From the NCBI GenBank assembly GCA_903881505.1, contig CAIRTM010000067.1, positions 1 to 55,363 on the forward strand: a DNA stretch of 55,363 nucleotides. The letters are read 5' to 3'. Positions 1-55,363 of the stretch are shown piece after piece. The stretch is from an uncultured delta proteobacterium. Lineage in GTDB: Bacteria > Desulfobacterota > WTBG01 > CAIYCZ01 > CAIRTM01. The stretch's first letter is position 1; the number at the start of each line of letters is the position of its first letter. The translations under genes and the position numbers were made by a program. The notes under the pieces are model-generated. The model saw nothing but the letters and a program-made list of their open reading frames with translations, ran no database searches and had not been told where the DNA came from.

Positions 1-1
1 A

Positions 2-154
2 GGAATTATTGATTCAATGGGACAGATAAAATTAATTTCCTACATACAGGAAGCGTTTGATATCATTATTAACCCAGGGGAAATAACGATAGAAAACTTT
101 GATACTATTAATCAAATTGCAGCGATGATTGAAAAAAAGCGTACGGAGGTATGA
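2..154 (+). CDS. Acyl carrier protein, C-terminal part (5' end cut by window)
   Basis: The first 153 bases read as the last 50 codons of a carrier protein, ending at a TGA at 152-154. The Asp-Ser-Met triplet near the start (Ser codon at 14-16) matches the D-S-L/M site where phosphopantetheine is attached. It is followed by the amphipathic helices typical of the family and a Lys-rich tail. Carrier proteins hold acyl or aminoacyl groups as thioesters on the phosphopantetheine arm. The next genes encode a GNAT, a PLP decarboxylase, an MBOAT and an SGNH protein, so this one probably serves a dedicated modification pathway rather than general fatty-acid synthesis. The N-terminal part and any partner adenylating ligase lie outside the window. 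Confidence 0.75.
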   Translation, partial: GIIDSMGQIKLISYIQEAFDIIINPGEITIENFDTINQIAAMIEKKRTEV

Positions 155-596
155 ATTACCAAGCCCGGGTATGGGTTATAAACATATTTTGAAAATAAGA
201 TTGTAATAGTAGTAACAAAATCTGATACGACCGGCACATTTGAAAAAAATTGACGCATATTATATGATCGATAATTTCTAAGACTTGGCACTTGATGTGT
301 AAACAGCCTTTAAAATAATGCCATTAGTTGATGGAGGTTTACGGCGTAATACGCCGGTACAAAGGCAGACTCCAGGATTAGAAAATAAGGTTTGCATAAA
401 ACCAAATCGTACCTACATTGTTAGAAATCCGTGCGCGCTGACAGAGCAAATGAGTTTCGTAATTACCCTGACATGAGAGCAAAAATACTAAAAAATCAAC
501 TTCAGATTAAATTTTTTTAGCAGGGCTGAGTTGAATAAAATAATGTTAAACAACATATCAAACGCGGGGACTTTTTTTGCGCACTAGGATGAAGTT
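155..596. other. AT-rich intergenic stretch, no convincing gene
   Basis: This 442-base stretch separates the carrier-protein gene from the GNAT gene. All frames are interrupted often. A 52-codon frame at 317-475 has no ribosome binding site and is treated as spurious. A small inverted repeat (CGGCGT / ACGCCG) lies near 341-355. I see no clear promoter or terminator. Decayed coding sequence is possible. Confidence 0.5.
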
Positions 597-1106
597 ATGG
601 ATGTAAGCATTGCAAAAACTACAGAACAGGACGCGAAACATTTCGAAGTGTGGCTCAATGACCCTGAAATTACAAAATGGCTGAGCTCTATTTACAGGTA
701 TAATAAGTACGATGCGCTATTTCATCGTTTTGCTTTACGAAAAAACGATAATATTTTTTTTACAGTAAAATTTCAGGAACTGCCAATCGGTTTTGTCGGC
801 GTAACACAAATTGATAAAGCTGAAAAAAGCGGCATGGTGTTTGTTGTCTTAGGGGAAAAAAAACATGGCGGCAGGGGAATCATGTCGAAAGCCCTGAACT
901 TAGCTCTCAATAAACTTTTTTTCGAATTCGACTTTCATTCAATCAATGCCTGGATCTTGGAAGACAATAACCCATCAATACGAATGGTTAAAAATAATAA
1001 TTTCAAGCAGATAGGGATTCAAAGGGAGTGCCATCTTGTGGAAGGCGCCTTTAAGAATCGAATTCTTTTTGATATTTTAAAGAATGATTTTAAAAGACTG
1101 GCTTAA
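597..1106 (+). CDS. GNAT family N-acetyltransferase (RimJ/RimL/PseH-like)
   Basis: This 169-residue protein fits the single-domain GNAT fold, which moves an acyl group from acyl-CoA to an amine. The acetyl-CoA pyrophosphate-binding loop is seen as H90-G-G-R-G94, close to the R/Q-x-x-G-x-G/A signature. It is preceded by the beta strand carrying the G-F-V-G motif (65-68) and followed by the E-D-N-N-P-S-I-R-M helix typical of the RimJ/RimL branch. The substrate cannot be read from sequence. Lying between a carrier protein and a PLP decarboxylase, it may acetylate the amine that the decarboxylase makes, or an amino-sugar. Base composition is AT-rich like its neighbours up to 4815. The next gene starts just after or slightly within its end. 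Confidence 0.82.
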   Translation: MDVSIAKTTEQDAKHFEVWLNDPEITKWLSSIYRYNKYDALFHRFALRKNDNIFFTVKFQELPIGFVGVTQIDKAEKSGMVFVVLGEKKHGGRGIMSKALNLALNKLFFEFDFHSINAWILEDNNPSIRMVKNNNFKQIGIQRECHLVEGAFKNRILFDILKNDFKRLA

Positions 1107-1107
1107 A

Positions 1108-2292
1108 ATGGAGGACTTCAGAAAAATATTAGACGTAGCTACAGGGGTTCGGACTCCCTTTTTTGTCTATGATGCAAGCACAATGAGGGATAAACACCGT
1201 CTCTTGCGTGAGGGTTTGAATCCTCAATTTGAAATTTTTTATGCATTAAAGTCAAACCCAAACATACGCGTCGCGCAGATCATGAGCCAGCTTGGTTTAG
1301 GAGCCGATGTCGCTTCAAGTGGAGAGCTTGAACTTGCAGAAATAGCCGGTTTTTTGTCTGAGAAGATAAGTTTTGCTGGGCCTGGCAAAACCGAAGATGA
1401 ATTAAAAATTGCCATTGAGAAGAATCTATCGTTTATAAGTATTGAGTCTATACAAGAGCTTTTACTTGTTCATTCTATTGCGCAACAGCTCAATAAGATT
1501 GCATGTGTTGGTGTGAGGGTCAATCCTGCGCGTCCATTGAAATCATCAGGCATGATAATGGGGGGCGAATCAACGCAGTTTGGCATAGACGAAGAACAGC
1601 TTGCAGATTTTTTTAGGGCGTTAAAACACCTTTCCCATGTTCAGTTTAAAGGCCTGCATGTTTTTGCAGGCTCGCAAATACTCAATCATACGGTTCTGCT
1701 TGACAGTTTTGAAAATGTAATGCGGATTGCTTTGATGATAAAGGATTCCTATGGGGCCAAACTGGATATTATAAACTTTGGAGGTGGCTTTGGGATCCCG
1801 TACTTTAAAAATGAAAAGGTTCTTGACATTCACGCATTCAGCGCCGGACTGAAGGATTTGCTTTCAAAGTATAACTTTTTTGGTATGTTCCCGGGCACTC
1901 GTTTTTTTGTTGAAGCCGGGAGGTATCTGGTCGGTGAAAGCGGTTATTATGTGACCAAAATTCTTTATAAAAAAGTTTCTCGTGGTAAAACGTTTCTGAT
2001 TACGGATGGCGGCATGAACCACCATCTCGCAGCCACAGGAAATCTGGGGCAGATTTTACAAAAAAACTATCACATAAAAATTTTAAATAAGATAGACGAA
2101 CCCTGCGACGAGAAAGTGAGTATTGCGGGCCCTCTGTGCACACCCCTTGATATCCTTGCCAACAACATCATGCTTCCCCACGCATCGCCAGGTGATCTGG
2201 TGTGTATATGCAATTCAGGCGCGTATGGCTATTCGGCTAGTCCGCTCAAATTTTTAAGCCATCATGAGCCCCCAGAGGTTGTCATCGAGTGA
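1108..2292 (+). CDS. PLP-dependent amino-acid decarboxylase, fold type III (ornithine/diaminopimelate decarboxylase-like)
   Basis: This protein of about 394 residues belongs to the alanine-racemase-fold decarboxylases (DAP, ornithine, arginine). The PLP-binding lysine is in Y-A-L-K48-S-N-P. The phosphate-binding glycine run is G-G-G-F-G, the E-P-G-R motif appears as E-A-G-R, the active-site cysteine is in G-P-L-C-T-P-L-D, and the C-terminal Y-G-Y tyrosine site is present. The usual H-x-G-S-Q is F-A-G-S-Q here. A related family (pyridoxal-dependent decarboxylase, exosortase A system-associated) occurs in exopolysaccharide loci with an acyl ligase and a carrier protein, which fits this context better than lysine synthesis. 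I chose ATG 1108, right after the GNAT stop. ATG 1084 in the same frame is possible and would overlap the GNAT gene. Substrate unknown. Confidence 0.85.
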   Translation: MEDFRKILDVATGVRTPFFVYDASTMRDKHRLLREGLNPQFEIFYALKSNPNIRVAQIMSQLGLGADVASSGELELAEIAGFLSEKISFAGPGKTEDELKIAIEKNLSFISIESIQELLLVHSIAQQLNKIACVGVRVNPARPLKSSGMIMGGESTQFGIDEEQLADFFRALKHLSHVQFKGLHVFAGSQILNHTVLLDSFENVMRIALMIKDSYGAKLDIINFGGGFGIPYFKNEKVLDIHAFSAGLKDLLSKYNFFGMFPGTRFFVEAGRYLVGESGYYVTKILYKKVSRGKTFLITDGGMNHHLAATGNLGQILQKNYHIKILNKIDEPCDEKVSIAGPLCTPLDILANNIMLPHASPGDLVCICNSGAYGYSASPLKFLSHHEPPEVVIE

Positions 2293-2387
2293 CCAATAGA
2301 AATAAAGGGCAATAAGGTTTTTTGCAGTAACTATATTCTGTTTTCTTCCAGGCCTCAAAAAAACAAGAATATAAAAAATCGGATTTA

Positions 2388-3824
2388 ATGATGGCGTTTA
2401 ATTCAGTCTCCTTCTTACTGTTTTTCCCCATTGTGGCCATACTGTATTTTGGTATTCCGCGTAAATACCGCTGGGCTTTTTTATTGGCTGCAAGCTATTA
2501 TTTTTATATGTGTTGGAAGCTTGATTATATCATTATTATGATTGCTTCCACGCTTGTTGCTTATGGATCAGCCATTCTGTCTGAAAAAAGCACGAGGAAA
2601 GCAGTTAAAAAAATATTTTTTTTAACCAGCGTTATCTTCAATTTGGGTCTGCTGTTTGTTTTTAAGTATTTTAATTTTTTCAGTGAATCATTGCAGGCGC
2701 TTTTTAACAGTATAAACATTGTTTGCGACATACCAACGTTCAGCTTCCTTTTGCCGCTCGGGATATCTTTTTATACATTTAAAATCATCAGCTATTCCGT
2801 GGATGTCTACAGGGGAACACACCGGGCTGAAAAGCATTTGGGCGTTTTTGCTTTATATGTAGCGTTTTTCCCCGCGTTAGGCGCGGGTCCCATAGAGCGT
2901 ACCGGTTTTATTAAACAAATACACAATCCCGCCCCGTTTGACTGTCAGCGCGTTACAAATGGCCTTTTGTTAATGGCATGGGGGTTTTTTAAAAAAACAG
3001 TCATTGCCGACAGGCTGCTCGCTATCGTTAATGATGTTTATAAAAGTCCTTCTGAACTGGCGGGCCTGCCTGTTGTGATTGCGACACTATTTCTTGCGTT
3101 TCAGATTTACTGCGACTTCTCAGGCTACTGCGATATTGCGATTGGCGCCTCCCGGGTACTGGGCTACCGATTATCAAACAACTTCAACCGCCCTTTCGCG
3201 GCAAAGTCGGTTTCGGATTTTTGGAACCGGTGGCATATAACACTTTCAATGTGGATACGTGATTATGTATTTATGCCGATTGCTATCAGTAAAAAATTTA
3301 AGGGTAAAATCGGCGGTGTTATTTTCGCGCTTATTGTGTCTTTCAGCCTGGTAGGCCTGTGGCATGGCGCAAAATGGACATTTCTTTTCGCCGGTATGTT
3401 GCAGGGATTAGCGATCGCCGGCGGAATGCTGACCAAAACCCCGAGAAAAAAAATCCAGTCAATTATTACTCAAAGAGTATACAATTTTTTCTGCCTTCTC
3501 GGCACCTTCTTTTTCATGTGTTTTACTTTTATATTTGTGTTTGCCCCCGATTTTTCAGCTGCCATAGATATTCTAAATGGTATTTTTGTTTCAGGTAAAC
3601 ACAAGTGGATTGAGCTTGGCATCAACAAAAATGATTTTTTTATTTCCGTGATGCTTATCGTTGTTCTTGAAGTCGTCCAGTACCTCCAGGCCGGAAAAGA
3701 CGCGAGTGCAAGATTTTTTAAACAGCCAGCTGCCGTCAGGTGGGCAGCATATTACCTGTTGTTACTTGGCATCATCATGTTCGGCGTTTTTACCCCTAAT
3801 AAATTTATGTACATGCAGTTTTAA
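2388..3824 (+). CDS. MBOAT family membrane-bound O-acyltransferase (AlgI/DltB-like)
   Basis: This 478-residue polytopic membrane protein has the AlgI-type opening (F-N-S-V-S-F-L-L-F-F-P), the conserved central block with D-F-W-N-R-W-H-I-T-L-S and the M-W-I-R-D-Y segment, and the invariant MBOAT histidine in G-L-W-H326-G-A. MBOAT proteins of this branch carry acyl groups across the inner membrane onto extracellular polysaccharide (AlgI, PatA) or teichoic acid (DltB). The next gene, 10 bases downstream, encodes an SGNH protein, a pairing also seen as AlgI-AlgJ/AlgX and DltB-DltD. The two probably form the membrane transfer step of one pathway. Start ATG 2388 is followed at once by a second ATG at 2391, and either could be used. 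The acyl donor may be the carrier protein at the window edge. Confidence 0.92.
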   Translation: MMAFNSVSFLLFFPIVAILYFGIPRKYRWAFLLAASYYFYMCWKLDYIIIMIASTLVAYGSAILSEKSTRKAVKKIFFLTSVIFNLGLLFVFKYFNFFSESLQALFNSINIVCDIPTFSFLLPLGISFYTFKIISYSVDVYRGTHRAEKHLGVFALYVAFFPALGAGPIERTGFIKQIHNPAPFDCQRVTNGLLLMAWGFFKKTVIADRLLAIVNDVYKSPSELAGLPVVIATLFLAFQIYCDFSGYCDIAIGASRVLGYRLSNNFNRPFAAKSVSDFWNRWHITLSMWIRDYVFMPIAISKKFKGKIGGVIFALIVSFSLVGLWHGAKWTFLFAGMLQGLAIAGGMLTKTPRKKIQSIITQRVYNFFCLLGTFFFMCFTFIFVFAPDFSAAIDILNGIFVSGKHKWIELGINKNDFFISVMLIVVLEVVQYLQAGKDASARFFKQPAAVRWAAYYLLLLGIIMFGVFTPNKFMYMQF

Positions 3825-3834
3825 AGTTTAGAAT

Positions 3835-4815
3835 ATGAGAAAATTTATTTTCAGGACGGTCTTGTTTGCAGCTATGGGAGTGCTCCTGCTTGCGGGTATC
3901 AGCGTTATTAATAAAAAATTGATTTTAGACAAGTTATATGCCCCTCAAAATGTTGTTTTAAGCAGAGAAACAAACCTGATTATTATCGGTGATTCTTCTC
4001 TCGAGTATTCATACAATCCTGCAATCATCAAAAACTCTATCAACAATGCGAGGCCTGCTGAAAATTATTTTTATTCATACTACAAACTGAAGTTTATTTT
4101 AGAAAAAAATAAGCACGTTAAAACAGTTGTGCTGGGCTACGGTTATCACAACCTGTCAAAAAACCGGGACGCTGATATAATGCCCTCAAAAATGTCCCTC
4201 CAGTTTTATAACCGCTACTTTATGCTCCTTGACGCAACGGGCAGAAAAGAAATACAAAAATTAGACATGAATTATCTTTTTTGTTATGCCAAATTTTGCC
4301 TTGGCATTCCTCTTGAGTTTTATAAAAATATGGATCTTATCGTTGATCTGCTCCTTGGTAAATTTGACCACACAAAATATCCATTCTGGGGGGATTTCTC
4401 AAAGGATAAGAAGCTGAGATTGAATGTGGCTTTTGAAAAAATGCTCGATGCGGAAGTGGTCGGTTCATTTTATAACGGGAATACTATCGCCGGAAAATCA
4501 CCCGTAATGAGCGCATACCTGGTGAAAATTGCAGAGCTGTGCAGCCGTAATAACATACAATTGATTCTGCTTGCCACGCCTGTACATAAAGATTACCTGA
4601 GCAGGGTGCCTCCCTATTACATGGAATTAAATTCAGAGATGCTGGTTTTCTTGAAAAAACGATATCCGGATATCAGATATTATGATTATTCGTCCCTGCT
4701 GACAGATGATTCGTTCTTCCTTGATCCGGGGCACCTGAACCATAGGGGCGCCGATATTTTTACCGCCGAGCTAAAATTAAAAATATCTCAAGAACACTGC
4801 TGCGGCCGCTCCTGA
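3835..4815 (+). CDS. Membrane-anchored SGNH-fold protein, MBOAT partner (DltD/AlgJ-like)
   Basis: This 326-residue protein has one N-terminal membrane segment (about residues 5-24) and an extracytoplasmic domain. The block I G-D-S motif (G52-D53-S54) supplies the putative catalytic serine, and D297-P-G-H300 near the C-terminus supplies the Asp/His pair. The G-Y-G-Y-H-N-L segment (about 100-107) probably corresponds to a middle SGNH block. SGNH proteins next to MBOATs transfer or remove acyl groups on extracellular polymers. The gene follows the MBOAT gene by 10 bases, so they are likely cotranscribed. It is the last AT-rich gene; base composition changes right after its stop. I cannot tell from sequence whether it acts as transferase, esterase or scaffold. 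Confidence 0.75.
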   Translation: MRKFIFRTVLFAAMGVLLLAGISVINKKLILDKLYAPQNVVLSRETNLIIIGDSSLEYSYNPAIIKNSINNARPAENYFYSYYKLKFILEKNKHVKTVVLGYGYHNLSKNRDADIMPSKMSLQFYNRYFMLLDATGRKEIQKLDMNYLFCYAKFCLGIPLEFYKNMDLIVDLLLGKFDHTKYPFWGDFSKDKKLRLNVAFEKMLDAEVVGSFYNGNTIAGKSPVMSAYLVKIAELCSRNNIQLILLATPVHKDYLSRVPPYYMELNSEMLVFLKKRYPDIRYYDYSSLLTDDSFFLDPGHLNHRGADIFTAELKLKISQEHCCGRS

Positions 4816-5018
4816 AGTTGTCGCTGTATGCTCCTCCATGCATACCTGCCATCTCCTGGCCACTTCCGGAGAAGAAAGGGGATGGCCGTCGATACAGGGG
4901 GCGCCGCGCGAGCGCACGCAGGCGGCCCGACCGGATGAAGCCGTTTGATTAAAGCCCTGCTGTTTGCCGATCCGCTTTGAGCGGATCAGATATTCCAGGG
5001 CGCCGGTTTGCCCGGGGC
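4816..5018. other. Composition boundary between AT-rich and GC-rich DNA
   Basis: This 203-base stretch lies between two convergent SGNH genes and marks a clear change from AT-rich to GC-rich sequence. It holds a perfect 8-bp stem with a 3-base loop at 4969-4987 (GATCCGCT / AGCGGATC), 31 bases beyond the stop of the minus-strand gene. The stem has no T-run on either side, so it would be at best a weak terminator. I see no attachment site or direct repeats. Confidence 0.5.
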
Positions 5019-6119
5019 CTATGGCTGTTTTTGAATATGGGGGTGGTGAACATCAGCTGCAAGTATTGTTTCGGCCACGGCAGAAGCAAGCAGTTCATTG
5101 CCGAGACGCGACAAGTGGATGGGGTCGGAGACAGGCTCCAGCCAGATTTTTTGACCGTTCCTCTGCGCGGTATCAAAAAGCGCAGCCAGTTTCATGTGAT
5201 GGGCATGTTCGAAGCTGCCACACAGCCGTTGCTGTATCAAATATGCCATTTCCATCGGGGCCGCCAATTCGGGAAAATCAATGGTGTTCATCGGCTCATC
5301 AATTATAATAATTTTAACAGCCGGGTTGTCAGCTGCCAATAGTTCGCAAAGGCTGCTCAGATTAGCTTCCATTGCTTTCCAGACTTTTGTTGAACGCATA
5401 ATTGCTGCGGCTCCCTGCTCCCAGTGCAGGTCCCTGAGCATGTTCTTGAAGCCTTTCATCGCTATATTGTCGATACAGTAAACCAGCAGGCTGTATTTTT
5501 TGCATTGAGCTGTCAGCCGCCTGGCGGCATGCTGAATTCTGTTGTCATTTTTATCATCAACCCGTATGAAATAAAACGCCTTGTCATCATCCACAAGGTT
5601 ATTAAAAACACTCATAATAACAACTATATCAGGCTTTAAATGTACCGCCTCATACTTGTACAGGTTGATGATTTCTTCCAGCTTGAATGCCGCGATGCCC
5701 GCATTGATAACATCGAAACTGCCTCTTCCGGCAGCACGGTCCAGCGCTTCCTGCAGCAGCTTCGGATAGGTGTCCGCGTACGCAAGCCCCAGCCCGTAGG
5801 TTGTTGATCCGCCGAAGCAGACGACCCGGACCGACCCGTGCCGGGGCGGCGCGACCTCCGGTCCGCGAAATCCGAGGCGGTTTACCGGGTTGCGCTGGTC
5901 GTCGGAAGGCGTGCATTTCCAGTATATCTGATTTCCCTGCGCGTCATGCACCCGCTCATGAGACTCGTTGTCCTGGCTCCGTCGAGCGGCAATGCCATAG
6001 GTAAGATACGAGCTGTTATCTGTTTTCCAAAACAAAATAAAACGCGTACCGGCTTCAAGCGCCAGCCAGAGCATGGCGGTGCTTGCCACGATGAGAAGCA
6101 TTGAGCCAATGGTTTTCAT
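5019..6119 (-). CDS. Membrane-anchored SGNH/GDSL hydrolase-like protein
   Basis: This 366-residue protein has an N-terminal membrane anchor (about residues 5-25) and an SGNH domain. The nucleophile motif is G103-G-S105-T-T, typical of a secreted SGNH subgroup. The block around V-I-N-A-G and M-S-V-F-N-N carries the glycine and asparagine, and D332-P-I-H335 gives the Asp/His pair. I chose ATG 6119 because the run GGGGGA lies 5-10 bases upstream and the signal anchor starts there; a longer frame to 6203 adds only unlikely residues. Such proteins act on acylated sugars or polysaccharides outside the inner membrane. It is divergent from a second SGNH gene at 6450, and a candidate promoter lies at 6260-6288. 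Confidence 0.8.
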   Translation of the reverse strand: MKTIGSMLLIVASTAMLWLALEAGTRFILFWKTDNSSYLTYGIAARRSQDNESHERVHDAQGNQIYWKCTPSDDQRNPVNRLGFRGPEVAPPRHGSVRVVCFGGSTTYGLGLAYADTYPKLLQEALDRAAGRGSFDVINAGIAAFKLEEIINLYKYEAVHLKPDIVVIMSVFNNLVDDDKAFYFIRVDDKNDNRIQHAARRLTAQCKKYSLLVYCIDNIAMKGFKNMLRDLHWEQGAAAIMRSTKVWKAMEANLSSLCELLAADNPAVKIIIIDEPMNTIDFPELAAPMEMAYLIQQRLCGSFEHAHHMKLAALFDTAQRNGQKIWLEPVSDPIHLSRLGNELLASAVAETILAADVHHPHIQKQP

Positions 6120-6449
6120 GTTTCCCCCATGGTGCAGCTTTCTGATGCCTCGATCCGGACACCTCCCGGGCTGCTGTTCCGTTCCGCAGCATAACGGAAT
6201 CAATCGCGAGGCATATGGGCAACAGAATTTTCTTGCTTTTTTACTGGACGTTTCCTGTGAAAATAAATCATGACACCGGGGGTGTCAATCACAAAATATA
6301 ATTGGAATACCGCTGTGCCGTCGGGGAGAGGCGGGCAGCTTGAAAAATTGCTTTAAAACCTCAGGAGTGGTAGTATGCGGGGCATGCAATGATACGAGGG
6401 ATGGCGCACATGATTTTCAACCGGTTACAAATGGTATAGATAGCAGCCC
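6120..6449. other. Divergent promoter region between two SGNH genes
   Basis: This 330-base stretch separates two divergently transcribed SGNH genes. It contains the candidate minus-strand promoter at 6260-6288 and an inverted repeat overlapping it (GACACC-GGG-GGTGTC, 6272-6286) that could bind a regulator. I see no gene in it and no strong promoter for the + strand gene. Confidence 0.5.
6260..6288 (-). promoter_or_regulatory. Candidate sigma-70 promoter for the SGNH gene at 5019-6119
   Basis: Read on the minus strand, TTGACA (6288-6283) is followed after 17 bases by TATTTT (6265-6260). A 6-bp inverted repeat (6272-6286) covers the spacer and the edge of the -35 box. The leader to ATG 6119 would be about 135 bases. 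Confidence 0.45.
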
Positions 6450-7676
6450 ATGAAGACCACAAATGCTGTTTTATGCATAAGCTCAATTATACTCGCGTTA
6501 CTTGCCACTGCTATCATTGACCGGCTGCTTATCCGGCCGTGGGCGGACAGCATCGCTATTCCCCGCTCCACGCGCATGTTCTATGAAACCCCCGAATTCA
6601 AGTATATCGCTGACATTAATTCACTGGGATTTCGTGATCGCGAATGGTCATCAGAAAAAGATGATGATCAAATCAGGATCGCGGTGCTGGGAGACTCCTT
6701 TACATTCGGATGGGGCGTTGCGGAGGAAGAATCATGGCCCCGTATTCTCGAAAACAAGCTGCGCGAAAGGGGCTATCGGGCAGTTGTCATGAATCTCGCG
6801 CAGCCCGGTTATTTCCCGTACATGTATGCCCAGTATGCCTCTATTTACCTGCCTGCCCTGAAACCCGATATAGTGCTGGTCGGCGTGCTCCAGGGGGATG
6901 ACCTCGTGCAGATGGCATATGGGGATTGCAGTGAACTAAAAAACCCCTCTTCTCCCGGCTCCTCCATCGGCAAGCCTGATAGGCCCGCAGAGCCGAAACC
7001 AACTCCCGGCAGGGTGTATTTAAAAAATGCGATGGCAGTATTTCTCCCTAACACCTTGCGCGCCTATTCGTATAAAAAGCGCACCCAGTCGGAAAATGTA
7101 TATGCTATCTGGAGGTCCATGGCGGAAGGCATATGCAGCAAATTTTCCGCAGAGCAGTCCGCAAGGTTTGCCAAACTCGACGAACAGGTGAAACGCATGT
7201 TTCTGCGCGGTGAATTAAATCCATCGCTCGTCCAGGCTGGAGTCCTTTTCCCGGATATACATTGTAATGTCTGGGATCTTAACTCCGGCACAACCCGGGA
7301 TTTGATAAACCGCATGGCAAAATGCCTGGAAGCCACTCAACAGAACAGCAGCTTTTACGGCGCGCGGGCTACCGCTGTTCTGTCGATACCCTACGGTATG
7401 TATGTCAGCGAACGCAGCTACCAGAATTGGACACGCATCGGCTGGAAGCTTTTACCCGAGATGCTTACTGCAAACAACGCCGATATGGCCATAAACATGG
7501 CCTGCAAGCCATCGGGAATTCCGTTTGTTTCTGTAACCGAAGATTTCAGGGCTTTTGCAGCCAGCGAAGAACTCTATTTTTCCTACGATGGGCATTTCAC
7601 CGCTCGTGGCCATGCAGTGTACGCCGGGCTTATTGAGCCCCATGTGGCCGAACTGATTGTTCAGGCAGGCAAATGA
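6450..7676 (+). CDS. Membrane-anchored SGNH/GDSL hydrolase-like protein
   Basis: This 408-residue protein has an N-terminal membrane segment (about residues 8-26) followed by an SGNH domain. Block I is L-G81-D82-S83-F-T-F-G-W-G, the block with the glycine is L-A-Q-P-G, and the C-terminal D380-G-H382-F-T-A-R-G-H gives the Asp/His pair in the D-G-H form. A Pro-rich linker lies near residues 168-190. The domain probably faces the periplasm and acts on acyl esters of a cell-surface polymer. It is divergent from another SGNH gene, and with the one at 3835 this makes three distinct SGNH proteins within 4 kb. It converges on the permease gene with 28 bases between the stops. The exact substrate is unknown. 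Confidence 0.8.
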   Translation: MKTTNAVLCISSIILALLATAIIDRLLIRPWADSIAIPRSTRMFYETPEFKYIADINSLGFRDREWSSEKDDDQIRIAVLGDSFTFGWGVAEEESWPRILENKLRERGYRAVVMNLAQPGYFPYMYAQYASIYLPALKPDIVLVGVLQGDDLVQMAYGDCSELKNPSSPGSSIGKPDRPAEPKPTPGRVYLKNAMAVFLPNTLRAYSYKKRTQSENVYAIWRSMAEGICSKFSAEQSARFAKLDEQVKRMFLRGELNPSLVQAGVLFPDIHCNVWDLNSGTTRDLINRMAKCLEATQQNSSFYGARATAVLSIPYGMYVSERSYQNWTRIGWKLLPEMLTANNADMAINMACKPSGIPFVSVTEDFRAFAASEELYFSYDGHFTARGHAVYAGLIEPHVAELIVQAGK

Positions 7677-7704
7677 ATTGTGTGAAAAGGTCCCATTCGC
7701 CCTG

Positions 7705-9057
7705 TTATTTCACGAAGAACCGCCACAGGTAATACACCGGAATGCCCGCCAGCAGCACGCCGATCGAAAACAGCGACGTGGTCGTCCAGGCCATGAGCGC
7801 GGCCGTCATCATCGCCACCGACAAAACGATGTAGAGCAGCGGAACATACGGGTAGAGGGGAACCCGATACGCGCGCGGCAGGCCGGGCTGCCTAAAACGC
7901 ATATACATCATGCCGATGACCGCCAGTACCGGGAATACGCTCAGGGCAAAACCCATGTATATAACCAGCGTCATGGCCGATCCCCATACTACGTAGATGA
8001 TGGCAAGCCCCATCTGAACACAGACAGCAAGCCACGGCGTGCCGTAGCGCGGGTGCAGTGTCGCCAGCCAGTGAAACAGCATGCGATCCTGCGCCATGGC
8101 ATAGCAGACCCGCGGACCGATCATCATTTGAACCGACACAGCTGACAGCAGTATAATGGCGATTCCGAGGGTGAGAAAATTGCTCAGCGCCGGTGAAAAG
8201 AGAAAACCGGCGGCGATGGCGGCGACCTCGTCTTTGCCCATGAGTGCCTCGCCGGGCGCGGCAATCAGAAAAACAAAGTTGAGCAGCAGGTACAGGCACA
8301 TGGTCAGCAGCGTACCCCAGAGCATGGCCCGGGGAAGATTGCGCTCCGGACTGCGTATCTCACCGGCAATGTAGCTTGCGCTGTTCCACCCCGAGTAGGC
8401 GAACATAACGACCAGCAGGCCCAACCCCATGGCCGCAAAACCGGATGCGCCTGGTCCAGCGGCAGGATAGCCCGCTGCAAGGCGGCCGATCTTGTCGAAA
8501 TCAGCCGCGAAAAGCCCCAGGACAATCAGCGCTGCGACAATCATAATTTTGACGATCGTAAGGACATTTTGAACATAGCTGCCTTTTTTCACGCCGACGA
8601 TATGCAGGCCGCCGAAGAACACAATGATCGCAACAGCGGCTGTTTTTTGAAACCAGACATCATCAGGCAGCATGATTTCGCCGGGAGTACCGGAAACAGC
8701 GTGAAGAAAACGGCTGATATACTGCACCAGCAGAAGAGAGCTGGTCGCCACCGGAGCTGCAAACCCTACAACAAGCGAGACCCAGCCCGTGAGAAATGCG
8801 GGCAGAAAACCGAATATTTTTTTCAGGTACACATACTCGCCGCCCACATCCGGCCATGTGGCAGCGAGCTCGGAATAGCACAGGGCGCCGGCAATGGCAA
8901 TGCAGCCGCCGATAATCCACAGCGCCATGACGACCGGAGCGCTGCCGGTCATGTCCAGCACATTGCCGGTTGTCATGAATACGCCGGTCCCGATCATATC
9001 GGCTACAATAACCAGTATCGCTGTCGCCAATCCCACCTGACGCTTCAAGACCGCCAT
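7705..9057 (-). CDS. APC superfamily amino-acid permease
   Basis: This 450-residue protein has about twelve hydrophobic segments. The N-terminal signature G-T-G-V-F (about 23-27), in the first membrane segment, and the following C-Y-S-E-L-A-A-T-W-P-D-V-G-G-E-Y block are typical of APC amino-acid transporters, closest in style to the LAT/SteT group. These are secondary transporters or exchangers of amino acids in the inner membrane. The gene stands alone on the minus strand. A candidate promoter lies about 100 bases upstream (9156-9184). The specific amino acid cannot be read from sequence. Confidence 0.9.
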   Translation of the reverse strand: MAVLKRQVGLATAILVIVADMIGTGVFMTTGNVLDMTGSAPVVMALWIIGGCIAIAGALCYSELAATWPDVGGEYVYLKKIFGFLPAFLTGWVSLVVGFAAPVATSSLLLVQYISRFLHAVSGTPGEIMLPDDVWFQKTAAVAIIVFFGGLHIVGVKKGSYVQNVLTIVKIMIVAALIVLGLFAADFDKIGRLAAGYPAAGPGASGFAAMGLGLLVVMFAYSGWNSASYIAGEIRSPERNLPRAMLWGTLLTMCLYLLLNFVFLIAAPGEALMGKDEVAAIAAGFLFSPALSNFLTLGIAIILLSAVSVQMMIGPRVCYAMAQDRMLFHWLATLHPRYGTPWLAVCVQMGLAIIYVVWGSAMTLVIYMGFALSVFPVLAVIGMMYMRFRQPGLPRAYRVPLYPYVPLLYIVLSVAMMTAALMAWTTTSLFSIGVLLAGIPVYYLWRFFVK

Positions 9058-9396
9058 GGATTCCCTGCCCTTACCGCAGAACGATTTTTACCGTGCTTCA
9101 GAAAAATCAAATCCGCACGCAGCCCGGTTTTAAGACGCATGGCACCATCCCCTTTCTTCTACTTACCCTCCATGAGTATGTCAAATGGTTTTCATGCAGT
9201 ATGTTACGATCATGGATGCCGGCCCGGAGCTTATCGCGCCTTCGACGGGCCGGAATACCCCCTGAAGAGCTGGAATCTGTTTTTAAATCCGGTCGAGCGC
9301 ACGCCCGTCCCGCAGCAATCGCGGACGCGCGCGCGGCTCTATCGGTCTTCAGGATTGATCAGCCGCCCGCGCTCATTCGAAATGGCAGGGATGGGA
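9058..9396. other. Intergenic stretch upstream of the permease gene
   Basis: This 339-base stretch lies between the permease start and the trmFO stop. Apart from the candidate permease promoter I see no feature. Open frames crossing it on the + strand continue antisense into trmFO, lack ribosome binding sites and look like shadows. Confidence 0.45.
9156..9184 (-). promoter_or_regulatory. Candidate promoter for the APC permease gene
   Basis: On the minus strand TTGACA (9184-9179) is followed after 17 bases by TAGAAG (9161-9156), matching four of six -10 positions. It lies about 100 bases before the start codon. Confidence 0.4.
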
Positions 9397-10710
9397 TCAG
9401 CTCGCCGGGCCTGCAGCCCAGGCTTGGCACGATCGCAGGGCCTCTTCGGCCTGGAGCTGCTTTCTCTTTTTGGAGGGGGCCCTGGCAACAGGCCGGGGCA
9501 GCAGGCCGAAGTTGGCGTTCATGGGCTGGAACGTGCCGGGATCTGATTCCGTGAGGTGCGCGATAAGGCCGGCTATCATGGTTGCAGGCGCCGGGGCGAG
9601 CGCGGGTCTGCCCTGCACGACACGGGCCGCCTGAACCCCGGCCCACCAGCCCATGGCGATGGATTCCACGTAGCCCTCAACGCCGGTGATTTGCCCGGCA
9701 AAAAATATTCGAGAGTCGTTTTTGAGCTGCAGGGTGGGACGCAGCAGCATCGGGGCCTTGATAAACGTGTTGCGGTGCAGGCTGCCGTGGCGCGCGAAAA
9801 CCGCGTGCTCGAGACCGGGAATTTTCCTGAAAACCCTTTTCTGCTCGCCCCATTTCATGCGCGTCTGGAATCCGACCATGTTATAGAGGCTCGCTTCCCT
9901 GTTTTCCTGCCGCAGCTGCAGCACCGCGTAGGGCATCTCGCCCGTGTGCGGGTTCCTGAGCCCGACCGGCTTCATGGGCCCGAAGGACAGGGTTTCTCTG
10001 CCCCTCTCTGCCATGACCTCGATCGGCATGCAGCCTTCAAAGGGCTTCAGGTCTTCAAATTCGCGCAGCTGCACTTTTTCAGCCGCCATGATGTCGTCGA
10101 TCAGCTCGTAGTACTGCTCCTGCGAGAGCGGGCAGTTGACGTAGTCGGCTGTTGCCTTGTCATAGCGCGAGGCGCGCCATGCCTTGCGCATGTCGATCGA
10201 GTCGGCTTCGATGATCGGGGCGATGGCATCGTGGAAGTAGAGCATGCTGCCGCCGACGAGTCTGCTGATAGTGTCCGCAAGGGCGTCCGAGGTGAGCGGG
10301 CCGCTTGCGATGATGACGATGCCCTCCGGCGGGATCAGGGTGATTTCACCGCGTTTGAGTTCAATCAGAGGATGGCTGCCGATCTCGTCTGTTATTGCGG
10401 CTGAAAGCGCGTTCCGGTCAACGGCCAGCGCTCCTCCGGCAGGTACGCGGTTGGCGTCGGCGGCCGCGATGACGCGAGAATCAAGCAGCCGCAGCTCGGC
10501 CTTGAGCAGGCCCGAGCCGTTGACAATGTCATCTGAGCGCAGCGAGTTGCTGCACACCAGCTCTGCCAGGCCTTGCATGGTGTGGGCCGGCGAAAAGCGC
10601 AGGGGCTTCATTTCGTGAAGCACAACCTGACAGCCGCGTCTGGCGGCCTGCAGGGCCGCCTCACAGCCGGCCAGACCCGCGCCGATTATGGTGACGGCAT
10701 CTGATAACAT
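9397..10710 (-). CDS. trmFO: Methylenetetrahydrofolate--tRNA-(uracil-5-)-methyltransferase TrmFO
   Basis: This 437-residue flavoprotein makes ribothymidine at position 54 of tRNA, using methylene-tetrahydrofolate and reduced FAD. The FAD-binding G10-A-G-L-A-G15 Rossmann motif is at the N-terminus. The family blocks H-E-M-K-P and [10 protein letters not shown] follow, and later [15 protein letters not shown]. Length is normal for the family. In many bacteria trmFO (gid) lies after dprA and topA, and that order is kept here on the minus strand. A 630-base stretch with an inverted pair of structured repeats separates it from topA, so it probably has its own promoter. TrmFO is typical of Firmicutes, Deltaproteobacteria and some others that lack TrmA, which helps place the organism. 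Confidence 0.97.
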
Positions 10711-10780
10711 ATTTGTCCGGACCGGAATTTTTTTAGTTTTTCAGAGTAAGTTGTTTTGATGACATTTTTTTGCCGTGGGC

Positions 10781-10960
10781 CATACTTTTCTTTGCGTGCC
10801 CAAAGAAAAGTATGCAAAAGAAAAGGCACCCCGGCGTTTCGCGTCCCGACTCAAGTCGGGATCCCCTCGCCGGGCACATGAATCGCGGGAACGGCAAGAA
10901 CTCGCTTCGCTCAGACAGCTTGCCGTTCTTTTCCGCTCTCATGCACCCGTCTCGGCTGCG
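10781..10960 (+). repeat. Structured repeat element, left copy (inverted partner at 11080-11270)
   Basis: This copy begins with a perfect 14-bp stem and 6-base loop (CATACTTTTCTTTG / CAAAGAAAAGTATG, 10781-10814). A second stem follows (CCCGACT-CA-AGTCGGG, 10845-10860), then a 9-bp stem (AACGGCAAG / CTTGCCGTT) around 10890-10927. The same ordered parts recur on the other strand at 11080-11270, so this is a repeat element rather than one terminator. Short frames across it are not likely to be genes. The first hairpin may also help end transcription. Confidence 0.8.
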
Positions 10961-11079
10961 AAACGATGGGGTTTAAAACCCAACATCTAAATTTGAAAGT
11001 CGACATATTTAGCATGCCACATCTGATGCGACGTACATTCTTTATGTTTGAGATTCTATGTTTTAAAAACCCGTTGCAG

Positions 11080-11270
11080 CGCAGCCGAGCGAAGCGTGCG
11101 GACGCGGAACAAGGGCGGCAAGCTGTCTGAACCCCGCGAAAAGCGGGGTGAGTTCTTGACGCCCCCGCGTGCGTGCGTTTTGCGAGGGCAGTCCCGACTT
11201 TAGTCGGGGCCAAGGTGCAGGGCGGCTTTTCTTTTGGTACTTTTCTTTGGAACCGAACAAAGAAAAGTAC
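11080..11270 (-). repeat. Structured repeat element, right copy (inverted relative to 10781-10960)
   Basis: Read on the minus strand this copy has the same order of parts as the left copy. There is a 13-bp stem with 8-base loop (GTACTTTTCTTTG / CAAAGAAAAGTAC, 11237-11270), a CCCGACT-AGTCGGG stem (11193-11208), the shared 14-mer CAGACAGCTTGCCG (11129-11116), and the ending CTCGGCTGCG (11089-11080). Loops and spacers have diverged while the stems are kept, which points to selection on RNA or DNA structure or an old duplication. About 119 bases of AT-richer sequence lie between the copies. Confidence 0.8.
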
Positions 11271-11340
11271 AAATAGTTCTTTTGAATTCCGGCCTGCGCT
11301 TATTGTGTCGGGTTACGCTGCGCTAACCCAACCTGCTCGT

Positions 11341-13644
11341 CTATTCTTCTTCCTTGACCGCGCGTTTGTATTTGCAGTCTTTCTGGGGGCACTTTATCTG
11401 GCGGCCCCAGCGCTTGGTGACCTTCTCGACCAGAAACGGCGCGCTGCACTGAGGGCAGGGTTCGGGAAGCGGGCGGTCCCAGCTGGCGAACGTGCAGCGC
11501 GGGTACTGCGAGCAGCTGAAAAACACCTTGCCGCGCCGGGATTTTTTTTCGAGTATGTCGCCGACGCCGCAGTCAGGGCATTTGACGCCCACGGCCACGG
11601 GTTTATTCAGCGGCCGGATGAAATTGCATGACGGGTATTTGGAACAGCCGTAAAACTGCCCGTATTTGCCCTGGCGCAAAAGCAGTGGCGCGCCGCAGGT
11701 ATCGCACACTTCGCCCGACAGCTGCGCGGCATCGCCGTTTTCGGCGCTGCCGTTTGTAAGCGGCCGCACGTAGCGGCATTCGGGAAAGGCGCTGCAGGCA
11801 AAAAAACGGCCGTATTTGCCGAGCTTGATCACCAGCGCCTTGCCGCAGTCAGGGCAGGCCTCTTCGGTTTTCTCTGTGGTGACATCCGCCTTTTTGACCT
11901 CCTGGTCCTTGGTGTGGATCAGGGAGATGAAGGGTCTCCAGAACCCGAGCACGGCGGGCTTCCATTCGGCTTCGCCGCGCGAAATGGCGTCGAGCTGGTC
12001 TTCGAGATAGGACGTAAAGCCGTAGTCTACGTACTTGGAGAAGTGCCTGACCAAAAGATCGCTCACCACCATGCCGATATCGGCCGGCACGAAACGTTTT
12101 TTCTCCAGGCGCACGTATTCGCGGTCCTGCAGGATGCTGATAATGCTCGCGTAGGTCGAGGGACGGCCGATGCCGTATTCCTCGAGGGCCTTGACCAGCG
12201 TGGCCTCGGTAAATCGCGGCGGCGGCTGGGTGAAATGCTGGTTCGGCGTCAGGCCCAGCAGATCGAGCGTCTGGCCAGGCTCAAGCACCGGCAGCATGCT
12301 TTCGTTTTCCTGCTCATTTTCTTCCTGCGTGTCGCGGCCTTCGCTGTAGAGCTGCATGAAGCCGGGGAAGCGCACGGTCGATCCCGTGGCCCGGAAGGTG
12401 GTTCCCTCTCCTGCGCTGATGTCGGCTGAAACCGAGTCGATAACGGCCTGCGCCATCTGGCTGGCAACGGCGCGGCGCCAGATGAGCGTGTAGAGCTTGT
12501 ATTCGTCCTGGGTGAGGGCGTGCTTGATATGATCGGGCAGCAGGCCCGCATCGGTCGGCCGGATGGCCTCGTGGGCCTCCTGCGCATTCTTGGACTTTTT
12601 AGTGAACACGCGCGGCTTTGCGAGCGCGAAGCGCTCGCCGTACTCGCGCACGATGACGGCGTGGATGTCTTTCAGGGCGCTTTCGGCCAGCTCGGTGCTG
12701 TCGGTGCGCATGTAGGTGATCAGACCGGTCGTGCCGCTGCCCACGTCAATGCCTTCGTAGAGTTTCTGCGCGACCGACATGGTGCGCTTGGTTGAAAAAC
12801 CGAGCTTGCGGGATGCTTCCTGCTGCAGCGTGCTGGTTATAAAGGGCGGCGGCGGGGTTCGCTTGATCTCGCGCTTCTTGACGTCGCACACGATGTAGTC
12901 GGCTGCGTCGAGGCCGTCAAGTATTGACTGCGCCTGCTGCTGGTTAATAATCGAGAGCTTTTCCAGCTTTTCGCCGCCTGCCTCGATCATCTGCGCCCGA
13001 AACGGGCTGTTCTTGGTGCGCGGCGTGAGCTCGGCCACGATGCTCCAGTATTCCTGCTCGCGGAAGGCGCTGATCTCCTTTTCGCGTTCACAGATCAACC
13101 GCAGCGCCACCGACTGCACCCTGCCGGCCGACAGGCCGTAGCGGATCTTCTTCCACAGAAACGGGCTCAGGTTGAACCCGACCAGGTAGTCAAGCACCAC
13201 GCGTGCCTGCTGCGCATCGACAAGGCTGAGTGAAATCTGCGACGGATGCGCCATGGCTTCCGTGATGGCATCGCGCGTGATTTCATGGAACGTAACGCGC
13301 CTGACCTCGGGCACTGCTTTGCGCGCCGGTTTCGAGCCCGGCTCGAGGTTCAGCGCGGCCAGCAGATGCCAGGCAATGGCTTCGCCCTCGCGGTCAGGGT
13401 CGGTTGCCAGAAACACGGTGCCTGCGTTTTTGAGCGACTGTGAAATGTCTTTCAGGTATCGGCGGCTTGCGGGCAGAATCTCGTATTTCGGGATGATGTC
13501 GTCGCCGATCTCGACTGAGCCGGGTTTGCTGGGAAGCGCCCGAATGTGTCCCTTGCAGGCCAGCACCTCGTAGTCCTTTCCCAGGAACTTTGAAATAGTT
13601 TTCGCCTTGGCGGGCGATTCGACGATGACCAGTGATTTGCTCAT
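11341..13644 (-). CDS. topA: DNA topoisomerase I (type IA)
   Basis: This 767-residue enzyme relaxes negative supercoils by cutting one strand. The Toprim domain is at the N-terminus (S-L-V-I-V-E-S-P-A-K-A, later D-P-D-R-E-G-E-A-I-A-W-H). The catalytic tyrosine is Y311 in I-T-Y-M-R-T-D-S. The C-terminal third carries four Cys4 zinc-ribbon units, starting near C-P-D-C-G, C-D-T-C-G, C-P-D-C-G-V and C-P-Q-C-S, and a basic tail. The start at 13644 has AGGA nine to thirteen bases upstream. It lies downstream of dprA on the same strand with a 223-base gap that holds a 28-base palindrome. Confidence 0.97.
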   Translation of the reverse strand: MSKSLVIVESPAKAKTISKFLGKDYEVLACKGHIRALPSKPGSVEIGDDIIPKYEILPASRRYLKDISQSLKNAGTVFLATDPDREGEAIAWHLLAALNLEPGSKPARKAVPEVRRVTFHEITRDAITEAMAHPSQISLSLVDAQQARVVLDYLVGFNLSPFLWKKIRYGLSAGRVQSVALRLICEREKEISAFREQEYWSIVAELTPRTKNSPFRAQMIEAGGEKLEKLSIINQQQAQSILDGLDAADYIVCDVKKREIKRTPPPPFITSTLQQEASRKLGFSTKRTMSVAQKLYEGIDVGSGTTGLITYMRTDSTELAESALKDIHAVIVREYGERFALAKPRVFTKKSKNAQEAHEAIRPTDAGLLPDHIKHALTQDEYKLYTLIWRRAVASQMAQAVIDSVSADISAGEGTTFRATGSTVRFPGFMQLYSEGRDTQEENEQENESMLPVLEPGQTLDLLGLTPNQHFTQPPPRFTEATLVKALEEYGIGRPSTYASIISILQDREYVRLEKKRFVPADIGMVVSDLLVRHFSKYVDYGFTSYLEDQLDAISRGEAEWKPAVLGFWRPFISLIHTKDQEVKKADVTTEKTEEACPDCGKALVIKLGKYGRFFACSAFPECRYVRPLTNGSAENGDAAQLSGEVCDTCGAPLLLRQGKYGQFYGCSKYPSCNFIRPLNKPVAVGVKCPDCGVGDILEKKSRRGKVFFSCSQYPRCTFASWDRPLPEPCPQCSAPFLVEKVTKRWGRQIKCPQKDCKYKRAVKEEE

Positions 13645-13713
13645 AATAGCTGTTTCCTGTTAAGGCTTTTGAAAAACGTCTATCCGCCGAGGTGCGCTGC
13701 GCTGCGGCATACG

Positions 13714-13741
13714 GCAGGGACACGGCATGCCGTGCCCCTGC
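13714..13741. repeat. 28-base palindrome between dprA and topA
   Basis: The arms GCAGGGACACGGCA and TGCCGTGCCCCTGC pair over 14 bases with one mismatch and no loop. It sits in the dprA-topA gap. Palindromes of this kind around CACGGCATGCCGTG occur as dispersed repeats in many genomes. It could also shape dprA-topA transcripts. Confidence 0.6.
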
Positions 13742-13867
13742 AAATGATTGCGTGCATTCGGGACCGTCCTTTGCGGTAAATCTGTTGCGAAGGATGGCCA
13801 TTTTTAAACAGCCCGTATAAAAAAATACAGGGCTCCGTAGTGTATGCCCTTTCCGGTGCGCCCGGCC

Positions 13868-14965
13868 TCAGGCGTTGCTGCATGCAAAGTGTTTGCCGGG
13901 CAGCTGCCGCACGAACCCGCCCAGTTCAAGCTCCAGCAGTACCGCGGAGATCGCGCCGCTGGAAAGGCCCGTCTCACAGATGAGCCGGTCGATGTGCGCC
14001 GGCCCGGCTGCAAGCAGATCGCAGATACGCCGGGCTTCCGGGGACAGCGTCTCGATCGCGGGCGCCTCCGGCTGTGCGGGGCCGGACGAAGCAGCCATGC
14101 CGAGCGCGTCGATGATGTCCTGCCCGGACTCGACCAGGGCCGCGCCAGAGCGGATGAGCTGATGCGCGCCCCGGGCCTTGAACGAGTAGATCGATCCGGG
14201 CACGGCAAACACATCGCGGCCCTGCTCCAGGGCCAGGCGGGCCGTGATCAGCGAGCCGCTCTTCGGCCCGGCTTCAACCACGAGAATCGCGCGCGCCATG
14301 CCGCTGATGATCCGGTTGCGGGCCGGGAAATGATAGGCGTCCGGCCCGGTGCCTGGCGCATGCTCCGACAGGATCGCCCCTGTTGCGGCAATTGCGTCAT
14401 ACAGGCGCCGGTTCTCCGCCGGATAGCACACATCGGCCCCGCAGCCAAGCACGGCAATGGTGCGGCCGCCGGCCGACAGGGCGCCCCTGTGCGCGGCCGC
14501 GTCGATGCCTGCCGCCATCCCGCTCACGATTGTCAGGCCGGCCCTGGCAAGGTCCCGGCTGATATCGGCCGCGGCCCGCAGCCCGTAGTCGGAGGCATTG
14601 CGCGAGCCCACGACCGCAACCGCATTACCATCCGCGGGCTGCAGCCGCCCCCTGATGTAGAGGTACGGCGGCGGATCATAAATATTTTTGAGCGCCTGCG
14701 GATAGTCCGGCGCAGTGTACGTACTGCTATATATATCGGTGCCGGAAAGCTTTGCCAGCTCGCGGTCAATTTCGGGATTTGCAAGGCTGCTTTTCAGGGC
14801 CTGCGCGGTCCGGGCCGACATGCCGGAAACAGCGGCAAGCTCTTCCTGTGAAGCGGCCATGATGCGCTCGGGCGAGCCGAATGTTTCGAGCAGGTTTTTA
14901 CAGACAACGGTGCCGATGCCGGGCGTCAGCCGCAGGGCAATCCAGGGGCGAAGTTCGCTGTTCAC
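13868..14965 (-). CDS. dprA: DNA-processing protein DprA (RecA loader)
   Basis: This protein of about 365 residues has an N-terminal helix-hairpin-helix-like part (L-T-P-G-I-G and M-S-A-R-T-A-Q-A-L), a central Rossmann-fold DprA domain and a C-terminal winged-helix part. Key motifs are V-V-G-S-R-N-A-S-D-Y-G, S-G-M-A-A-G-I-D-A-A-A-H and G-C-G-A-D-V-C-Y-P. DprA binds incoming single-stranded DNA and loads RecA in natural transformation, and is also widely kept in bacteria not known to be competent. I chose GTG 14965 because GGGGAG lies 8-13 bases upstream. ATG 14995 and a longer frame to 15061 lack ribosome binding sites, and the candidate promoter overlaps the longest version. Confidence 0.95.
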   Translation of the reverse strand: MNSELRPWIALRLTPGIGTVVCKNLLETFGSPERIMAASQEELAAVSGMSARTAQALKSSLANPEIDRELAKLSGTDIYSSTYTAPDYPQALKNIYDPPPYLYIRGRLQPADGNAVAVVGSRNASDYGLRAAADISRDLARAGLTIVSGMAAGIDAAAHRGALSAGGRTIAVLGCGADVCYPAENRRLYDAIAATGAILSEHAPGTGPDAYHFPARNRIISGMARAILVVEAGPKSGSLITARLALEQGRDVFAVPGSIYSFKARGAHQLIRSGAALVESGQDIIDALGMAASSGPAQPEAPAIETLSPEARRICDLLAAGPAHIDRLICETGLSSGAISAVLLELELGGFVRQLPGKHFACSNA

Positions 14966-15063
14966 GCCGCATGCTCCCCGTTCCTGCCGGAACATAACAA
15001 TCAACTGTGCGGCAGCGGGACGCTGCGACGGCTTTTCAGCAGCCCCTCCACCGGAAAGCACGA

Positions 15064-15092
15064 TTGATAACGGCAGAGGCCTTAAATGTCAA
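15064..15092 (-). promoter_or_regulatory. Candidate promoter for dprA(-topA)
   Basis: On the minus strand TTGACA (15092-15087) is followed after 17 bases by TATCAA (15069-15064). The leader to GTG 14965 would be about 95 bases. Confidence 0.5.
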
Positions 15093-15364
15093 GGAATAAA
15101 AAATTAAGAATAACGGCGGGCTGTCGAAAAAGCATCCATCGTCAACAGGATTTTGCTTTGGGTGACGGATGTTTTTGAATCGTACGCTGAAGACTGAACA
15201 ACGGAACCAAGGGCCGGATTCCGGCTATCAGCTTCGCTTTCGGGAATGATACAATAAATTAAATGTCATGGCGTGCCCCGGGCAGGCAACCAGCCTTTGT
15301 TGTGTTGAGCCCCCGGTTTCGCCGGAGGTGCTCCGGCTTAATACCGTGGCCGGAAGGAGGAATC
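15093..15364. other. Upstream region with no certain gene
   Basis: Between the dprA promoter and the next + strand frames there are about 270 bases with no gene I trust. GC-rich inverted bits such as GCCGGAG / CTCCGGC near 15322-15338 are present. Divergent transcription toward the + strand genes must start here, but I see no good promoter. Confidence 0.4.
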
Positions 15365-15511
15365 GTGAAAAAAAAGAGGATATCACCCGATGATCGAGAT
15401 GATGCACCCTTGAAGTTTATTATAAAAAGGGGCCTATCCGCCAGGGCCGGATTGAATTCCCGGGCGCCTTTTGCTATGCTGCACGGATGCCCGGCATCGC
15501 CTTCGTCCTGA
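15365..15511 (+). CDS. Possible small protein (48 aa), uncertain
   Basis: A GTG at 15365 is preceded by a perfect AAGGAGG (15354-15360) with a 4-base gap. It opens a 48-codon frame with a very basic start (M-K-K-K-R) and no recognised domain. The downstream methyltransferase-like gene has no obvious ribosome binding site of its own, so this frame may act as a leader peptide or be the intact start of a decayed gene. Codon use is not informative over this length. Confidence 0.3.
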   Translation: MKKKRISPDDRDDAPLKFIIKRGLSARAGLNSRAPFAMLHGCPASPSS

Positions 15512-15560
15512 CACGTACAGCAGCCTGCCCGCGGGGGCTGCCGCCTATTCCGAGTTTCCC

Positions 15561-16238
15561 ATGATACCGAGAAAATTGCTTGGCAACGCACAGACTCCTG
15601 ACGGGACCGGCGAGCTTCAGCTGTCCCGGCGGGGGGATGATTTTTTTATTTCCTATAACGGCAGGGAGCTTATGAACAGCCGCATGCACGGCTCCGAGGA
15701 TATGCTGGCCGAGTTTGCCTGTAAACCCATTGCCGCCCGCCCCCGGGCCCGGGTGCTTGTCGGGGGCCTCGGCCTCGGCTATACCCTCGCCGCCGCCTTG
15801 GCTGTCGTGCGCAAAGACGCAGCCGTGGTCGTTGCCGAACTCGTGCCGGCCGTTGTCCGGTGGAACCGCAGCCTGTGCGGGCACCTGGCCGGCCATCCGC
15901 TGGATGACCCCCGCGTTACAGTTGAAGAGCGCGACGTATGTGTTCTGCTCAAGCATGCCCGGAGCGATTTTGACGCCGTAATGCTCGACGTCGACAACAG
16001 TCCCGACAGCATGACGCAGGCAGGCAATGACTGGCTGTATGGCACGAAAGGCCTGGCGCACATTTGCAGGGCACTGCGGCCGAAGGGTATTGTGACGGTG
16101 TGGTCGGCGGCGCCCGACAGGAGCTTCACTCAGCGCCTGCGCAGGGCCGGATTCGAGATAGAGGAAAAAACCGTCAGCGCGCGGAGTTGCGGCAGGGGAG
16201 GGCTGCACACTATCTGGGTTGCCCGGAGGCCGGATTAG
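15561..16238 (+). CDS. Spermidine-synthase-like methyltransferase-fold protein
   Basis: This protein of about 225 residues has the Rossmann fold of the polyamine synthase (SpeE-like) group. The nucleotide-binding loop V-L-V-G-G-L-G-L-G-Y-T-L is near residues 57-68. An acidic motif (A-E-L-V-P) ends the second strand, and D-A-V-M-L-D-V-D-N holds the acidic site before the active-site loop. Real spermidine synthases are longer and have an N-terminal beta domain, which is reduced here, so polyamine synthesis is uncertain. Related short proteins are annotated only as spermidine synthase-like. I used ATG 15561 because the fold begins there; the frame is open upstream to 15471. Confidence 0.72.
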   Translation: MIPRKLLGNAQTPDGTGELQLSRRGDDFFISYNGRELMNSRMHGSEDMLAEFACKPIAARPRARVLVGGLGLGYTLAAALAVVRKDAAVVVAELVPAVVRWNRSLCGHLAGHPLDDPRVTVEERDVCVLLKHARSDFDAVMLDVDNSPDSMTQAGNDWLYGTKGLAHICRALRPKGIVTVWSAAPDRSFTQRLRRAGFEIEEKTVSARSCGRGGLHTIWVARRPD

Positions 16239-16245
16239 CAGGCTG

Positions 16246-16274
16246 TTGACATTTAATCCGGCTGGGAGTAAATA
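16246..16274 (+). promoter_or_regulatory. Candidate promoter for the surface-repeat gene
   Basis: TTGACA at 16246-16251 is followed after 17 bases by a weak -10 box, TAAATA (16269-16274). The start codon is about 50 bases downstream. Confidence 0.35.
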
Positions 16275-16325
16275 CACGTGCAGAAGTTCCACCGCATATA
16301 TACCAACAGCACAAGGAGGATCAGC

Positions 16326-16865
16326 ATGAAGAAGACACTCGCACTTGCATGTCTGGTGATTTTCATGGCGGCCGGCGCGGCACTGGCATCCGAGCCGATC
16401 CAGCTCAGCCTGACACCGGATGTCGCCATCCACAGCAAAACAACACGGATCGAGGGACTTTCGCTCAACATCTGGGGCGAAAACCCGCAGACCTCATTCG
16501 CCCTGGGTATCGTGAACGGGTTTACGGGCACGAGCAAGGGCTTCAGCCTGGGATTACTTCTCAGCTATGCCGACAGCTACAAGGGGTTTCAGCTCGGCTG
16601 CGTTAACTACATTAAAGGCACCATGCTCGGCGGGCATATGGGCTTTGTTAACTATGTGGAGAGCTCGGTCAAGGGGGTGCAGGTCGGCGGCGTGAATTAT
16701 GCCGGGCACCTCAATGGCCTTCAGCTGGGCGTTGTCAACTATGCCGCCTCGGCAACAACGGGCGTGCAGATCGGCATACTGAATTTGATTCCCAAGAACC
16801 AGTGGTTCAGCGCCTTCCCGGACCAGGTCGCCCCGGGCATGGTACTAGTCAACTGGCGTTTCTAA
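16326..16865 (+). CDS. Secreted repeat protein, LA_2272-like surface repeats
   Basis: This 179-residue protein has a clear signal peptide (about residues 1-22, ending A-L-A-S). The rest is an imperfect repeat of about 20-22 residues with the pattern G-x-Q-x-G-x-V-N-Y, seen about five times (L-G-C-V-N-Y, M-G-F-V-N-Y, V-G-G-V-N-Y, L-G-V-V-N-Y, I-G-I-L-N). This pattern matches the LA_2272-type surface repeat described from Leptospira and found in several Gram-negative groups. It probably folds as a beta-helix or small barrel at the cell surface. Function unknown. The start ATG 16326 has AAGGAGG at 16313-16319. A strong terminator follows. Confidence 0.75.
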   Translation: MKKTLALACLVIFMAAGAALASEPIQLSLTPDVAIHSKTTRIEGLSLNIWGENPQTSFALGIVNGFTGTSKGFSLGLLLSYADSYKGFQLGCVNYIKGTMLGGHMGFVNYVESSVKGVQVGGVNYAGHLNGLQLGVVNYAASATTGVQIGILNLIPKNQWFSAFPDQVAPGMVLVNWRF

Positions 16866-16887
16866 ACCACTCGCGACAGAGTCAGCA

Positions 16888-16922
16888 ACAAAGGGCCGGG
16901 CATGATATGCCCGGCCCTTTGT
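16888..16922 (+). terminator. Rho-independent terminator after the surface-repeat gene
   Basis: A perfect 16-bp stem (ACAAAGGGCCGGGCAT / ATGCCCGGCCCTTTGT) with a 3-base loop is followed by TTTT at 16922-16925. Because the stem begins with A-rich and ends with T-rich bases it could work on both strands, also for the minus-strand DUF1232 gene that ends at 16968. Confidence 0.85.
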
Positions 16923-16967
16923 TTTGCTGCCTGTCCGGCGGAACGACTGCGGGTCCGCTGAAGACGC

Positions 16968-17348
16968 TCAGGCGCCCCGGGTTAGCCAGTATCCGATCCC
17001 GGCGGCGCACGCGATCCACACGGCAATGACGAGGCAGGCTGCAACGGCGCTCGTCGGCTGCCCGGACAGCTCAGCTGCCCTGGCACGGCTTGCCTCGATT
17101 ACTTCAGCCGGCGTCAGTTTGATGATAAGGAAGATGCCGACGGGCAGCAGGATCAGGTCGTCAAGATAGCCGATCACCGGGATAAAATCGGGAATCAGGT
17201 CGATCGGGCTGATCGCGTATGCCGCCACGGCGAGGGCGAGCAGCCGGACCACCCATGGCGTCCTGGGATCGCGGGCGGCGAAGTACACGGTGAGGGCATC
17301 GTGCCTGATGCGCTTTGCCGCGTTGCGCAGCGCGCTTACGTATTTCAT
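16968..17348 (-). CDS. DUF1232 (YkvA-like) small membrane protein
   Basis: This 126-residue protein has the DUF1232 core with the hallmark I-S-P-I-D-L-I-P-D-F-I-P-V-I-G-Y-L-D-D motif (about residues 46-64), set in two hydrophobic segments. A third membrane segment lies near the C-terminus (about 100-122). DUF1232 proteins are widespread with no firm function. The gene starts 4 bases after the stop of the CGGC-domain gene, so the two form one operon. The terminator at 16888-16922 lies downstream and can serve both directions. Confidence 0.9.
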   Translation of the reverse strand: MKYVSALRNAAKRIRHDALTVYFAARDPRTPWVVRLLALAVAAYAISPIDLIPDFIPVIGYLDDLILLPVGIFLIIKLTPAEVIEASRARAAELSGQPTSAVAACLVIAVWIACAAGIGYWLTRGA

Positions 17349-17352
17349 GGCA

Positions 17353-17781
17353 TCAATCGGCTTTTTGCCGGGTTTTATAGCGTCCGGCCTGCCGGCGACC
17401 TTCGGCCTTCAGGCTGATGGAGGTTGTTTCGCGCACATCAAGCCCGAGCCTGCCGATAAGTTCTTTCAGATAATCAAGGTGGGGGCAGCAGGGGCCGTGG
17501 TAGTTGTCCCTGGTGATGCAGGAGGAGAGCTGGACAACGATCCTGTCTTTTTCGATGCCCTCCTTGGTCTTTATCTTGCGCACAAGATTGCCGAGCTTGC
17601 GGTGCAGGGCCCGGCCGCAGCACCCTCCGCAGGTCATGTAGAGCGTGCGGTATGTTTTGTCAGCGGGGTAGTGCGCAAACCCGCCGGTTCGTTCGTGAAA
17701 CGCCCGCTCGCACATGTATCCTGAGCAGCGCTGCTTCACAAGGTGGCACTGCACGATGGCGATATAGTCCTTTTTTTCCAT
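17353..17781 (-). CDS. CGGC-domain protein (putative metal-binding)
   Basis: This 142-residue protein is rich in cysteine. It carries the C-G-G-C motif that names the family (Y-M-T-C-G-G-C-C-G-R), an early Q-C-H and C-S-G-Y-M-C-E pair, and a later S-S-C-I-T-R-D-N-Y-H-G-P-C-C-P-H block. The spacing suggests bound metal or an iron-sulfur centre, but no activity is established. Start ATG 17781 has AAGGA 5 bases upstream. A longer frame to 17856 would run into the candidate promoter at 17852-17881. It is cotranscribed with the DUF1232 gene. CGGC proteins are common in anaerobic bacteria and archaea. Confidence 0.82.
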   Translation of the reverse strand: MEKKDYIAIVQCHLVKQRCSGYMCERAFHERTGGFAHYPADKTYRTLYMTCGGCCGRALHRKLGNLVRKIKTKEGIEKDRIVVQLSSCITRDNYHGPCCPHLDYLKELIGRLGLDVRETTSISLKAEGRRQAGRYKTRQKAD

Positions 17782-17851
17782 GTTATCCTTTGAACAGGCT
17801 CTCAAAGAGGCCGATTTGTCTGATAATGGGGGAACGCCCCAGGTTGACGTA

Positions 17852-17881
17852 TTCATAGCTGTTTTGTAAATCTAATGTCAA
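17852..17881 (-). promoter_or_regulatory. Promoter for the CGGC-DUF1232 operon
   Basis: On the minus strand TTGACA (17881-17876) is followed after 18 bases by TATGAA (17857-17852). The leader to ATG 17781 is about 65 bases. The 18-base spacer matches other strong promoters in this window. Confidence 0.6.
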
Positions 17882-18015
17882 ACGGTTTATCTGATTTCCG
17901 TCCGAGTTTACATGGACGGGCTTGCACTGTGGGCTGGGTGAGATTTTAAACCTCAAACATTTTGAGCGAAGCATTACGGAGTTTGAGCATGCCCCGTTGC
18001 AGCGCAGGCCGGCAC

Positions 18016-18570
18016 TCACAAAGCAAGGCCGGCGGAGGCGACAATGGCGGCGCCGCGTTCGCGCATGGTCGCGAGCGCGCGCCGGCCGTCGCCGGGGTGC
18101 AGGTCAACGGCCCTGACGCAGTCCTCGATAACGATGGTTGCAAAGCCGTGGCGCAGAGCGTCAAGCACGGTTTCCTTTACGCAGTAATCGGTGGCAAGCC
18201 CGCAGACAAAAAGCTCTTCCACTGCCTGCTCACGCAGAAAGGCGGCAAGGTCCAGGTTGGTTGATTCAAAATCGCTGTATCCGTCGTCCTCAAGGCTCGT
18301 GCCTTTTTCAAGAAAGCAGTCAACGGCAGCAATGGTCAGGTCCGGGTGAAAATCGGCTCCGCGGGAACCGCGCACGCAGTGCACGGGCCATTTTTCAAAG
18401 TGCCGGGAGCCCCGCGGATGCATGTCGCGAGATGCCACGACAAGGTCGAACCTGCTCATGATGCGGTTAACGGGGGCGATGATTTCATCGCCCCCGGTTA
18501 CGGCAAGCGCCCCTCCCGGGCAGAAGTCGTTCTGCAGGTCGACGATCAGCAGGCAGCGTTTTTTAGCCAT
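18016..18570 (-). CDS. pncA: Nicotinamidase
   Basis: This 184-residue cysteine hydrolase turns nicotinamide into nicotinate for NAD salvage. The catalytic aspartate is in D-L-Q-N-D-F-C-P-G-G-A-L, and the nucleophile cysteine is in G-L-A-T-D-Y-C-V-K-E-T. The metal-binding D-x-H is seen as S-R-D-M-H-P, and the lysine is likely the one in K-W-P-V-H-C. The start ATG 18570 overlaps the pncB stop by 8 bases, so translation of the two is probably coupled. The pairing with pncB gives a full two-step route from nicotinamide to nicotinate mononucleotide. Confidence 0.95.
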   Translation of the reverse strand: MAKKRCLLIVDLQNDFCPGGALAVTGGDEIIAPVNRIMSRFDLVVASRDMHPRGSRHFEKWPVHCVRGSRGADFHPDLTIAAVDCFLEKGTSLEDDGYSDFESTNLDLAAFLREQAVEELFVCGLATDYCVKETVLDALRHGFATIVIEDCVRAVDLHPGDGRRALATMRERGAAIVASAGLAL

Positions 18571-19984
18571 GGCGGCGGCGCTCTTCAATAAGCGTTTGCC
18601 GGAGCCGGTAGAGCTGTTCGCTCAGGCCTACCCTGTAGACATGCGGGTTGGCAAAGCGTTTGTGCTCGTCGGGCAGCAGGCCAAAGCGTTCGCGGGCAAA
18701 GGCCTGCGATGTTTTCAGGCCGGGGAAGTCCGCAGCCAGCCTGCCCGCGCGCACCACAGGAAAGAACACGGGGTCGGGACGCATTGCGGGCCGCTGCACC
18801 GCGGTTGTATGGAATGACACGGTCGGGTGCCTGATGAGATCGAGGCAGCTTTCGGCCTCTGCCTCAAGGGCAAGGGCGTCGATCAGAAATTTTCCCTGCC
18901 GGTCAACGTAGCGCAGGACTTTTTTCCTGCCGGGGTTGTTTATTTTTTCCGGATTTTCGGAAATCTTGATGGTCGGCGAGCCGCCTACTTCGCACAGCTT
19001 GTAAATGCCGTCAAGGGCCGGCTGGTCGCAGGCGCAAATCATCCTCGTTCCCACTCCGAAGATGTCGATGGGCGCCTGCTGGTCAAGCAGGCTTTCAATG
19101 AGGTGCTCATCGAGCTGATTGGATGCGACAATTTTAACATACCCGAGGCCGGCTTCGTCGAGCATGGCGCGGGCCCTTTTGCTCAGGTAGGCCATATCGC
19201 CCGAGTCAAGGCGTATGGCCCGAAGCCGTTCGCCGCGGCCCTCCATCTCGCGGGCCACGCGCACGGCATTGGGAACGCCGGAGGCCAGGGTATCGTAGGT
19301 ATCGACAAGCAGGGTGCAGTTTTTCGGGTACAGACCGGCATAGGCGCTGAAGGCGGCCTGCTCGCTTTCAAAGCTCTGGATCCAGCTGTGCGCGTGGGTG
19401 CCCGCAACCGGAATGCCGAAATTTTTTGCCGCCAGGGTGTTCGAGGTGCCGGCAGTCCCGCCGATAAACGCCGCCCGAGTCGCCGCCATGGAGGCTTCGG
19501 CCTGGGCGCGCCTCAGCCCGAAGTCCATGACCGCTCTGCCGCGCGCAGCCGATACGACGCGCATGGTTTTTGTGGCCACGAGAGTCTGGAAGTTAACGAT
19601 GTTGAGAAGCATGCTTTCAAGCAGCTGCGCTTCGATGACAGGTGCGCTGACGCGCATGAGGACATCGTCGGGGAAGACGATATCTCCCTCCCTGAATGCA
19701 TCAATGTCTCCCGTGAACCGGAACGTTCCCAGCCAGTCGAGGAAATCGGCACGGAAGCCAAGGCCTTTCAGGTAGGCTGTTTCGTCGTCCGAATATGAGA
19801 AGGCAAGGGCGCTTTGCACAGCCTGCTCCAGGCCGGCAAAAACCGCATAGCCTCCGCCGAACGGCGCTGAGCGGAAATAAAGGTCGAAGGTGGCTCGGAC
19901 GTCTTTTTTGCCGCTGCAGAAATAGCCCTGCGCCATGGTGAGTTCGTAAAAGTCGGTATAGAGGCCTGAGCGGGTTGGGTCCAT
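18563..19984 (-). CDS. pncB: Nicotinate phosphoribosyltransferase
   Basis: This 473-residue enzyme couples nicotinate with PRPP to form nicotinate mononucleotide. It starts with the family opening L-Y-T-D-F-Y-E-L-T-M-A-Q-G-Y. The active-site histidine region G-T-H-A-H-S-W-I-Q-S-F is near the middle. The L-D-S-G-D-M-A-Y-L-S block and the G-V-G-T-R-M phosphate-binding region follow. ATG 19984 is preceded by AGGA at 7 bases and is where homology begins; a frame to 20056 is less likely. It overlaps pncA, which lies downstream in the same operon. Confidence 0.95.
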   Translation of the reverse strand: MDPTRSGLYTDFYELTMAQGYFCSGKKDVRATFDLYFRSAPFGGGYAVFAGLEQAVQSALAFSYSDDETAYLKGLGFRADFLDWLGTFRFTGDIDAFREGDIVFPDDVLMRVSAPVIEAQLLESMLLNIVNFQTLVATKTMRVVSAARGRAVMDFGLRRAQAEASMAATRAAFIGGTAGTSNTLAAKNFGIPVAGTHAHSWIQSFESEQAAFSAYAGLYPKNCTLLVDTYDTLASGVPNAVRVAREMEGRGERLRAIRLDSGDMAYLSKRARAMLDEAGLGYVKIVASNQLDEHLIESLLDQQAPIDIFGVGTRMICACDQPALDGIYKLCEVGGSPTIKISENPEKINNPGRKKVLRYVDRQGKFLIDALALEAEAESCLDLIRHPTVSFHTTAVQRPAMRPDPVFFPVVRAGRLAADFPGLKTSQAFARERFGLLPDEHKRFANPHVYRVGLSEQLYRLRQTLIEERRRHG

Positions 19985-20131
19985 CGCAGCGTCCTGACGG
20001 GGAGCATGGTCGTGTCGTATGCCTTGAAGCATAGCGCAGGACACGGGGTATTGCAAAAACTAGTTTAGCGGCGGTTTGCCGCGCTATCATGCCCGGGCCG
20101 GGAGCTGGCGCAGGGCAGGCCGCGGATCAGC

Positions 20132-20431
20132 TCACGGTCCACCGCGATGCGCCGGTTTCAGGCTGACCAGGGTTGCGCCCCAGGATCCGCCGGTTTCATC
20201 GGCAAGGCGGAAGGATGCAACCCCGGGAAGCTGCTCCAGCGCGGCATGTACGGTCCTGCGAAGTGCGCCGGTGCCCTTGCCGTGAATGATGCGTATTGTA
20301 AGAATATTGAGGCGCCGGCATTCGGCAATATAGTCGGCGACAAGCGCCGCCACCTCGCGCGGCTGAAACGTGTGCAGGTCAAGCGTGCCGTCGATCGGAA
20401 TTTCAACCGGTTTCATTTCATCCGCGCCCAT
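20132..20431 (-). CDS. Stand-alone Smr (MutS2 C-terminal-type) domain protein
   Basis: This small protein of about 99 residues is a single Smr domain. It has the L-D-L-H-T-F motif (about 17-22) and the H-G-K-G-T-G-A-L-R motif (about 51-59), which together form the proposed nuclease or nucleic-acid-binding site. Smr domains nick or bind branched DNA or act on RNA at stalled ribosomes. ATG 20431 was chosen because AAGGG lies 6 bases upstream; ATG 20437 is also in frame. It stands alone and is divergent from the membrane-protein gene at 20530. Confidence 0.88.
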   Translation of the reverse strand: MGADEMKPVEIPIDGTLDLHTFQPREVAALVADYIAECRRLNILTIRIIHGKGTGALRRTVHAALEQLPGVASFRLADETGGSWGATLVSLKPAHRGGP

Positions 20432-20529
20432 GAGCATCCCTTAAGATTGAAATTGCATGCCGCGCCTCTTCATGTTACATCACAACTGTTTGCGAAACAA
20501 ATTTTGACATTGGCATATGGAGGAACACC

Positions 20530-21153
20530 GTGATGGTATTGAAGCGAGATGTTGTTCTGGCTATCGGCTCCTATCTTCTGCTCATGGCCCTTGCCGTCAA
20601 GTTCAGCCTGATGGACGGGCTCGGCAAGGATGAAAGCGCCCACCTGGCAGCATCCGGCTGGATGTACGCGCGCCGGCTGGTCATGGTCTTTTTCGCGTGC
20701 GTTCTGCCGCTGCTGTGCGGCCGGAGCGGGATTGCCGTCTATGGCTGGCGCGTTACCCCCCGCTGGCTCGCTATTGCCGCGGGGACCGGCATTGTAATCG
20801 GCTTCGGCAATCCGGGGGGCTTTGATCCGATGAGCGCGGTTGCCGTTGTGCTTGCGGCCTTTCACACGTTCGCAACAGAATTATACTTCAGGGCCTACCT
20901 GATAACAACCTTTGCCCGCCGCTGCAAAGGGTTCTGGGCCCCGATTATGCTTTCAGCCATCATGTACGGGATGTCCTATTTAACCGTCTACAATATCTGG
21001 TTTCATCAGTGGCCCTATTTCAAGGTTGTAGCCGTGGCTCTTTTCACCGTCCTTGGCATTATCTTCGGCTACAGCTATCGCAAATCGCAATCATTTCCGG
21101 TACCGTGGGCCATGCACTTTTTCGGAGTGCTTAAGTACCGGATGCTGTTGTAG
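20530..21153 (+). CDS. CPBP/CAAX-protease-like membrane protein, motifs degenerate
   Basis: This 207-residue protein has about six membrane segments and looks like a CPBP-type intramembrane metalloprotease homologue. In the first motif, T-E-L-Y-F-R keeps the second Glu and the Arg of E-E-x-x-x-R but has Thr for the first Glu. The middle F-x-x-x-H motif lacks its His (M-Y-G-M-S-Y). The last motif retains a His (M-H-F-F-G). Protease activity is therefore doubtful. The start is GTG 20530 or ATG 20533, with GGAGG at 20519-20523. It converges on the hydrolase gene with 12 bases between stops. Confidence 0.6.
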   Translation: MMVLKRDVVLAIGSYLLLMALAVKFSLMDGLGKDESAHLAASGWMYARRLVMVFFACVLPLLCGRSGIAVYGWRVTPRWLAIAAGTGIVIGFGNPGGFDPMSAVAVVLAAFHTFATELYFRAYLITTFARRCKGFWAPIMLSAIMYGMSYLTVYNIWFHQWPYFKVVAVALFTVLGIIFGYSYRKSQSFPVPWAMHFFGVLKYRMLL

Positions 21154-21165
21154 CAAACCGTCAGA

Positions 21166-21963
21166 TCACCGGTCAGGCACAGGGACTGGAGCCTGCAATT
21201 GCCCTTCTGCCTGCCGGCAGCGCTCAAAAAAATCGCTTACGCGGTCGTTGAACGCATCACGCGCTTCAAGCATCACGACATGGCCGGCATCCGCAATTGT
21301 CGCGAGCTCTGCTTCGGGCAGCATGGCGGCCAGTTCGGCGGGCATCTCCGGCGGGGTGACGAAATCGTTTGCACCGCGCATGACAAGCGCCGGGGCTGCG
21401 ACCGCGCCGATCCATGAACGGCTGTCAAAGCGTCCTGCTGCCAGCAGGTCGGCATGCAGCGCGGGGCTGCCGTTGTTTTTCAGGAACGCGTAGGCCCGCA
21501 GGAACTGCTGCGGTATGAGGCGCCGCGCTTCGGGCGCTTCAGGGTCGATGTTTTTTTCAAAAAGTTCACGGTAGGTCCCGGAAAACTTGAACCGCGTGCC
21601 GGTGCCGATCAAGACAAGGCCGGCAACCTGTCCGGGATGCAGCCGGGCATATTCCTGGGCGATCGCGCCGCCGAAGGAGTGGCCCATCAGGAAAAACCGC
21701 TGCAGCGCCAGCGCCAGCGTGAAGGCGTTCAGCCAGTGCGCATATTCCTCCGCTGAGCGCAGCGCCTTCCCCTCCGAGCGGCCGTGGCCGGGCAGGTCAG
21801 GCGCTATAACGGCATAGCAGCGCCGCAGGCGGCTGATCTGCGCGCTCCACACAATGCTGTCGGCGCCTGATCCGTGCAGGCATACCAGAACGGGCGCATT
21901 CTCCGGGTTGCGCGCTGGTGCGCGGTAATGGATGATAGAGCCGTTAATCGTCAGTTCAGGCAT
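21166..21963 (-). CDS. Alpha/beta-fold hydrolase
   Basis: This 265-residue protein has the full alpha/beta-hydrolase layout. The oxyanion-hole H-G-S-G is at 30-33, D-L-P-G-H-G-R-S at 56-63, and the nucleophile elbow G94-H-S96-F-G98. The acid residue is in R-G-A-N-D-F-V-T, and the catalytic histidine is in D-A-G-H-V-V-M-L-E. No signal peptide is seen, so it is likely cytoplasmic. The substrate is not predictable; the family includes esterases, lactonases and C-C hydrolases. It lies alone, with tolC divergent. Confidence 0.9.
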   Translation of the reverse strand: MPELTINGSIIHYRAPARNPENAPVLVCLHGSGADSIVWSAQISRLRRCYAVIAPDLPGHGRSEGKALRSAEEYAHWLNAFTLALALQRFFLMGHSFGGAIAQEYARLHPGQVAGLVLIGTGTRFKFSGTYRELFEKNIDPEAPEARRLIPQQFLRAYAFLKNNGSPALHADLLAAGRFDSRSWIGAVAAPALVMRGANDFVTPPEMPAELAAMLPEAELATIADAGHVVMLEARDAFNDRVSDFFERCRQAEGQLQAPVPVPDR

Positions 21964-22144
21964 GCAGCCGCTCCGTTGCGTGCGTTCAAGTGCATTGAGC
22001 CGATACGAACTGGCAGTATAGCATAAAATCAGTTCGGCGTCGGGATCGGGAGCAAAACCCGTTCAGGGTTCAAACATCGGGATCGCTATCGTGTTCGGTG
22101 TCGAATACGTTCGAGCAATCCAACACCCGGGCTAAATATATTTA

Positions 22145-22172
22145 TTGCATAATAAAATTTTTTGTATACAAT
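22145..22172 (+). promoter_or_regulatory. Candidate promoter of the tolC-marR operon
   Basis: TTGCAT (22145-22150) and TACAAT (22167-22172) are spaced by 16 bases. The -10 box lies inside the inverted repeat described as a candidate operator. The ribosome binding site AAAGGAG is at 22192-22198. Confidence 0.5.
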
Positions 22173-22186
22173 CTAATAGTGTACAA
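22162..22186. promoter_or_regulatory. Candidate MarR operator (inverted repeat over the -10 box)
   Basis: TTGTATAC and GTGTACAA form an inverted repeat with a 9-base centre and one mismatch in 8. The size and symmetry fit MarR dimer sites, and a MarR gene lies at the end of the operon. It covers the -10 box, so binding would block transcription. Confidence 0.5.
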
Positions 22187-22205
22187 ACATTAAAGGAGCA
22201 TTGCC

Positions 22206-23804
22206 ATGTTGAAGAGCCTTAAAGCGCTGTGGCTGATTGCAGCTGTATCAGGTTTGGCAGGTTTCGTGCCGTGGGCTCAGGCGCAGGACATGCCGGCGGC
22301 GGATAATCAAACCGCTGCAGCCGCTTTGCGCATTGCCGACAACAGCATTTCAATGCCGCTTGAAAGCGTCCTGCTGCTGGCCCTGAAAAACAACCTCGAT
22401 ATCACCTTCGCCAGCATGCAGCCTGCTGCGGCTGAAACCGACATCATGCGCGAAAAGGGGCAGTTTGACACGATTTTCAATTCCGAGTTTTCCAAGTACC
22501 GCGAGAAAAAGCAGGTTGCCAATTTTCTTGCAGGCGCTGTTCCTAGTGCTGATCCAGTAACGGAAATATGGCAGGAGCGCTATAATTTCGACGCCGGGCT
22601 GCAGAAGAAGTTTCTGCTGGGCACTGAGGCTGAGTTGAAGTTAAGTCACCAGGAATCAAGGTCGGACCTCTCCTTTGCGGGCCTGGTCCCTGAATACTAC
22701 AGCGAACTCGTGCTGGGCCTGACCCAGCCGCTGCTGAAAGACTTCGGCATCGAGATCGGCCGCACGTTTATTAAAATCGCCAATTTGAATTACGAGATCT
22801 CCGAGCAGCAGTTCCGCAGGGATGTCATGGATGTGCTCTACCAGGTTGAGTCCTTTTACTGGGACCTCTATTACTGGATTTCCGAGCTCGGCAGCAAGCG
22901 CAAATCGCTGGAGCGCGCCAGGGACCTTGAGCGGACTACCCGCGCCCGGATCGAGGCCGGAACAGTCGCGCCTATCGAAATCTATCAGTCCGAGGCCGAA
23001 GTGGCCCAGAGGACCCAGGAGGTTATCCTGGCCGAATCAAGGGTGCGCCAGGCCGAGGACAATCTTAAAAAGGCCTTGAACCTTTACCGGGACCAGCGCT
23101 ACTGGAATGTCGTCGTAAGGCCGACCGATATACCTGAAAAAAGCATGCTTCAGCCCGCGGAAACAGACTGCATTGAGGTCGCGCTCGAAAAGCGCCCTGA
23201 TATCAAACAGGCCCGGCTCGGCCTTGATATCAGCGGTACGCAGCTGCGCTACAGCAAGAACCAGCTGTTGCCCCGGGTCGATCTGTTCGGATCGATCGGC
23301 ACCAACGGCCTGTCAGGCTCTCCGGTGGACGGCGGGGATACGACATGGCGAGGCAACCGCAAAGACAGCATGGACTATTTGAATGACGGCGATTACTACA
23401 CCTATCAGGCCGGCATCAGGCTGCAGTTTCCGCTGGAAAACAGGCTGGCAAGGAGCCAGCACGCGCGCGCCCGGATTGAGGCAGCCCAGGCCGAAACAAC
23501 GCTTCAAAATGTCGAGAACACCATCGTCAACGAGGTGCGCGACGCGATCCGCAAGATTGCGACCAGCCGCGAGCTGATTGATTCGAGCTATGCCACGCTG
23601 AAAGCAAACCAGGAAAAACTCAAGGCGGAAGAGAAAAAGTATGACGTCGGCATGTCAACGGCGTTTGCCGTGCTGACCTACCAGTCCGACCTTGCCGACG
23701 CTGAAAGAAACCTGACGCTGTCTTTGACAGAGCACCGCAAGGCGCTCGCCAACCTGCAGCGCGTCATGGGCACGCTGCTCGAGGACAAGGGCCTGGCGCT
23801 GTAG
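22206..23804 (+). CDS. TolC family outer-membrane efflux protein
   Basis: This 532-residue protein has a signal peptide (about 1-26, A-Q-A-Q-D) and the two repeated helical hairpins of the TolC family. The first has the L-L-A-L-K-N-N-L-D-I start at about 58-67, and later come the L-P-R-V-D-L-F-G-S-I strand and a long coiled helix (A-R-A-R-I-E-A-A-Q-A-E). TolC trimers form the outer-membrane channel of tripartite pumps and type I secretion. No membrane-fusion protein or inner-membrane pump is next to it. It is followed by marR, so drug-inducible control is likely. AAAGGAG lies 7 bases before ATG 22206. Confidence 0.93.
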   Translation: MLKSLKALWLIAAVSGLAGFVPWAQAQDMPAADNQTAAAALRIADNSISMPLESVLLLALKNNLDITFASMQPAAAETDIMREKGQFDTIFNSEFSKYREKKQVANFLAGAVPSADPVTEIWQERYNFDAGLQKKFLLGTEAELKLSHQESRSDLSFAGLVPEYYSELVLGLTQPLLKDFGIEIGRTFIKIANLNYEISEQQFRRDVMDVLYQVESFYWDLYYWISELGSKRKSLERARDLERTTRARIEAGTVAPIEIYQSEAEVAQRTQEVILAESRVRQAEDNLKKALNLYRDQRYWNVVVRPTDIPEKSMLQPAETDCIEVALEKRPDIKQARLGLDISGTQLRYSKNQLLPRVDLFGSIGTNGLSGSPVDGGDTTWRGNRKDSMDYLNDGDYYTYQAGIRLQFPLENRLARSQHARARIEAAQAETTLQNVENTIVNEVRDAIRKIATSRELIDSSYATLKANQEKLKAEEKKYDVGMSTAFAVLTYQSDLADAERNLTLSLTEHRKALANLQRVMGTLLEDKGLAL

Positions 23805-23878
23805 AGGCTGCCGGGAAGGAACCGCAGGCGTTGAGAACTCCGGCCCTGCGGGACCAGTGATTTTTATGAGGAGTTGAA

Positions 23879-24331
23879 ATGGCAACAATGGCATCATTTG
23901 AAAAAGTCAATGATCTGATCGGTGTGATTCACCGCTGCATGCGGCGTTTTTTCGAATCGCAGATGAAAAAATACGACATCACGCCGCCGCAGTTTGAAGT
24001 GCTGGTGATTTTGTGGAATGAGGACGGGCTGGTCTTGAGCGATCTGGGCCGGCGCCTGTCCCGGGACGGGCCCACGATCACCGGCATTATCGACCGGATG
24101 GAGAAAAAGCAATTGCTGGTGCGTCGGCGCAATACGCGCGACCGCCGGGTCATACAGGTCTACCTGACCGAAAAAGCATGGGAAATCAAGGATAATCTCA
24201 TGAAAATGCAGAAAGAGGCCGGCATGGACATCACCGGCAATTTCTCCGATCAGGACATCAAAACCCTGGAGGAACTGCTGCACAAGGTGCTGGTCAATGT
24301 TGAAGAAAAGATAATGCCGCATGTGGATTAA
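23879..24331 (+). CDS. MarR family transcriptional regulator
   Basis: This 150-residue protein has the winged helix-turn-helix of the MarR family. The recognition region is L-S-D-L-G-R-R-L-S-R-D-G-P-T-I-T-G-I-I-D-R-M-E, followed by the wing with R-N-T-R-D-R-R-V. N- and C-terminal helices would form the dimer. MarR proteins usually repress a nearby operon and release DNA when a phenolic or lipophilic ligand binds. Here the target is probably the tolC promoter. GAGGAG lies 5 bases before ATG 23879. It follows tolC by 74 bases on the same strand. Confidence 0.93.
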   Translation: MATMASFEKVNDLIGVIHRCMRRFFESQMKKYDITPPQFEVLVILWNEDGLVLSDLGRRLSRDGPTITGIIDRMEKKQLLVRRRNTRDRRVIQVYLTEKAWEIKDNLMKMQKEAGMDITGNFSDQDIKTLEELLHKVLVNVEEKIMPHVD

Positions 24332-24460
24332 AAAATGTTTCTCTAACCGGCCGAAATGTGGTATATATTAAAACTTAGCGCGCAAACAAACCAGTCGCTA
24401 GAGCCATACGGTAACAAGCAACCGGCAAGAATAAAAAAAGCGTGAAAGGAGACAGGTAAC

Positions 24461-25759
24461 ATGGCATTAGAAAAGATTGAATATGATGCAGGGCATTGCC
24501 AGCGCTGTTCTACCTGCAAATGGTCGCACCTGTGGGAAATCAAGAGCCACCGTTTCTGCCGCAGCTGCCCTTCACTGGTCTATGGAAAATATGATTCATA
24601 CGCCGCTCAGGGCAAGAACGACATCGCGACCGGACTTCTCAAGGGTGAGCTGAACTGGGAAGATCACCATGAGAAGCTGCTTGAGGTCATCTACCGATGC
24701 CCGGTGTGCGCGGCCTGCGATATCAACTGCAAGCGCATCATGGACCTGAACATCATCGGTGTGCTCGACGCCCTGCGCGAAGAGGCCTGCGAAAAGGGCT
24801 ACGGCCCGCTGCCCGCGCACAAGGAATTCCTCAACAGCATCCTGAACTACGACAACGTCTGGAAGCAGCCCCGCACGCGCCGCGCCAACTGGGCCAAGAA
24901 AATGGGCGTGAAAGACCTGTCCAAGGCCGGTGAGAAGGCCGATGTTCTTTATTATGTCGGCTGCACCTATGCCTACAAGCCCGGCATGGAGACCGTGCCC
25001 CAGGCAACCGCGACCATTATGAAAAAGGCCGGCGTTGATTTCGGCATTCTGGGAGCCAAGGAAGTCTGCTGCGGCGGTATCGCCGACAATATCGGCGACC
25101 AGAAGACCTTCAAGGAGATCGCCGACAAGAACCTGGCGATATTCAAGGAAGTCGGCGCCAAGACGATCGTGACCAACTGCCCCGGCTGTTTCATGACGTT
25201 CTCGGAAAAATACGCCCGCATCCAGAAGATCGACACCGCCAAGCTGCCCTACAAGGTCATGCACACCACCCAGTTCATCGAGCAGCTGATCAAGGAAGGC
25301 AAGATCAAGTTCACCAAACCCGTCAACAAGCAGGTCACCTGGCATGATCCCTGCCACCTGGGTCGTCGCGGCGAGCCCTACAAGCACTGGGAAGGCAAGC
25401 GTGTCGCCTTCGGCCTTACCGAGCCGCCGCGCGAACTCAACCGCGGCGCGTTCGGCTGCTATGATGCGCCCCGCAACATCCTGAAGGCCATCCCCGGCAT
25501 CAAGCTGGTCGAGATGGAGCGCATCCGTGAATACGCCTGGTGCTGCGGCAGCGGCGGCGGCGCAAAGTCAGCCTATCCTGATTTCGCCCTGTCAACCGCC
25601 AAGGAGCGCATCGAAGAGGCGGCCGCCACCGGAGCAGGCACGATCGTGACCGCATGCCCGTGGTGCGAAGCCAACCTGAACGACGGCATCGACGCTTCCG
25701 AGGCCAAAATGAAGGTTGAAGACATCCTCGATGTTGTCATTGAGGCCATGGGCGAGTAA
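24461..25759 (+). CDS. Iron-sulfur (CCG-domain) protein, HdrD/BamD/GlpC-like
   Basis: This 432-residue protein has an N-terminal Cys cluster region (C13, C16, C19, C33, C36, then C-P-V-C-A-A-C-D-I-N-C) for Fe-S centres. Two CCG domains follow. The first ends in V-C-C-G-G, and the second runs from H-D-P-C-H-L-G to Y-A-W-C-C-G-S-G-G-G. CCG domains bind the special 4Fe-4S centres of heterodisulfide reductase and related electron-transfer proteins such as GlpC, LldE and BamD. Codon use is much more biased to C- and G-ending codons than in neighbours, which suggests high expression. It stands alone between marR and a terminator, so its electron partner is not visible. GGAG precedes the start. Confidence 0.88.
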   Translation: MALEKIEYDAGHCQRCSTCKWSHLWEIKSHRFCRSCPSLVYGKYDSYAAQGKNDIATGLLKGELNWEDHHEKLLEVIYRCPVCAACDINCKRIMDLNIIGVLDALREEACEKGYGPLPAHKEFLNSILNYDNVWKQPRTRRANWAKKMGVKDLSKAGEKADVLYYVGCTYAYKPGMETVPQATATIMKKAGVDFGILGAKEVCCGGIADNIGDQKTFKEIADKNLAIFKEVGAKTIVTNCPGCFMTFSEKYARIQKIDTAKLPYKVMHTTQFIEQLIKEGKIKFTKPVNKQVTWHDPCHLGRRGEPYKHWEGKRVAFGLTEPPRELNRGAFGCYDAPRNILKAIPGIKLVEMERIREYAWCCGSGGGAKSAYPDFALSTAKERIEEAAATGAGTIVTACPWCEANLNDGIDASEAKMKVEDILDVVIEAMGE

Positions 25760-25788
25760 TAGCCCCCACTAACCGAGTATGTTTCCGT

Positions 25789-25820
25789 AGCCGGGCTGGC
25801 AGCAGCCCGGCTGTTTTTTT
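25789..25820 (+). terminator. Rho-independent terminator after the HdrD-like gene
   Basis: A perfect 10-bp stem (AGCCGGGCTG / CAGCCCGGCT) with a 4-base loop is followed by a run of seven T. Confidence 0.92.
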
Positions 25821-25915
25821 GACGGAAGGTGCGCCTGGCCGCATGAGCCCGGCATCCGGTGTTGACACTGCGGCGTGGCACGGCCTTCCCCGGATTGACA
25901 GCACAGTTTCAGGGC

Positions 25916-26365
25916 TCAGGTGTGCGGGCGGAAAGGCTCTTCAGCCCCCGGGCACAATTCAAGCAGAAAAGCATCGCGCGAGGCCGATACGCGCGTGCGC
26001 ACGGGTGTAAAGACGACAGCGCCGAACGGGCAGCCCGTGACGCACGTGCCGCAGAAACTGCAGCGCGAGATATCGTAGACAAAGGTTGCCGGAAACTTGC
26101 GGCCTGCCCCGGCAGGTTTTTCGCCCTGAACGCTGAGGCACGTGGACGGACAGGACCGCGCGCACAGGCCGCAGGCCGTGCACAGCAGCTGCCCCTGCCC
26201 GTCGCGGGCAAGCTTCAGGCTGCCGCGGAAGTGCGGGCTGAGCACGGCTGCCCGGCGCGGGTACTGTTCAGTCACCACGGGTGAGAACAGGGCCTGCAGG
26301 GTCACGAGCATGCCGTCAAGCAGGCTGACCGCGCCGCGGTACAGGTCGAGGAAATAGGCTTTCAT
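25916..26365 (-). CDS. nuoI: NADH-quinone oxidoreductase subunit I (2x 4Fe-4S)
   Basis: This 149-residue ferredoxin-like subunit carries the N6a/N6b clusters. Its two motifs are C-T-A-C-G-L-C-A-R-S-C-P and C-S-F-C-G-T-C-V-T-G-C-P. It passes electrons between the peripheral arm and subunit B. ATG 26365 overlaps the nuoH stop as ATGA, the same junction type as B/C and C/D. It is the last gene of this cluster; subunits J to N do not follow. Confidence 0.93.
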   Translation of the reverse strand: MKAYFLDLYRGAVSLLDGMLVTLQALFSPVVTEQYPRRAAVLSPHFRGSLKLARDGQGQLLCTACGLCARSCPSTCLSVQGEKPAGAGRKFPATFVYDISRCSFCGTCVTGCPFGAVVFTPVRTRVSASRDAFLLELCPGAEEPFRPHT

Positions 26366-27342
26366 ATACACACCACCAGCGCGGTTATGAGCAGGTTGAC
26401 CAGCGCGAACGGTATCAGGTATTTCCAGGCGAATTTCATCAGCTGGTCGTAGCGCACGCGCGGAAAGGTCCAGCGCACCCACACCATGACGAACATCAGG
26501 CCGTAGGCTTTCATGAAAAACCAGATCGCGCTGCTGTAGGCGGGCCAGGGCAGCGCCGGCCCGTGCCAGCCGCCCAAAAACAGCACGGTCGCAAGGCAGC
26601 AGATCGTGAACATGTGGGTGTATTCGGCGATCATGAACAAGCTGAACCCGATGCCGCTGTATTCGGTCAGGTAGCCGGCCGTGAGCTCGCTTTCAGCCTC
26701 GGGCAGGTCAAAGGGCGCGCGGTTGCATTCCGACAAACCCGCGACCAGGTAGATCAGGAACCCGAACGGCTGCAGCGCGACAAACCACAGGGCCGCCTGC
26801 GAGAGCACGATCTCAGCCAGGCTGAAGCTGCCGGCCTTCAGGGCCACGGCCAGGGCCACCAGCAGGATGGGTATCTCGTAGGCGATGTTCTGCGCAACCG
26901 AGCGCATGGCGCCGATCATGGCGTACTTGTTGTTGGCGCTCCAGCCGGCCAGAAAGACCCCGATCGTGCCGAAGGCCTCGATCGCCAGCACGAAAATCAG
27001 GCCGGCCGGCATGTCAACGACCTGCAGGGCAGGGCTGAACGGGATGGCGATCAGGGGCAGAAGTACGGGCGAGAGCGATATGACCGGCGCGAGCCTGAAG
27101 ACCAGGCCTTCGGCCTGCTGCGGCACCACCATGCGCTTTGCCAGCAGCTTGATGCCGTCGACCGGCATCTGCAGGATGCCGTGCCAGCCCACCTCCATGG
27201 GACCCAGCCTGCGCTGGAAACGGCCGGCCAGCTTGCGCTCGAGATATCCCATCACGGTCGCGTTGGCGAACACGAAGGCGGCCACCAGCACGACCGAGCA
27301 GACTATTCGCAGCACATCGATGTCCATGGCGCTGTTGTCCAT
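26362..27342 (-). CDS. nuoH: NADH-quinone oxidoreductase subunit H
   Basis: This 326-residue membrane protein has about eight hydrophobic segments. It has the family blocks G-Y-L-E-R-K-L-A-G-R-F-Q-R-R-L-G-P, S-E-C-N-R-A-P-F-D-L-P-E-A-E-S-E-L and R-W-T-F-P-R-V-R-Y-D-Q-L-M-K-F-A-W-K. NuoH forms the quinone-binding site with B and D. It starts 6 bases after the nuoD stop and shares ATGA with nuoI. Confidence 0.96.
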   Translation of the reverse strand: MDNSAMDIDVLRIVCSVVLVAAFVFANATVMGYLERKLAGRFQRRLGPMEVGWHGILQMPVDGIKLLAKRMVVPQQAEGLVFRLAPVISLSPVLLPLIAIPFSPALQVVDMPAGLIFVLAIEAFGTIGVFLAGWSANNKYAMIGAMRSVAQNIAYEIPILLVALAVALKAGSFSLAEIVLSQAALWFVALQPFGFLIYLVAGLSECNRAPFDLPEAESELTAGYLTEYSGIGFSLFMIAEYTHMFTICCLATVLFLGGWHGPALPWPAYSSAIWFFMKAYGLMFVMVWVRWTFPRVRYDQLMKFAWKYLIPFALVNLLITALVVCI

Positions 27343-27348
27343 AGGGGC

Positions 27349-28464
27349 CTACCGGTCTATTTCAGGAATGACCAAATCAAGGCTGCCGAGGGTTGCGATC
27401 AGGTCCGCGAGCAGCATGCCCCGGCACAGTTCGGGCAGCAGGCTCAGGTTGCCCATGCAGGCCGAGCGTATCTTCAGGCGGTAGGGGATCTCGCTGCCGT
27501 CCGAGACCGCCCAGTAGGTCACGTGCCCGCGCGCGCCTTCAACCGACGAGCTGTACTCACCCGGCGGCGGCGCGATTTTGCGCGGCACAGCGGCGCGTAC
27601 GGGTCCGCCGGGCAGCCGGTCAAGGGCCTGTTCGATGATGGCGAGGCTCTGGCGAATTTCCGCCATGCGCACGCGGTAGCGGTCCAGGCAGTCGCCGCTG
27701 GCGCCCAGCGGAACGTCGAAGGTGTAGCGGCCGTAGCCGCCGTAGGGCGCGACCGTGCGTATATCGCAGGCAACGCCGCTTGCGCGCAGCACCGGCCCTG
27801 TTGCGCCGTAGGCCCGGGCGAGCTCCGGCGTGATCACCCCGATCCCGCGCGTGCGCATGACGAAAATGACATTATTGGTGACCAGCCGCTCATAGATGCT
27901 GAAGCGCGAGCGCATGCGGCGTATGAAGGCCCTGATCTTCAGGACGGTCTCTTCGTCGATGTCGCCGGTCACGCCGCCCGCGCACATGTAGGGGTGGGTC
28001 AGGCGGCTGCCGGTCATGTGCTCAAGGATGTCAACGGCCTGTTCGCGGTCGTCGAAGCAGTACAAAATAGGCGTAAAGGCGCCGAGGTCGAGCAGGAAGG
28101 CCCCGACCCACAGCAGGTGGCTCGCGATGCGGTTCAGCTCCGAGGATACGATGCGCAGGGAGAGCGCCCGCTCGGGCACCTCGATCTGCAGGGCTTCTTC
28201 CAGCAGCAGGGCGTAGCAGTGCCCGTGCGGCAGGCCGCAGGCGTAATCGATGCGGGGCGTATTGGCGAAAAATGCCTGCCACGGCCGGCGCTCGGCCGTC
28301 TTTTCATGCATGCGGTGGCCGTAGCCCAGCACCGTTTCGATGCCCAGCACGTATTCGCCGTACATTTCCAGTTCAAGGTGCAGCACGCCGTGCGTGCTGG
28401 GATGCTGCGGCCCCAGGTTCAGGTGCATGCGGTAATGGGGGGACTCGGCCGCGGATATGGTCAT
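27349..28464 (-). CDS. nuoD: NADH-quinone oxidoreductase subunit D
   Basis: This 371-residue subunit of the peripheral arm helps form the quinone pocket. The opening N-L-G-P-Q-H-P-S-T-H-G-V-L-H-L and the E-G-A-R-G and R-S-A-C-M-G-N-L motifs are present. There is no nickel-binding cysteine pair, so it is a complex I subunit and not a hydrogenase. It is a little shorter than usual. ATG 28464 overlaps the nuoC stop as ATGA. Confidence 0.96.
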   Translation of the reverse strand: MTISAAESPHYRMHLNLGPQHPSTHGVLHLELEMYGEYVLGIETVLGYGHRMHEKTAERRPWQAFFANTPRIDYACGLPHGHCYALLLEEALQIEVPERALSLRIVSSELNRIASHLLWVGAFLLDLGAFTPILYCFDDREQAVDILEHMTGSRLTHPYMCAGGVTGDIDEETVLKIRAFIRRMRSRFSIYERLVTNNVIFVMRTRGIGVITPELARAYGATGPVLRASGVACDIRTVAPYGGYGRYTFDVPLGASGDCLDRYRVRMAEIRQSLAIIEQALDRLPGGPVRAAVPRKIAPPPGEYSSSVEGARGHVTYWAVSDGSEIPYRLKIRSACMGNLSLLPELCRGMLLADLIATLGSLDLVIPEIDR

Positions 28465-28952
28465 GGCGCTTCCCCGCCGGTTTCCGGCCGGGCGGTGAGA
28501 CCCAGCTGTTCCGGCGTTTTCAGGCTCCCGGCGTCCTTGCGCAGCGGGTGCAGGCCGCGGTCCTCTTCGGGCAGCAGCAGCGGCCTCGGGTCGGGGTGGT
28601 TGTCGAAGAGGAGCCCGAACAGGTCGATCGCCTCGCGCTCATGCCACTGCAGGCCCGGGAAAAGCGGGGCCAGGCTGCGGGCGCGGCCGTCCGGGCCGGC
28701 CGGGCTCGAGATCATCACCCGGCAGTCGCGCTCGGCGGCGGCAAACCGGTAGTGGAGCACGAAGCCGGATGCAGTATGCACGGCGGTCATGAATACCGGG
28801 TAGAGGCCTGCTTCGCGCACAGCGAGCGCGCAGGCCTCAAGGCTGTCCATTTCGGCGCGGGCCCGCAGATGAAGCCCTCGCCCGCGGGCCTCAAGGACCG
28901 TGACATGCGCTCCGGCATCGCGCAGCCGGCCGGCCAGCAGTTCGTCGTTCAT
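28461..28952 (-). CDS. nuoC: NADH-quinone oxidoreductase subunit C
   Basis: This 163-residue subunit has the 30-kDa family signature [19 protein letters not shown] (about 105-123) and L-L-P-E-E-D just after. ATG 28952 is chosen because it overlaps the nuoB stop as ATGA. The N-terminal half is less conserved, as is usual. It is separate from nuoD, not fused. Confidence 0.92.
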
Positions 28953-29536
28953 CTCTCTTCCCGGTCCTCCGGCTGCGGATGGCGGTTCTGGGGGAAGGGG
29001 TGCCTGCGGCCGGCGATTTTTTTCTGCAGCGTGAAGATCGCCTCCAGCAGGCCTTCGGGCCGCGGCGGGCATCCGGCGACATAGACATCGACCGGGATCA
29101 GGCGGTCAACCCCCTCGATCACGGCATAATTGCCCTCACCGGCGAACGGGCCGCCCGAGACCGCGCAGTTGCCCAGGGCGATCACCCATTTGGGATCGGC
29201 CATCTGCTCATAGAGCCGCCGCACGACAGGCGCCATTTTTTTATTGACGGTGCCGGCCACGATCATCAGGTCGGCCTGGCGCGGGGAGGGGCGGAACACT
29301 TCGGCGCCGTAGCGGGCCATGTCAAAGCGCGCCATGCCCGCGCTCATCATTTCAATGGCGCAGCACGACAGGCCGAATGTCAGGGGCCACAGGGAATTGG
29401 CCCGGCACGCATCCAGGATGTTCTCCGCCAGGCGCAGGGGCCGCAGGAGTGATGCCGCGCCGGCGTGCTCAGGCGCGCCCGCTATGGCGCATCCTGCCGC
29501 GGGGGGGCCGTCATGGCGAATTCCGGGGCTGTCCAT
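28949..29536 (-). CDS. nuoB: NADH-quinone oxidoreductase subunit B
   Basis: This 195-residue subunit binds cluster N2. The paired cysteines are in [11 protein letters not shown]. The others are in [10 protein letters not shown] and [10 protein letters not shown]. The C-terminus is extended with a charged Pro/Arg tail. ATG 29536 is preceded by AAAGGA and overlaps nuoA by 55 bases, which is longer than the other junctions in the operon; no later start fits. Confidence 0.95.
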
Positions 29537-29904
29537 TCAAACGATCCTTTCTTCCAGGCATAGACCAGGGCCAGGGACAGAATTGCCAGAAAGAGCCCGA
29601 GCAGCATCAGCACCGGCGCGCCCGCTCCGGCGTCAAACGCCGCCACGGCCGGGAACAGATAGAGCACATCGACCTCGAAAGCCAGGAAAATAAGGGCGTA
29701 GAGATAATAGGCGATGCCGTAGCGGGAATCCCAGGCAAAGTCCCGGGGCTGTATGCCGCATTCATAGGGCTGCACGCTGACCGTGCCGGGGCGGCGCCAC
29801 GGCGCGATCAGGCGCGCGATGATCAGCGGCGCGCCGGCGACCGCGATACCGGCTGCCAGCATGACGAATATGTAGGTATATACCAGGCGGTCGCCGGGTG
29901 CCAT
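29482..29904 (-). CDS. nuoA: NADH-quinone oxidoreductase subunit A
   Basis: This 140-residue protein has three membrane segments, the K/R-P-Y-E-C-G-like loop (Q-P-Y-E-C-G-I-Q-P) and the acidic [15 protein letters not shown] motif of the family. It is the first gene of the nuoABCDHI operon. ATG 29904 has AGGAG 8 bases upstream, and a near-consensus promoter lies at 29946-29975. Confidence 0.94.
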
Positions 29905-29945
29905 CGGCAGGGCTCCTGTTCGTGCGCTGATACGCTTGCGCCCCC

Positions 29946-29975
29946 ACTATACGATTGCGGCGCGAGAAGTGTCAA
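29946..29975 (-). promoter_or_regulatory. Promoter of the nuoABCDHI operon
   Basis: On the minus strand TTGACA (29975-29970) is followed after 18 bases by TATAGT (29951-29946), five of six at the -10 box. The leader to nuoA is about 35 bases. Confidence 0.75.
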
Positions 29976-30164
29976 TTAAAAGATGCCGTGAGCACAGGAT
30001 GTAACGCGCGCGAACACCTCAAACGCCTTTTTTCAGCAGCCCCCGGACGGCTGCGTTGTTGCAATCGCTCATGTGCCCGGTTCCTGAAAATCGCTGATTT
30101 CGATACCGGTCCCGATAGCGATTTCGGCACACTCCAAACGGAGCGCTTTGACGGACGGTTCCGG

Positions 30165-31400
30165 TTATTGCAGTATCTTCATAAAAGATTTTGCCTTGTC
30201 GAACGTTTCCCTGAGCTCGGCCTTTTCCTTCGAATCGTACACAATGCCGCCGCCGACCGGCAGGTACAGCTTGTTGCCTTTTTTAATAATCGTTCGAATG
30301 GCGATGCTGAAGTCGCAGCGCATGCCGGGCATGATCGAGCCGATAACGCCGGTGTATACCGAGCGCACGACCGGCTCCAGTTCATCGATGATCTCCATGG
30401 CGCGCTTCTTGGGGCAGCCGCTGATGGACCCTCCGGGCAGCATGCTCACGAGCGCTTCGAGCGCCGAACAGCCCTCAGCGAGCTTGCCGGTGATGCGTCC
30501 GAATGTGTGCCACACGGCCGGGCAGGCGCTTACCAGGCGCTGTCCGCGGACGCGCACCGAGCCCGTGCGGCATACTTTGCCGAGGTCATTGCGCAGCAGG
30601 TCGATGATCATGTTCAGCTCGGCGGTCTCCTTGGCGTTGTCCAGCAGTTCGCGACGGTAGCGTTCGTCCGAGGCCCGGGTTCGGCCCCTGGGCCTCGTGC
30701 CCTTGATGGGGCTGGTTTCGATCCGGCGCCCGTCTATCGCCGCGAAACGCTCGGGCGACAGGCTCGCGATCTCAAAGCCGTCCGACTCGAAGTAGGAGGG
30801 GAAGTCAACCGGGTTATGGCGCAGGGCCCGCAGGAACAGTTCCCGGGCGGGCATGTCGGTTGCACCCTCGAGGCGGTGGCTGAGGTTGATCTGGTAGATA
30901 TCGCCTTCATATAAATAGTCCCGGATGGCACGGTAGGCGCGCGCGTACTGCGCGGGGCTGATGACCGGGCGGAAGTTGATGCTGCGGTATGCGCGCGGCA
31001 CGGGCAGGGGCCGTGCCAGAATGCGCCTGACCGTTTCCGGAAAAGACGGGTCGCTGAAGTGCAGGCGCACCGTATCGGCTGAGGTGAACGTGAGATAGTT
31101 GCCGTACGCATGCAGGCACACATCGGGCAGGCGCAGGTCATCGAAGGCCCGGCGCTTCAGGCCGTGCAGGGGATAGGCCGCGTCATAGGAGATATAGCCC
31201 GCAACGGGCCGCTGCAGGCGCGCGCTGCGCTCCACAAATGCGCTCAGGGCCTTGCGGCCGAGGCGTGCGGAGCTGAAGGTTTCGGCCGGCCCGAAGCCCA
31301 GCAGCCCGGGCCGCGCGCCCGCGAGCAGGCACGCGTTCTGTTCGCCGTCCAGGCGCCTGAACAGGTCGAAAACGTTGAGCTTCAGGGTTTTAGACAGCAT
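30165..31400 (-). CDS. pabB: Aminodeoxychorismate synthase component I
   Basis: This 411-residue chorismate-using enzyme makes 4-amino-4-deoxychorismate for p-aminobenzoate and folate. The motif P-I-K-G-T-R-P-R-G has the lysine that marks PabB rather than anthranilate synthase TrpE (alanine there). The C-terminal blocks L-P-G-G-S-I-S-G-C-P-K and G-G-G-I-V are typical. The gene overlaps the end of pabA by 11 bases. It is the last gene of the folK-folE-pabA-pabB operon. Confidence 0.93.
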   Translation of the reverse strand: MLSKTLKLNVFDLFRRLDGEQNACLLAGARPGLLGFGPAETFSSARLGRKALSAFVERSARLQRPVAGYISYDAAYPLHGLKRRAFDDLRLPDVCLHAYGNYLTFTSADTVRLHFSDPSFPETVRRILARPLPVPRAYRSINFRPVISPAQYARAYRAIRDYLYEGDIYQINLSHRLEGATDMPARELFLRALRHNPVDFPSYFESDGFEIASLSPERFAAIDGRRIETSPIKGTRPRGRTRASDERYRRELLDNAKETAELNMIIDLLRNDLGKVCRTGSVRVRGQRLVSACPAVWHTFGRITGKLAEGCSALEALVSMLPGGSISGCPKKRAMEIIDELEPVVRSVYTGVIGSIMPGMRCDFSIAIRTIIKKGNKLYLPVGGGIVYDSKEKAELRETFDKAKSFMKILQ

Positions 31401-31950
31401 GCAGGAAATTTCTCATGATGCGGGCGCCCTCAGGCGTCATAAACGATTCCGGGTGGAACTGGATGCCGTAGACCGGCAGCCCGGCGTGCCGGATGGCCAT
31501 GATCTCGCCGTCATCGGCAGTTGCGCTCGTTTCAAAGCCGTCAGGCGCCCGGTCAAGGGCCAGCGAGTGGTAGCGTGCGGCCGTGAAAGGATTGGGAACG
31601 CCAAGAAACAGGCCGGTTCCGTTATGGCGGATCTCAGACGTCTTGCCGTGCATGACGCGCCGGGCATGCACCACGCGCGCGCCGAAGGCCTCTCCGATGC
31701 ATTCATGGCCGAGGCACACGCCCAGCATGGGCACGTTTTTATGCAGCTGTTTGATCACCTCCATGCATACGCCGCTGTCGCAGGGCCTGCCCGGGCCGGC
31801 CGACAGCACGATCCCGCCGGGGCGCATGCGCCGGATGCCCGCGACGGTAACAGCGTCGTGCGCGACGACCCTGACATCCGTCCCGAGGCCGCACAGCTGC
31901 TGATACAGGTTGTAGGTGAAGGAATCGTAGTTGTCGATCAGCAGGATCAT
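31390..31950 (-). CDS. pabA: Aminodeoxychorismate/anthranilate synthase glutamine amidotransferase
   Basis: This 186-residue class I amidotransferase gives ammonia from glutamine to PabB. The start I-D-N-Y-D-S-F-T-Y-N-L is classical. The nucleophile cysteine is C79 in G-V-C-L-G-H-E, with Glu where Gln is usual. The His/Glu pair is in F-H-P-E-S. It overlaps folE by ATGA and pabB by 11 bases. Besides folate it may also serve tryptophan synthesis, as no other trpG is visible here. Confidence 0.92.
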   Translation of the reverse strand: MILLIDNYDSFTYNLYQQLCGLGTDVRVVAHDAVTVAGIRRMRPGGIVLSAGPGRPCDSGVCMEVIKQLHKNVPMLGVCLGHECIGEAFGARVVHARRVMHGKTSEIRHNGTGLFLGVPNPFTAARYHSLALDRAPDGFETSATADDGEIMAIRHAGLPVYGIQFHPESFMTPEGARIMRNFLHAV

Positions 31951-32498
31951 CGGATCAGGCGCAGGAACTCGTTGCGGGTCTTGTCCTGGTTGCGGAAAAA
32001 GCCCGTGAACGAGGACGTAGTCATGACCGTGTTCTGTTTTTCAACGCCCCGCGCCATCATGCACAGGTGGCGCGCCTCGATCACCACCCCGACCCCGCGC
32101 GGCTTGAGCAGCTCGGTCAGGGTGCTACCGATCTGCATGGTAAGGCGCTCCTGGTTCTGCAGGCGGCGGGCGAACATATCCACGATGCGCGGCAGCTTCG
32201 ATATGCCCAGTATGGTTGTATCGGGAATGTAGCCGATATGGGCCTTGCCGAAAAACGGCATCATGTGGTGCTCGCAGGTCGAGAAGAAATCGATGTCCTT
32301 GCAGATGATCATCTCGTCGTAGTTTTCGCTGGCGAATTCGCGCACGAAGTCCTTCGGGTCCTGCGTATATCCCCTGAACAGGTCCTCGAACGCGCGGGCC
32401 ACCCGCTCGGGCGTGTGCGCCAGGCCCTCGCGGCCCAGGTCCTCGCCCAGTTCCCTGAGGATTTCATGCACCAGCTGTTCTATCCGTTTCGTGTCCAT
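31947..32498 (-). CDS. folE: GTP cyclohydrolase I (FolE1)
   Basis: This 183-residue enzyme converts GTP to dihydroneopterin triphosphate, the first pterin step. Key sites are the zinc ligands in C-E-H-H (F-S-T-C-E-H-H-M-M-P-F) and the later C-M-M-A-R-G-V block. The H-I-G-Y-I-P and L-G-I-S-K-L-P-R-I-V-D motifs are normal. It overlaps folK by 19 bases and pabA by 4. Confidence 0.96.
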   Translation of the reverse strand: MDTKRIEQLVHEILRELGEDLGREGLAHTPERVARAFEDLFRGYTQDPKDFVREFASENYDEMIICKDIDFFSTCEHHMMPFFGKAHIGYIPDTTILGISKLPRIVDMFARRLQNQERLTMQIGSTLTELLKPRGVGVVIEARHLCMMARGVEKQNTVMTTSSFTGFFRNQDKTRNEFLRLIR

Positions 32499-32980
32499 GC
32501 CCGTACCGTTTTGTCTGTTTTCAGTTCCTGTAAGAGTTGTTCCACGGACGCGCCCAGCACCGGGTGTGTCCAGTCCGGGGCGATTTGCGCCAGGGGTTTC
32601 AGCACGAATGCCCGCCGGTGCATCTCCGGGTGCGGCACCGTCAGGTTTGCTGTGCGCAGTATTGTAGAGGAATACAGCAAAATGTCCAAGTCAATTATGC
32701 GCGGGCCCTTGTCGCCTCGTCTGCGGCGCCCCATGCCGTCCTCGATTTCCTGCAGGGCTGCCAGGAGTTCAAAGGGGTCAAGGACGGTCGTTCCCCGCAG
32801 GGCCATGTTCAAAAACCAGTCCTGCTCAACGCTGCCCACGGGCTCGGTCTCGAATATGTCGGAGAGCGTCTTGCGGCAGACCGCGGGCTTGAGGCGTTCG
32901 AGCGCTTCGCGCAGGTGCGCCTCGCGGTCGCCCATGTTGCTGCCGAGTCCGATACAGACGGGGATCGTCTTTTTCTCCAT
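32480..32980 (-). CDS. folK: 2-amino-4-hydroxy-6-hydroxymethyldihydropteridine diphosphokinase
   Basis: This 166-residue HPPK adds diphosphate to hydroxymethyl-dihydropterin. The G-L-G-S-N-M-G-D start, the R-W/R-G-D-K-G-P-R-I-I-D-L-D-I-L-L-Y block with the two metal-binding aspartates, and V-P-H-P-E-M-H-R-R-A-F-V-L-K-P-L are all present. GGAG lies 10 bases upstream of ATG 32980. It is the first gene of the folate operon; folP and folB are not in this window. Confidence 0.95.
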   Translation of the reverse strand: MEKKTIPVCIGLGSNMGDREAHLREALERLKPAVCRKTLSDIFETEPVGSVEQDWFLNMALRGTTVLDPFELLAALQEIEDGMGRRRRGDKGPRIIDLDILLYSSTILRTANLTVPHPEMHRRAFVLKPLAQIAPDWTHPVLGASVEQLLQELKTDKTVRAWTRNG

Positions 32981-33064
32981 GCGAAGTTTTCTCCGTTCAG
33001 AGTATCAGCGCCGCTGCACCATGCGCTGAACATGTTCCCGTTCAGCCTGCCGCGCAATGCCGGG

Positions 33065-34687
33065 TCAGTACTCGCAGGCGCCCTCGACCGTGAGCCAGCG
33101 AGCCTGGTCCCCGAACAGGTCATGCAAATAGGTGCCGTCGCTGCGCCAGCTGTCCCGCAGCGTGGAGCGGCGCCTATCCGCGGGGGGCGCATACCCCATG
33201 ATGTCCAGCAGCGTGCCCGGTATCTGAAAATGCGATTTTACCTCGTCCGTGCTTTCAAGGCCGGCAAAGCAGCGGCCCGCCACGAAGATCGGAACCGAGA
33301 TCTCGCATTCGGAAACATGCTCGAGCGATCCATGGGGGAAAGCGTGCTGAGCGTGGATGTCCTGCCCGTGGCCGGCGGTATAGACAATCGCGAAGTCCCG
33401 GCCCCGGACTATGTCAAGCAGCCGGGCCATGAAGCCGTCCACGGAATACCTGAGCGCCGCTTCATACTGGAGCCGCGCGCATGTCGTGTCGGAGGAAGAA
33501 AAGGTTGTATCGCTCGTGCGGCACGCCTCGGGAAACTCGTCGGCAAGCGCAGCGGGAACGGAATTGAGGTAGGGGAAATGCACGCCGTATTTGACGATCA
33601 TGACCATGACCTTGCGGTCCGGGGACGCTCCGGCCAGCAATGGCTGCAGCCTGTCGAGCGCCTCGGCATCCCGCAGGCAGCGTTTCGTGGCGGCATCGGA
33701 GGTGGAGTAGATGTCGATAGCGGCCAGGTCGAACGGGGACATCAGGTTCTGCATCAGGCCGTCTTCAGCCTGGGCGTCATGCAATACCGTCGTGTATCCC
33801 GCTGCCCGGGCGTATGCGAAAATCGTCGGCGCCGACAGCGTCGCGCCTTCCGGGTCAGGATAGGAGGACCTGTCCAGGCCCAGCCGCAGAACATAGCTGG
33901 CGATCGCGGAATGGTTCCCGGCGGCATGGGCCTTGTAGAGCGCTGCCGGCACGCCGGAGCGCGCGCCCGCACGGAAGAGCGCGGAACCGCAGGCGCGCAG
34001 CGTTTCATAGGTGACGCTTTCGTCGATGACTACGATGATAAGTTCCGGCGCGTCCCCGTCAGCCGGCCCGGACACGACGGTCTTGCGCGGCACATACGCG
34101 ACGCCGGGCTGCACGGCCGCCTTCACGCAGACGATGGGCAGGGCATAGGCGTAAAAAGGGCTCCGGCTGGGATTGGCCTTGACGGCATACACCCCATTCG
34201 CGGCAAGTGCCGCCAGCACCAGGGACAGGGCTGCCCCGGCAGGGACGGCGCTTTGCAGCCGGCGGCGCAGATATGCCAGCAGGCACATGGCAGTCACGGC
34301 CGCTGCCACGTACATCAGCAGCAGTTTCCAGGTGCCCGCAATAAATGAACCGGCAAAATGCATGTTTTGAACCGCCACCCGGATATGATCGGGGTTCAGG
34401 TGGCTGCCGGTAATACGGCAGGCGAGCGCATCGACCAGTCCTGAAACAAACAGGGCCGTCCCCGCACGCCGGACCGCCCTCGAGCGGCTGAGCAGGCACA
34501 GGCACACCGAAAGATAAGAAAGCACCGCGGTACAGAGCGCAGATGAAATTTTCAGCACCTTAAAAGCGGGCGAACTGTTGGCCGAGAGAAACGACGCGAC
34601 GGTATGGACGGTGTTGCCGCCATCGAACATGATGAACAGCAGGGCTGTCAGCATGATGCAGACAGGATGGATGGTTCGTTTGTGCAT
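33065..34687 (-). CDS. Inner-membrane sulfatase-fold protein (LtaS/EptA-like), degenerate metal site
   Basis: This 540-residue protein has an N-terminal part with about five membrane segments and a C-terminal alkaline-phosphatase/sulfatase fold. Matching motifs are V-V-I-D-E-S (first metal ligand), G-N-H-S-A-I-A-S (the expected nucleophile loop, with Ser), K-Y-G-V-H-F-P-Y and Y-T-A-G-H-G-Q. The last is usually T-S-D-H-G, so the metal-binding Asp is replaced by Gly. Active relatives transfer phosphoethanolamine or phosphoglycerol to cell-surface glycans. ATG 34687 is preferred, as the membrane domain begins there; the frame extends to 34774. It lies beside the EPS operon, in divergent orientation. 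Confidence 0.75.
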   Translation of the reverse strand: MHKRTIHPVCIMLTALLFIMFDGGNTVHTVASFLSANSSPAFKVLKISSALCTAVLSYLSVCLCLLSRSRAVRRAGTALFVSGLVDALACRITGSHLNPDHIRVAVQNMHFAGSFIAGTWKLLLMYVAAAVTAMCLLAYLRRRLQSAVPAGAALSLVLAALAANGVYAVKANPSRSPFYAYALPIVCVKAAVQPGVAYVPRKTVVSGPADGDAPELIIVVIDESVTYETLRACGSALFRAGARSGVPAALYKAHAAGNHSAIASYVLRLGLDRSSYPDPEGATLSAPTIFAYARAAGYTTVLHDAQAEDGLMQNLMSPFDLAAIDIYSTSDAATKRCLRDAEALDRLQPLLAGASPDRKVMVMIVKYGVHFPYLNSVPAALADEFPEACRTSDTTFSSSDTTCARLQYEAALRYSVDGFMARLLDIVRGRDFAIVYTAGHGQDIHAQHAFPHGSLEHVSECEISVPIFVAGRCFAGLESTDEVKSHFQIPGTLLDIMGYAPPADRRRSTLRDSWRSDGTYLHDLFGDQARWLTVEGACEY

Positions 34688-35039
34688 GTCGCCTGCCGTT
34701 GGCCTGCGGGAAATCGGCTGCTGCGGCCGGATACCGTGGCGCGGAGATCGCAGCCTGTGCTGCCTGAATGACAAAAATACAAAAAATATAATTTTTTATA
34801 ACGCTATTAAAAACAACCCGCTGCGTCAAACAAAATCTTTACCGGCTGCATCGGGCACTCTGACGCGGCCGTACCATGCCGGGAGAAACCGCAGCATATA
34901 TAATATCGGTATCCGAGCTATATTTTTTTTGCAGGCAGTTATTTTCTATTGACATGCACATTGCGCCCTGCCTATACTTCTAGGCATATACGGGCGAATT
35001 TCATCTATTATTACACACATAAAACAGCGAGGAACTCTG
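34688..35039. other. Divergent regulatory region of the EPS locus
   Basis: This 352-base AT-rich stretch separates the sulfatase-fold gene from the EPS operon. It holds the near-consensus + strand promoter at 34949-34978 and A/T runs near 34785-34800 that may bend DNA or hold the minus-strand promoter. I see no gene in it. Confidence 0.6.
34949..34978 (+). promoter_or_regulatory. Promoter of the + strand EPS operon
   Basis: TTGACA (34949-34954) and TATACT (34973-34978) are spaced by 18 bases. GCATA follows shortly after, as it does at the minus-strand EPS promoter. The leader to GTG 35040 is about 55 bases. Confidence 0.85.
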
Positions 35040-36185
35040 GTGAAAACGATAAAACACATCAGGCAGTGTGCGCATTACGTGTCGGCAGTGGCTGTTGTTT
35101 TCTTCTGCGTCGCCGTAGTATCAGGCTGTGTGGGCAGAAAAGTCGACGTTAAGGTCAAAGATGCCGAGGGCGCCGCCGAGCTGCAGCGGCTTGAGACCTC
35201 CCTGCGGGTAACGCCCGAGAAGGCCGCGCTGAATCCGGATTACCAGATCAGCAATCAGATCGCCGTGCCGTATGTGCCGGAATACCGACTCGGACCCGGC
35301 GATGTTATTGAAATCGTCTACCACATCAGCTACGGCAAGACATCGGAAGAGTACCGGCTGGAAGTCCAGGATAAAATAAGCATCCACTTCCCCTATCACC
35401 CGCAGTTCAGCTCAACCGTGCTGGTGCGCACCGACGGCAAAGTCACCGTGCCGCTGCTGGGCGACGTGGAAGCCGAATCAAAGACCCCCGGCGAACTGGC
35501 GGCCGATCTTAACAGGGCCTACGGCAAATACATCCAGAACCCCTCGATCACCGTGGCGCTTGAGGAATTTAACGTCAAGATCGACGAGTTGAAGAAGGCC
35601 ATTACGACCGCTGCCCGCGGCCAGAGCAAAATCGCCCCCGTCGCCGTTGACGGGCGCATCGCATTTCCGCTGATCGGCAACATGCAGGCAGAGGGACTGA
35701 CCCTGCTGCAGCTGGAAAAGGTCGTCAACGAGCAGTATTCGCAATACGTGCGCAACCTCAAGGCAACCCTGATCGCCCTTGAGATCCATCATCCCAAATT
35801 CTATATCCTGGGCGAGGTTGAGAAGCCCGGATCCTATGAGTTCACCACGACGACGCATATCGTGGATGCCATTGCCATGGCCGGAGGCTATAACCAGCGC
35901 GCCTATCTCAGCGATGTCGTCGTTTTCCGCAACGACGGGCTGGAACGCCCGGCGGCCTTCAAGCTCAACGTCGCTTCGGCTCTGCGCAATGGGGATCCCT
36001 CGTTCAACGTCCGCATCAGGCCGGCCGACATCATTTATGTTCCCAAGTCGCCGCTGTCCAGCGCCAATGATCTGATCGACAAGGTCTTCACAAAAGGCGT
36101 GTACGGCATTATGCCGTTTACCACCGTGTTTTCGTGGGGTGCCAAGGATCTGGGCGGCGATTATGATGATGGTGACAACGATTAA
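35040..36185 (+). CDS. Polysaccharide export lipoprotein (Wza-like, OPX family)
   Basis: This 381-residue lipoprotein has a lipobox with C30 (V-V-S-G-C). Two poly_export/SLBB regions follow, with Y-R-L-G-P-G-D-V-I-E-I, V-R-T-D-G-K-V-T-V-P-L-L-G, and the F-Y-I-L-G-E-V-E-K-P-G-S-Y SLBB motif. These proteins form the outer-membrane or periplasmic part of the export channel. An insert with D-E-L-K-K-A-I-T-T-A-A-R-G-Q separates the repeats, and the tail is Asp-rich. Translation starts at GTG 35040 with GAGGAA upstream. It is the first gene of the EPS operon, with a consensus promoter. Confidence 0.92.
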   Translation: MKTIKHIRQCAHYVSAVAVVFFCVAVVSGCVGRKVDVKVKDAEGAAELQRLETSLRVTPEKAALNPDYQISNQIAVPYVPEYRLGPGDVIEIVYHISYGKTSEEYRLEVQDKISIHFPYHPQFSSTVLVRTDGKVTVPLLGDVEAESKTPGELAADLNRAYGKYIQNPSITVALEEFNVKIDELKKAITTAARGQSKIAPVAVDGRIAFPLIGNMQAEGLTLLQLEKVVNEQYSQYVRNLKATLIALEIHHPKFYILGEVEKPGSYEFTTTTHIVDAIAMAGGYNQRAYLSDVVVFRNDGLERPAAFKLNVASALRNGDPSFNVRIRPADIIYVPKSPLSSANDLIDKVFTKGVYGIMPFTTVFSWGAKDLGGDYDDGDND

Positions 36186-36240
36186 CCGATAGCAGACTGC
36201 AACGGTCAGTAACTACTATACGCGAGGAGCGCCGTCACAT

Positions 36241-37695
36241 ATGAACGAACAGACCACCATGCAACCTTTTCAGCCGGCCCGCGACGGTCAGATGCAGAAC
36301 CTGGTGCGGGAATTTATCTTTATCTTTTTCGACCGTCTCCGCCTGATACGGATCATATTCGTCTCGGTCGCCGCAGTGTGCGTGCTTTTGGCGCTGCTGC
36401 TGCCCTCGGTCTATCGGGCAACGGCGAAATTTTCGCTTTCCATCCCGCAGAGCCTCGACCCCCTGCAGCAGGAGACATCCTATGACTACCGTAACCGCAC
36501 CACGAGGTTCCTGCGCGACCAGAAAGAGTTGATCTTATCAAACCGCGTGCTTGAGCCGGTAGCCGTCGAGCTGTACAAGGCAGCACCGAAAAAAGTCGCC
36601 AAAACGGTCGAAAAGATGCGCAAGAACCTGGTCGTGATGCCGCCCAAGGGCGAAACCTATGAGGGCTCGACCATATTCTATGTCAGCTATGAGGACAGTT
36701 CGGCCGAGCGCTCGGCGCAGTTTACCGAGGCCATTGCGAACAGCTACCTGAAGGCCTACGGCGAGGTCGCCCGGGAACGCTCCGATTATTCCTATGAATT
36801 CTTTACGGGACAGGCTGAAAAACTCAGACAGGAAATGGTCCGCAGGGAAAGCGAGCTGCGCGACTATGAAACCAAGCAGGCCAGCGCGCTGGTCGAAATC
36901 CTCAACCTCGGAACCGCGAGCGACAGCAAGGAAGTCGGCCTCAGCGCTCTGCTGACCCAGGCAAACCAGAAGCGCCACAGCTTGAAGGAGGAAGCGGCCG
37001 GGGTGCGCGCCACCATCACGGCCGTTGAAAAAGAGCTGAAGAACAACGCGATTCCCGTCGTGCTGCCGGAGCTGGAAGTCAGCGGCCGGTCCATCAGCAT
37101 GCTGAAGAACAAGGTCGCACAGCTGCAGATGGAGCTCAACGAGATGAAACCGCGCTTTACCGACGATTATGAGCTGGTCCAGCAGCTGCAGAAGACCCTT
37201 GACCTCAACATCGGGCTGCTGCGCGAGGAGATGCAGCGCTCGTTGCGCGCACTGCAAATTCAGGCCGAGTCACTCGAGGCGCAGATGCAGCAGATTGACG
37301 ACATCACCGCCCAGATAAGCCGCAACCTCCAGACAACGGCCGGTGAAAAATCGGTCTATGAGAACCTGCGTCAGGAATTCATGATTGCCCGTGACGCCTA
37401 TGTGAACTCCCGCACGCAGCTCGAGCAGGCCCGGCTGTCGCTTTCCCTCAGCCAGGACCGGCAGAACATAACCCTGCTGGACAAGCCCGTGCCGCCGGCT
37501 CGGCCCTACAGCCCCAACCGGCTGCTGATCATCGTTCTGGGCATTGTCGCCGGCCTGCTGCTGTCAATCGGCGCGGCATTGACCGTTGATCACTTTGATC
37601 ACACTATTAAAAAACCCCAGGATGTCGAGTACTATCTCGGCGCTCCGTTTCTGGGGTCGGTGCCGCGCGTATCCGGGGAACAAAGCCTGCGATGA
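36241..37695 (+). CDS. Polysaccharide chain-length determinant (Wzz/GNVR family)
   Basis: This 484-residue inner-membrane protein has a Wzz membrane segment near the N-terminus (about 38-60) and another near the C-terminus (about 425-450). A long coiled periplasmic part lies between them. The K-P-V-P-P-A-R-P-Y-S-P-N-R motif before the last segment is typical. It controls polymer length with the Wzy-like protein. No kinase domain is fused. Its stop overlaps the next gene as ATGA. GAGGAG lies upstream of ATG 36241. Confidence 0.92.
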   Translation: MNEQTTMQPFQPARDGQMQNLVREFIFIFFDRLRLIRIIFVSVAAVCVLLALLLPSVYRATAKFSLSIPQSLDPLQQETSYDYRNRTTRFLRDQKELILSNRVLEPVAVELYKAAPKKVAKTVEKMRKNLVVMPPKGETYEGSTIFYVSYEDSSAERSAQFTEAIANSYLKAYGEVARERSDYSYEFFTGQAEKLRQEMVRRESELRDYETKQASALVEILNLGTASDSKEVGLSALLTQANQKRHSLKEEAAGVRATITAVEKELKNNAIPVVLPELEVSGRSISMLKNKVAQLQMELNEMKPRFTDDYELVQQLQKTLDLNIGLLREEMQRSLRALQIQAESLEAQMQQIDDITAQISRNLQTTAGEKSVYENLRQEFMIARDAYVNSRTQLEQARLSLSLSQDRQNITLLDKPVPPARPYSPNRLLIIVLGIVAGLLLSIGAALTVDHFDHTIKKPQDVEYYLGAPFLGSVPRVSGEQSLR

Positions 37696-39062
37696 CGCTT
37701 TTCCTGACCATTACGGCAGGGCTGGCGCTGTGCGTTTGCTGTTTTTTCATTGCCGCGCTGCTTCGTAAATACGATCCGGAACCCGGTTCTGGCGGGGCGT
37801 GTACAGCCGTGTTCTGCCTGTGGCTTGTCGCCACAGCCGTCGGAGGGCGGTATTTTTTTGAAGTCGCGATTCCCGGACTCTTCGATCTTACCTTTGAACG
37901 CCTCCTGATGGCCGTGCTGCTGGCCGTTCTGCTGGCAGGCCTGTATACAGGCCGCGTCAGCTTCAGGCGCCCTTCTGGGATCGAGCTTGCCCTGTTTGCC
38001 TTTCTTCTGATGTGCCTGGTGTCGATGGCCGTCCACGGATTCCAGCCCGCGTTGCCCGAGTTCCCTTCCCCATGGGGCACGTTTATAAACGGCTACCTGT
38101 TCCCCGCGGTCGCGTTCCTGTTCGCCCGGTGCTACATCCGCCATCCCCGGGATCTGCGGTTTGTTTTTACCAGCATTTTTTTCCTGGGCGTCTATATTTC
38201 CATTACCGCGTTTTTTGAATTTTTCGGCATACGCGCTCTTGTGTTTCCGCGCTATATCAGTAGCCCGGAAATCCTGATTCATATCGACCGGGCCCGCGGT
38301 CCGTTTCTGAATGCCGCATTCAACGGTGCCGCGATTGTTTTCGGATTCATCTGCGGGCTGCACCTGCTGGCGGAGAAAAAAGGGCTGTCCCGCGCGCTGT
38401 ACCTTGCCCTGCTCAGCCTCATGCCGCCTGCTGTTTTCTTCACGCAGACGCGCTCGGCCTATCTTGGCTTTTCCGTCGCCCTTGTGTTATTGCTGGCGTT
38501 CTACCGCACCCGCTTTGCGAAATGGAAAGCGTTCGCACTGCCGGCGGTGCTTGTTGCGGTTTTCATCATCGCCAATGCACCGCGTTTGGCCTCGGAAGAC
38601 CGCCGCTCAGGCGGCCTTGCGCAGATAGAGCAAGTTGAGACCCGCATAGCCCTGGTTGGCCGCTCGCTGAGCATAGCCGCCATATCGCCGCTGTTCGGCG
38701 TCGGTATGGGGCAGTTTATCCCGGCCTCAGCCGCCAATCTCCCCGGCGAGTCCGCCTCGCAGGCACTGCAGGAAGTTCTGCAGCATTTCCATGTGCTGGG
38801 CCTGCTGGCTGAACTGGGCATGGCCGGCGCATTGCTGTATCTGCTGCTGGTGGTGCTGGTTTTCAAGCTTTTGCTCCGGCTCAGGCGCAGGCTGCCCGCT
38901 GAAGGTTTTATCAGCGGCAATCTGATACTGGCCATGGCCGCCGTCTGGGCCGTATACCTGACGACCAATCTGTTTCTGGAACCGTCATACTGCCTGTTCC
39001 TCAATGCCGTACCGTTTGCCTTTGCCGGCGCGGCTGATGCCATGTATGCCCGCGGCGCCTGA
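37692..39062 (+). CDS. O-antigen ligase/polymerase-family membrane protein (Wzy-like)
   Basis: This 456-residue protein has about eleven to twelve membrane segments and the Wzy_C/O-antigen ligase pattern. A large periplasmic loop holds R-S-A-Y-L-G-F-S and, later, P-L-F-G-V-G-M-G-Q-F. Such proteins polymerise repeat units or ligate polymers. Its place directly after the Wzz-like gene, sharing ATGA, favours polymerase. The family is poorly conserved, so the exact reaction is inferred from context. Confidence 0.85.
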   Translation: MTLFLTITAGLALCVCCFFIAALLRKYDPEPGSGGACTAVFCLWLVATAVGGRYFFEVAIPGLFDLTFERLLMAVLLAVLLAGLYTGRVSFRRPSGIELALFAFLLMCLVSMAVHGFQPALPEFPSPWGTFINGYLFPAVAFLFARCYIRHPRDLRFVFTSIFFLGVYISITAFFEFFGIRALVFPRYISSPEILIHIDRARGPFLNAAFNGAAIVFGFICGLHLLAEKKGLSRALYLALLSLMPPAVFFTQTRSAYLGFSVALVLLLAFYRTRFAKWKAFALPAVLVAVFIIANAPRLASEDRRSGGLAQIEQVETRIALVGRSLSIAAISPLFGVGMGQFIPASAANLPGESASQALQEVLQHFHVLGLLAELGMAGALLYLLLVVLVFKLLLRLRRRLPAEGFISGNLILAMAAVWAVYLTTNLFLEPSYCLFLNAVPFAFAGAADAMYARGA

Positions 39063-39097
39063 CCGGCCGGCACGCATATCACGAGGTGCTTCAGGGA

Positions 39098-41080
39098 ATG
39101 CCCTACAGGGATTTCTACCGCATGCAGGCCGAGGCGTTCGGAAGCCTGCCGGTTTTGAACCTTTTTTACAGCTCCCGAACCCATCAGGACGGTTGGCGTT
39201 ACCTGCTCAGGGGCATTGCCGCCCGGGAGCCCTTCCTGTTTGTCGCCGGCGACTACGGCATGGGCAAAACCATGCTGAGCATGATGCTGGCGCGGCTGCT
39301 GAAAAAAAAAGACATCCCTCTTGTACAGATAACCGATCCCCACTGCGGATTCTCCGGCATCCTGCGCCAGACAGCAGCGCTTCTCGGTATTGCCACCCCC
39401 GGCCTTGGGGGCGAAGAGCCGCTTCTGACGGCAATCTACGACCGTCTGGGCTCCCGGGAATCCCGGCAGGCCATTCTCGTTATCATCGATGACGCCCAGG
39501 AACTCGGCGCCGAGGCGCTTGTGCGCCTGCGGGCGTTTGCGAACTTCAACCGCGACGGGTTTTTCCCCCTGCAGCTGATCTTTTTCGCGCATCCGTCATT
39601 CAGCTCCCTGCTCAGGGACCCCCGGCTTGCTGCCATGGACCAGCGCATTAAGCGCAGGCACCGTCTCGCGCCGCTTACACTTCAGGAAACCCGGGAATAC
39701 ATTTATTTCAGGCTTGTTAAATCGGGAGCTCCCGGGGCCCCTTTTTTCGATGATGACGCTGTGCGGGAGATACATACCGCGACCGGCGGCATTCCGCGAC
39801 TCATTAATAATATTTGTGACGCAAGCCTCACGCGCGGAGCCTCAAAACTGGAAACATGCATCACGCTCGCAACCGTCCGTGAGGCCCGTTCCGATCAGGC
39901 TGAATCCTTCATGCCGCGTGTCGTCGCGCCGGGGCGTTCCGCCGCTCCAGACAACGGCAGGCCGTTCAGCGCACCGCCGGTACATATTGCTGCCCGGACG
40001 CAGCTGGCGGATACGGAGCCCGGGCCTGTGCCGGAAGCCCCAGTCCCGGTGCGTTCCCGTAAGCCCTGGATGCCTGCAGCAGCCTGTGCCGGCGCTGCCG
40101 CTGCCGCGGCGTGCCTGACAGTATTCTTTTTTTTGAGGTTCTACGCTCCGGCTGCTCCCGAAATGCCCACTGAGCATCAGGTCACGGCTGTGCCGGCGGC
40201 CGCGATGCCCGGCACGCAGCGTTCTGCCAACCCTGCTCTGCCTGAAAAGGATGTTTCTGCGGCTTCCGGGGGGCTGGCCGGAGCGGATGTTGCAGCTGCT
40301 GAGGCCATGGGTCAGGCCGGGTCCCTTGAAAAGCCTGAAGCGGCCGCCCCCGCAGCCGGACAGGAGGCGGCTTCCGGGCTGGCCGGAGCGGATGTTGCAG
40401 CTGCTGAGGCCATGGGTCAGGCCGGGTCCCTTGAAAAGCCTGAAGCGGCCGCGACAGCGGCCCCCGTCCCGCAGGCCGCTGTCGCCGGGGCGGCCCAAGC
40501 GGACGCCCCCGCAGCCGGACAGGCAGCGCCCGTCCCGGAGGATCTCTTTGGAGGGCTTCCGACGGTGCCTGATCAGGGTCGTCCCTTCACACTCAGGCTG
40601 GGCTGCTATAAGACCGCGGAAAGCGCCGACGCAGCCGCCTCAGTATACGCCCGCCGCAAGCTTGCACCTTTCGTTGCGCATGTCAACCTCCAGCAGCAGG
40701 GCCGCTGGTGGATTTTTTATACCGGCAGTTTCGCTTCCCGCGAGGAGGCCGAGCGTGCCCGTGCGCGCATAGAAATGCCGGATGCGGACATTATTTTCAT
40801 GCCTTACGCCTGTCGCGTCGGCGTGTACGCCTCCGCGGACATGGATGCCGGTCTTGTGTCGGCCATGCAGCAGCTCGGCTGCGTACCGTACGTGCTTGCT
40901 AACGGCGACGGAACGGTAAGCCTGTTTGCCGGCGTGTACAGGCAGCGCGACAATGCCGAGGTCCTGAAAAAAGCTCTGGCTGAAAACAATATCGGCAGCA
41001 CGGTTGTGCTGCTGCGGCCGGGTACGGTTGCGTCTCCTGCGTCTGGCCCTGAAGGTGCGCCGCAGGTACCCGCGTCATGA
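39098..41080 (+). CDS. ExeA/GspA-like AAA+ ATPase fused to membrane segment, Ala-rich linker and SPOR domains
   Basis: This 660-residue protein has an N-terminal AAA+ domain with Walker A G51-D-Y-G-M-G-K57-T58 and Walker B I-L-V-I-I-D-D-A near 126-133. It resembles the ATPase found in exosortase-type EPS loci. One membrane segment lies near 325-348. Then comes an Ala/Pro/Gln-rich linker with a 35-residue repeat (DNA repeat at 40271-40452) and two C-terminal SPOR-like domains (about 500-575 and 575-650), which may bind peptidoglycan. ATG 39098 fits the family start, with GAGGTG upstream; GTG 39086 is possible. The SPOR part would be periplasmic, linking export energy and cell wall. The next gene overlaps by ATGA. 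Confidence 0.85.
   Translation: MPYRDFYRMQAEAFGSLPVLNLFYSSRTHQDGWRYLLRGIAAREPFLFVAGDYGMGKTMLSMMLARLLKKKDIPLVQITDPHCGFSGILRQTAALLGIATPGLGGEEPLLTAIYDRLGSRESRQAILVIIDDAQELGAEALVRLRAFANFNRDGFFPLQLIFFAHPSFSSLLRDPRLAAMDQRIKRRHRLAPLTLQETREYIYFRLVKSGAPGAPFFDDDAVREIHTATGGIPRLINNICDASLTRGASKLETCITLATVREARSDQAESFMPRVVAPGRSAAPDNGRPFSAPPVHIAARTQLADTEPGPVPEAPVPVRSRKPWMPAAACAGAAAAAACLTVFFFLRFYAPAAPEMPTEHQVTAVPAAAMPGTQRSANPALPEKDVSAASGGLAGADVAAAEAMGQAGSLEKPEAAAPAAGQEAASGLAGADVAAAEAMGQAGSLEKPEAAATAAPVPQAAVAGAAQADAPAAGQAAPVPEDLFGGLPTVPDQGRPFTLRLGCYKTAESADAAASVYARRKLAPFVAHVNLQQQGRWWIFYTGSFASREEAERARARIEMPDADIIFMPYACRVGVYASADMDAGLVSAMQQLGCVPYVLANGDGTVSLFAGVYRQRDNAEVLKKALAENNIGSTVVLLRPGTVASPASGPEGAPQVPAS
40271..40452 (+). 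repeat. Perfect 77-bp direct repeat, 105-bp period, inside the ATPase-SPOR gene
   Basis: Bases 40271-40347 and 40376-40452 are identical over 77 bp, and the spacing of 105 bp keeps the frame (35 residues). Identity at third codon positions shows the duplication is recent or maintained by recombination. A shorter Ala-Pro-Ala-Ala-Gly-Gln piece recurs again near 40504. Confidence 0.9.
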
Positions 41081-42219
41081 GGATAGCCGTCATAGGGCAC
41101 AAGGGCATACCGGCGCTGGCCGGGGGCGTTGAGCGCCATGTCGAGGAGGTGACCGTACGCATGGCCGGGCAGGGGCACGAGGTAACAGCCTATGTGCGCA
41201 ACAACTATACCGACAGAAATCTGAAGGAGTACCGGGGCGTGCGGCTCGTGCATCTGCCGAGCATCGGTTCCAAGCACCTTGACGCCATCAGCCATACCCT
41301 GCTTGCAGCAGTGCATACCCTGTTCCAGCGCTATGACATCGTGCATTTTCATTCTATCGGCCCGGCGACCCTGTGCTGGATTGTTCGGCTGAAAAGCAGA
41401 ACGCGCCTGATCGCCACGTTCCACTCGCGCGATTATTTTCACCGCAAGTGGGGGCTGTTTGCGCGGCTGTTTTTGCGCCTGGGCGAGTACATGATCTGCG
41501 CGGTCCCGCATGCGACGGTCGTGCTTACGCGCGGCCAGCAGCGCTATGTGCGCGACACCTACGGTAAGGACACGGTCGTTATTCCGAACGGGTACGGAAT
41601 ACAGGCGGATTCCGGCACTTCAGAGCTTGCGGCCTGGGGGCTGACCCCTCAGAACTATATTCTGAGCGTGTGCCGCCTGATCCCCCACAAGGGCGTCCAC
41701 TACCTGATTGATGCCTTCATACAGCTGGAGGATGAAGGCAGGCTTCCGGATGGCATGCGGCTTGTGATCGCCGGTTCGTCTTTCCATACCGATGAATATG
41801 AGGAGCGCCTGCACGCGCTGGCCCGCGGCCGCTCACGCGTTGTCTTTACCGGAACGCAGTCCGGCGCGGCGCTGGCCCAGCTGTACACCCATGCCGCTGT
41901 ATTTGTGCAGCCTTCCGATTCAGAGGGCCTCTCGATCGCGCTGCTTGAGGCCATGGGCTGCGGCGTTGCGCCGCTGGTAAGCGCCATCCCTGAAAACATT
42001 GAGCCCCTGCAGGGCCTTGGCTACAGCTTCGCGGCGGGCAGCGTGCAGGCGCTTAAAGCACAGCTGGCGGAAATCATGCGTTCCGGTGATGCGGTCGAGG
42101 TCATGGGCAGGCAGGTGAGGGAGCTGGCCGAGCGCGAATATAACTGGGACGCCATCACGGAACACTACCTGCGGCTCTATGCACGGTGCCTTGACGGGAG
42201 CGCGCCTGGTGCAGTCTGA
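41077..42219 (+). CDS. Glycosyltransferase family 4-like protein
   Basis: This 380-residue GT-B enzyme has the N-terminal acceptor domain starting I-A-V-I-G-H-K-G-I-P-A-L-A-G-G-V-E, as in GT4 proteins of EPS clusters. The C-terminal nucleotide-sugar domain holds S-V-C-R-L-I-P-H-K-G and the E-x7-E-like motif S-E-G-L-S-I-A-L-L-E-A-M-G. It adds one sugar of the repeat unit on the cytoplasmic face. It starts within the previous stop (ATGA). Sugar unknown. Confidence 0.92.
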   Translation: MRIAVIGHKGIPALAGGVERHVEEVTVRMAGQGHEVTAYVRNNYTDRNLKEYRGVRLVHLPSIGSKHLDAISHTLLAAVHTLFQRYDIVHFHSIGPATLCWIVRLKSRTRLIATFHSRDYFHRKWGLFARLFLRLGEYMICAVPHATVVLTRGQQRYVRDTYGKDTVVIPNGYGIQADSGTSELAAWGLTPQNYILSVCRLIPHKGVHYLIDAFIQLEDEGRLPDGMRLVIAGSSFHTDEYEERLHALARGRSRVVFTGTQSGAALAQLYTHAAVFVQPSDSEGLSIALLEAMGCGVAPLVSAIPENIEPLQGLGYSFAAGSVQALKAQLAEIMRSGDAVEVMGRQVRELAEREYNWDAITEHYLRLYARCLDGSAPGAV

Positions 42220-42297
42220 TAAAACAGCTTGCTTTTTTGGGAGAATGTGCAGTATGCATACCATGAGAAACAATAACAATCGAGCAGGAGGCCTGCC

Positions 42298-43077
42298 ATG
42301 AAAAACTGGGAAAATATGTTCTCTTCTCTGCGCAAGGGTGTCAAAACGGACAAGGACACTGCCGCGTACCGCGCCGCATTTGACGCCCGGCCTGCGCCCG
42401 GTCCCGGCGGTTCTTCCGCAGGCTCCGGCACGATGCCGCGCGCGTTTGAAGACATGCGACGCCACCTTGACGATATGTGGTCCAATATTGTGCTTGAGTC
42501 CGGCGGCCGGCCCGACCTGCTCATGTTCTGCGGGGCAGCGCCGGGGGCGGGCTGTTCGTTCATTTCGTTTCATATGGCGCTGTTTCTGGCTGCGGTGCAC
42601 TCCATCAGAACCCTGTATGTCGACACCGCTATCGATGAGCCCGGCCATGTTCCATGTCTTGCGGGGATGGCGGGCCGCGCCGGGCTTGCTTCGTTTTTTA
42701 ACGGCGAGGCGCAGCTTGATTCTCTTGCTGCTGCTACCGATTATGCCAACCTGTTCGTGCTCCCCTCGGGCGCGCGCCAGGGCGTTCACGGAAAAACCAT
42801 CAGCGCACAGGCCCTTGACGAGCTTGCAGCGTTCTGCCGCAGCCGCTTCGATATCACTATATTCGACGGCCTGGCACTGGCCTCGCGGCCTCTTGCGATC
42901 GAGTTCGCAAAGCGGGTTAAAAACGTCGTCATGGTCTGCCGGTACGGAAACTCGCGCAGGGAAGTTGCCATGGTCGGTGTCGAGAAGCTTCGCAAAAACG
43001 GAATTCCGGTCACGGGCGTTGTCCTGAATGACCGTGAGTTTCCTGTTCCTCCGGCGTTCTATGCGATTATGAAATAA
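42298..43077 (+). CDS. BY-kinase/ParA-like P-loop protein with degenerate Walker A (Lys to Cys)
   Basis: This 259-residue protein aligns in layout with the cytoplasmic kinase domain of Wzc/CpsD. The P-loop is G79-A-A-P-G-A-G-C86-S87, where the essential lysine is replaced by cysteine (codon 42553-42555). The Walker A' motif is V-D-T-A-I-D-E and the Walker B site I-F-D-G-L-A. The Tyr-rich tail of BY-kinases is missing, with just one Tyr near the end. It probably cannot hydrolyse ATP in the usual way and may act as a regulatory pseudo-kinase for the Wzz-like protein. GGAGG precedes ATG 42298. Confidence 0.75.
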   Translation: MKNWENMFSSLRKGVKTDKDTAAYRAAFDARPAPGPGGSSAGSGTMPRAFEDMRRHLDDMWSNIVLESGGRPDLLMFCGAAPGAGCSFISFHMALFLAAVHSIRTLYVDTAIDEPGHVPCLAGMAGRAGLASFFNGEAQLDSLAAATDYANLFVLPSGARQGVHGKTISAQALDELAAFCRSRFDITIFDGLALASRPLAIEFAKRVKNVVMVCRYGNSRREVAMVGVEKLRKNGIPVTGVVLNDREFPVPPAFYAIMK

Positions 43078-44270
43078 TGCCCATGCATCATGCAGACCCA
43101 CCCCGCCGTACCGTGCTGCATGTTATTGATACGCTTTCCTATGCGGGCGCACAGCGCTATGTCGTGCTCCTGTGCCAGTGGTCCTCGCGGCAGCGCTTCA
43201 GGCATATTGTCTGTGTGCTGCAGCCCGAAATCGACCTGAAAAACCAGCTGGAGTCCGCAGGGGTCGAGGTTGTGTGCCTGAACATGCCGCGGCCCAGCAT
43301 CCTGCGGTTATGGAGGTTTGTGCGCTATGCCTGGTGCGCCCTGCAAAGCATCATGCACCTGTGCCGCAGGGAAGGCGTTGACGTTGTGCAGTGCCATTTA
43401 TCGGATGCCGAGTTTCTGGGAATTGCCGCCGCTGTCTGCAGCAGGACGCCTGTAATCATCACCACACTGCATGGACCTCAGATGCTGCCCTGCAGGCCAT
43501 GGTGGTCCGCACGCTCAATGCTGCGCCGCCTGGTCACGCGGCTGCTGTATTGCTGTGTCGACCATATCGTCGCGGTATCTGCCGAGGTCGCCTTGGAAGC
43601 CCGCAGGCAGTTCAGGGCGCCATTGTCAAAGATAACAACCATCATCAACCGCATTGACACGGACAGCTATGGTGTGCCCGTTGACACGGCCGCTGTAAAG
43701 GCCGCACTCGGTCTTGAGCCGGACAGCCGCGTGATAACAACCGTTTCGCGGCTTGAGCCTCTCAAGGGCCATGCCTGTCTGATCAGTGCCTTGGGCATGC
43801 TCGGCTCTCAGCATGATGACGTGCGCCTGCTGCTGCTGGGCGAGGGTACCTCGCGGGCTGATCTGGAAGATCAATGCCGCAAAAGCGGCCTTGCCGAGCG
43901 CGTAGTTTTCTTGGGCACCCGGGATGACGTGCGCGCAATTTTGGCCGTAACCGATATTTTTGCCTTCATGAGCTTTATTGAGGGAACATCGCTTGCGCTC
44001 ATGGAGGCTATGGCGGCCGGCAGGCCGATTGTGGCCACCGACATTCCGGGCAACCGGACCCTGCTCTCTCACAATAAAAGCGCCCTGCTGGTGCCCGCCG
44101 GGGACGCGCCGGCCATGGCTCGCGCGCTCAGTGAGTTGCTTGACGACCGGGTCGCAGCCCAGGCCCTCGGCACAGAAGCCCGGGCCTTCGTTAGGGAGTA
44201 TTTTGACATCCGCACCACGGTTGCCGAGCTTGAACGGCTCTGGCAACCCGGCGAGGTTCGTGGCGTTTAA
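43077..44270 (+). CDS. Glycosyltransferase family 4-like protein
   Basis: This 397-residue GT-B enzyme has H-V-I-D-T-L-S-Y-A-G-A-Q-R-Y at the N-terminus, typical of GT4. The C-terminal domain holds V-S-R-L-E-P-L-K-G-H and E-G-T-S-L-A-L-M-E-A-M-A-A-G. The start overlaps the previous stop by one base (TAATG). It would add another sugar to the lipid-linked unit. Its stop touches the start of the broken flippase gene. Confidence 0.92.
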   Translation: MPMHHADPPRRTVLHVIDTLSYAGAQRYVVLLCQWSSRQRFRHIVCVLQPEIDLKNQLESAGVEVVCLNMPRPSILRLWRFVRYAWCALQSIMHLCRREGVDVVQCHLSDAEFLGIAAAVCSRTPVIITTLHGPQMLPCRPWWSARSMLRRLVTRLLYCCVDHIVAVSAEVALEARRQFRAPLSKITTIINRIDTDSYGVPVDTAAVKAALGLEPDSRVITTVSRLEPLKGHACLISALGMLGSQHDDVRLLLLGEGTSRADLEDQCRKSGLAERVVFLGTRDDVRAILAVTDIFAFMSFIEGTSLALMEAMAAGRPIVATDIPGNRTLLSHNKSALLVPAGDAPAMARALSELLDDRVAAQALGTEARAFVREYFDIRTTVAELERLWQPGEVRGV

Positions 44271-44536
44271 ATGCACACGCCCGCCGGCACTTCTGACGAT
44301 ATCGCCCGGGCTGGCCTTAGTATCATCGTCCTGACGGTTGTCGATAAGCTCCTTGGATCATTAAGGAAATGGTCGTCGCCCACCGCTCCGGCTTCTCGTC
44401 AGACCTGTATGTTTTCAACATTGCCTGCGCGCTGCCCGGCATCCTACTGCTGATTGCTAGAGTCGTCCTGGCGCAGGCCTTCATACCTCTGTACCGCGAG
44501 CGGCGAACCGCTCTGCCGGCGCTCTCAAATTTATAA
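44271..44536 (+). pseudogene. Broken MurJ/MviN-type flippase (Wzx-like), frameshifted and truncated
   Basis: From ATG 44271 the frame reads A-G-L-S-I-I-V-L-T-V-V-D-K-L-L-G and then goes off at about 44357. One missing base there (GGATCATT where GGATTCATT would restore it) moves the rest to another frame. That frame reads I-K-E-M-V-V-A-H-R-S-G-F then S-S-D-L-Y-V-F-N-I-A, and then A-Q-A-F-I-P-L-Y-R-E before a stop at 44534-44536. Both halves match the N-terminal 80 or so residues of MurJ/MviN lipid flippases (compare L-G-F-x-R-E and Q-A-F-V-P). The other roughly 430 residues are gone. It was probably the last gene of the + strand EPS operon, since it follows the glycosyltransferase stop directly. 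I cannot exclude a sequencing error for the shift, but the truncation would remain. Confidence 0.75.
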
Positions 44537-44573
44537 AAAAATGCCCGTGATTCTACGGCAAAATCACGGGCAT
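44535..44573 (-). terminator. Rho-independent terminator of the OmpA-like gene
   Basis: A perfect 12-bp stem (ATGCCCGTGATT / AATCACGGGCAT, 44541-44573) is followed on the minus strand by six T (44540-44535). It lies about 80 bases after the stop of the OmpA-like gene, and its T-run abuts the stop of the flippase remnant. Confidence 0.88.
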
Positions 44574-44653
44574 ATCTGGTTGCGTATTGAGTGCGTTCAG
44601 TCCGGCTGCAGAGAGGTGCCGCTGTGTTTCGGCACCCCCACGGCTCAGACCCT

Positions 44654-45697
44654 TCAGGGTTCGCAGGAAACCGCGATGATAGTGACGCGGCGGTTGAGCG
44701 CGCGTCCTTCGGGGCAGTCCTTTCCTTCAGGGGTCCTGTTGGACGCGGCCGGAACCCGCTCGCCGAATGCGGCAAGGCGCATGCGCGCTGCCGGAGCGCC
44801 GCGGGAGGCCAGAAAATCAAGCACACGGCGGGCGCGGCGCATGGACAGGTCATCATTGTAGGGATCCGTGCCTTTTTCGTCGGCATGGCCGTCAATCGCT
44901 ACGCACAGGGCGGCATCGGCCTGGATGCGCTGCGCCTGTTCGGCAAGCACGTTTTCGTACTCGGCCTTGAGAACGTCCTTGTCGAAATCAAAATATACGG
45001 TCGGGAACACCGGCGGCGCAGCCGGTGCGGGAGCTGGGACCGCCGGGGGCGCGGTGCGGAAGACGACCGTCGCGTAGGGCTTCTTCTCGGCATCCAGCCA
45101 GAAGGCGATGCCCTCCTTGTCGAGTACATACTTATATTTAAGCACACCATCTGTGTTGTACAGCTCGTAGAGCACGCGGTCGCCCCGGTACTCAAGGGGC
45201 AGATCCCGGGCTGCGCCGACCGCGGCCGATGACGATGATTCGGTTTCACCGGTCACCGCGCCGGTAATGTCGGTTGACGGCGCATAGGCCTGGCGTACCC
45301 GCTTGAGAGGCTCCCCGAACGTGGCGAAGATCAATTCCAGAGGCTCCTGGTCCTCATCGCCGCTTTCGATGGCGCCGGCGGCGAAGGACACCCCGCTGCC
45401 GTCATCCCGGATGATGGCGCCGGAAAAATTTCTGCCCGCGTAGATCTCTTTCACGCGGCGCTCTTCGTCGAGCATGATGCTCACGTCGAAGATCCGGTAC
45501 TGGTAGCAGGCGCCGGCGCTTTTGAGTATGTCCGGCGCGCCGACTGTATCGGCCATCTCCTGCTCGCTCATGCCCAGGGAAACCCGGAAGTGCATGGCGC
45601 CGCCGCGCAGTATGACGGTGTCAACGGCAAGTGCGCTGCCCGGGAAGCATGCCGCAACTGCGATCGCCGCGATCATTTTCAATGCGTTCGTGTTCAT
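44654..45697 (-). CDS. OmpA-family protein with C-terminal peptidoglycan-binding domain
   Basis: This 347-residue protein has a signal peptide (about 1-24, S-A-L-A). A novel N-terminal part of about 200 residues includes an acidic loop, followed by a Pro/Ala linker and a C-terminal OmpA domain. The latter shows V-Y-F-D-F-D-K-D, I-D-G-H-A-D-E-K-G-T and the N-x-x-L-S-x-R-R-A-x-x-V motif (Y-N-D-D-L-S-M-R-R-A-R-R-V), all typical of Pal/OmpA proteins that bind diaminopimelate in the wall. ATG 45697 has GGAGGG 6 bases upstream. It has its own promoter and terminator, so it is a separate unit between the two EPS operons. Confidence 0.88.
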   Translation of the reverse strand: MNTNALKMIAAIAVAACFPGSALAVDTVILRGGAMHFRVSLGMSEQEMADTVGAPDILKSAGACYQYRIFDVSIMLDEERRVKEIYAGRNFSGAIIRDDGSGVSFAAGAIESGDEDQEPLELIFATFGEPLKRVRQAYAPSTDITGAVTGETESSSSAAVGAARDLPLEYRGDRVLYELYNTDGVLKYKYVLDKEGIAFWLDAEKKPYATVVFRTAPPAVPAPAPAAPPVFPTVYFDFDKDVLKAEYENVLAEQAQRIQADAALCVAIDGHADEKGTDPYNDDLSMRRARRVLDFLASRGAPAARMRLAAFGERVPAASNRTPEGKDCPEGRALNRRVTIIAVSCEP

Positions 45698-45862
45698 AGT
45701 CTGTCCCTCCTGTGGTGTGGGTTGCATCTTGTTGCGTACGATCTTGCAAGGCCTTGTTACATGCGCACCATAGCAGCTTGGGCTGCTTTGTCATCCAGTG
45801 CACGGTGATCGGCCGCAGTGCCCGCGAGTCATGGCCTGACGGCGCATGCGTTCCGTATACTA

Positions 45863-45890
45863 TCTATAGACAGTTCCACCCGTCTGTCAA
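45863..45890 (-). promoter_or_regulatory. Promoter of the OmpA-like gene
   Basis: On the minus strand TTGACA (45890-45885) is followed after 16 bases by TATAGA (45868-45863). The leader is about 160 bases. The -35 box begins right after the stop of the small frame at 45896. Confidence 0.6.
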
Positions 45891-45895
45891 GCATT

Positions 45896-46087
45896 TCAGC
45901 GGCTGCCTCCCGGGCGCGTGCAGCCCTGGCTTCGGCAGATTCCCTTGAGGCGTTGGTAGAGATACCACTCGCCCTTTTTCTTCCAGATCACCAGCGGCAG
46001 CAGCCGCAATCGGCCGATGATTTCCGGGTGATTGTGTTCCATAGTATCCATGGTCATTGGCGCAGGGGCTGTACGGTTCGTGCTCAA
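45896..46087 (-). CDS. Possible small protein (63 aa) coupled to the amidotransferase gene
   Basis: A TTG start overlaps the asparagine-synthase stop as TTGA, a coupling style near that of the ATGA junctions in this operon. The 63-residue product has a basic middle (W-K-K-K-G-E-W-Y-L-Y-Q-R-L) and no domain I recognise. No separate ribosome binding site is clear. It could be a real small gene, or the stub of a lost gene. Confidence 0.33.
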   Translation of the reverse strand: MSTNRTAPAPMTMDTMEHNHPEIIGRLRLLPLVIWKKKGEWYLYQRLKGICRSQGCTRPGGSR

Positions 46088-47988
46088 TTGAAACCGAATC
46101 TGTTGTTGTGATTAGCATACCATGCCCTGAAACACAACACCAGCCAGAGCTTGCGCGCAAAGGCTGCGTCGGCACTGCCCGCTTTGAAATCCCGCCACAA
46201 AGCGCGCGCATACGGAGCATGCAGCATGGGAAGCTCGCGTAGCGAGGCATCGGAAAAGCAATCTTCGGCCAGAGGGCGCAGCGAGCCCTTGAGCCAGTCC
46301 TGAAGCGGAACGTCAAACCCGTGTTTGGGCCGGTTCGCAATGGCAGCGGCTGTTTCAGGCGGAAGCCTGCGCCGCAGCAGCTCGCGCAGCACCAGCTTGC
46401 CTCCCGATGCCCCCATCTTCAGAGAAGCAGGCAGCCTGAGCGCCAGTTCAGCCAGACGGTGGTCAAGATAGGGCGCGCGGGCCTCGACTGCGTGGGCCAT
46501 GCTGCAGCGGTCAACCTTGACCAGAAGGTCGTCGGGCAGCCAGTACAGCAGGTCAAGTGCGAGGGACGCTTCCGAGGGCGGCAGGAGGCGTTTCAGCCGC
46601 TGCAGCTGTCCGGCCCGGATCGGCCCTGAGCGCTGCCCCGGGCAGCCCTCGAGCAGACGCCCGAGCGCGGGTGTGCCGAACACCGAGGTCCAGCGGCTGC
46701 AGCCAGTGTCCTGCGGGTCGCCAATGACCTTGCACAGTCGCGCAAACGCTCCCGGAACTTTCGGGCTGCTCTCAAGAGCGGCCAATAGTGCGGTTATCCA
46801 GGTGCCGGGCTGGAGCCGGGGCACAAACTCGGCCAACCGGTCGAACCGGAACTGCCTGCGGTAATAGTCATAGCCCCAGAACAGCTCGTCGGCCCCTTCG
46901 CCCGAGAGCACGACCTTGACGTGCTGCCGGATTACCTGCGAGATCATGAAGGTCGGCATTGCCGCCGGGTCGCCCAGCGGCTCGTCGGCATGGTACATGA
47001 CCCGGCTGAAGGTGTCGGCGTCAATCCGGCCGCCGTCGATTTCCACCAGCTCGACATTGAGGCCGTGCGCCACCAGCCGGGCATACTGCGACTCGTCAAG
47101 CGCGGAGCCGCCAAATGACACGAGAAACGCTTTCAGGGGGCTTGTGGAAAGGGCGGCGGCATAGGCAGCCAGCAGGCTTGAGTCGATGCCGCCGCTGAGC
47201 AGTATGCCAACTTCAACGTCGGCAATCAGGCGGTAGCGTACGCTGTCCTCGATCGCGGAGTCAATCTCTTCGAGCCCGGCCGTTTGGGCGGCGCCCGCAT
47301 GGTCAAATACGGACCAGTAGGTGCGGGACGTGGTTTCCCATGTGCGCAGGTCGAGTTCGCGGCATTCGCCCGGCTCGATCTTTTTTACCTCCCGCAGGAT
47401 CGTGCCGGGACCGGGCACATACTGCAGCGCGAAGAAGTCGGCGATGGCGCCCGGGTCGGGCGAAAGATCGAGCCCGTGGAAGGCATACAGGCATTTTAAC
47501 TCCGAGGCCGCCAGCAGGCGGTCGTTGTCGCAGTAATAAAACAGCGGCTTTTTTCCCAGGCGGTCGCGGCACAGAACCACTTTCGCTCTGGACTCGTCGT
47601 AGAGCACAAACGCGAACATGCCCACGAGGCGCGAGGCAAAACTGCCGCCGTAGACATGGTAGGCTGCAAGGATCGCTTCCGTGTCCGTACTGGTGTGAAA
47701 GCGGTATCCCCGTGCTTCCAGATCCCGGCGCAGTTCCCGGTAATTGTAGATCTCCCCGTTGAAGGTGATGTGCAGTCCGTGCTCCTGGGCATGCAGGGGC
47801 TGCGTGCCGGCCTCGGACAGATCGATAATGCTCAGCCGGCGATGCCCCAGCACCACCTGATCATGCTGCCATATGCCGCGCGCGTCAGGACCGCGGTAGC
47901 TGATCGCATCGAGAATGCGCTCAACCTCGCCGGCGCGCGCGGGAGCCTCCCCGGGATTGCGCACTGCAGCGGCGACTATCCCGCACAT
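46084..47988 (-). CDS. Asparagine synthase (glutamine-hydrolysing)-like amidotransferase
   Basis: This 634-residue protein has the class II glutaminase domain with catalytic Cys2 (M-C-G-I-V-A), R-L-S-I-I-D-L and F-N-G-E-I-Y-N-Y. The synthetase domain has the P-loop S-G-G-I-D-S-S-L-L and S-G-E-G-A-D-E-L-F-W-G-Y. In EPS clusters such enzymes are thought to amidate sugar acids or bound amino acids of the polymer (exosortase A system-associated amidotransferase type), and this is more likely here than free asparagine synthesis. It overlaps the glycosyltransferase gene by 13 bases. It is the last firm gene of the minus-strand EPS operon. Confidence 0.9.
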   Translation of the reverse strand: MCGIVAAAVRNPGEAPARAGEVERILDAISYRGPDARGIWQHDQVVLGHRRLSIIDLSEAGTQPLHAQEHGLHITFNGEIYNYRELRRDLEARGYRFHTSTDTEAILAAYHVYGGSFASRLVGMFAFVLYDESRAKVVLCRDRLGKKPLFYYCDNDRLLAASELKCLYAFHGLDLSPDPGAIADFFALQYVPGPGTILREVKKIEPGECRELDLRTWETTSRTYWSVFDHAGAAQTAGLEEIDSAIEDSVRYRLIADVEVGILLSGGIDSSLLAAYAAALSTSPLKAFLVSFGGSALDESQYARLVAHGLNVELVEIDGGRIDADTFSRVMYHADEPLGDPAAMPTFMISQVIRQHVKVVLSGEGADELFWGYDYYRRQFRFDRLAEFVPRLQPGTWITALLAALESSPKVPGAFARLCKVIGDPQDTGCSRWTSVFGTPALGRLLEGCPGQRSGPIRAGQLQRLKRLLPPSEASLALDLLYWLPDDLLVKVDRCSMAHAVEARAPYLDHRLAELALRLPASLKMGASGGKLVLRELLRRRLPPETAAAIANRPKHGFDVPLQDWLKGSLRPLAEDCFSDASLRELPMLHAPYARALWRDFKAGSADAAFARKLWLVLCFRAWYANHNNRFGFN

Positions 47989-49157
47989 GCAGGCCTCCTT
48001 GGGCCGGGAGCGCGGGCCGATCGTGAAAAAAGCTCTTCAAAACAGCGGACCATGTGCTGCAGTGAAAACGAATCCTCGACAAGTGCGCGTGCGTTCCTGC
48101 CCATTGCGGTCCGCAGCTCCCTGTCAAGGAACAGAGTGCTCACGGCTTCGGCAAGGGCCTGCGGATCATCAACGGGCACAAGAAATCCGGTCCGGCCCTC
48201 AAACACCATTTCATGCATGAACCCGACCCGGGTGCACACAACCGGCAGACCCGCTGCCATGGCCTCGAGGGCTGCGACCGAAAAGGTTTCCTGCCGGGGC
48301 CGCGACGACAGGCAGAACACATCCATGGACTGCAGCACATCGGGCATGTCTCGCCGGAATCCGGTCCAGCAGAGCGCATGGCTGATGCCGAGCGACCGGG
48401 CGCGCTCTTCAAGCACGGCGCGGCGGGGCCCGTCTCCGGCGATGATGAAGCGCGCGTCCGGCATCCGCGCGAGCACCAGGGCCGCGGCCTGCAGGAAAAT
48501 TTCATGGGCCTTGTCCGGCCGCAGCGCGGCAACGATGCCCGCGACCGGGCTTTCCGGCGGGATGCCCAGCTGCCTGCGGGCCGCGGCACGGCTGATCTCA
48601 GGGCGGAACCGTTCCGGATCAACGCCGTTGTAGATCACCTCGATGTTTGCGCGCGCCACGCCCTCGGTTTCAGCGATGTAGTCGGCATGCCCCCGGGCCG
48701 CGGCAACAACCGTGTCGACGCAGCCGAGCAGCACGCGTCGACACGTCATGGTCAGGCGGTGCAGCGAATAGGGCCGCCAGGTTTCGTTCTGCCAGTTGAT
48801 GATGCGGGGCACGCGCGCCAGGCGGCCGGCCGGTATGCCGTAGAACAGGCAGTTGCGGTGATTGATCAGCAGCAGGATGTCCGGCTTCTGCTCGGAAAAT
48901 ATGCGGCGCAGGCGCGGCACGGCCCGCAGATCAAAGCGCGCCGGCGCGACGGCACGCGTGCAGGCAATGCCCATGCCCATAATTTCTTCGCCGATCATGC
49001 CCGGTTCATCGCTGAGCAGGCACAGCCGCGCCGGGAAGCGCGCCCGGTCAAGCCCCCGCAAGAGCTCCATCAGCAGCTGCTCGGCCCCGCCCACGGTCAG
49101 GGTGTCGGCCAGAATCGTAATGCTGACGGGCCTGCGGCCTGCGGCGTCAGTTCGCAT
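47976..49157 (-). CDS. Glycosyltransferase family 4-like protein
   Basis: This 393-residue GT-B enzyme starts with I-T-I-L-A-D-T-L-T-V-G-G-A-E-Q-L-L, typical of GT4 proteins. It has V-I-Y-N-G-V-D-P-E-R-F and Q-E-T-F-S-V-A-A-L-E-A-M-A-A-G in the C-terminal domain. ATG 49157 was chosen as it overlaps the previous stop by 11 bases; the frame is open to 49325 but the extension is not like any glycosyltransferase. It probably adds a sugar of the EPS repeat. Tight overlap on both sides suggests translational coupling. Confidence 0.9.
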   Translation of the reverse strand: MRTDAAGRRPVSITILADTLTVGGAEQLLMELLRGLDRARFPARLCLLSDEPGMIGEEIMGMGIACTRAVAPARFDLRAVPRLRRIFSEQKPDILLLINHRNCLFYGIPAGRLARVPRIINWQNETWRPYSLHRLTMTCRRVLLGCVDTVVAAARGHADYIAETEGVARANIEVIYNGVDPERFRPEISRAAARRQLGIPPESPVAGIVAALRPDKAHEIFLQAAALVLARMPDARFIIAGDGPRRAVLEERARSLGISHALCWTGFRRDMPDVLQSMDVFCLSSRPRQETFSVAALEAMAAGLPVVCTRVGFMHEMVFEGRTGFLVPVDDPQALAEAVSTLFLDRELRTAMGRNARALVEDSFSLQHMVRCFEELFSRSARAPGPRRPACAG

Positions 49158-50406
49158 GGCTGCGCACCCGTGCAAAGAGATCAAGCAAGCGCTCGGCATG
49201 CAGGTCAATGCCGCATTCCCGGGCCACATAGCCGCGCGCTGAGCGGCCCATCCGTTCAAGGCGCTCACGGTCGGACAGCATGTCCTGCAGCGCCGAGCGC
49301 AGGCCGTCAACGCTTTCCGGCTCAAACAGCATGCCCGTGACGCCGTCCTGCACCTGCTCGGGAATGCCGCCGATGCGCGCCGCGACGACCGGGGTCGCGT
49401 GCAGGAAGCTCTCGTGCACGCTCAGGGGCGCGTTGTCATACCAGCGGCTGGGCACGACCGTCAGCAGCGCCCCGTCGATGAGCCTGCCGAGATCCCGGGA
49501 GTTTTGAAAGCCGATAAAGCGGACGTGACCCCTGTGTTCAGGGGCAAGCAGCTTTTCAAGCCGCTCCTGCTCGCCGTCGTAGCTTCTGCCTGCAAGGATG
49601 AGCTCGGGCGCATCCGCGAGCCGGCTCCAGGCTTCAATCAGCGTATCGAGGCCCTTTTCCGGCGAGATGCGACCGAAGTACAGGATGTGGCGGCGCTGCC
49701 CGCTGCCGGTGGCTGCGGTTTCCGAAACGGCCGGCGAGCGGATCACGTGGATACGCTCGCCGGGGAAGCCTCCCTGCACGAGCTGGCGCCGCATGAAATC
49801 GCAGGGCACCACGAAAGCATCCACCCCGGCGTAGAGGTTGAGCGCCCTGTGCACGTACATGGCAAGTACGCGCAGGGCCGATGCGGACATGGATCCCTTG
49901 ACGCAGCAGTAACGCAGCCCGTTCCAGTATGAGCCCTTCCGGCACAGGGTGCAGGGCCTGCCGGCGCGCAGGAACAGGTACGAGGGGCACTGCAGGTTAT
50001 AGTCGCCAAGGCGCATGACAACCGGGATGCCCCGAGCGCGGAAGGTGTGAATGATGCTGGGCGACATGTAGTTGTAGATATTGAGCAGGTAGGCGATATC
50101 GGCGCCCTGGGTTGCCTGCAGGAGCCGGGACAGGTGCCGCCGGGCGTCAATGGAATACACGCTGCGGCCGATGTAGCGCAGGATGGTTGCAGGGCGCAAT
50201 TTGATGTCGCGGTAAAATATCTCCCCGGCAGGGCCGGGCGGCGGCATGAAAAAGCGGCTGTAGGGGGACTGCCAGCTGCCCTCATAGCGTACGCTGAAGG
50301 GCACGGGCTCGTGTCCGCTTGCGATCAGGCGGCTCATAATACCGTGCAGGTACTTTTCGGTGCCGCCGTTGAGGAAAAAATATTTATTGCACAGGATGAT
50401 CTTCAT
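49147..50406 (-). CDS. Glycosyltransferase (GT4-like)
   Basis: This 419-residue protein has the N-terminal N-G-G-T-E-K-Y motif, and a Cys-rich loop in the middle (C-P-S-Y-L-F then C-T-L-C-R-K-G and C-C-V-K-G). That loop is found in a subgroup of GT4 enzymes in EPS clusters. The donor domain carries Y-F-G-R-I-S-P-E-K-G-L-D and P-L-S-V-H-E-S-F. It starts within the stop of the BNR-repeat gene (ATGA). The Cys residues may form a structural metal site. Confidence 0.9.
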   Translation of the reverse strand: MKIILCNKYFFLNGGTEKYLHGIMSRLIASGHEPVPFSVRYEGSWQSPYSRFFMPPPGPAGEIFYRDIKLRPATILRYIGRSVYSIDARRHLSRLLQATQGADIAYLLNIYNYMSPSIIHTFRARGIPVVMRLGDYNLQCPSYLFLRAGRPCTLCRKGSYWNGLRYCCVKGSMSASALRVLAMYVHRALNLYAGVDAFVVPCDFMRRQLVQGGFPGERIHVIRSPAVSETAATGSGQRRHILYFGRISPEKGLDTLIEAWSRLADAPELILAGRSYDGEQERLEKLLAPEHRGHVRFIGFQNSRDLGRLIDGALLTVVPSRWYDNAPLSVHESFLHATPVVAARIGGIPEQVQDGVTGMLFEPESVDGLRSALQDMLSDRERLERMGRSARGYVARECGIDLHAERLLDLFARVRSHAN

Positions 50407-52445
50407 CTTCCGGTATCCGCGCAGTACAGCCCGATGCCGTTGAAGCCGATGAGCAGACGGGGCCGTGGCCCGGCAGCCGAGGCCACTACGTTGATGCTGA
50501 TGCGCGGCAGGTCGAGGCCTGCCGCAGTAAAGGTTGTGCCCCCGTCGGAGCTTACATACAGACCGTCAGCGGCCCGGCAGTTGTAGGCAAGGGTGCCTAC
50601 GTACAGACTGCCACGGACTTCGGGGTCGAAGGTGAGGGTGTAGGCGGCAATGTGATCGGGACGCTGCCCGGGCAGCGGGCTCTCTTGCCAGGTCGCGCCG
50701 CCGTCAGTGCTTGCAAGCAGCCTTTTGCCCGCGCACGCGGCAACGAGGTGCTCCGGGTTGAAGGGATCAGCGGCAAGCGCGAACACGAATTCTCTGCCGG
50801 TGCTGACGCGCTGCCACGTGCGGCCTCCATCGGTGGTTGTGTAGATGCCGCCACCCTGGGTCGCGGCAAACAGTGTGTCGGGCCGCCGGGGGTGGGCAAG
50901 CAGGCACGCGGGCGACTTCAGATACGGTGCGTCAAGGCCGGCGTTCACCGACGCCCAGGTCCGGCCTTTGTCAGCGGTTTTAAAAACGCCGTAGCCGTTC
51001 GTGCCGATATAGATCACGCCGTCGCGGCGCGGGTCTGCAACAATGGCTGTCGCCCGGCCGCTGACATAGGGCAGGCGGGGCAGCTGCAGCCCAGCGATTG
51101 AAAAGCCGATATCGCGCCAGCTTTTGCCGTTGTCAGCGCTTGTGTAGACAAGGATACGGTCGCTTTTTTCCCAGGGGTCGAGCAGCAGGTACATGGCGCG
51201 GCCATCGGGCTGTGAGAACGCGACTGCCATGGCGTGGCCGTTTTCAACCCCGGCCATGACGCGCTGCCAGCTTGTTCCGCTGTCGGTTGAGCGCAGCAGC
51301 CCGTTGTCGGCGGTCGCCATGAAAAGCGTTTCCGGATCAGCCGGGTGTTGCCTGATATCATTGACAACGGCATTCTGCAGCCCGCGGGTGAGCTGCTGCC
51401 ATGTTCGGCCGCTGTCATGGCTGCGCCACAGGTTCCACCAGTCGGCCAGAAACATGCGCCCTGCAATGCGCGGGCAGAACACGACGGCTTCAATGGCCTC
51501 GGGCGCTTCGCGCCAGGCAAGGGGGGGGGCGGGCCGTGAGAAACTGCCTGCTTTAAACCAGTCAGAGCCGGCACTGCGGGATTCGAGCAGCAGATACGGC
51601 CATGTCTGCGGGTGCGCGGCCATAACGACCCGGTCAGGGTCATCAGGGTCGACCGCAAGGGCCTTGAACGCCTGCGGCCTGGCGGCGCCGTAGGCGGCTT
51701 GAGTGCGCCTCCAGGATCGGGCCGTTTCGTCAAATATATACAGTCCTTCGGTTTTCGAGACTGCATACAGGCGGCCGGTCGCGTGGGCGGCTAGGTCGAT
51801 GACGTCGGTGCCGCCCACGGGCAGGCCATGTCCGGCCGCGTGCCACAGGCTGCCTTCGAGCCTGAACAGTCCCCGGGATGTGGCGGCATGCAGGGTGCCG
51901 CGATGTACCGCAAGGCAGGCAATGCGCGCTCCTGTGAGCCCGTCTGCACGCTCGATCGCGGTGCTTCCGCCGTCCGAAAATATCCTGAATACGCCGTTGC
52001 CGTCGGAACCCGCCCACAGGGCGTTTTTGAAAAAAATCAGGAGGCGGCTTCCGAAAAAGCGTTCGCGGTACGCCGGTATGCCGTCGATCAGATGCCAGTG
52101 CGCGGCATTGTCGGTACTGCGGTACAGGCCACTGTCCGTAAGCGTGTACACCTCCCCGGCGTGATCGGGATGGAAAGCGATGGCGGCGACAGCAAACCCC
52201 TCAAGTCCGCTGCCCGCGAGGGTAAAGCTGTCGCCGCCGTCAGTGCTTTTGAATATCCCGGCAACATCTGAGCCGGCCAGAACGTTCATCGGATCGCGGG
52301 GGTCGACCGCCAGGGCCGTAAAGCGCCCGCCGCCGCCGTAGCCGCACGGCGAGCAGGGAAGGTTCGCCGCCCCGGCCGCAGCCGGAACGGCGATAGCGGC
52401 AAGAGCAGACAGCAGTCCGCCGGTCAGAAGGCGCAGAATGCTCAT
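50403..52445 (-). CDS. Secreted BNR/Asp-box beta-propeller protein
   Basis: This 680-residue protein has a signal peptide (about 1-26). Many Asp-box repeats (S-x-D-x-G-x-x-W/F) follow, for example S-T-D-G-G-D-S-F, S-H-D-S-G-R-T-W, S-T-D-S-G-T-S-W, T-T-D-G-G-R-T-W and S-T-D-G-G-A-T-W. They are spread over the whole length, as in sortilin/VPS10-like or GH74-like propellers. Lytic or sugar-binding roles are both possible. It lies in the EPS operon between a small secreted protein and a glycosyltransferase, sharing ATGA on both sides, so it probably works on the polymer outside the cell. No catalytic pair could be identified with confidence. Confidence 0.87.
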   Translation of the reverse strand: MSILRLLTGGLLSALAAIAVPAAAGAANLPCSPCGYGGGGRFTALAVDPRDPMNVLAGSDVAGIFKSTDGGDSFTLAGSGLEGFAVAAIAFHPDHAGEVYTLTDSGLYRSTDNAAHWHLIDGIPAYRERFFGSRLLIFFKNALWAGSDGNGVFRIFSDGGSTAIERADGLTGARIACLAVHRGTLHAATSRGLFRLEGSLWHAAGHGLPVGGTDVIDLAAHATGRLYAVSKTEGLYIFDETARSWRRTQAAYGAARPQAFKALAVDPDDPDRVVMAAHPQTWPYLLLESRSAGSDWFKAGSFSRPAPPLAWREAPEAIEAVVFCPRIAGRMFLADWWNLWRSHDSGRTWQQLTRGLQNAVVNDIRQHPADPETLFMATADNGLLRSTDSGTSWQRVMAGVENGHAMAVAFSQPDGRAMYLLLDPWEKSDRILVYTSADNGKSWRDIGFSIAGLQLPRLPYVSGRATAIVADPRRDGVIYIGTNGYGVFKTADKGRTWASVNAGLDAPYLKSPACLLAHPRRPDTLFAATQGGGIYTTTDGGRTWQRVSTGREFVFALAADPFNPEHLVAACAGKRLLASTDGGATWQESPLPGQRPDHIAAYTLTFDPEVRGSLYVGTLAYNCRAADGLYVSSDGGTTFTAAGLDLPRISINVVASAAGPRPRLLIGFNGIGLYCADTGR

Positions 52446-53110
52446 CGGTATGTTCGCTGTGTTTTCTGCTCAAGATGCGCCGCACGCGTGCCGCTGAACG
52501 TGGCGTTGTAGCGCACGTAGGAATTTTCAATCGTATCATAGCCCTGGAGCCAGACGGTGCCTGAAACGCTGTTGGGCTTGACCGTCAGCCTGAGCTCGCC
52601 CGCCTGGGCAGGAACCACGCTGGGTACGGCGGATTTGAGAGCCTTCTGCCTGTTTTCTTTGTCCCTGTGCGTGAGGTTCGGCAGCTTGAGCAACGTCGGG
52701 CTGAGGTAGGCAAAAAAAACATTCTTTGAAGCAGTTGAACTGGGCCTGATCGTGCAGGTGATCGTATCTGCGTTTGCCTCCATGGCACTGTACGAGGAGT
52801 TCCAGAAAAAAACGTTCCGGCTCTGGGAGTCCGGGAATCCCGCAGCAACTATTTGGTAAGGGTTCGGATCGCTCGCGTCCGGCGTGCCGAGCAGCAGCCG
52901 CATGGTCGCGCCGTTGAAGCTTTCATTTAATATCGTGCCGGACACTTGCAGAATGTATTCTTGAGAGGACGGGTAGCCGTCGGTTAAGTTTGTGTCCTGG
53001 GCGTGCGCAGGGGGCGCAAGCGCGGCGAGCGCAAGCAGCAAGGCTCCTGCTGCACGCGCGAATGACGGCCTGCAGACACGGGCCTTCAATGGATGGCAGT
53101 GCATCTTCAT
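52442..53110 (-). CDS. Secreted protein of unknown function, first gene of minus EPS operon
   Basis: This 222-residue protein has a basic N-terminal region and a signal peptide (about 17-37, A-H-A-Q-D). The mature part is rich in Ser, Asn and Thr, with beta-like stretches such as Y-I-L-Q-V-S-G-T-I and G-E-L-R-L-T-V-K. I do not recognise a family. The stop overlaps the BNR gene as ATGA, which hints that the two products act together. ATG 53110 has AGG 9 bases upstream; ATG 53104 is possible. A consensus promoter is at 53155-53184. Confidence 0.75.
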   Translation of the reverse strand: MKMHCHPLKARVCRPSFARAAGALLLALAALAPPAHAQDTNLTDGYPSSQEYILQVSGTILNESFNGATMRLLLGTPDASDPNPYQIVAAGFPDSQSRNVFFWNSSYSAMEANADTITCTIRPSSTASKNVFFAYLSPTLLKLPNLTHRDKENRQKALKSAVPSVVPAQAGELRLTVKPNSVSGTVWLQGYDTIENSYVRYNATFSGTRAAHLEQKTQRTYR

Positions 53111-53154
53111 GGTCGTCAGCCTTTATGCGTGGTGGTGAGTGCTGTATGCAAAAA

Positions 53155-53184
53155 AGTATAGTCTTACGGCGCACGGGCTGTCAA
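53155..53184 (-). promoter_or_regulatory. Promoter of the minus-strand EPS operon
   Basis: On the minus strand TTGACA (53184-53179) is followed after 18 bases by TATACT (53160-53155), with GCATA shortly after. It has the same boxes and spacing as the promoter at 34949-34978. Confidence 0.85.
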
Positions 53185-53291
53185 CAGCAAACTGCCGCCC
53201 GACTTCAGGGGGGGATTTTGGAATTGACTTCATCAATGCACGAGACTAAGGTAGGAGCTGAATCCAACGCGGCGCATCCACGGACACACGC

Positions 53292-54734
53292 ATGACACGC
53301 GAGCAGAACAATTATTTTTTGCCCCTGCTGCTGGCGCTTGATCTGGTATCAACCCTGGCCGCCTATGCCCTCAGCGCTCTGGTTGCCTGCATGCTCGGGG
53401 CCTGCGGCCATGACCACCACCTGCACGCCGCCATAGGACTGCAGTTGTCCTGGAGCACGTACCTGCATATCGCCCCGCCCGTGATTATCATTCCGCTTCT
53501 GCTTCTCGTCATTGCCGGAGGCTACCGCTACACGGGCACGCGCGCGCTGCGCAGGATCATGCAGCCCACGGGCACGGCCGTGGCTGTTTCGGCGTTCTGT
53601 CTGCTTGGCATGCAGCTGCTGTATCCGGCCGTACAGGAGGCGCGTGTCTTTCTGCTGCTGTTTTTTCCCCTGGCGTGGCTGGGGTTTATCGGCGGGCGCC
53701 TGCTGATCGGCCGCATCATACGCAGCGCGCCGCTCAATTCCAGCCTTGTGCAGCATGTATTAATCATCGGAACGGATGAATCCGCGCTGGCGGCGGCGAA
53801 CCTGCTGCAGAGGCAGTGCCCCTTGGGCGTCAGCCTTGCGGGGTATCTTTCGGCCGATCCGGCTGATGTGGGGCGCACGATCGGCTCCGCTCCGGTGCTG
53901 GGCACGGTTGATGACTTCGACGGGATAATCAATAGCAAGGTGGTTGACGGCGTGCTGCTTATCAGCGGCCTGAGCGACACCGGCGCAATCCGCGCACTTT
54001 CCATGAAGTGCGAAGCCATGGGGGTTGATTTCGGGTTCAGCGCGTCGGTGTTCACCCGGCGCGGCGCTGCGGTTGCGACCGAGCGCATCGAAGGCCTGTC
54101 GGCCGTTTTTCTGCGCAGCGTGGCCCTGCGGCCGGAAAAGCTTTTTTTAAAGCGCCTGTTTGATATCGTGGCCTCAGCTGCGCTTATTGCGGCGCTCACT
54201 CCCCTCTGGATTATCGTACCCGTCTGGATCCGGCGCAATTCTCCGGGCCCGGCCCTGTTTCACCAGGAGCGCGTGGGCAGGCACGGCCGGCTGTTTACCA
54301 TGTACAAATTCCGCACGATGGTCGTCGGCGCCGACCGCATGGTCGATCAGGTCGCGGCCTTGAATGAAATGGACGGTCCGGTATTCAAGATCAAGAACGA
54401 CCCGCGTTTCACCGGCATCGGCCGGTTCCTGCGCACGACCAGCATCGATGAGCTGCCGCAGCTGTTCAACGTGTTCAAGGGCGACATGAGCCTTGTGGGT
54501 CCGCGGCCGCCCCTGATGAGCGAGGTGCTCAAATACCTGCCGTGGCAGCGCAAGCGCCTGTCGGTCGTGCCGGGCATTACCTGCCTGTGGCAGGTCACGG
54601 GCCGCAACGAGATTAAATTCGACGAATGGATGCAGCTTGACCTGCAGTACATTGAGAATTGGTCATTAAACCTTGATTTCAAAATTCTGCTGCAAACCCT
54701 AACTGCAGTGCTGTCGCGGCGCGGTGCGGAGTAG
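53292..54734 (+). CDS. Undecaprenyl-phosphate sugar phosphotransferase (WbaP/WcaJ-like)
   Basis: This 480-residue polyisoprenyl-phosphate hexose-1-phosphate transferase begins repeat-unit synthesis by placing a sugar phosphate on undecaprenyl phosphate. Four N-terminal membrane segments are followed by a CoA-binding-like domain ([11 protein letters not shown]). A further membrane helix precedes the catalytic domain with [22 protein letters not shown] and M-S-L-V-G-P-R-P-P. The Asp-Glu pair sits in S-I-D-E-L-P. It is divergent from the minus-strand EPS operon; a weak TTGACT / TAAGGT pair lies at 53224-53252. Confidence 0.95.
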
Positions 54735-54757
54735 CCGCCCGCCCTGGGAGAAACGCC

Positions 54758-55363
54758 ATGAAGATTATCGAAAAGCTGGTGGGCTGTTTCAGGGACCGTG
54801 AGTACGAGGCCGCCATAAACCTCTACAACAGCCACAAGTACCGTGAGTCCATCGCGCTGTTTGAATCGGTCATCCGGCGGAAATCCTCGCAGGGGAGCCT
54901 GCACCGCAACCTTGCCAATTTTTACTGCAGCTACGCGCACCGAAACCTGGGCATCGTGCTGTTTGTGATGGGCAACTATCCCGAGGCGCAGAAGGAGTTT
55001 GAGCAGGCGCTCAGCTGCTGCACAAACCCCCGCGAAATTTATCAGCTCATGGGCATCTGCCAGAACAACATCGGCGATTACGAAAACGCCGCGCGGACCT
55101 TTGGCGAGCTTTTGACCCACAATCCCGACAGCGTGCCGATAAAGCTCCGGCTCGGCATAGCGCTGCACAACCTGAAAATGTGGGACAAGTCGGTGGCGCT
55201 CTACTCCACCATACTGGCACAGAAGCCGCGCTATGCCGACGTGCATTTTCGGCTGGGGCTGGCGCTTCTGGGCCAGGGCAAGCCGGCCTCGGCGGCCGAG
55301 GCCTTCGCATCCGCCGTCGCCATCAATCCCGACTATATTGAGGCACACGTCAAGCTCGGGCTC
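54758..55363 (+). CDS. TPR-repeat protein (3' end cut by window)
   Basis: An open frame of 202 codons starts at ATG 54758, with GGGAG 7 bases upstream, and runs to the window end. It has successive tetratricopeptide motifs, for example [33 protein letters not shown] and [18 protein letters not shown] proteins are scaffolds, often part of EPS export or assembly systems (as AlgK or PgaA). There is no signal peptide, so this one is probably cytoplasmic. It follows the initiating transferase by 23 bases, likely in the same operon. Confidence 0.88.

Follow-up and report, generated by a model that had tools for sequence, protein, structure and literature searches.

Positions 1–4815 of the window (the whole stretch of 55,363 nucleotides analysed here) are best explained as the 3′ part of an operon for carrier-fed polymer acylation, an explanation that we hold tentatively and rate slightly below an even chance. 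On its carrier protein the operon likely assembles an amino acid that is decarboxylated and may also be acetylated, and from there a membrane enzyme would hand it to a surface sugar polymer.

Gene content, composition and related operons

Five families (carrier, GNAT, fold-III decarboxylase, MBOAT and SGNH) are all encoded on the plus strand within positions 1–4815. An earlier sequence-only reading had described this one-directional cassette, and it is borne out by Pfam and NCBIfam matches together with SGNH motifs:

2..154, plus strand (frame 2): phosphopantetheine carrier protein, C-terminal 50 aa (PP-binding, Pfam E 5.5e-5)
155..596, no strand: gene-free gap of 442 bp between carrier and GNAT (stop-to-stop ORF list)
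597..1106, plus strand: GNAT N-acetyltransferase (Acetyltransf_3, Pfam E 5.1e-14)
1084..2292, plus strand: fold-III PLP decarboxylase of the BtrK/TIGR03099 group (Pfam/NCBIfam, structure match, tree)
2388..3824, plus strand: MBOAT acyltransferase (Pfam E 5.1e-22; aligned to DltB 6BUG)
3835..4815, plus strand: membrane-anchored SGNH-type protein (S54, D297, H300; conserved G-x-S and D-x-x-H)
5019..6125, minus strand: convergent GDSL/SGNH protein, a possible associated part (Pfam Lipase_GDSL_2, E 2.1e-8)

The GNAT and decarboxylase genes overlap by 23 bp, 96 bp separate the decarboxylase from the MBOAT start, and 11 bp lie between the MBOAT and the SGNH gene. The gap between carrier and GNAT was absent from the earlier description. 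That description also placed the cassette in an AT-rich island, as windowed GC and tetranucleotide use confirm: GC content is 39.7% in 1–4815, 51.8% in 4816–7700 and 60.8% beyond 7.7 kb, and the tetranucleotide distance of the island from the rest is 0.65, with a maximum of 0.22 for same-length windows of the rest. The operon was probably acquired horizontally. A consensus scan of positions 1–7800 gave promoter-like matches at a level not above chance (21 found, 16.4 expected), and the repeats found in this region were short and chance-like. No RNA families or tRNAs were found in the window, and a search of viral contigs for close kin of the decarboxylase came back empty.

A complete operon including an AMP-ligase occurs at locus L062 of genome G010, from the same order and another family. 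Its genes overlap or nearly touch in the order carrier, ligase, decarboxylase, GNAT, MBOAT, SGNH, and the convergent GDSL/SGNH protein of the window has a counterpart at the same place (43% identity). The first two genes are:

3884-4141 of L062: carrier
4138-5760 of L062: AMP-ligase

The union of carrier, decarboxylase and MBOAT is repeated in L103 (KSB1), and L242 (Pseudomonadota) encodes carrier, decarboxylase, sulfotransferase, ligase, SGNH protein and MBOAT on one strand. The gene neighbourhood that the sequence-only reading proposed to look for thus recurs in L062, L103 and L242, with an AMP-ligase beside the carrier. This union is rare, since MBOAT-linked loci number 5 among about 89 distinct decarboxylase loci. 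Because the decarboxylases of these MBOAT-linked loci are scattered over the tree, the coupling to an MBOAT looks recurrent.

Carrier, decarboxylase and GNAT

The contig start at position 1 removes the N-terminus of the carrier, and for the same reason any AMP-ligase gene of the window operon is not readable. The remaining 50 aa keep the phosphopantetheine site IDSMG (DSM) and score 40.7 bits to OlsHI-ACP, 33.6 to DltC and 33.0 to AmcB, all below the curated cut-offs. Against the DltC equivalog (cut-off 68 bits), the full-length L062 carrier reaches 33.7 bits. A grouping with fatty-acid ACPs would have spoken against the Dlt-like reading; over these 50 aa no fatty-acid ACP model matched at E <= 1e-3, and the matches are of DltC, AmcB and OlsHI type. 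Searching the assembly for a TIGR03098-like ligase gave a best match of 224 bits, compared with 419.5 bits for the L062 ligase, for which TIGR03098 is the best model (DltA: 181.4 bits, cut-off 476). A ligase near the end of contig C118, considered for a possible contig join, scores only 113 bits.

The decarboxylase keeps the PLP lysine K56 together with C352, D356 and Y381 (invariant-residue check). Its best NCBIfam model is TIGR03099 (441.8 bits; cut-off 478.45, not reached) versus 282.8 bits for LysA, and the best solved structure is BtrK (332.8 bits) with DAP decarboxylase at 163.6 bits. In the tree it splits from LysA with support 99; the branch uniting it with BtrK is weakly supported (85). 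It is only 35% identical to the L062 decarboxylase. Since the genome contains a separate LysA-like gene elsewhere (C46), and scores and tree point toward BtrK, we reject a LysA reading for this gene.

BtrK decarboxylates glutamyl-S-BtrI, that is, carrier-bound glutamate (PMC7857480). By analogy with this precedent, and given that a free amine cannot form a thioester, it is implied that the amino acid would be loaded first and then decarboxylated on the carrier. This corrects the earlier suggestion that an amine might be loaded in place of an amino acid. Our likeliest guess by homology is conversion of glutamate to GABA on the carrier, with aspartate to beta-alanine as the alternative.

The GNAT is 38% identical to the one beside the L062 decarboxylase. 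Its best NCBIfam model is PseH at 36.8 bits (cut-off 93.1), and it weakly matches a spermidine acetyltransferase model. Varied N-acyltransferase families adjoin the module: GNAT, an AAC(3)-fold enzyme in L063 and also L230, and a FemAB-like protein in L103. The GNAT probably N-acetylates the carrier-bound amine.

The MBOAT docking loop and the acyl donor

The MBOAT contains H326 and a C-terminal acyl-shuttle motif FMYMQF (FxYxxF) with Y475, and scores 168.2 bits to the DltB equivalog TIGR04091, under the cut-off of 375. The loop that aligns to the DltC-contact residues of DltB (PMC9338922) reads MPIAIS; ordinary O-acetyltransferases have PLGGN at this place. To relate the loop to gene context, a carrier was counted if it lay within 5.2 kb of the MBOAT, and reading frames were checked. 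In the organism's own phylum, a carrier was nearby for 5/5 MBOATs without GG versus 0/59 with GG (p 1.3e-7), and among Pseudomonadota the counts were 13/16 versus 0/48 (p 4e-11). Corrected for ancestry, the test retained 8 independent tree pairs, about 7 of them concordant and none opposite (p about 0.016), which is modest evidence that the GG-less loop goes with neighbouring carriers. This genomic association of the docking loop supports a carrier, rather than acetyl-CoA, as the predicted acyl donor of the window MBOAT. An exception is L063 (genome G037), where carrier, ligase and decarboxylase are separated by a transposase-like gene from an MBOAT; this locus falls outside the loop rule because its MBOAT carries the GG motif.

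The SGNH protein has no Pfam match and is 40% identical to its counterpart in L105. A predicted model of low confidence (pLDDT 47) gave DltD 6PFX (E 4e-3) and 6O93 (E 1e-2) as top fold matches. With this model as a weak hint, we propose that the protein is a DltD/AlgX-like final transferase.

Proposed pathway, alternatives and known systems

In the proposed pathway, an AMP-forming ligase, as seen in the related operons, would activate an amino acid and load it onto the phosphopantetheine arm of the carrier. The BtrK-like PLP enzyme would decarboxylate the bound amino acid to an omega-amino acyl thioester, as its homology suggests, and the GNAT would N-acetylate the freed amine, a step that would also prevent cyclisation of a GABA thioester. 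The MBOAT may then dock the carrier and, by analogy to PatA and DltX, acylate the tyrosine in its fused FxYxxF motif on the outer side of the membrane, from which the SGNH protein would transfer it as an ester to a presumed surface polysaccharide. The literature offered no helpful reports of O-polysaccharides with GABA-type substituents.

We weighed this pathway against four other explanations. The unlikely but substantial one is that two separate modules lie side by side, with the MBOAT–SGNH pair forming an acetyl-CoA-dependent polysaccharide O-acetyltransferase of AlgI/PatA type and carrier, decarboxylase and GNAT making an amino-acyl group for another transferase. Consistent with it, the MBOATs most similar to this one but outside the operon are of the ordinary O-acetyltransferase kind and lie in polysaccharide clusters, beside genes for AlgX-like or other SGNH/acyltransferase proteins; most ligase-decarboxylase-carrier loci have no MBOAT, some having FemAB-like transferases instead; and the fused FxYxxF is common to the window MBOAT and PatA. 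Yet the window docking loop lacks the GG, an absence predictive of a neighbouring carrier in both samples, the genes nearly touch in the window, L062 and L242, and an MBOAT was recruited beside the carrier module more than once. The sequence-only reading had linked decarboxylase plus carrier to exosortase-type loci, and the two families do provide the best models for the decarboxylase (TIGR03099) and the L062 ligase (TIGR03098). However, the decarboxylase remains under the TIGR03099 cut-off, and exosortase (PF09721) was searched for and is absent from this genome (G000, 96.8% complete), G010 and the KSB1 genome; it is present in G037, G017 and G220. Because exosortase was not found here, we reject that system for this genome, and an exosortase-A-associated module acting in exopolysaccharide/PEP-CTERM biology rather than Dlt-like acylation is very unlikely. 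The open-licence literature yielded nothing combining exosortase, decarboxylase, carrier and ligase.

Other explanations concern the substrates. DAP and ornithine decarboxylases belong to the fold-III family, and the GNAT weakly matches spermidine acetyltransferase; both would suit a decarboxylase whose substrate is free DAP, ornithine or lysine and which serves lysine or polyamine synthesis, with the GNAT acetylating free polyamine and the carrier incidental. This is very unlikely in view of the LysA-like gene C46, a BtrK score double that of DAP decarboxylase, and relatives that mostly adjoin an AMP-ligase and a carrier. It is also unlikely that the pathway runs as proposed but with an amino sugar in the polymer as the GNAT substrate, so that a free amino acyl group is transferred and adds positive charge like D-alanine. 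The PseH match, the lack of a recognised N-acetyltransferase in L242 and a WbuX-like amidotransferase-related gene upstream in L062 favour such a role; against it, N-acyltransferases of unrelated folds recur beside the module, including non-MBOAT loci (L230, and the Burkholderia ligase-decarboxylase cluster L197, which contains a GNAT).

The Dlt system decorates Gram-positive cell walls. Carrier-fed acylation as proposed here shares its logic: a dedicated carrier, MBOAT and SGNH protein in the window, an AMP-ligase in related operons and no GG at the DltC-docking positions. In contrast to Dlt, the window operon also encodes a decarboxylase of carrier type and a GNAT. Its MBOAT bears the acyl-shuttle hexapeptide at its own C-terminus, with no separate DltX, and falls far short of the DltB equivalog cut-off, as the 50-aa carrier fragment does of the DltC one; the ligases of relatives are TIGR03098-like, not DltA. 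The earlier claim of Dlt-like logic joined to a decarboxylase therefore holds, but membership in Dlt itself does not. The Bordetella pertussis dra locus is built of Dlt homologues; it uses D-alanine, and we know of no decarboxylase there. According to work cited in PMC4448142, it places D-alanine in the outer membrane, and thereby shows that a Gram-negative envelope can receive this group.

As in butirosin BtrI/BtrJ/BtrK, the decarboxylase is nearest to BtrK, accompanies a carrier and adenylating ligase, and is expected to act on the carrier; unlike there, no aminoglycoside genes are seen and a membrane MBOAT with its SGNH protein apparently receives the product. The exosortase-A module draws on these ligase and decarboxylase families too and frequently lies in polysaccharide clusters, whereas here the genome has no exosortase and the MBOAT–SGNH pair replaces FemAB-like proteins. 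PatA/PatB and AlgI/AlgX likewise pair an MBOAT having a fused FxYxxF acyl-tyrosine motif with an SGNH protein, but the donor of PatA is acetyl-CoA, and in the genomes compared the AlgI/PatA-type MBOATs carry the PLGGN loop and lack a neighbouring carrier, in contrast to the window carrier 2.2 kb from its MBOAT. A 2025 study of PatA/PatB (PMC12148441) gave the acyl-shuttle hexapeptide its meaning and stated that MBOAT-SGNH pathways except Dlt lack a carrier; these genomes hold many apparent exceptions.

We see an even chance that these loci represent a broad and still undescribed class of MBOAT-SGNH systems in Gram-negative bacteria with dedicated carriers, not acetyl-CoA, as donors, recognisable by GG loss in the docking loop and decorating surface glycans with carrier-built groups (here decarboxylated amino acids; at other loci, glyceryl from FkbH). 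In the open-licence literature we found nothing treating FkbH with MBOAT polymer acylation, or combining MBOAT, DltB, SGNH and ACP. The docking-loop motif offers a sequence test for carrier use among bacterial MBOATs. The operon would unite two known chemistries, antibiotic-type carrier-bound decarboxylation and Dlt-style acyl export, and if this reading holds, a decarboxylated amino acid would reach a Gram-negative surface polymer.

The operon at the contig start

The window begins exactly where contig C67 of its 149-contig assembly begins, and its first genes are arranged as follows.

Features at the start of the window
2-154, +: carrier protein, last 50 residues, IDSMG site present
between 2-154 and 597-1106: gene-free stretch of 442 bp
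597-1106, +: GNAT of the broad RimJ/PseH kind
1084-2292, +: fold-III PLP decarboxylase
2388-3824, +: MBOAT
3835-4815, +: SGNH-type protein
5019-6125, convergent to the SGNH-type gene: GDSL protein
6450-7676: further SGNH/GDSL protein, intermediate GC (51%)

The protein encoded at 3835-4815 is called SGNH-type because of its G-x-S and D-x-x-H positions and a structure model of poor quality, for which the top fold matches are DltD. GC content is 39.7% over 1-4815, 51.8% from there to 7700 and 60.8% beyond. In tetranucleotide use the island stands at a distance of 0.65, against a maximum of 0.22 (a threefold difference) for equal-length windows from the rest. These values confirm the compositional contrast pointed out in the sequence-only reading. 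They suggest that the island was acquired horizontally, although composition falls short of proof.

The decarboxylase module and its recurrence

The best solved relative of the decarboxylase is BtrK (332.8 bits, 42% identity over 380 columns); DAP decarboxylase scores 163.6 bits. In the decarboxylase tree the whole group is split from LysA with 99% support; the window enzyme groups only weakly with BtrK (85). The four relatives aligned show no variation at the PLP lysine or at the active-site residues Cys, Asp and Tyr. BtrK decarboxylates a glutamyl group held on the carrier BtrI (PMC7857480). The sequence-only reading had allowed for loading of an amine, which without a carboxyl group cannot form a thioester; an amino acid can, if its side-chain carboxyl forms the bond before decarboxylation takes place. 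Decarboxylation of the carrier-bound amino acid, as in the BtrK precedent, would thus solve the thioester problem, and by this analogy we consider it quite probable that the reaction takes place on the carrier.

A ligase upstream of the carrier, as called for in the sequence-only reading, would lie beyond the contig start, and a search of the window assembly revealed no close ligase elsewhere. The complete gene set lies on a single strand in G010, a genome from another family of the same order (contig JAPLIX010000558, loci L062/L105); the convergent GDSL protein is present there as well.

Gene set of G010
3884-4141: carrier
4138-5760: AMP-ligase
5738-6970: decarboxylase
6992-7522: GNAT
7567-9000: MBOAT
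9166-10131: SGNH

At E <= 1e-100 the decarboxylase occurs in 2 of the 11 genomes searched of the order (the window genome and G010 only) and in 6 of 395 genomes of the phylum. On a KSB1 contig (L103), a ligase and a frameshifted decarboxylase face an SGNH-MBOAT-carrier-FemAB group. Carrier, decarboxylase, sulfotransferase, ligase, SGNH-like protein and MBOAT nearly touch on one strand of L242 (G565, Pseudomonadota). In L063 (G037), carrier, ligase, decarboxylase and an AAC(3)-fold N-acetyltransferase are followed by a transposase-like gene, then by MBOAT and SGNH-like protein. GNAT and decarboxylase are swapped in G010 relative to the window. With the window included, MBOAT-linked loci number five among about 89 distinct decarboxylase loci inspected (duplicates taken out by hand); the union is rare yet recurrent. 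No description of a carrier/decarboxylase/MBOAT/SGNH union was found in the open-licence literature. L062 and L103 group firmly together in the decarboxylase tree and L242 and L063 are placed elsewhere; hence, the coupling to MBOAT seems to have more than one origin.

Within L103 the reading frames at 8028-9167 (decarboxylase) and 9321-10420 (SGNH) are each in two pieces, by frameshift in the gene or MAG error, and the carrier shares one frame with a FemAB-like domain. Decarboxylases were also seen in other surroundings. In L197 4307-14784 (Burkholderia cenocepacia) a ligase, a BtrK-like decarboxylase and a related GNAT are accompanied by proteins resembling KAS-III and acyl-CoA dehydrogenase, adjoining ORFs that from sequence alone are regulator-like and autoinducer-synthase-like. 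L230 7516-13060 (G669) is a row of ligase, decarboxylase, radical-SAM-like protein, carrier and AAC(3)-fold N-acetyltransferase, without MBOAT. L193 8379-11508 (Sinorhizobium meliloti pSymB) holds ligase, decarboxylase and carrier inside a glycosyltransferase cluster; it is annotated as exosortase-associated, yet no exosortase is annotated within the stretch viewed. A fold-III decarboxylase relative (29.6% identity) at 232346-233449 of OR844989.1, an unannotated 282-kb Staphylococcus phage record, is probably LysA-like and may be host DNA within that record.

The MBOAT and its docking loop

The window MBOAT is alignable to DltB and retains H326. The acyl-shuttle motif is fused to the MBOAT in non-Dlt pathways and separate (DltX) in Dlt (PMC12148441); unlike in Dlt, the window MBOAT bears it fused at its C-terminal end (FMYMQF). 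According to the same study, the carrier is absent from MBOAT pathways other than Dlt, evidently because these use acyl-CoA. The window system would work in a Dlt-like way but, by the features tested, lies outside Dlt.

The loop aligned to the DltB residues that contact DltC (position taken from PMC9338922) is PLGGN or a near variant (GG) in nearly all related MBOATs, and reads MPIAIS in the window, YPLALN in L062, FPLAKV in L103 and MPMIGL in L242. The MBOAT of L050, from the window's phylum, also lacks GG and has a carrier 11 bp away with an AMP-ligase behind it; we therefore made a wider comparison of loop and carrier. In the window's own phylum a carrier lies within 5.2 kb of 5/5 MBOATs without GG versus 0/59 with GG (p 1.3e-7), and in a later sample from Pseudomonadota near 13/16 versus 0/48 (p 4e-11), where these raw values ignore kinship among sequences of common ancestry, the carriers of the window, L062, L103 and L242 were known in advance and in part trained the carrier model, and the Pseudomonadota query was made from MBOATs without GG. 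Allowing for ancestry leaves 8 independent pairs, of which about 7 agree with the association and none runs against it (p ~0.016). L063 is an exception to the rule, at 6.2 kb. We regard it as likely that the carrier feeds the MBOAT.

Several carrier-linked MBOATs are accompanied by FkbH-domain proteins or KAS-III-like enzymes, with no ligase nearby. SGNH-MBOAT-carrier operons with an FkbH-domain protein occur in Pseudomonadota (L326 5636-9295, L329, L331, L334 and L363), no AMP-ligase being found near them; the FkbH-domain protein scores ~300-314 bits, above the cut-off, in the three tested (L326, L334, L363). Their gene content suggests that a glyceryl group may be loaded on the carrier and handed to a polymer. 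At L332 766-3459 and L354 514-1832 the carrier adjoins a KAS-III-like enzyme, with an MBOAT that lacks the GG loop close by; acyl groups may be loaded there by yet another chemistry. L253 8549-12798 encodes consecutive AMP-ligase, carrier, MBOAT and SGNH-like protein and no decarboxylase; a FemAB-like gene and another pair of ligase and carrier lie close by.

Possible N-acylation and the proposed pathway

N-acyltransferases of several families adjoin the module, namely GNAT, AAC(3)-fold (L063, L230) and FemAB-like (L103), which fits an N-acylation step; none was recognised among the genes of L242. GABA thioesters are prone to cyclise, and butirosin synthesis guards against this by acylation; by analogy, N-acetylation in the window operon could play the same protective part. 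The opposite view of this step keeps the path and has the GNAT acetylate an amino sugar of the polymer; our judgement on acetylation of the carrier-bound amine is evenly balanced. Genome searches detected no exosortase in the window genome, G010 or the KSB1 genome; G037, G017 and G220 contain one.

In the pathway that we favour, an amino acid would be loaded on the carrier and decarboxylated there, the resulting amine may be N-acetylated by the GNAT, and the MBOAT would draw the acyl group from the carrier, to be moved as an ester to a surface glycan; a polysaccharide is the fairly likely acceptor. What has been observed directly is which genes are present and in what order, their base composition and homologies, the recurrence of the set, and the association of loop type with a nearby carrier. 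We put forward the core of the pathway, in which decarboxylation on the carrier supplies the MBOAT-SGNH pair, as a tentative proposal, with N-acetylation as a step that is no more than probable. The wider class of carrier-linked MBOATs is a more surprising lead than the window operon itself.
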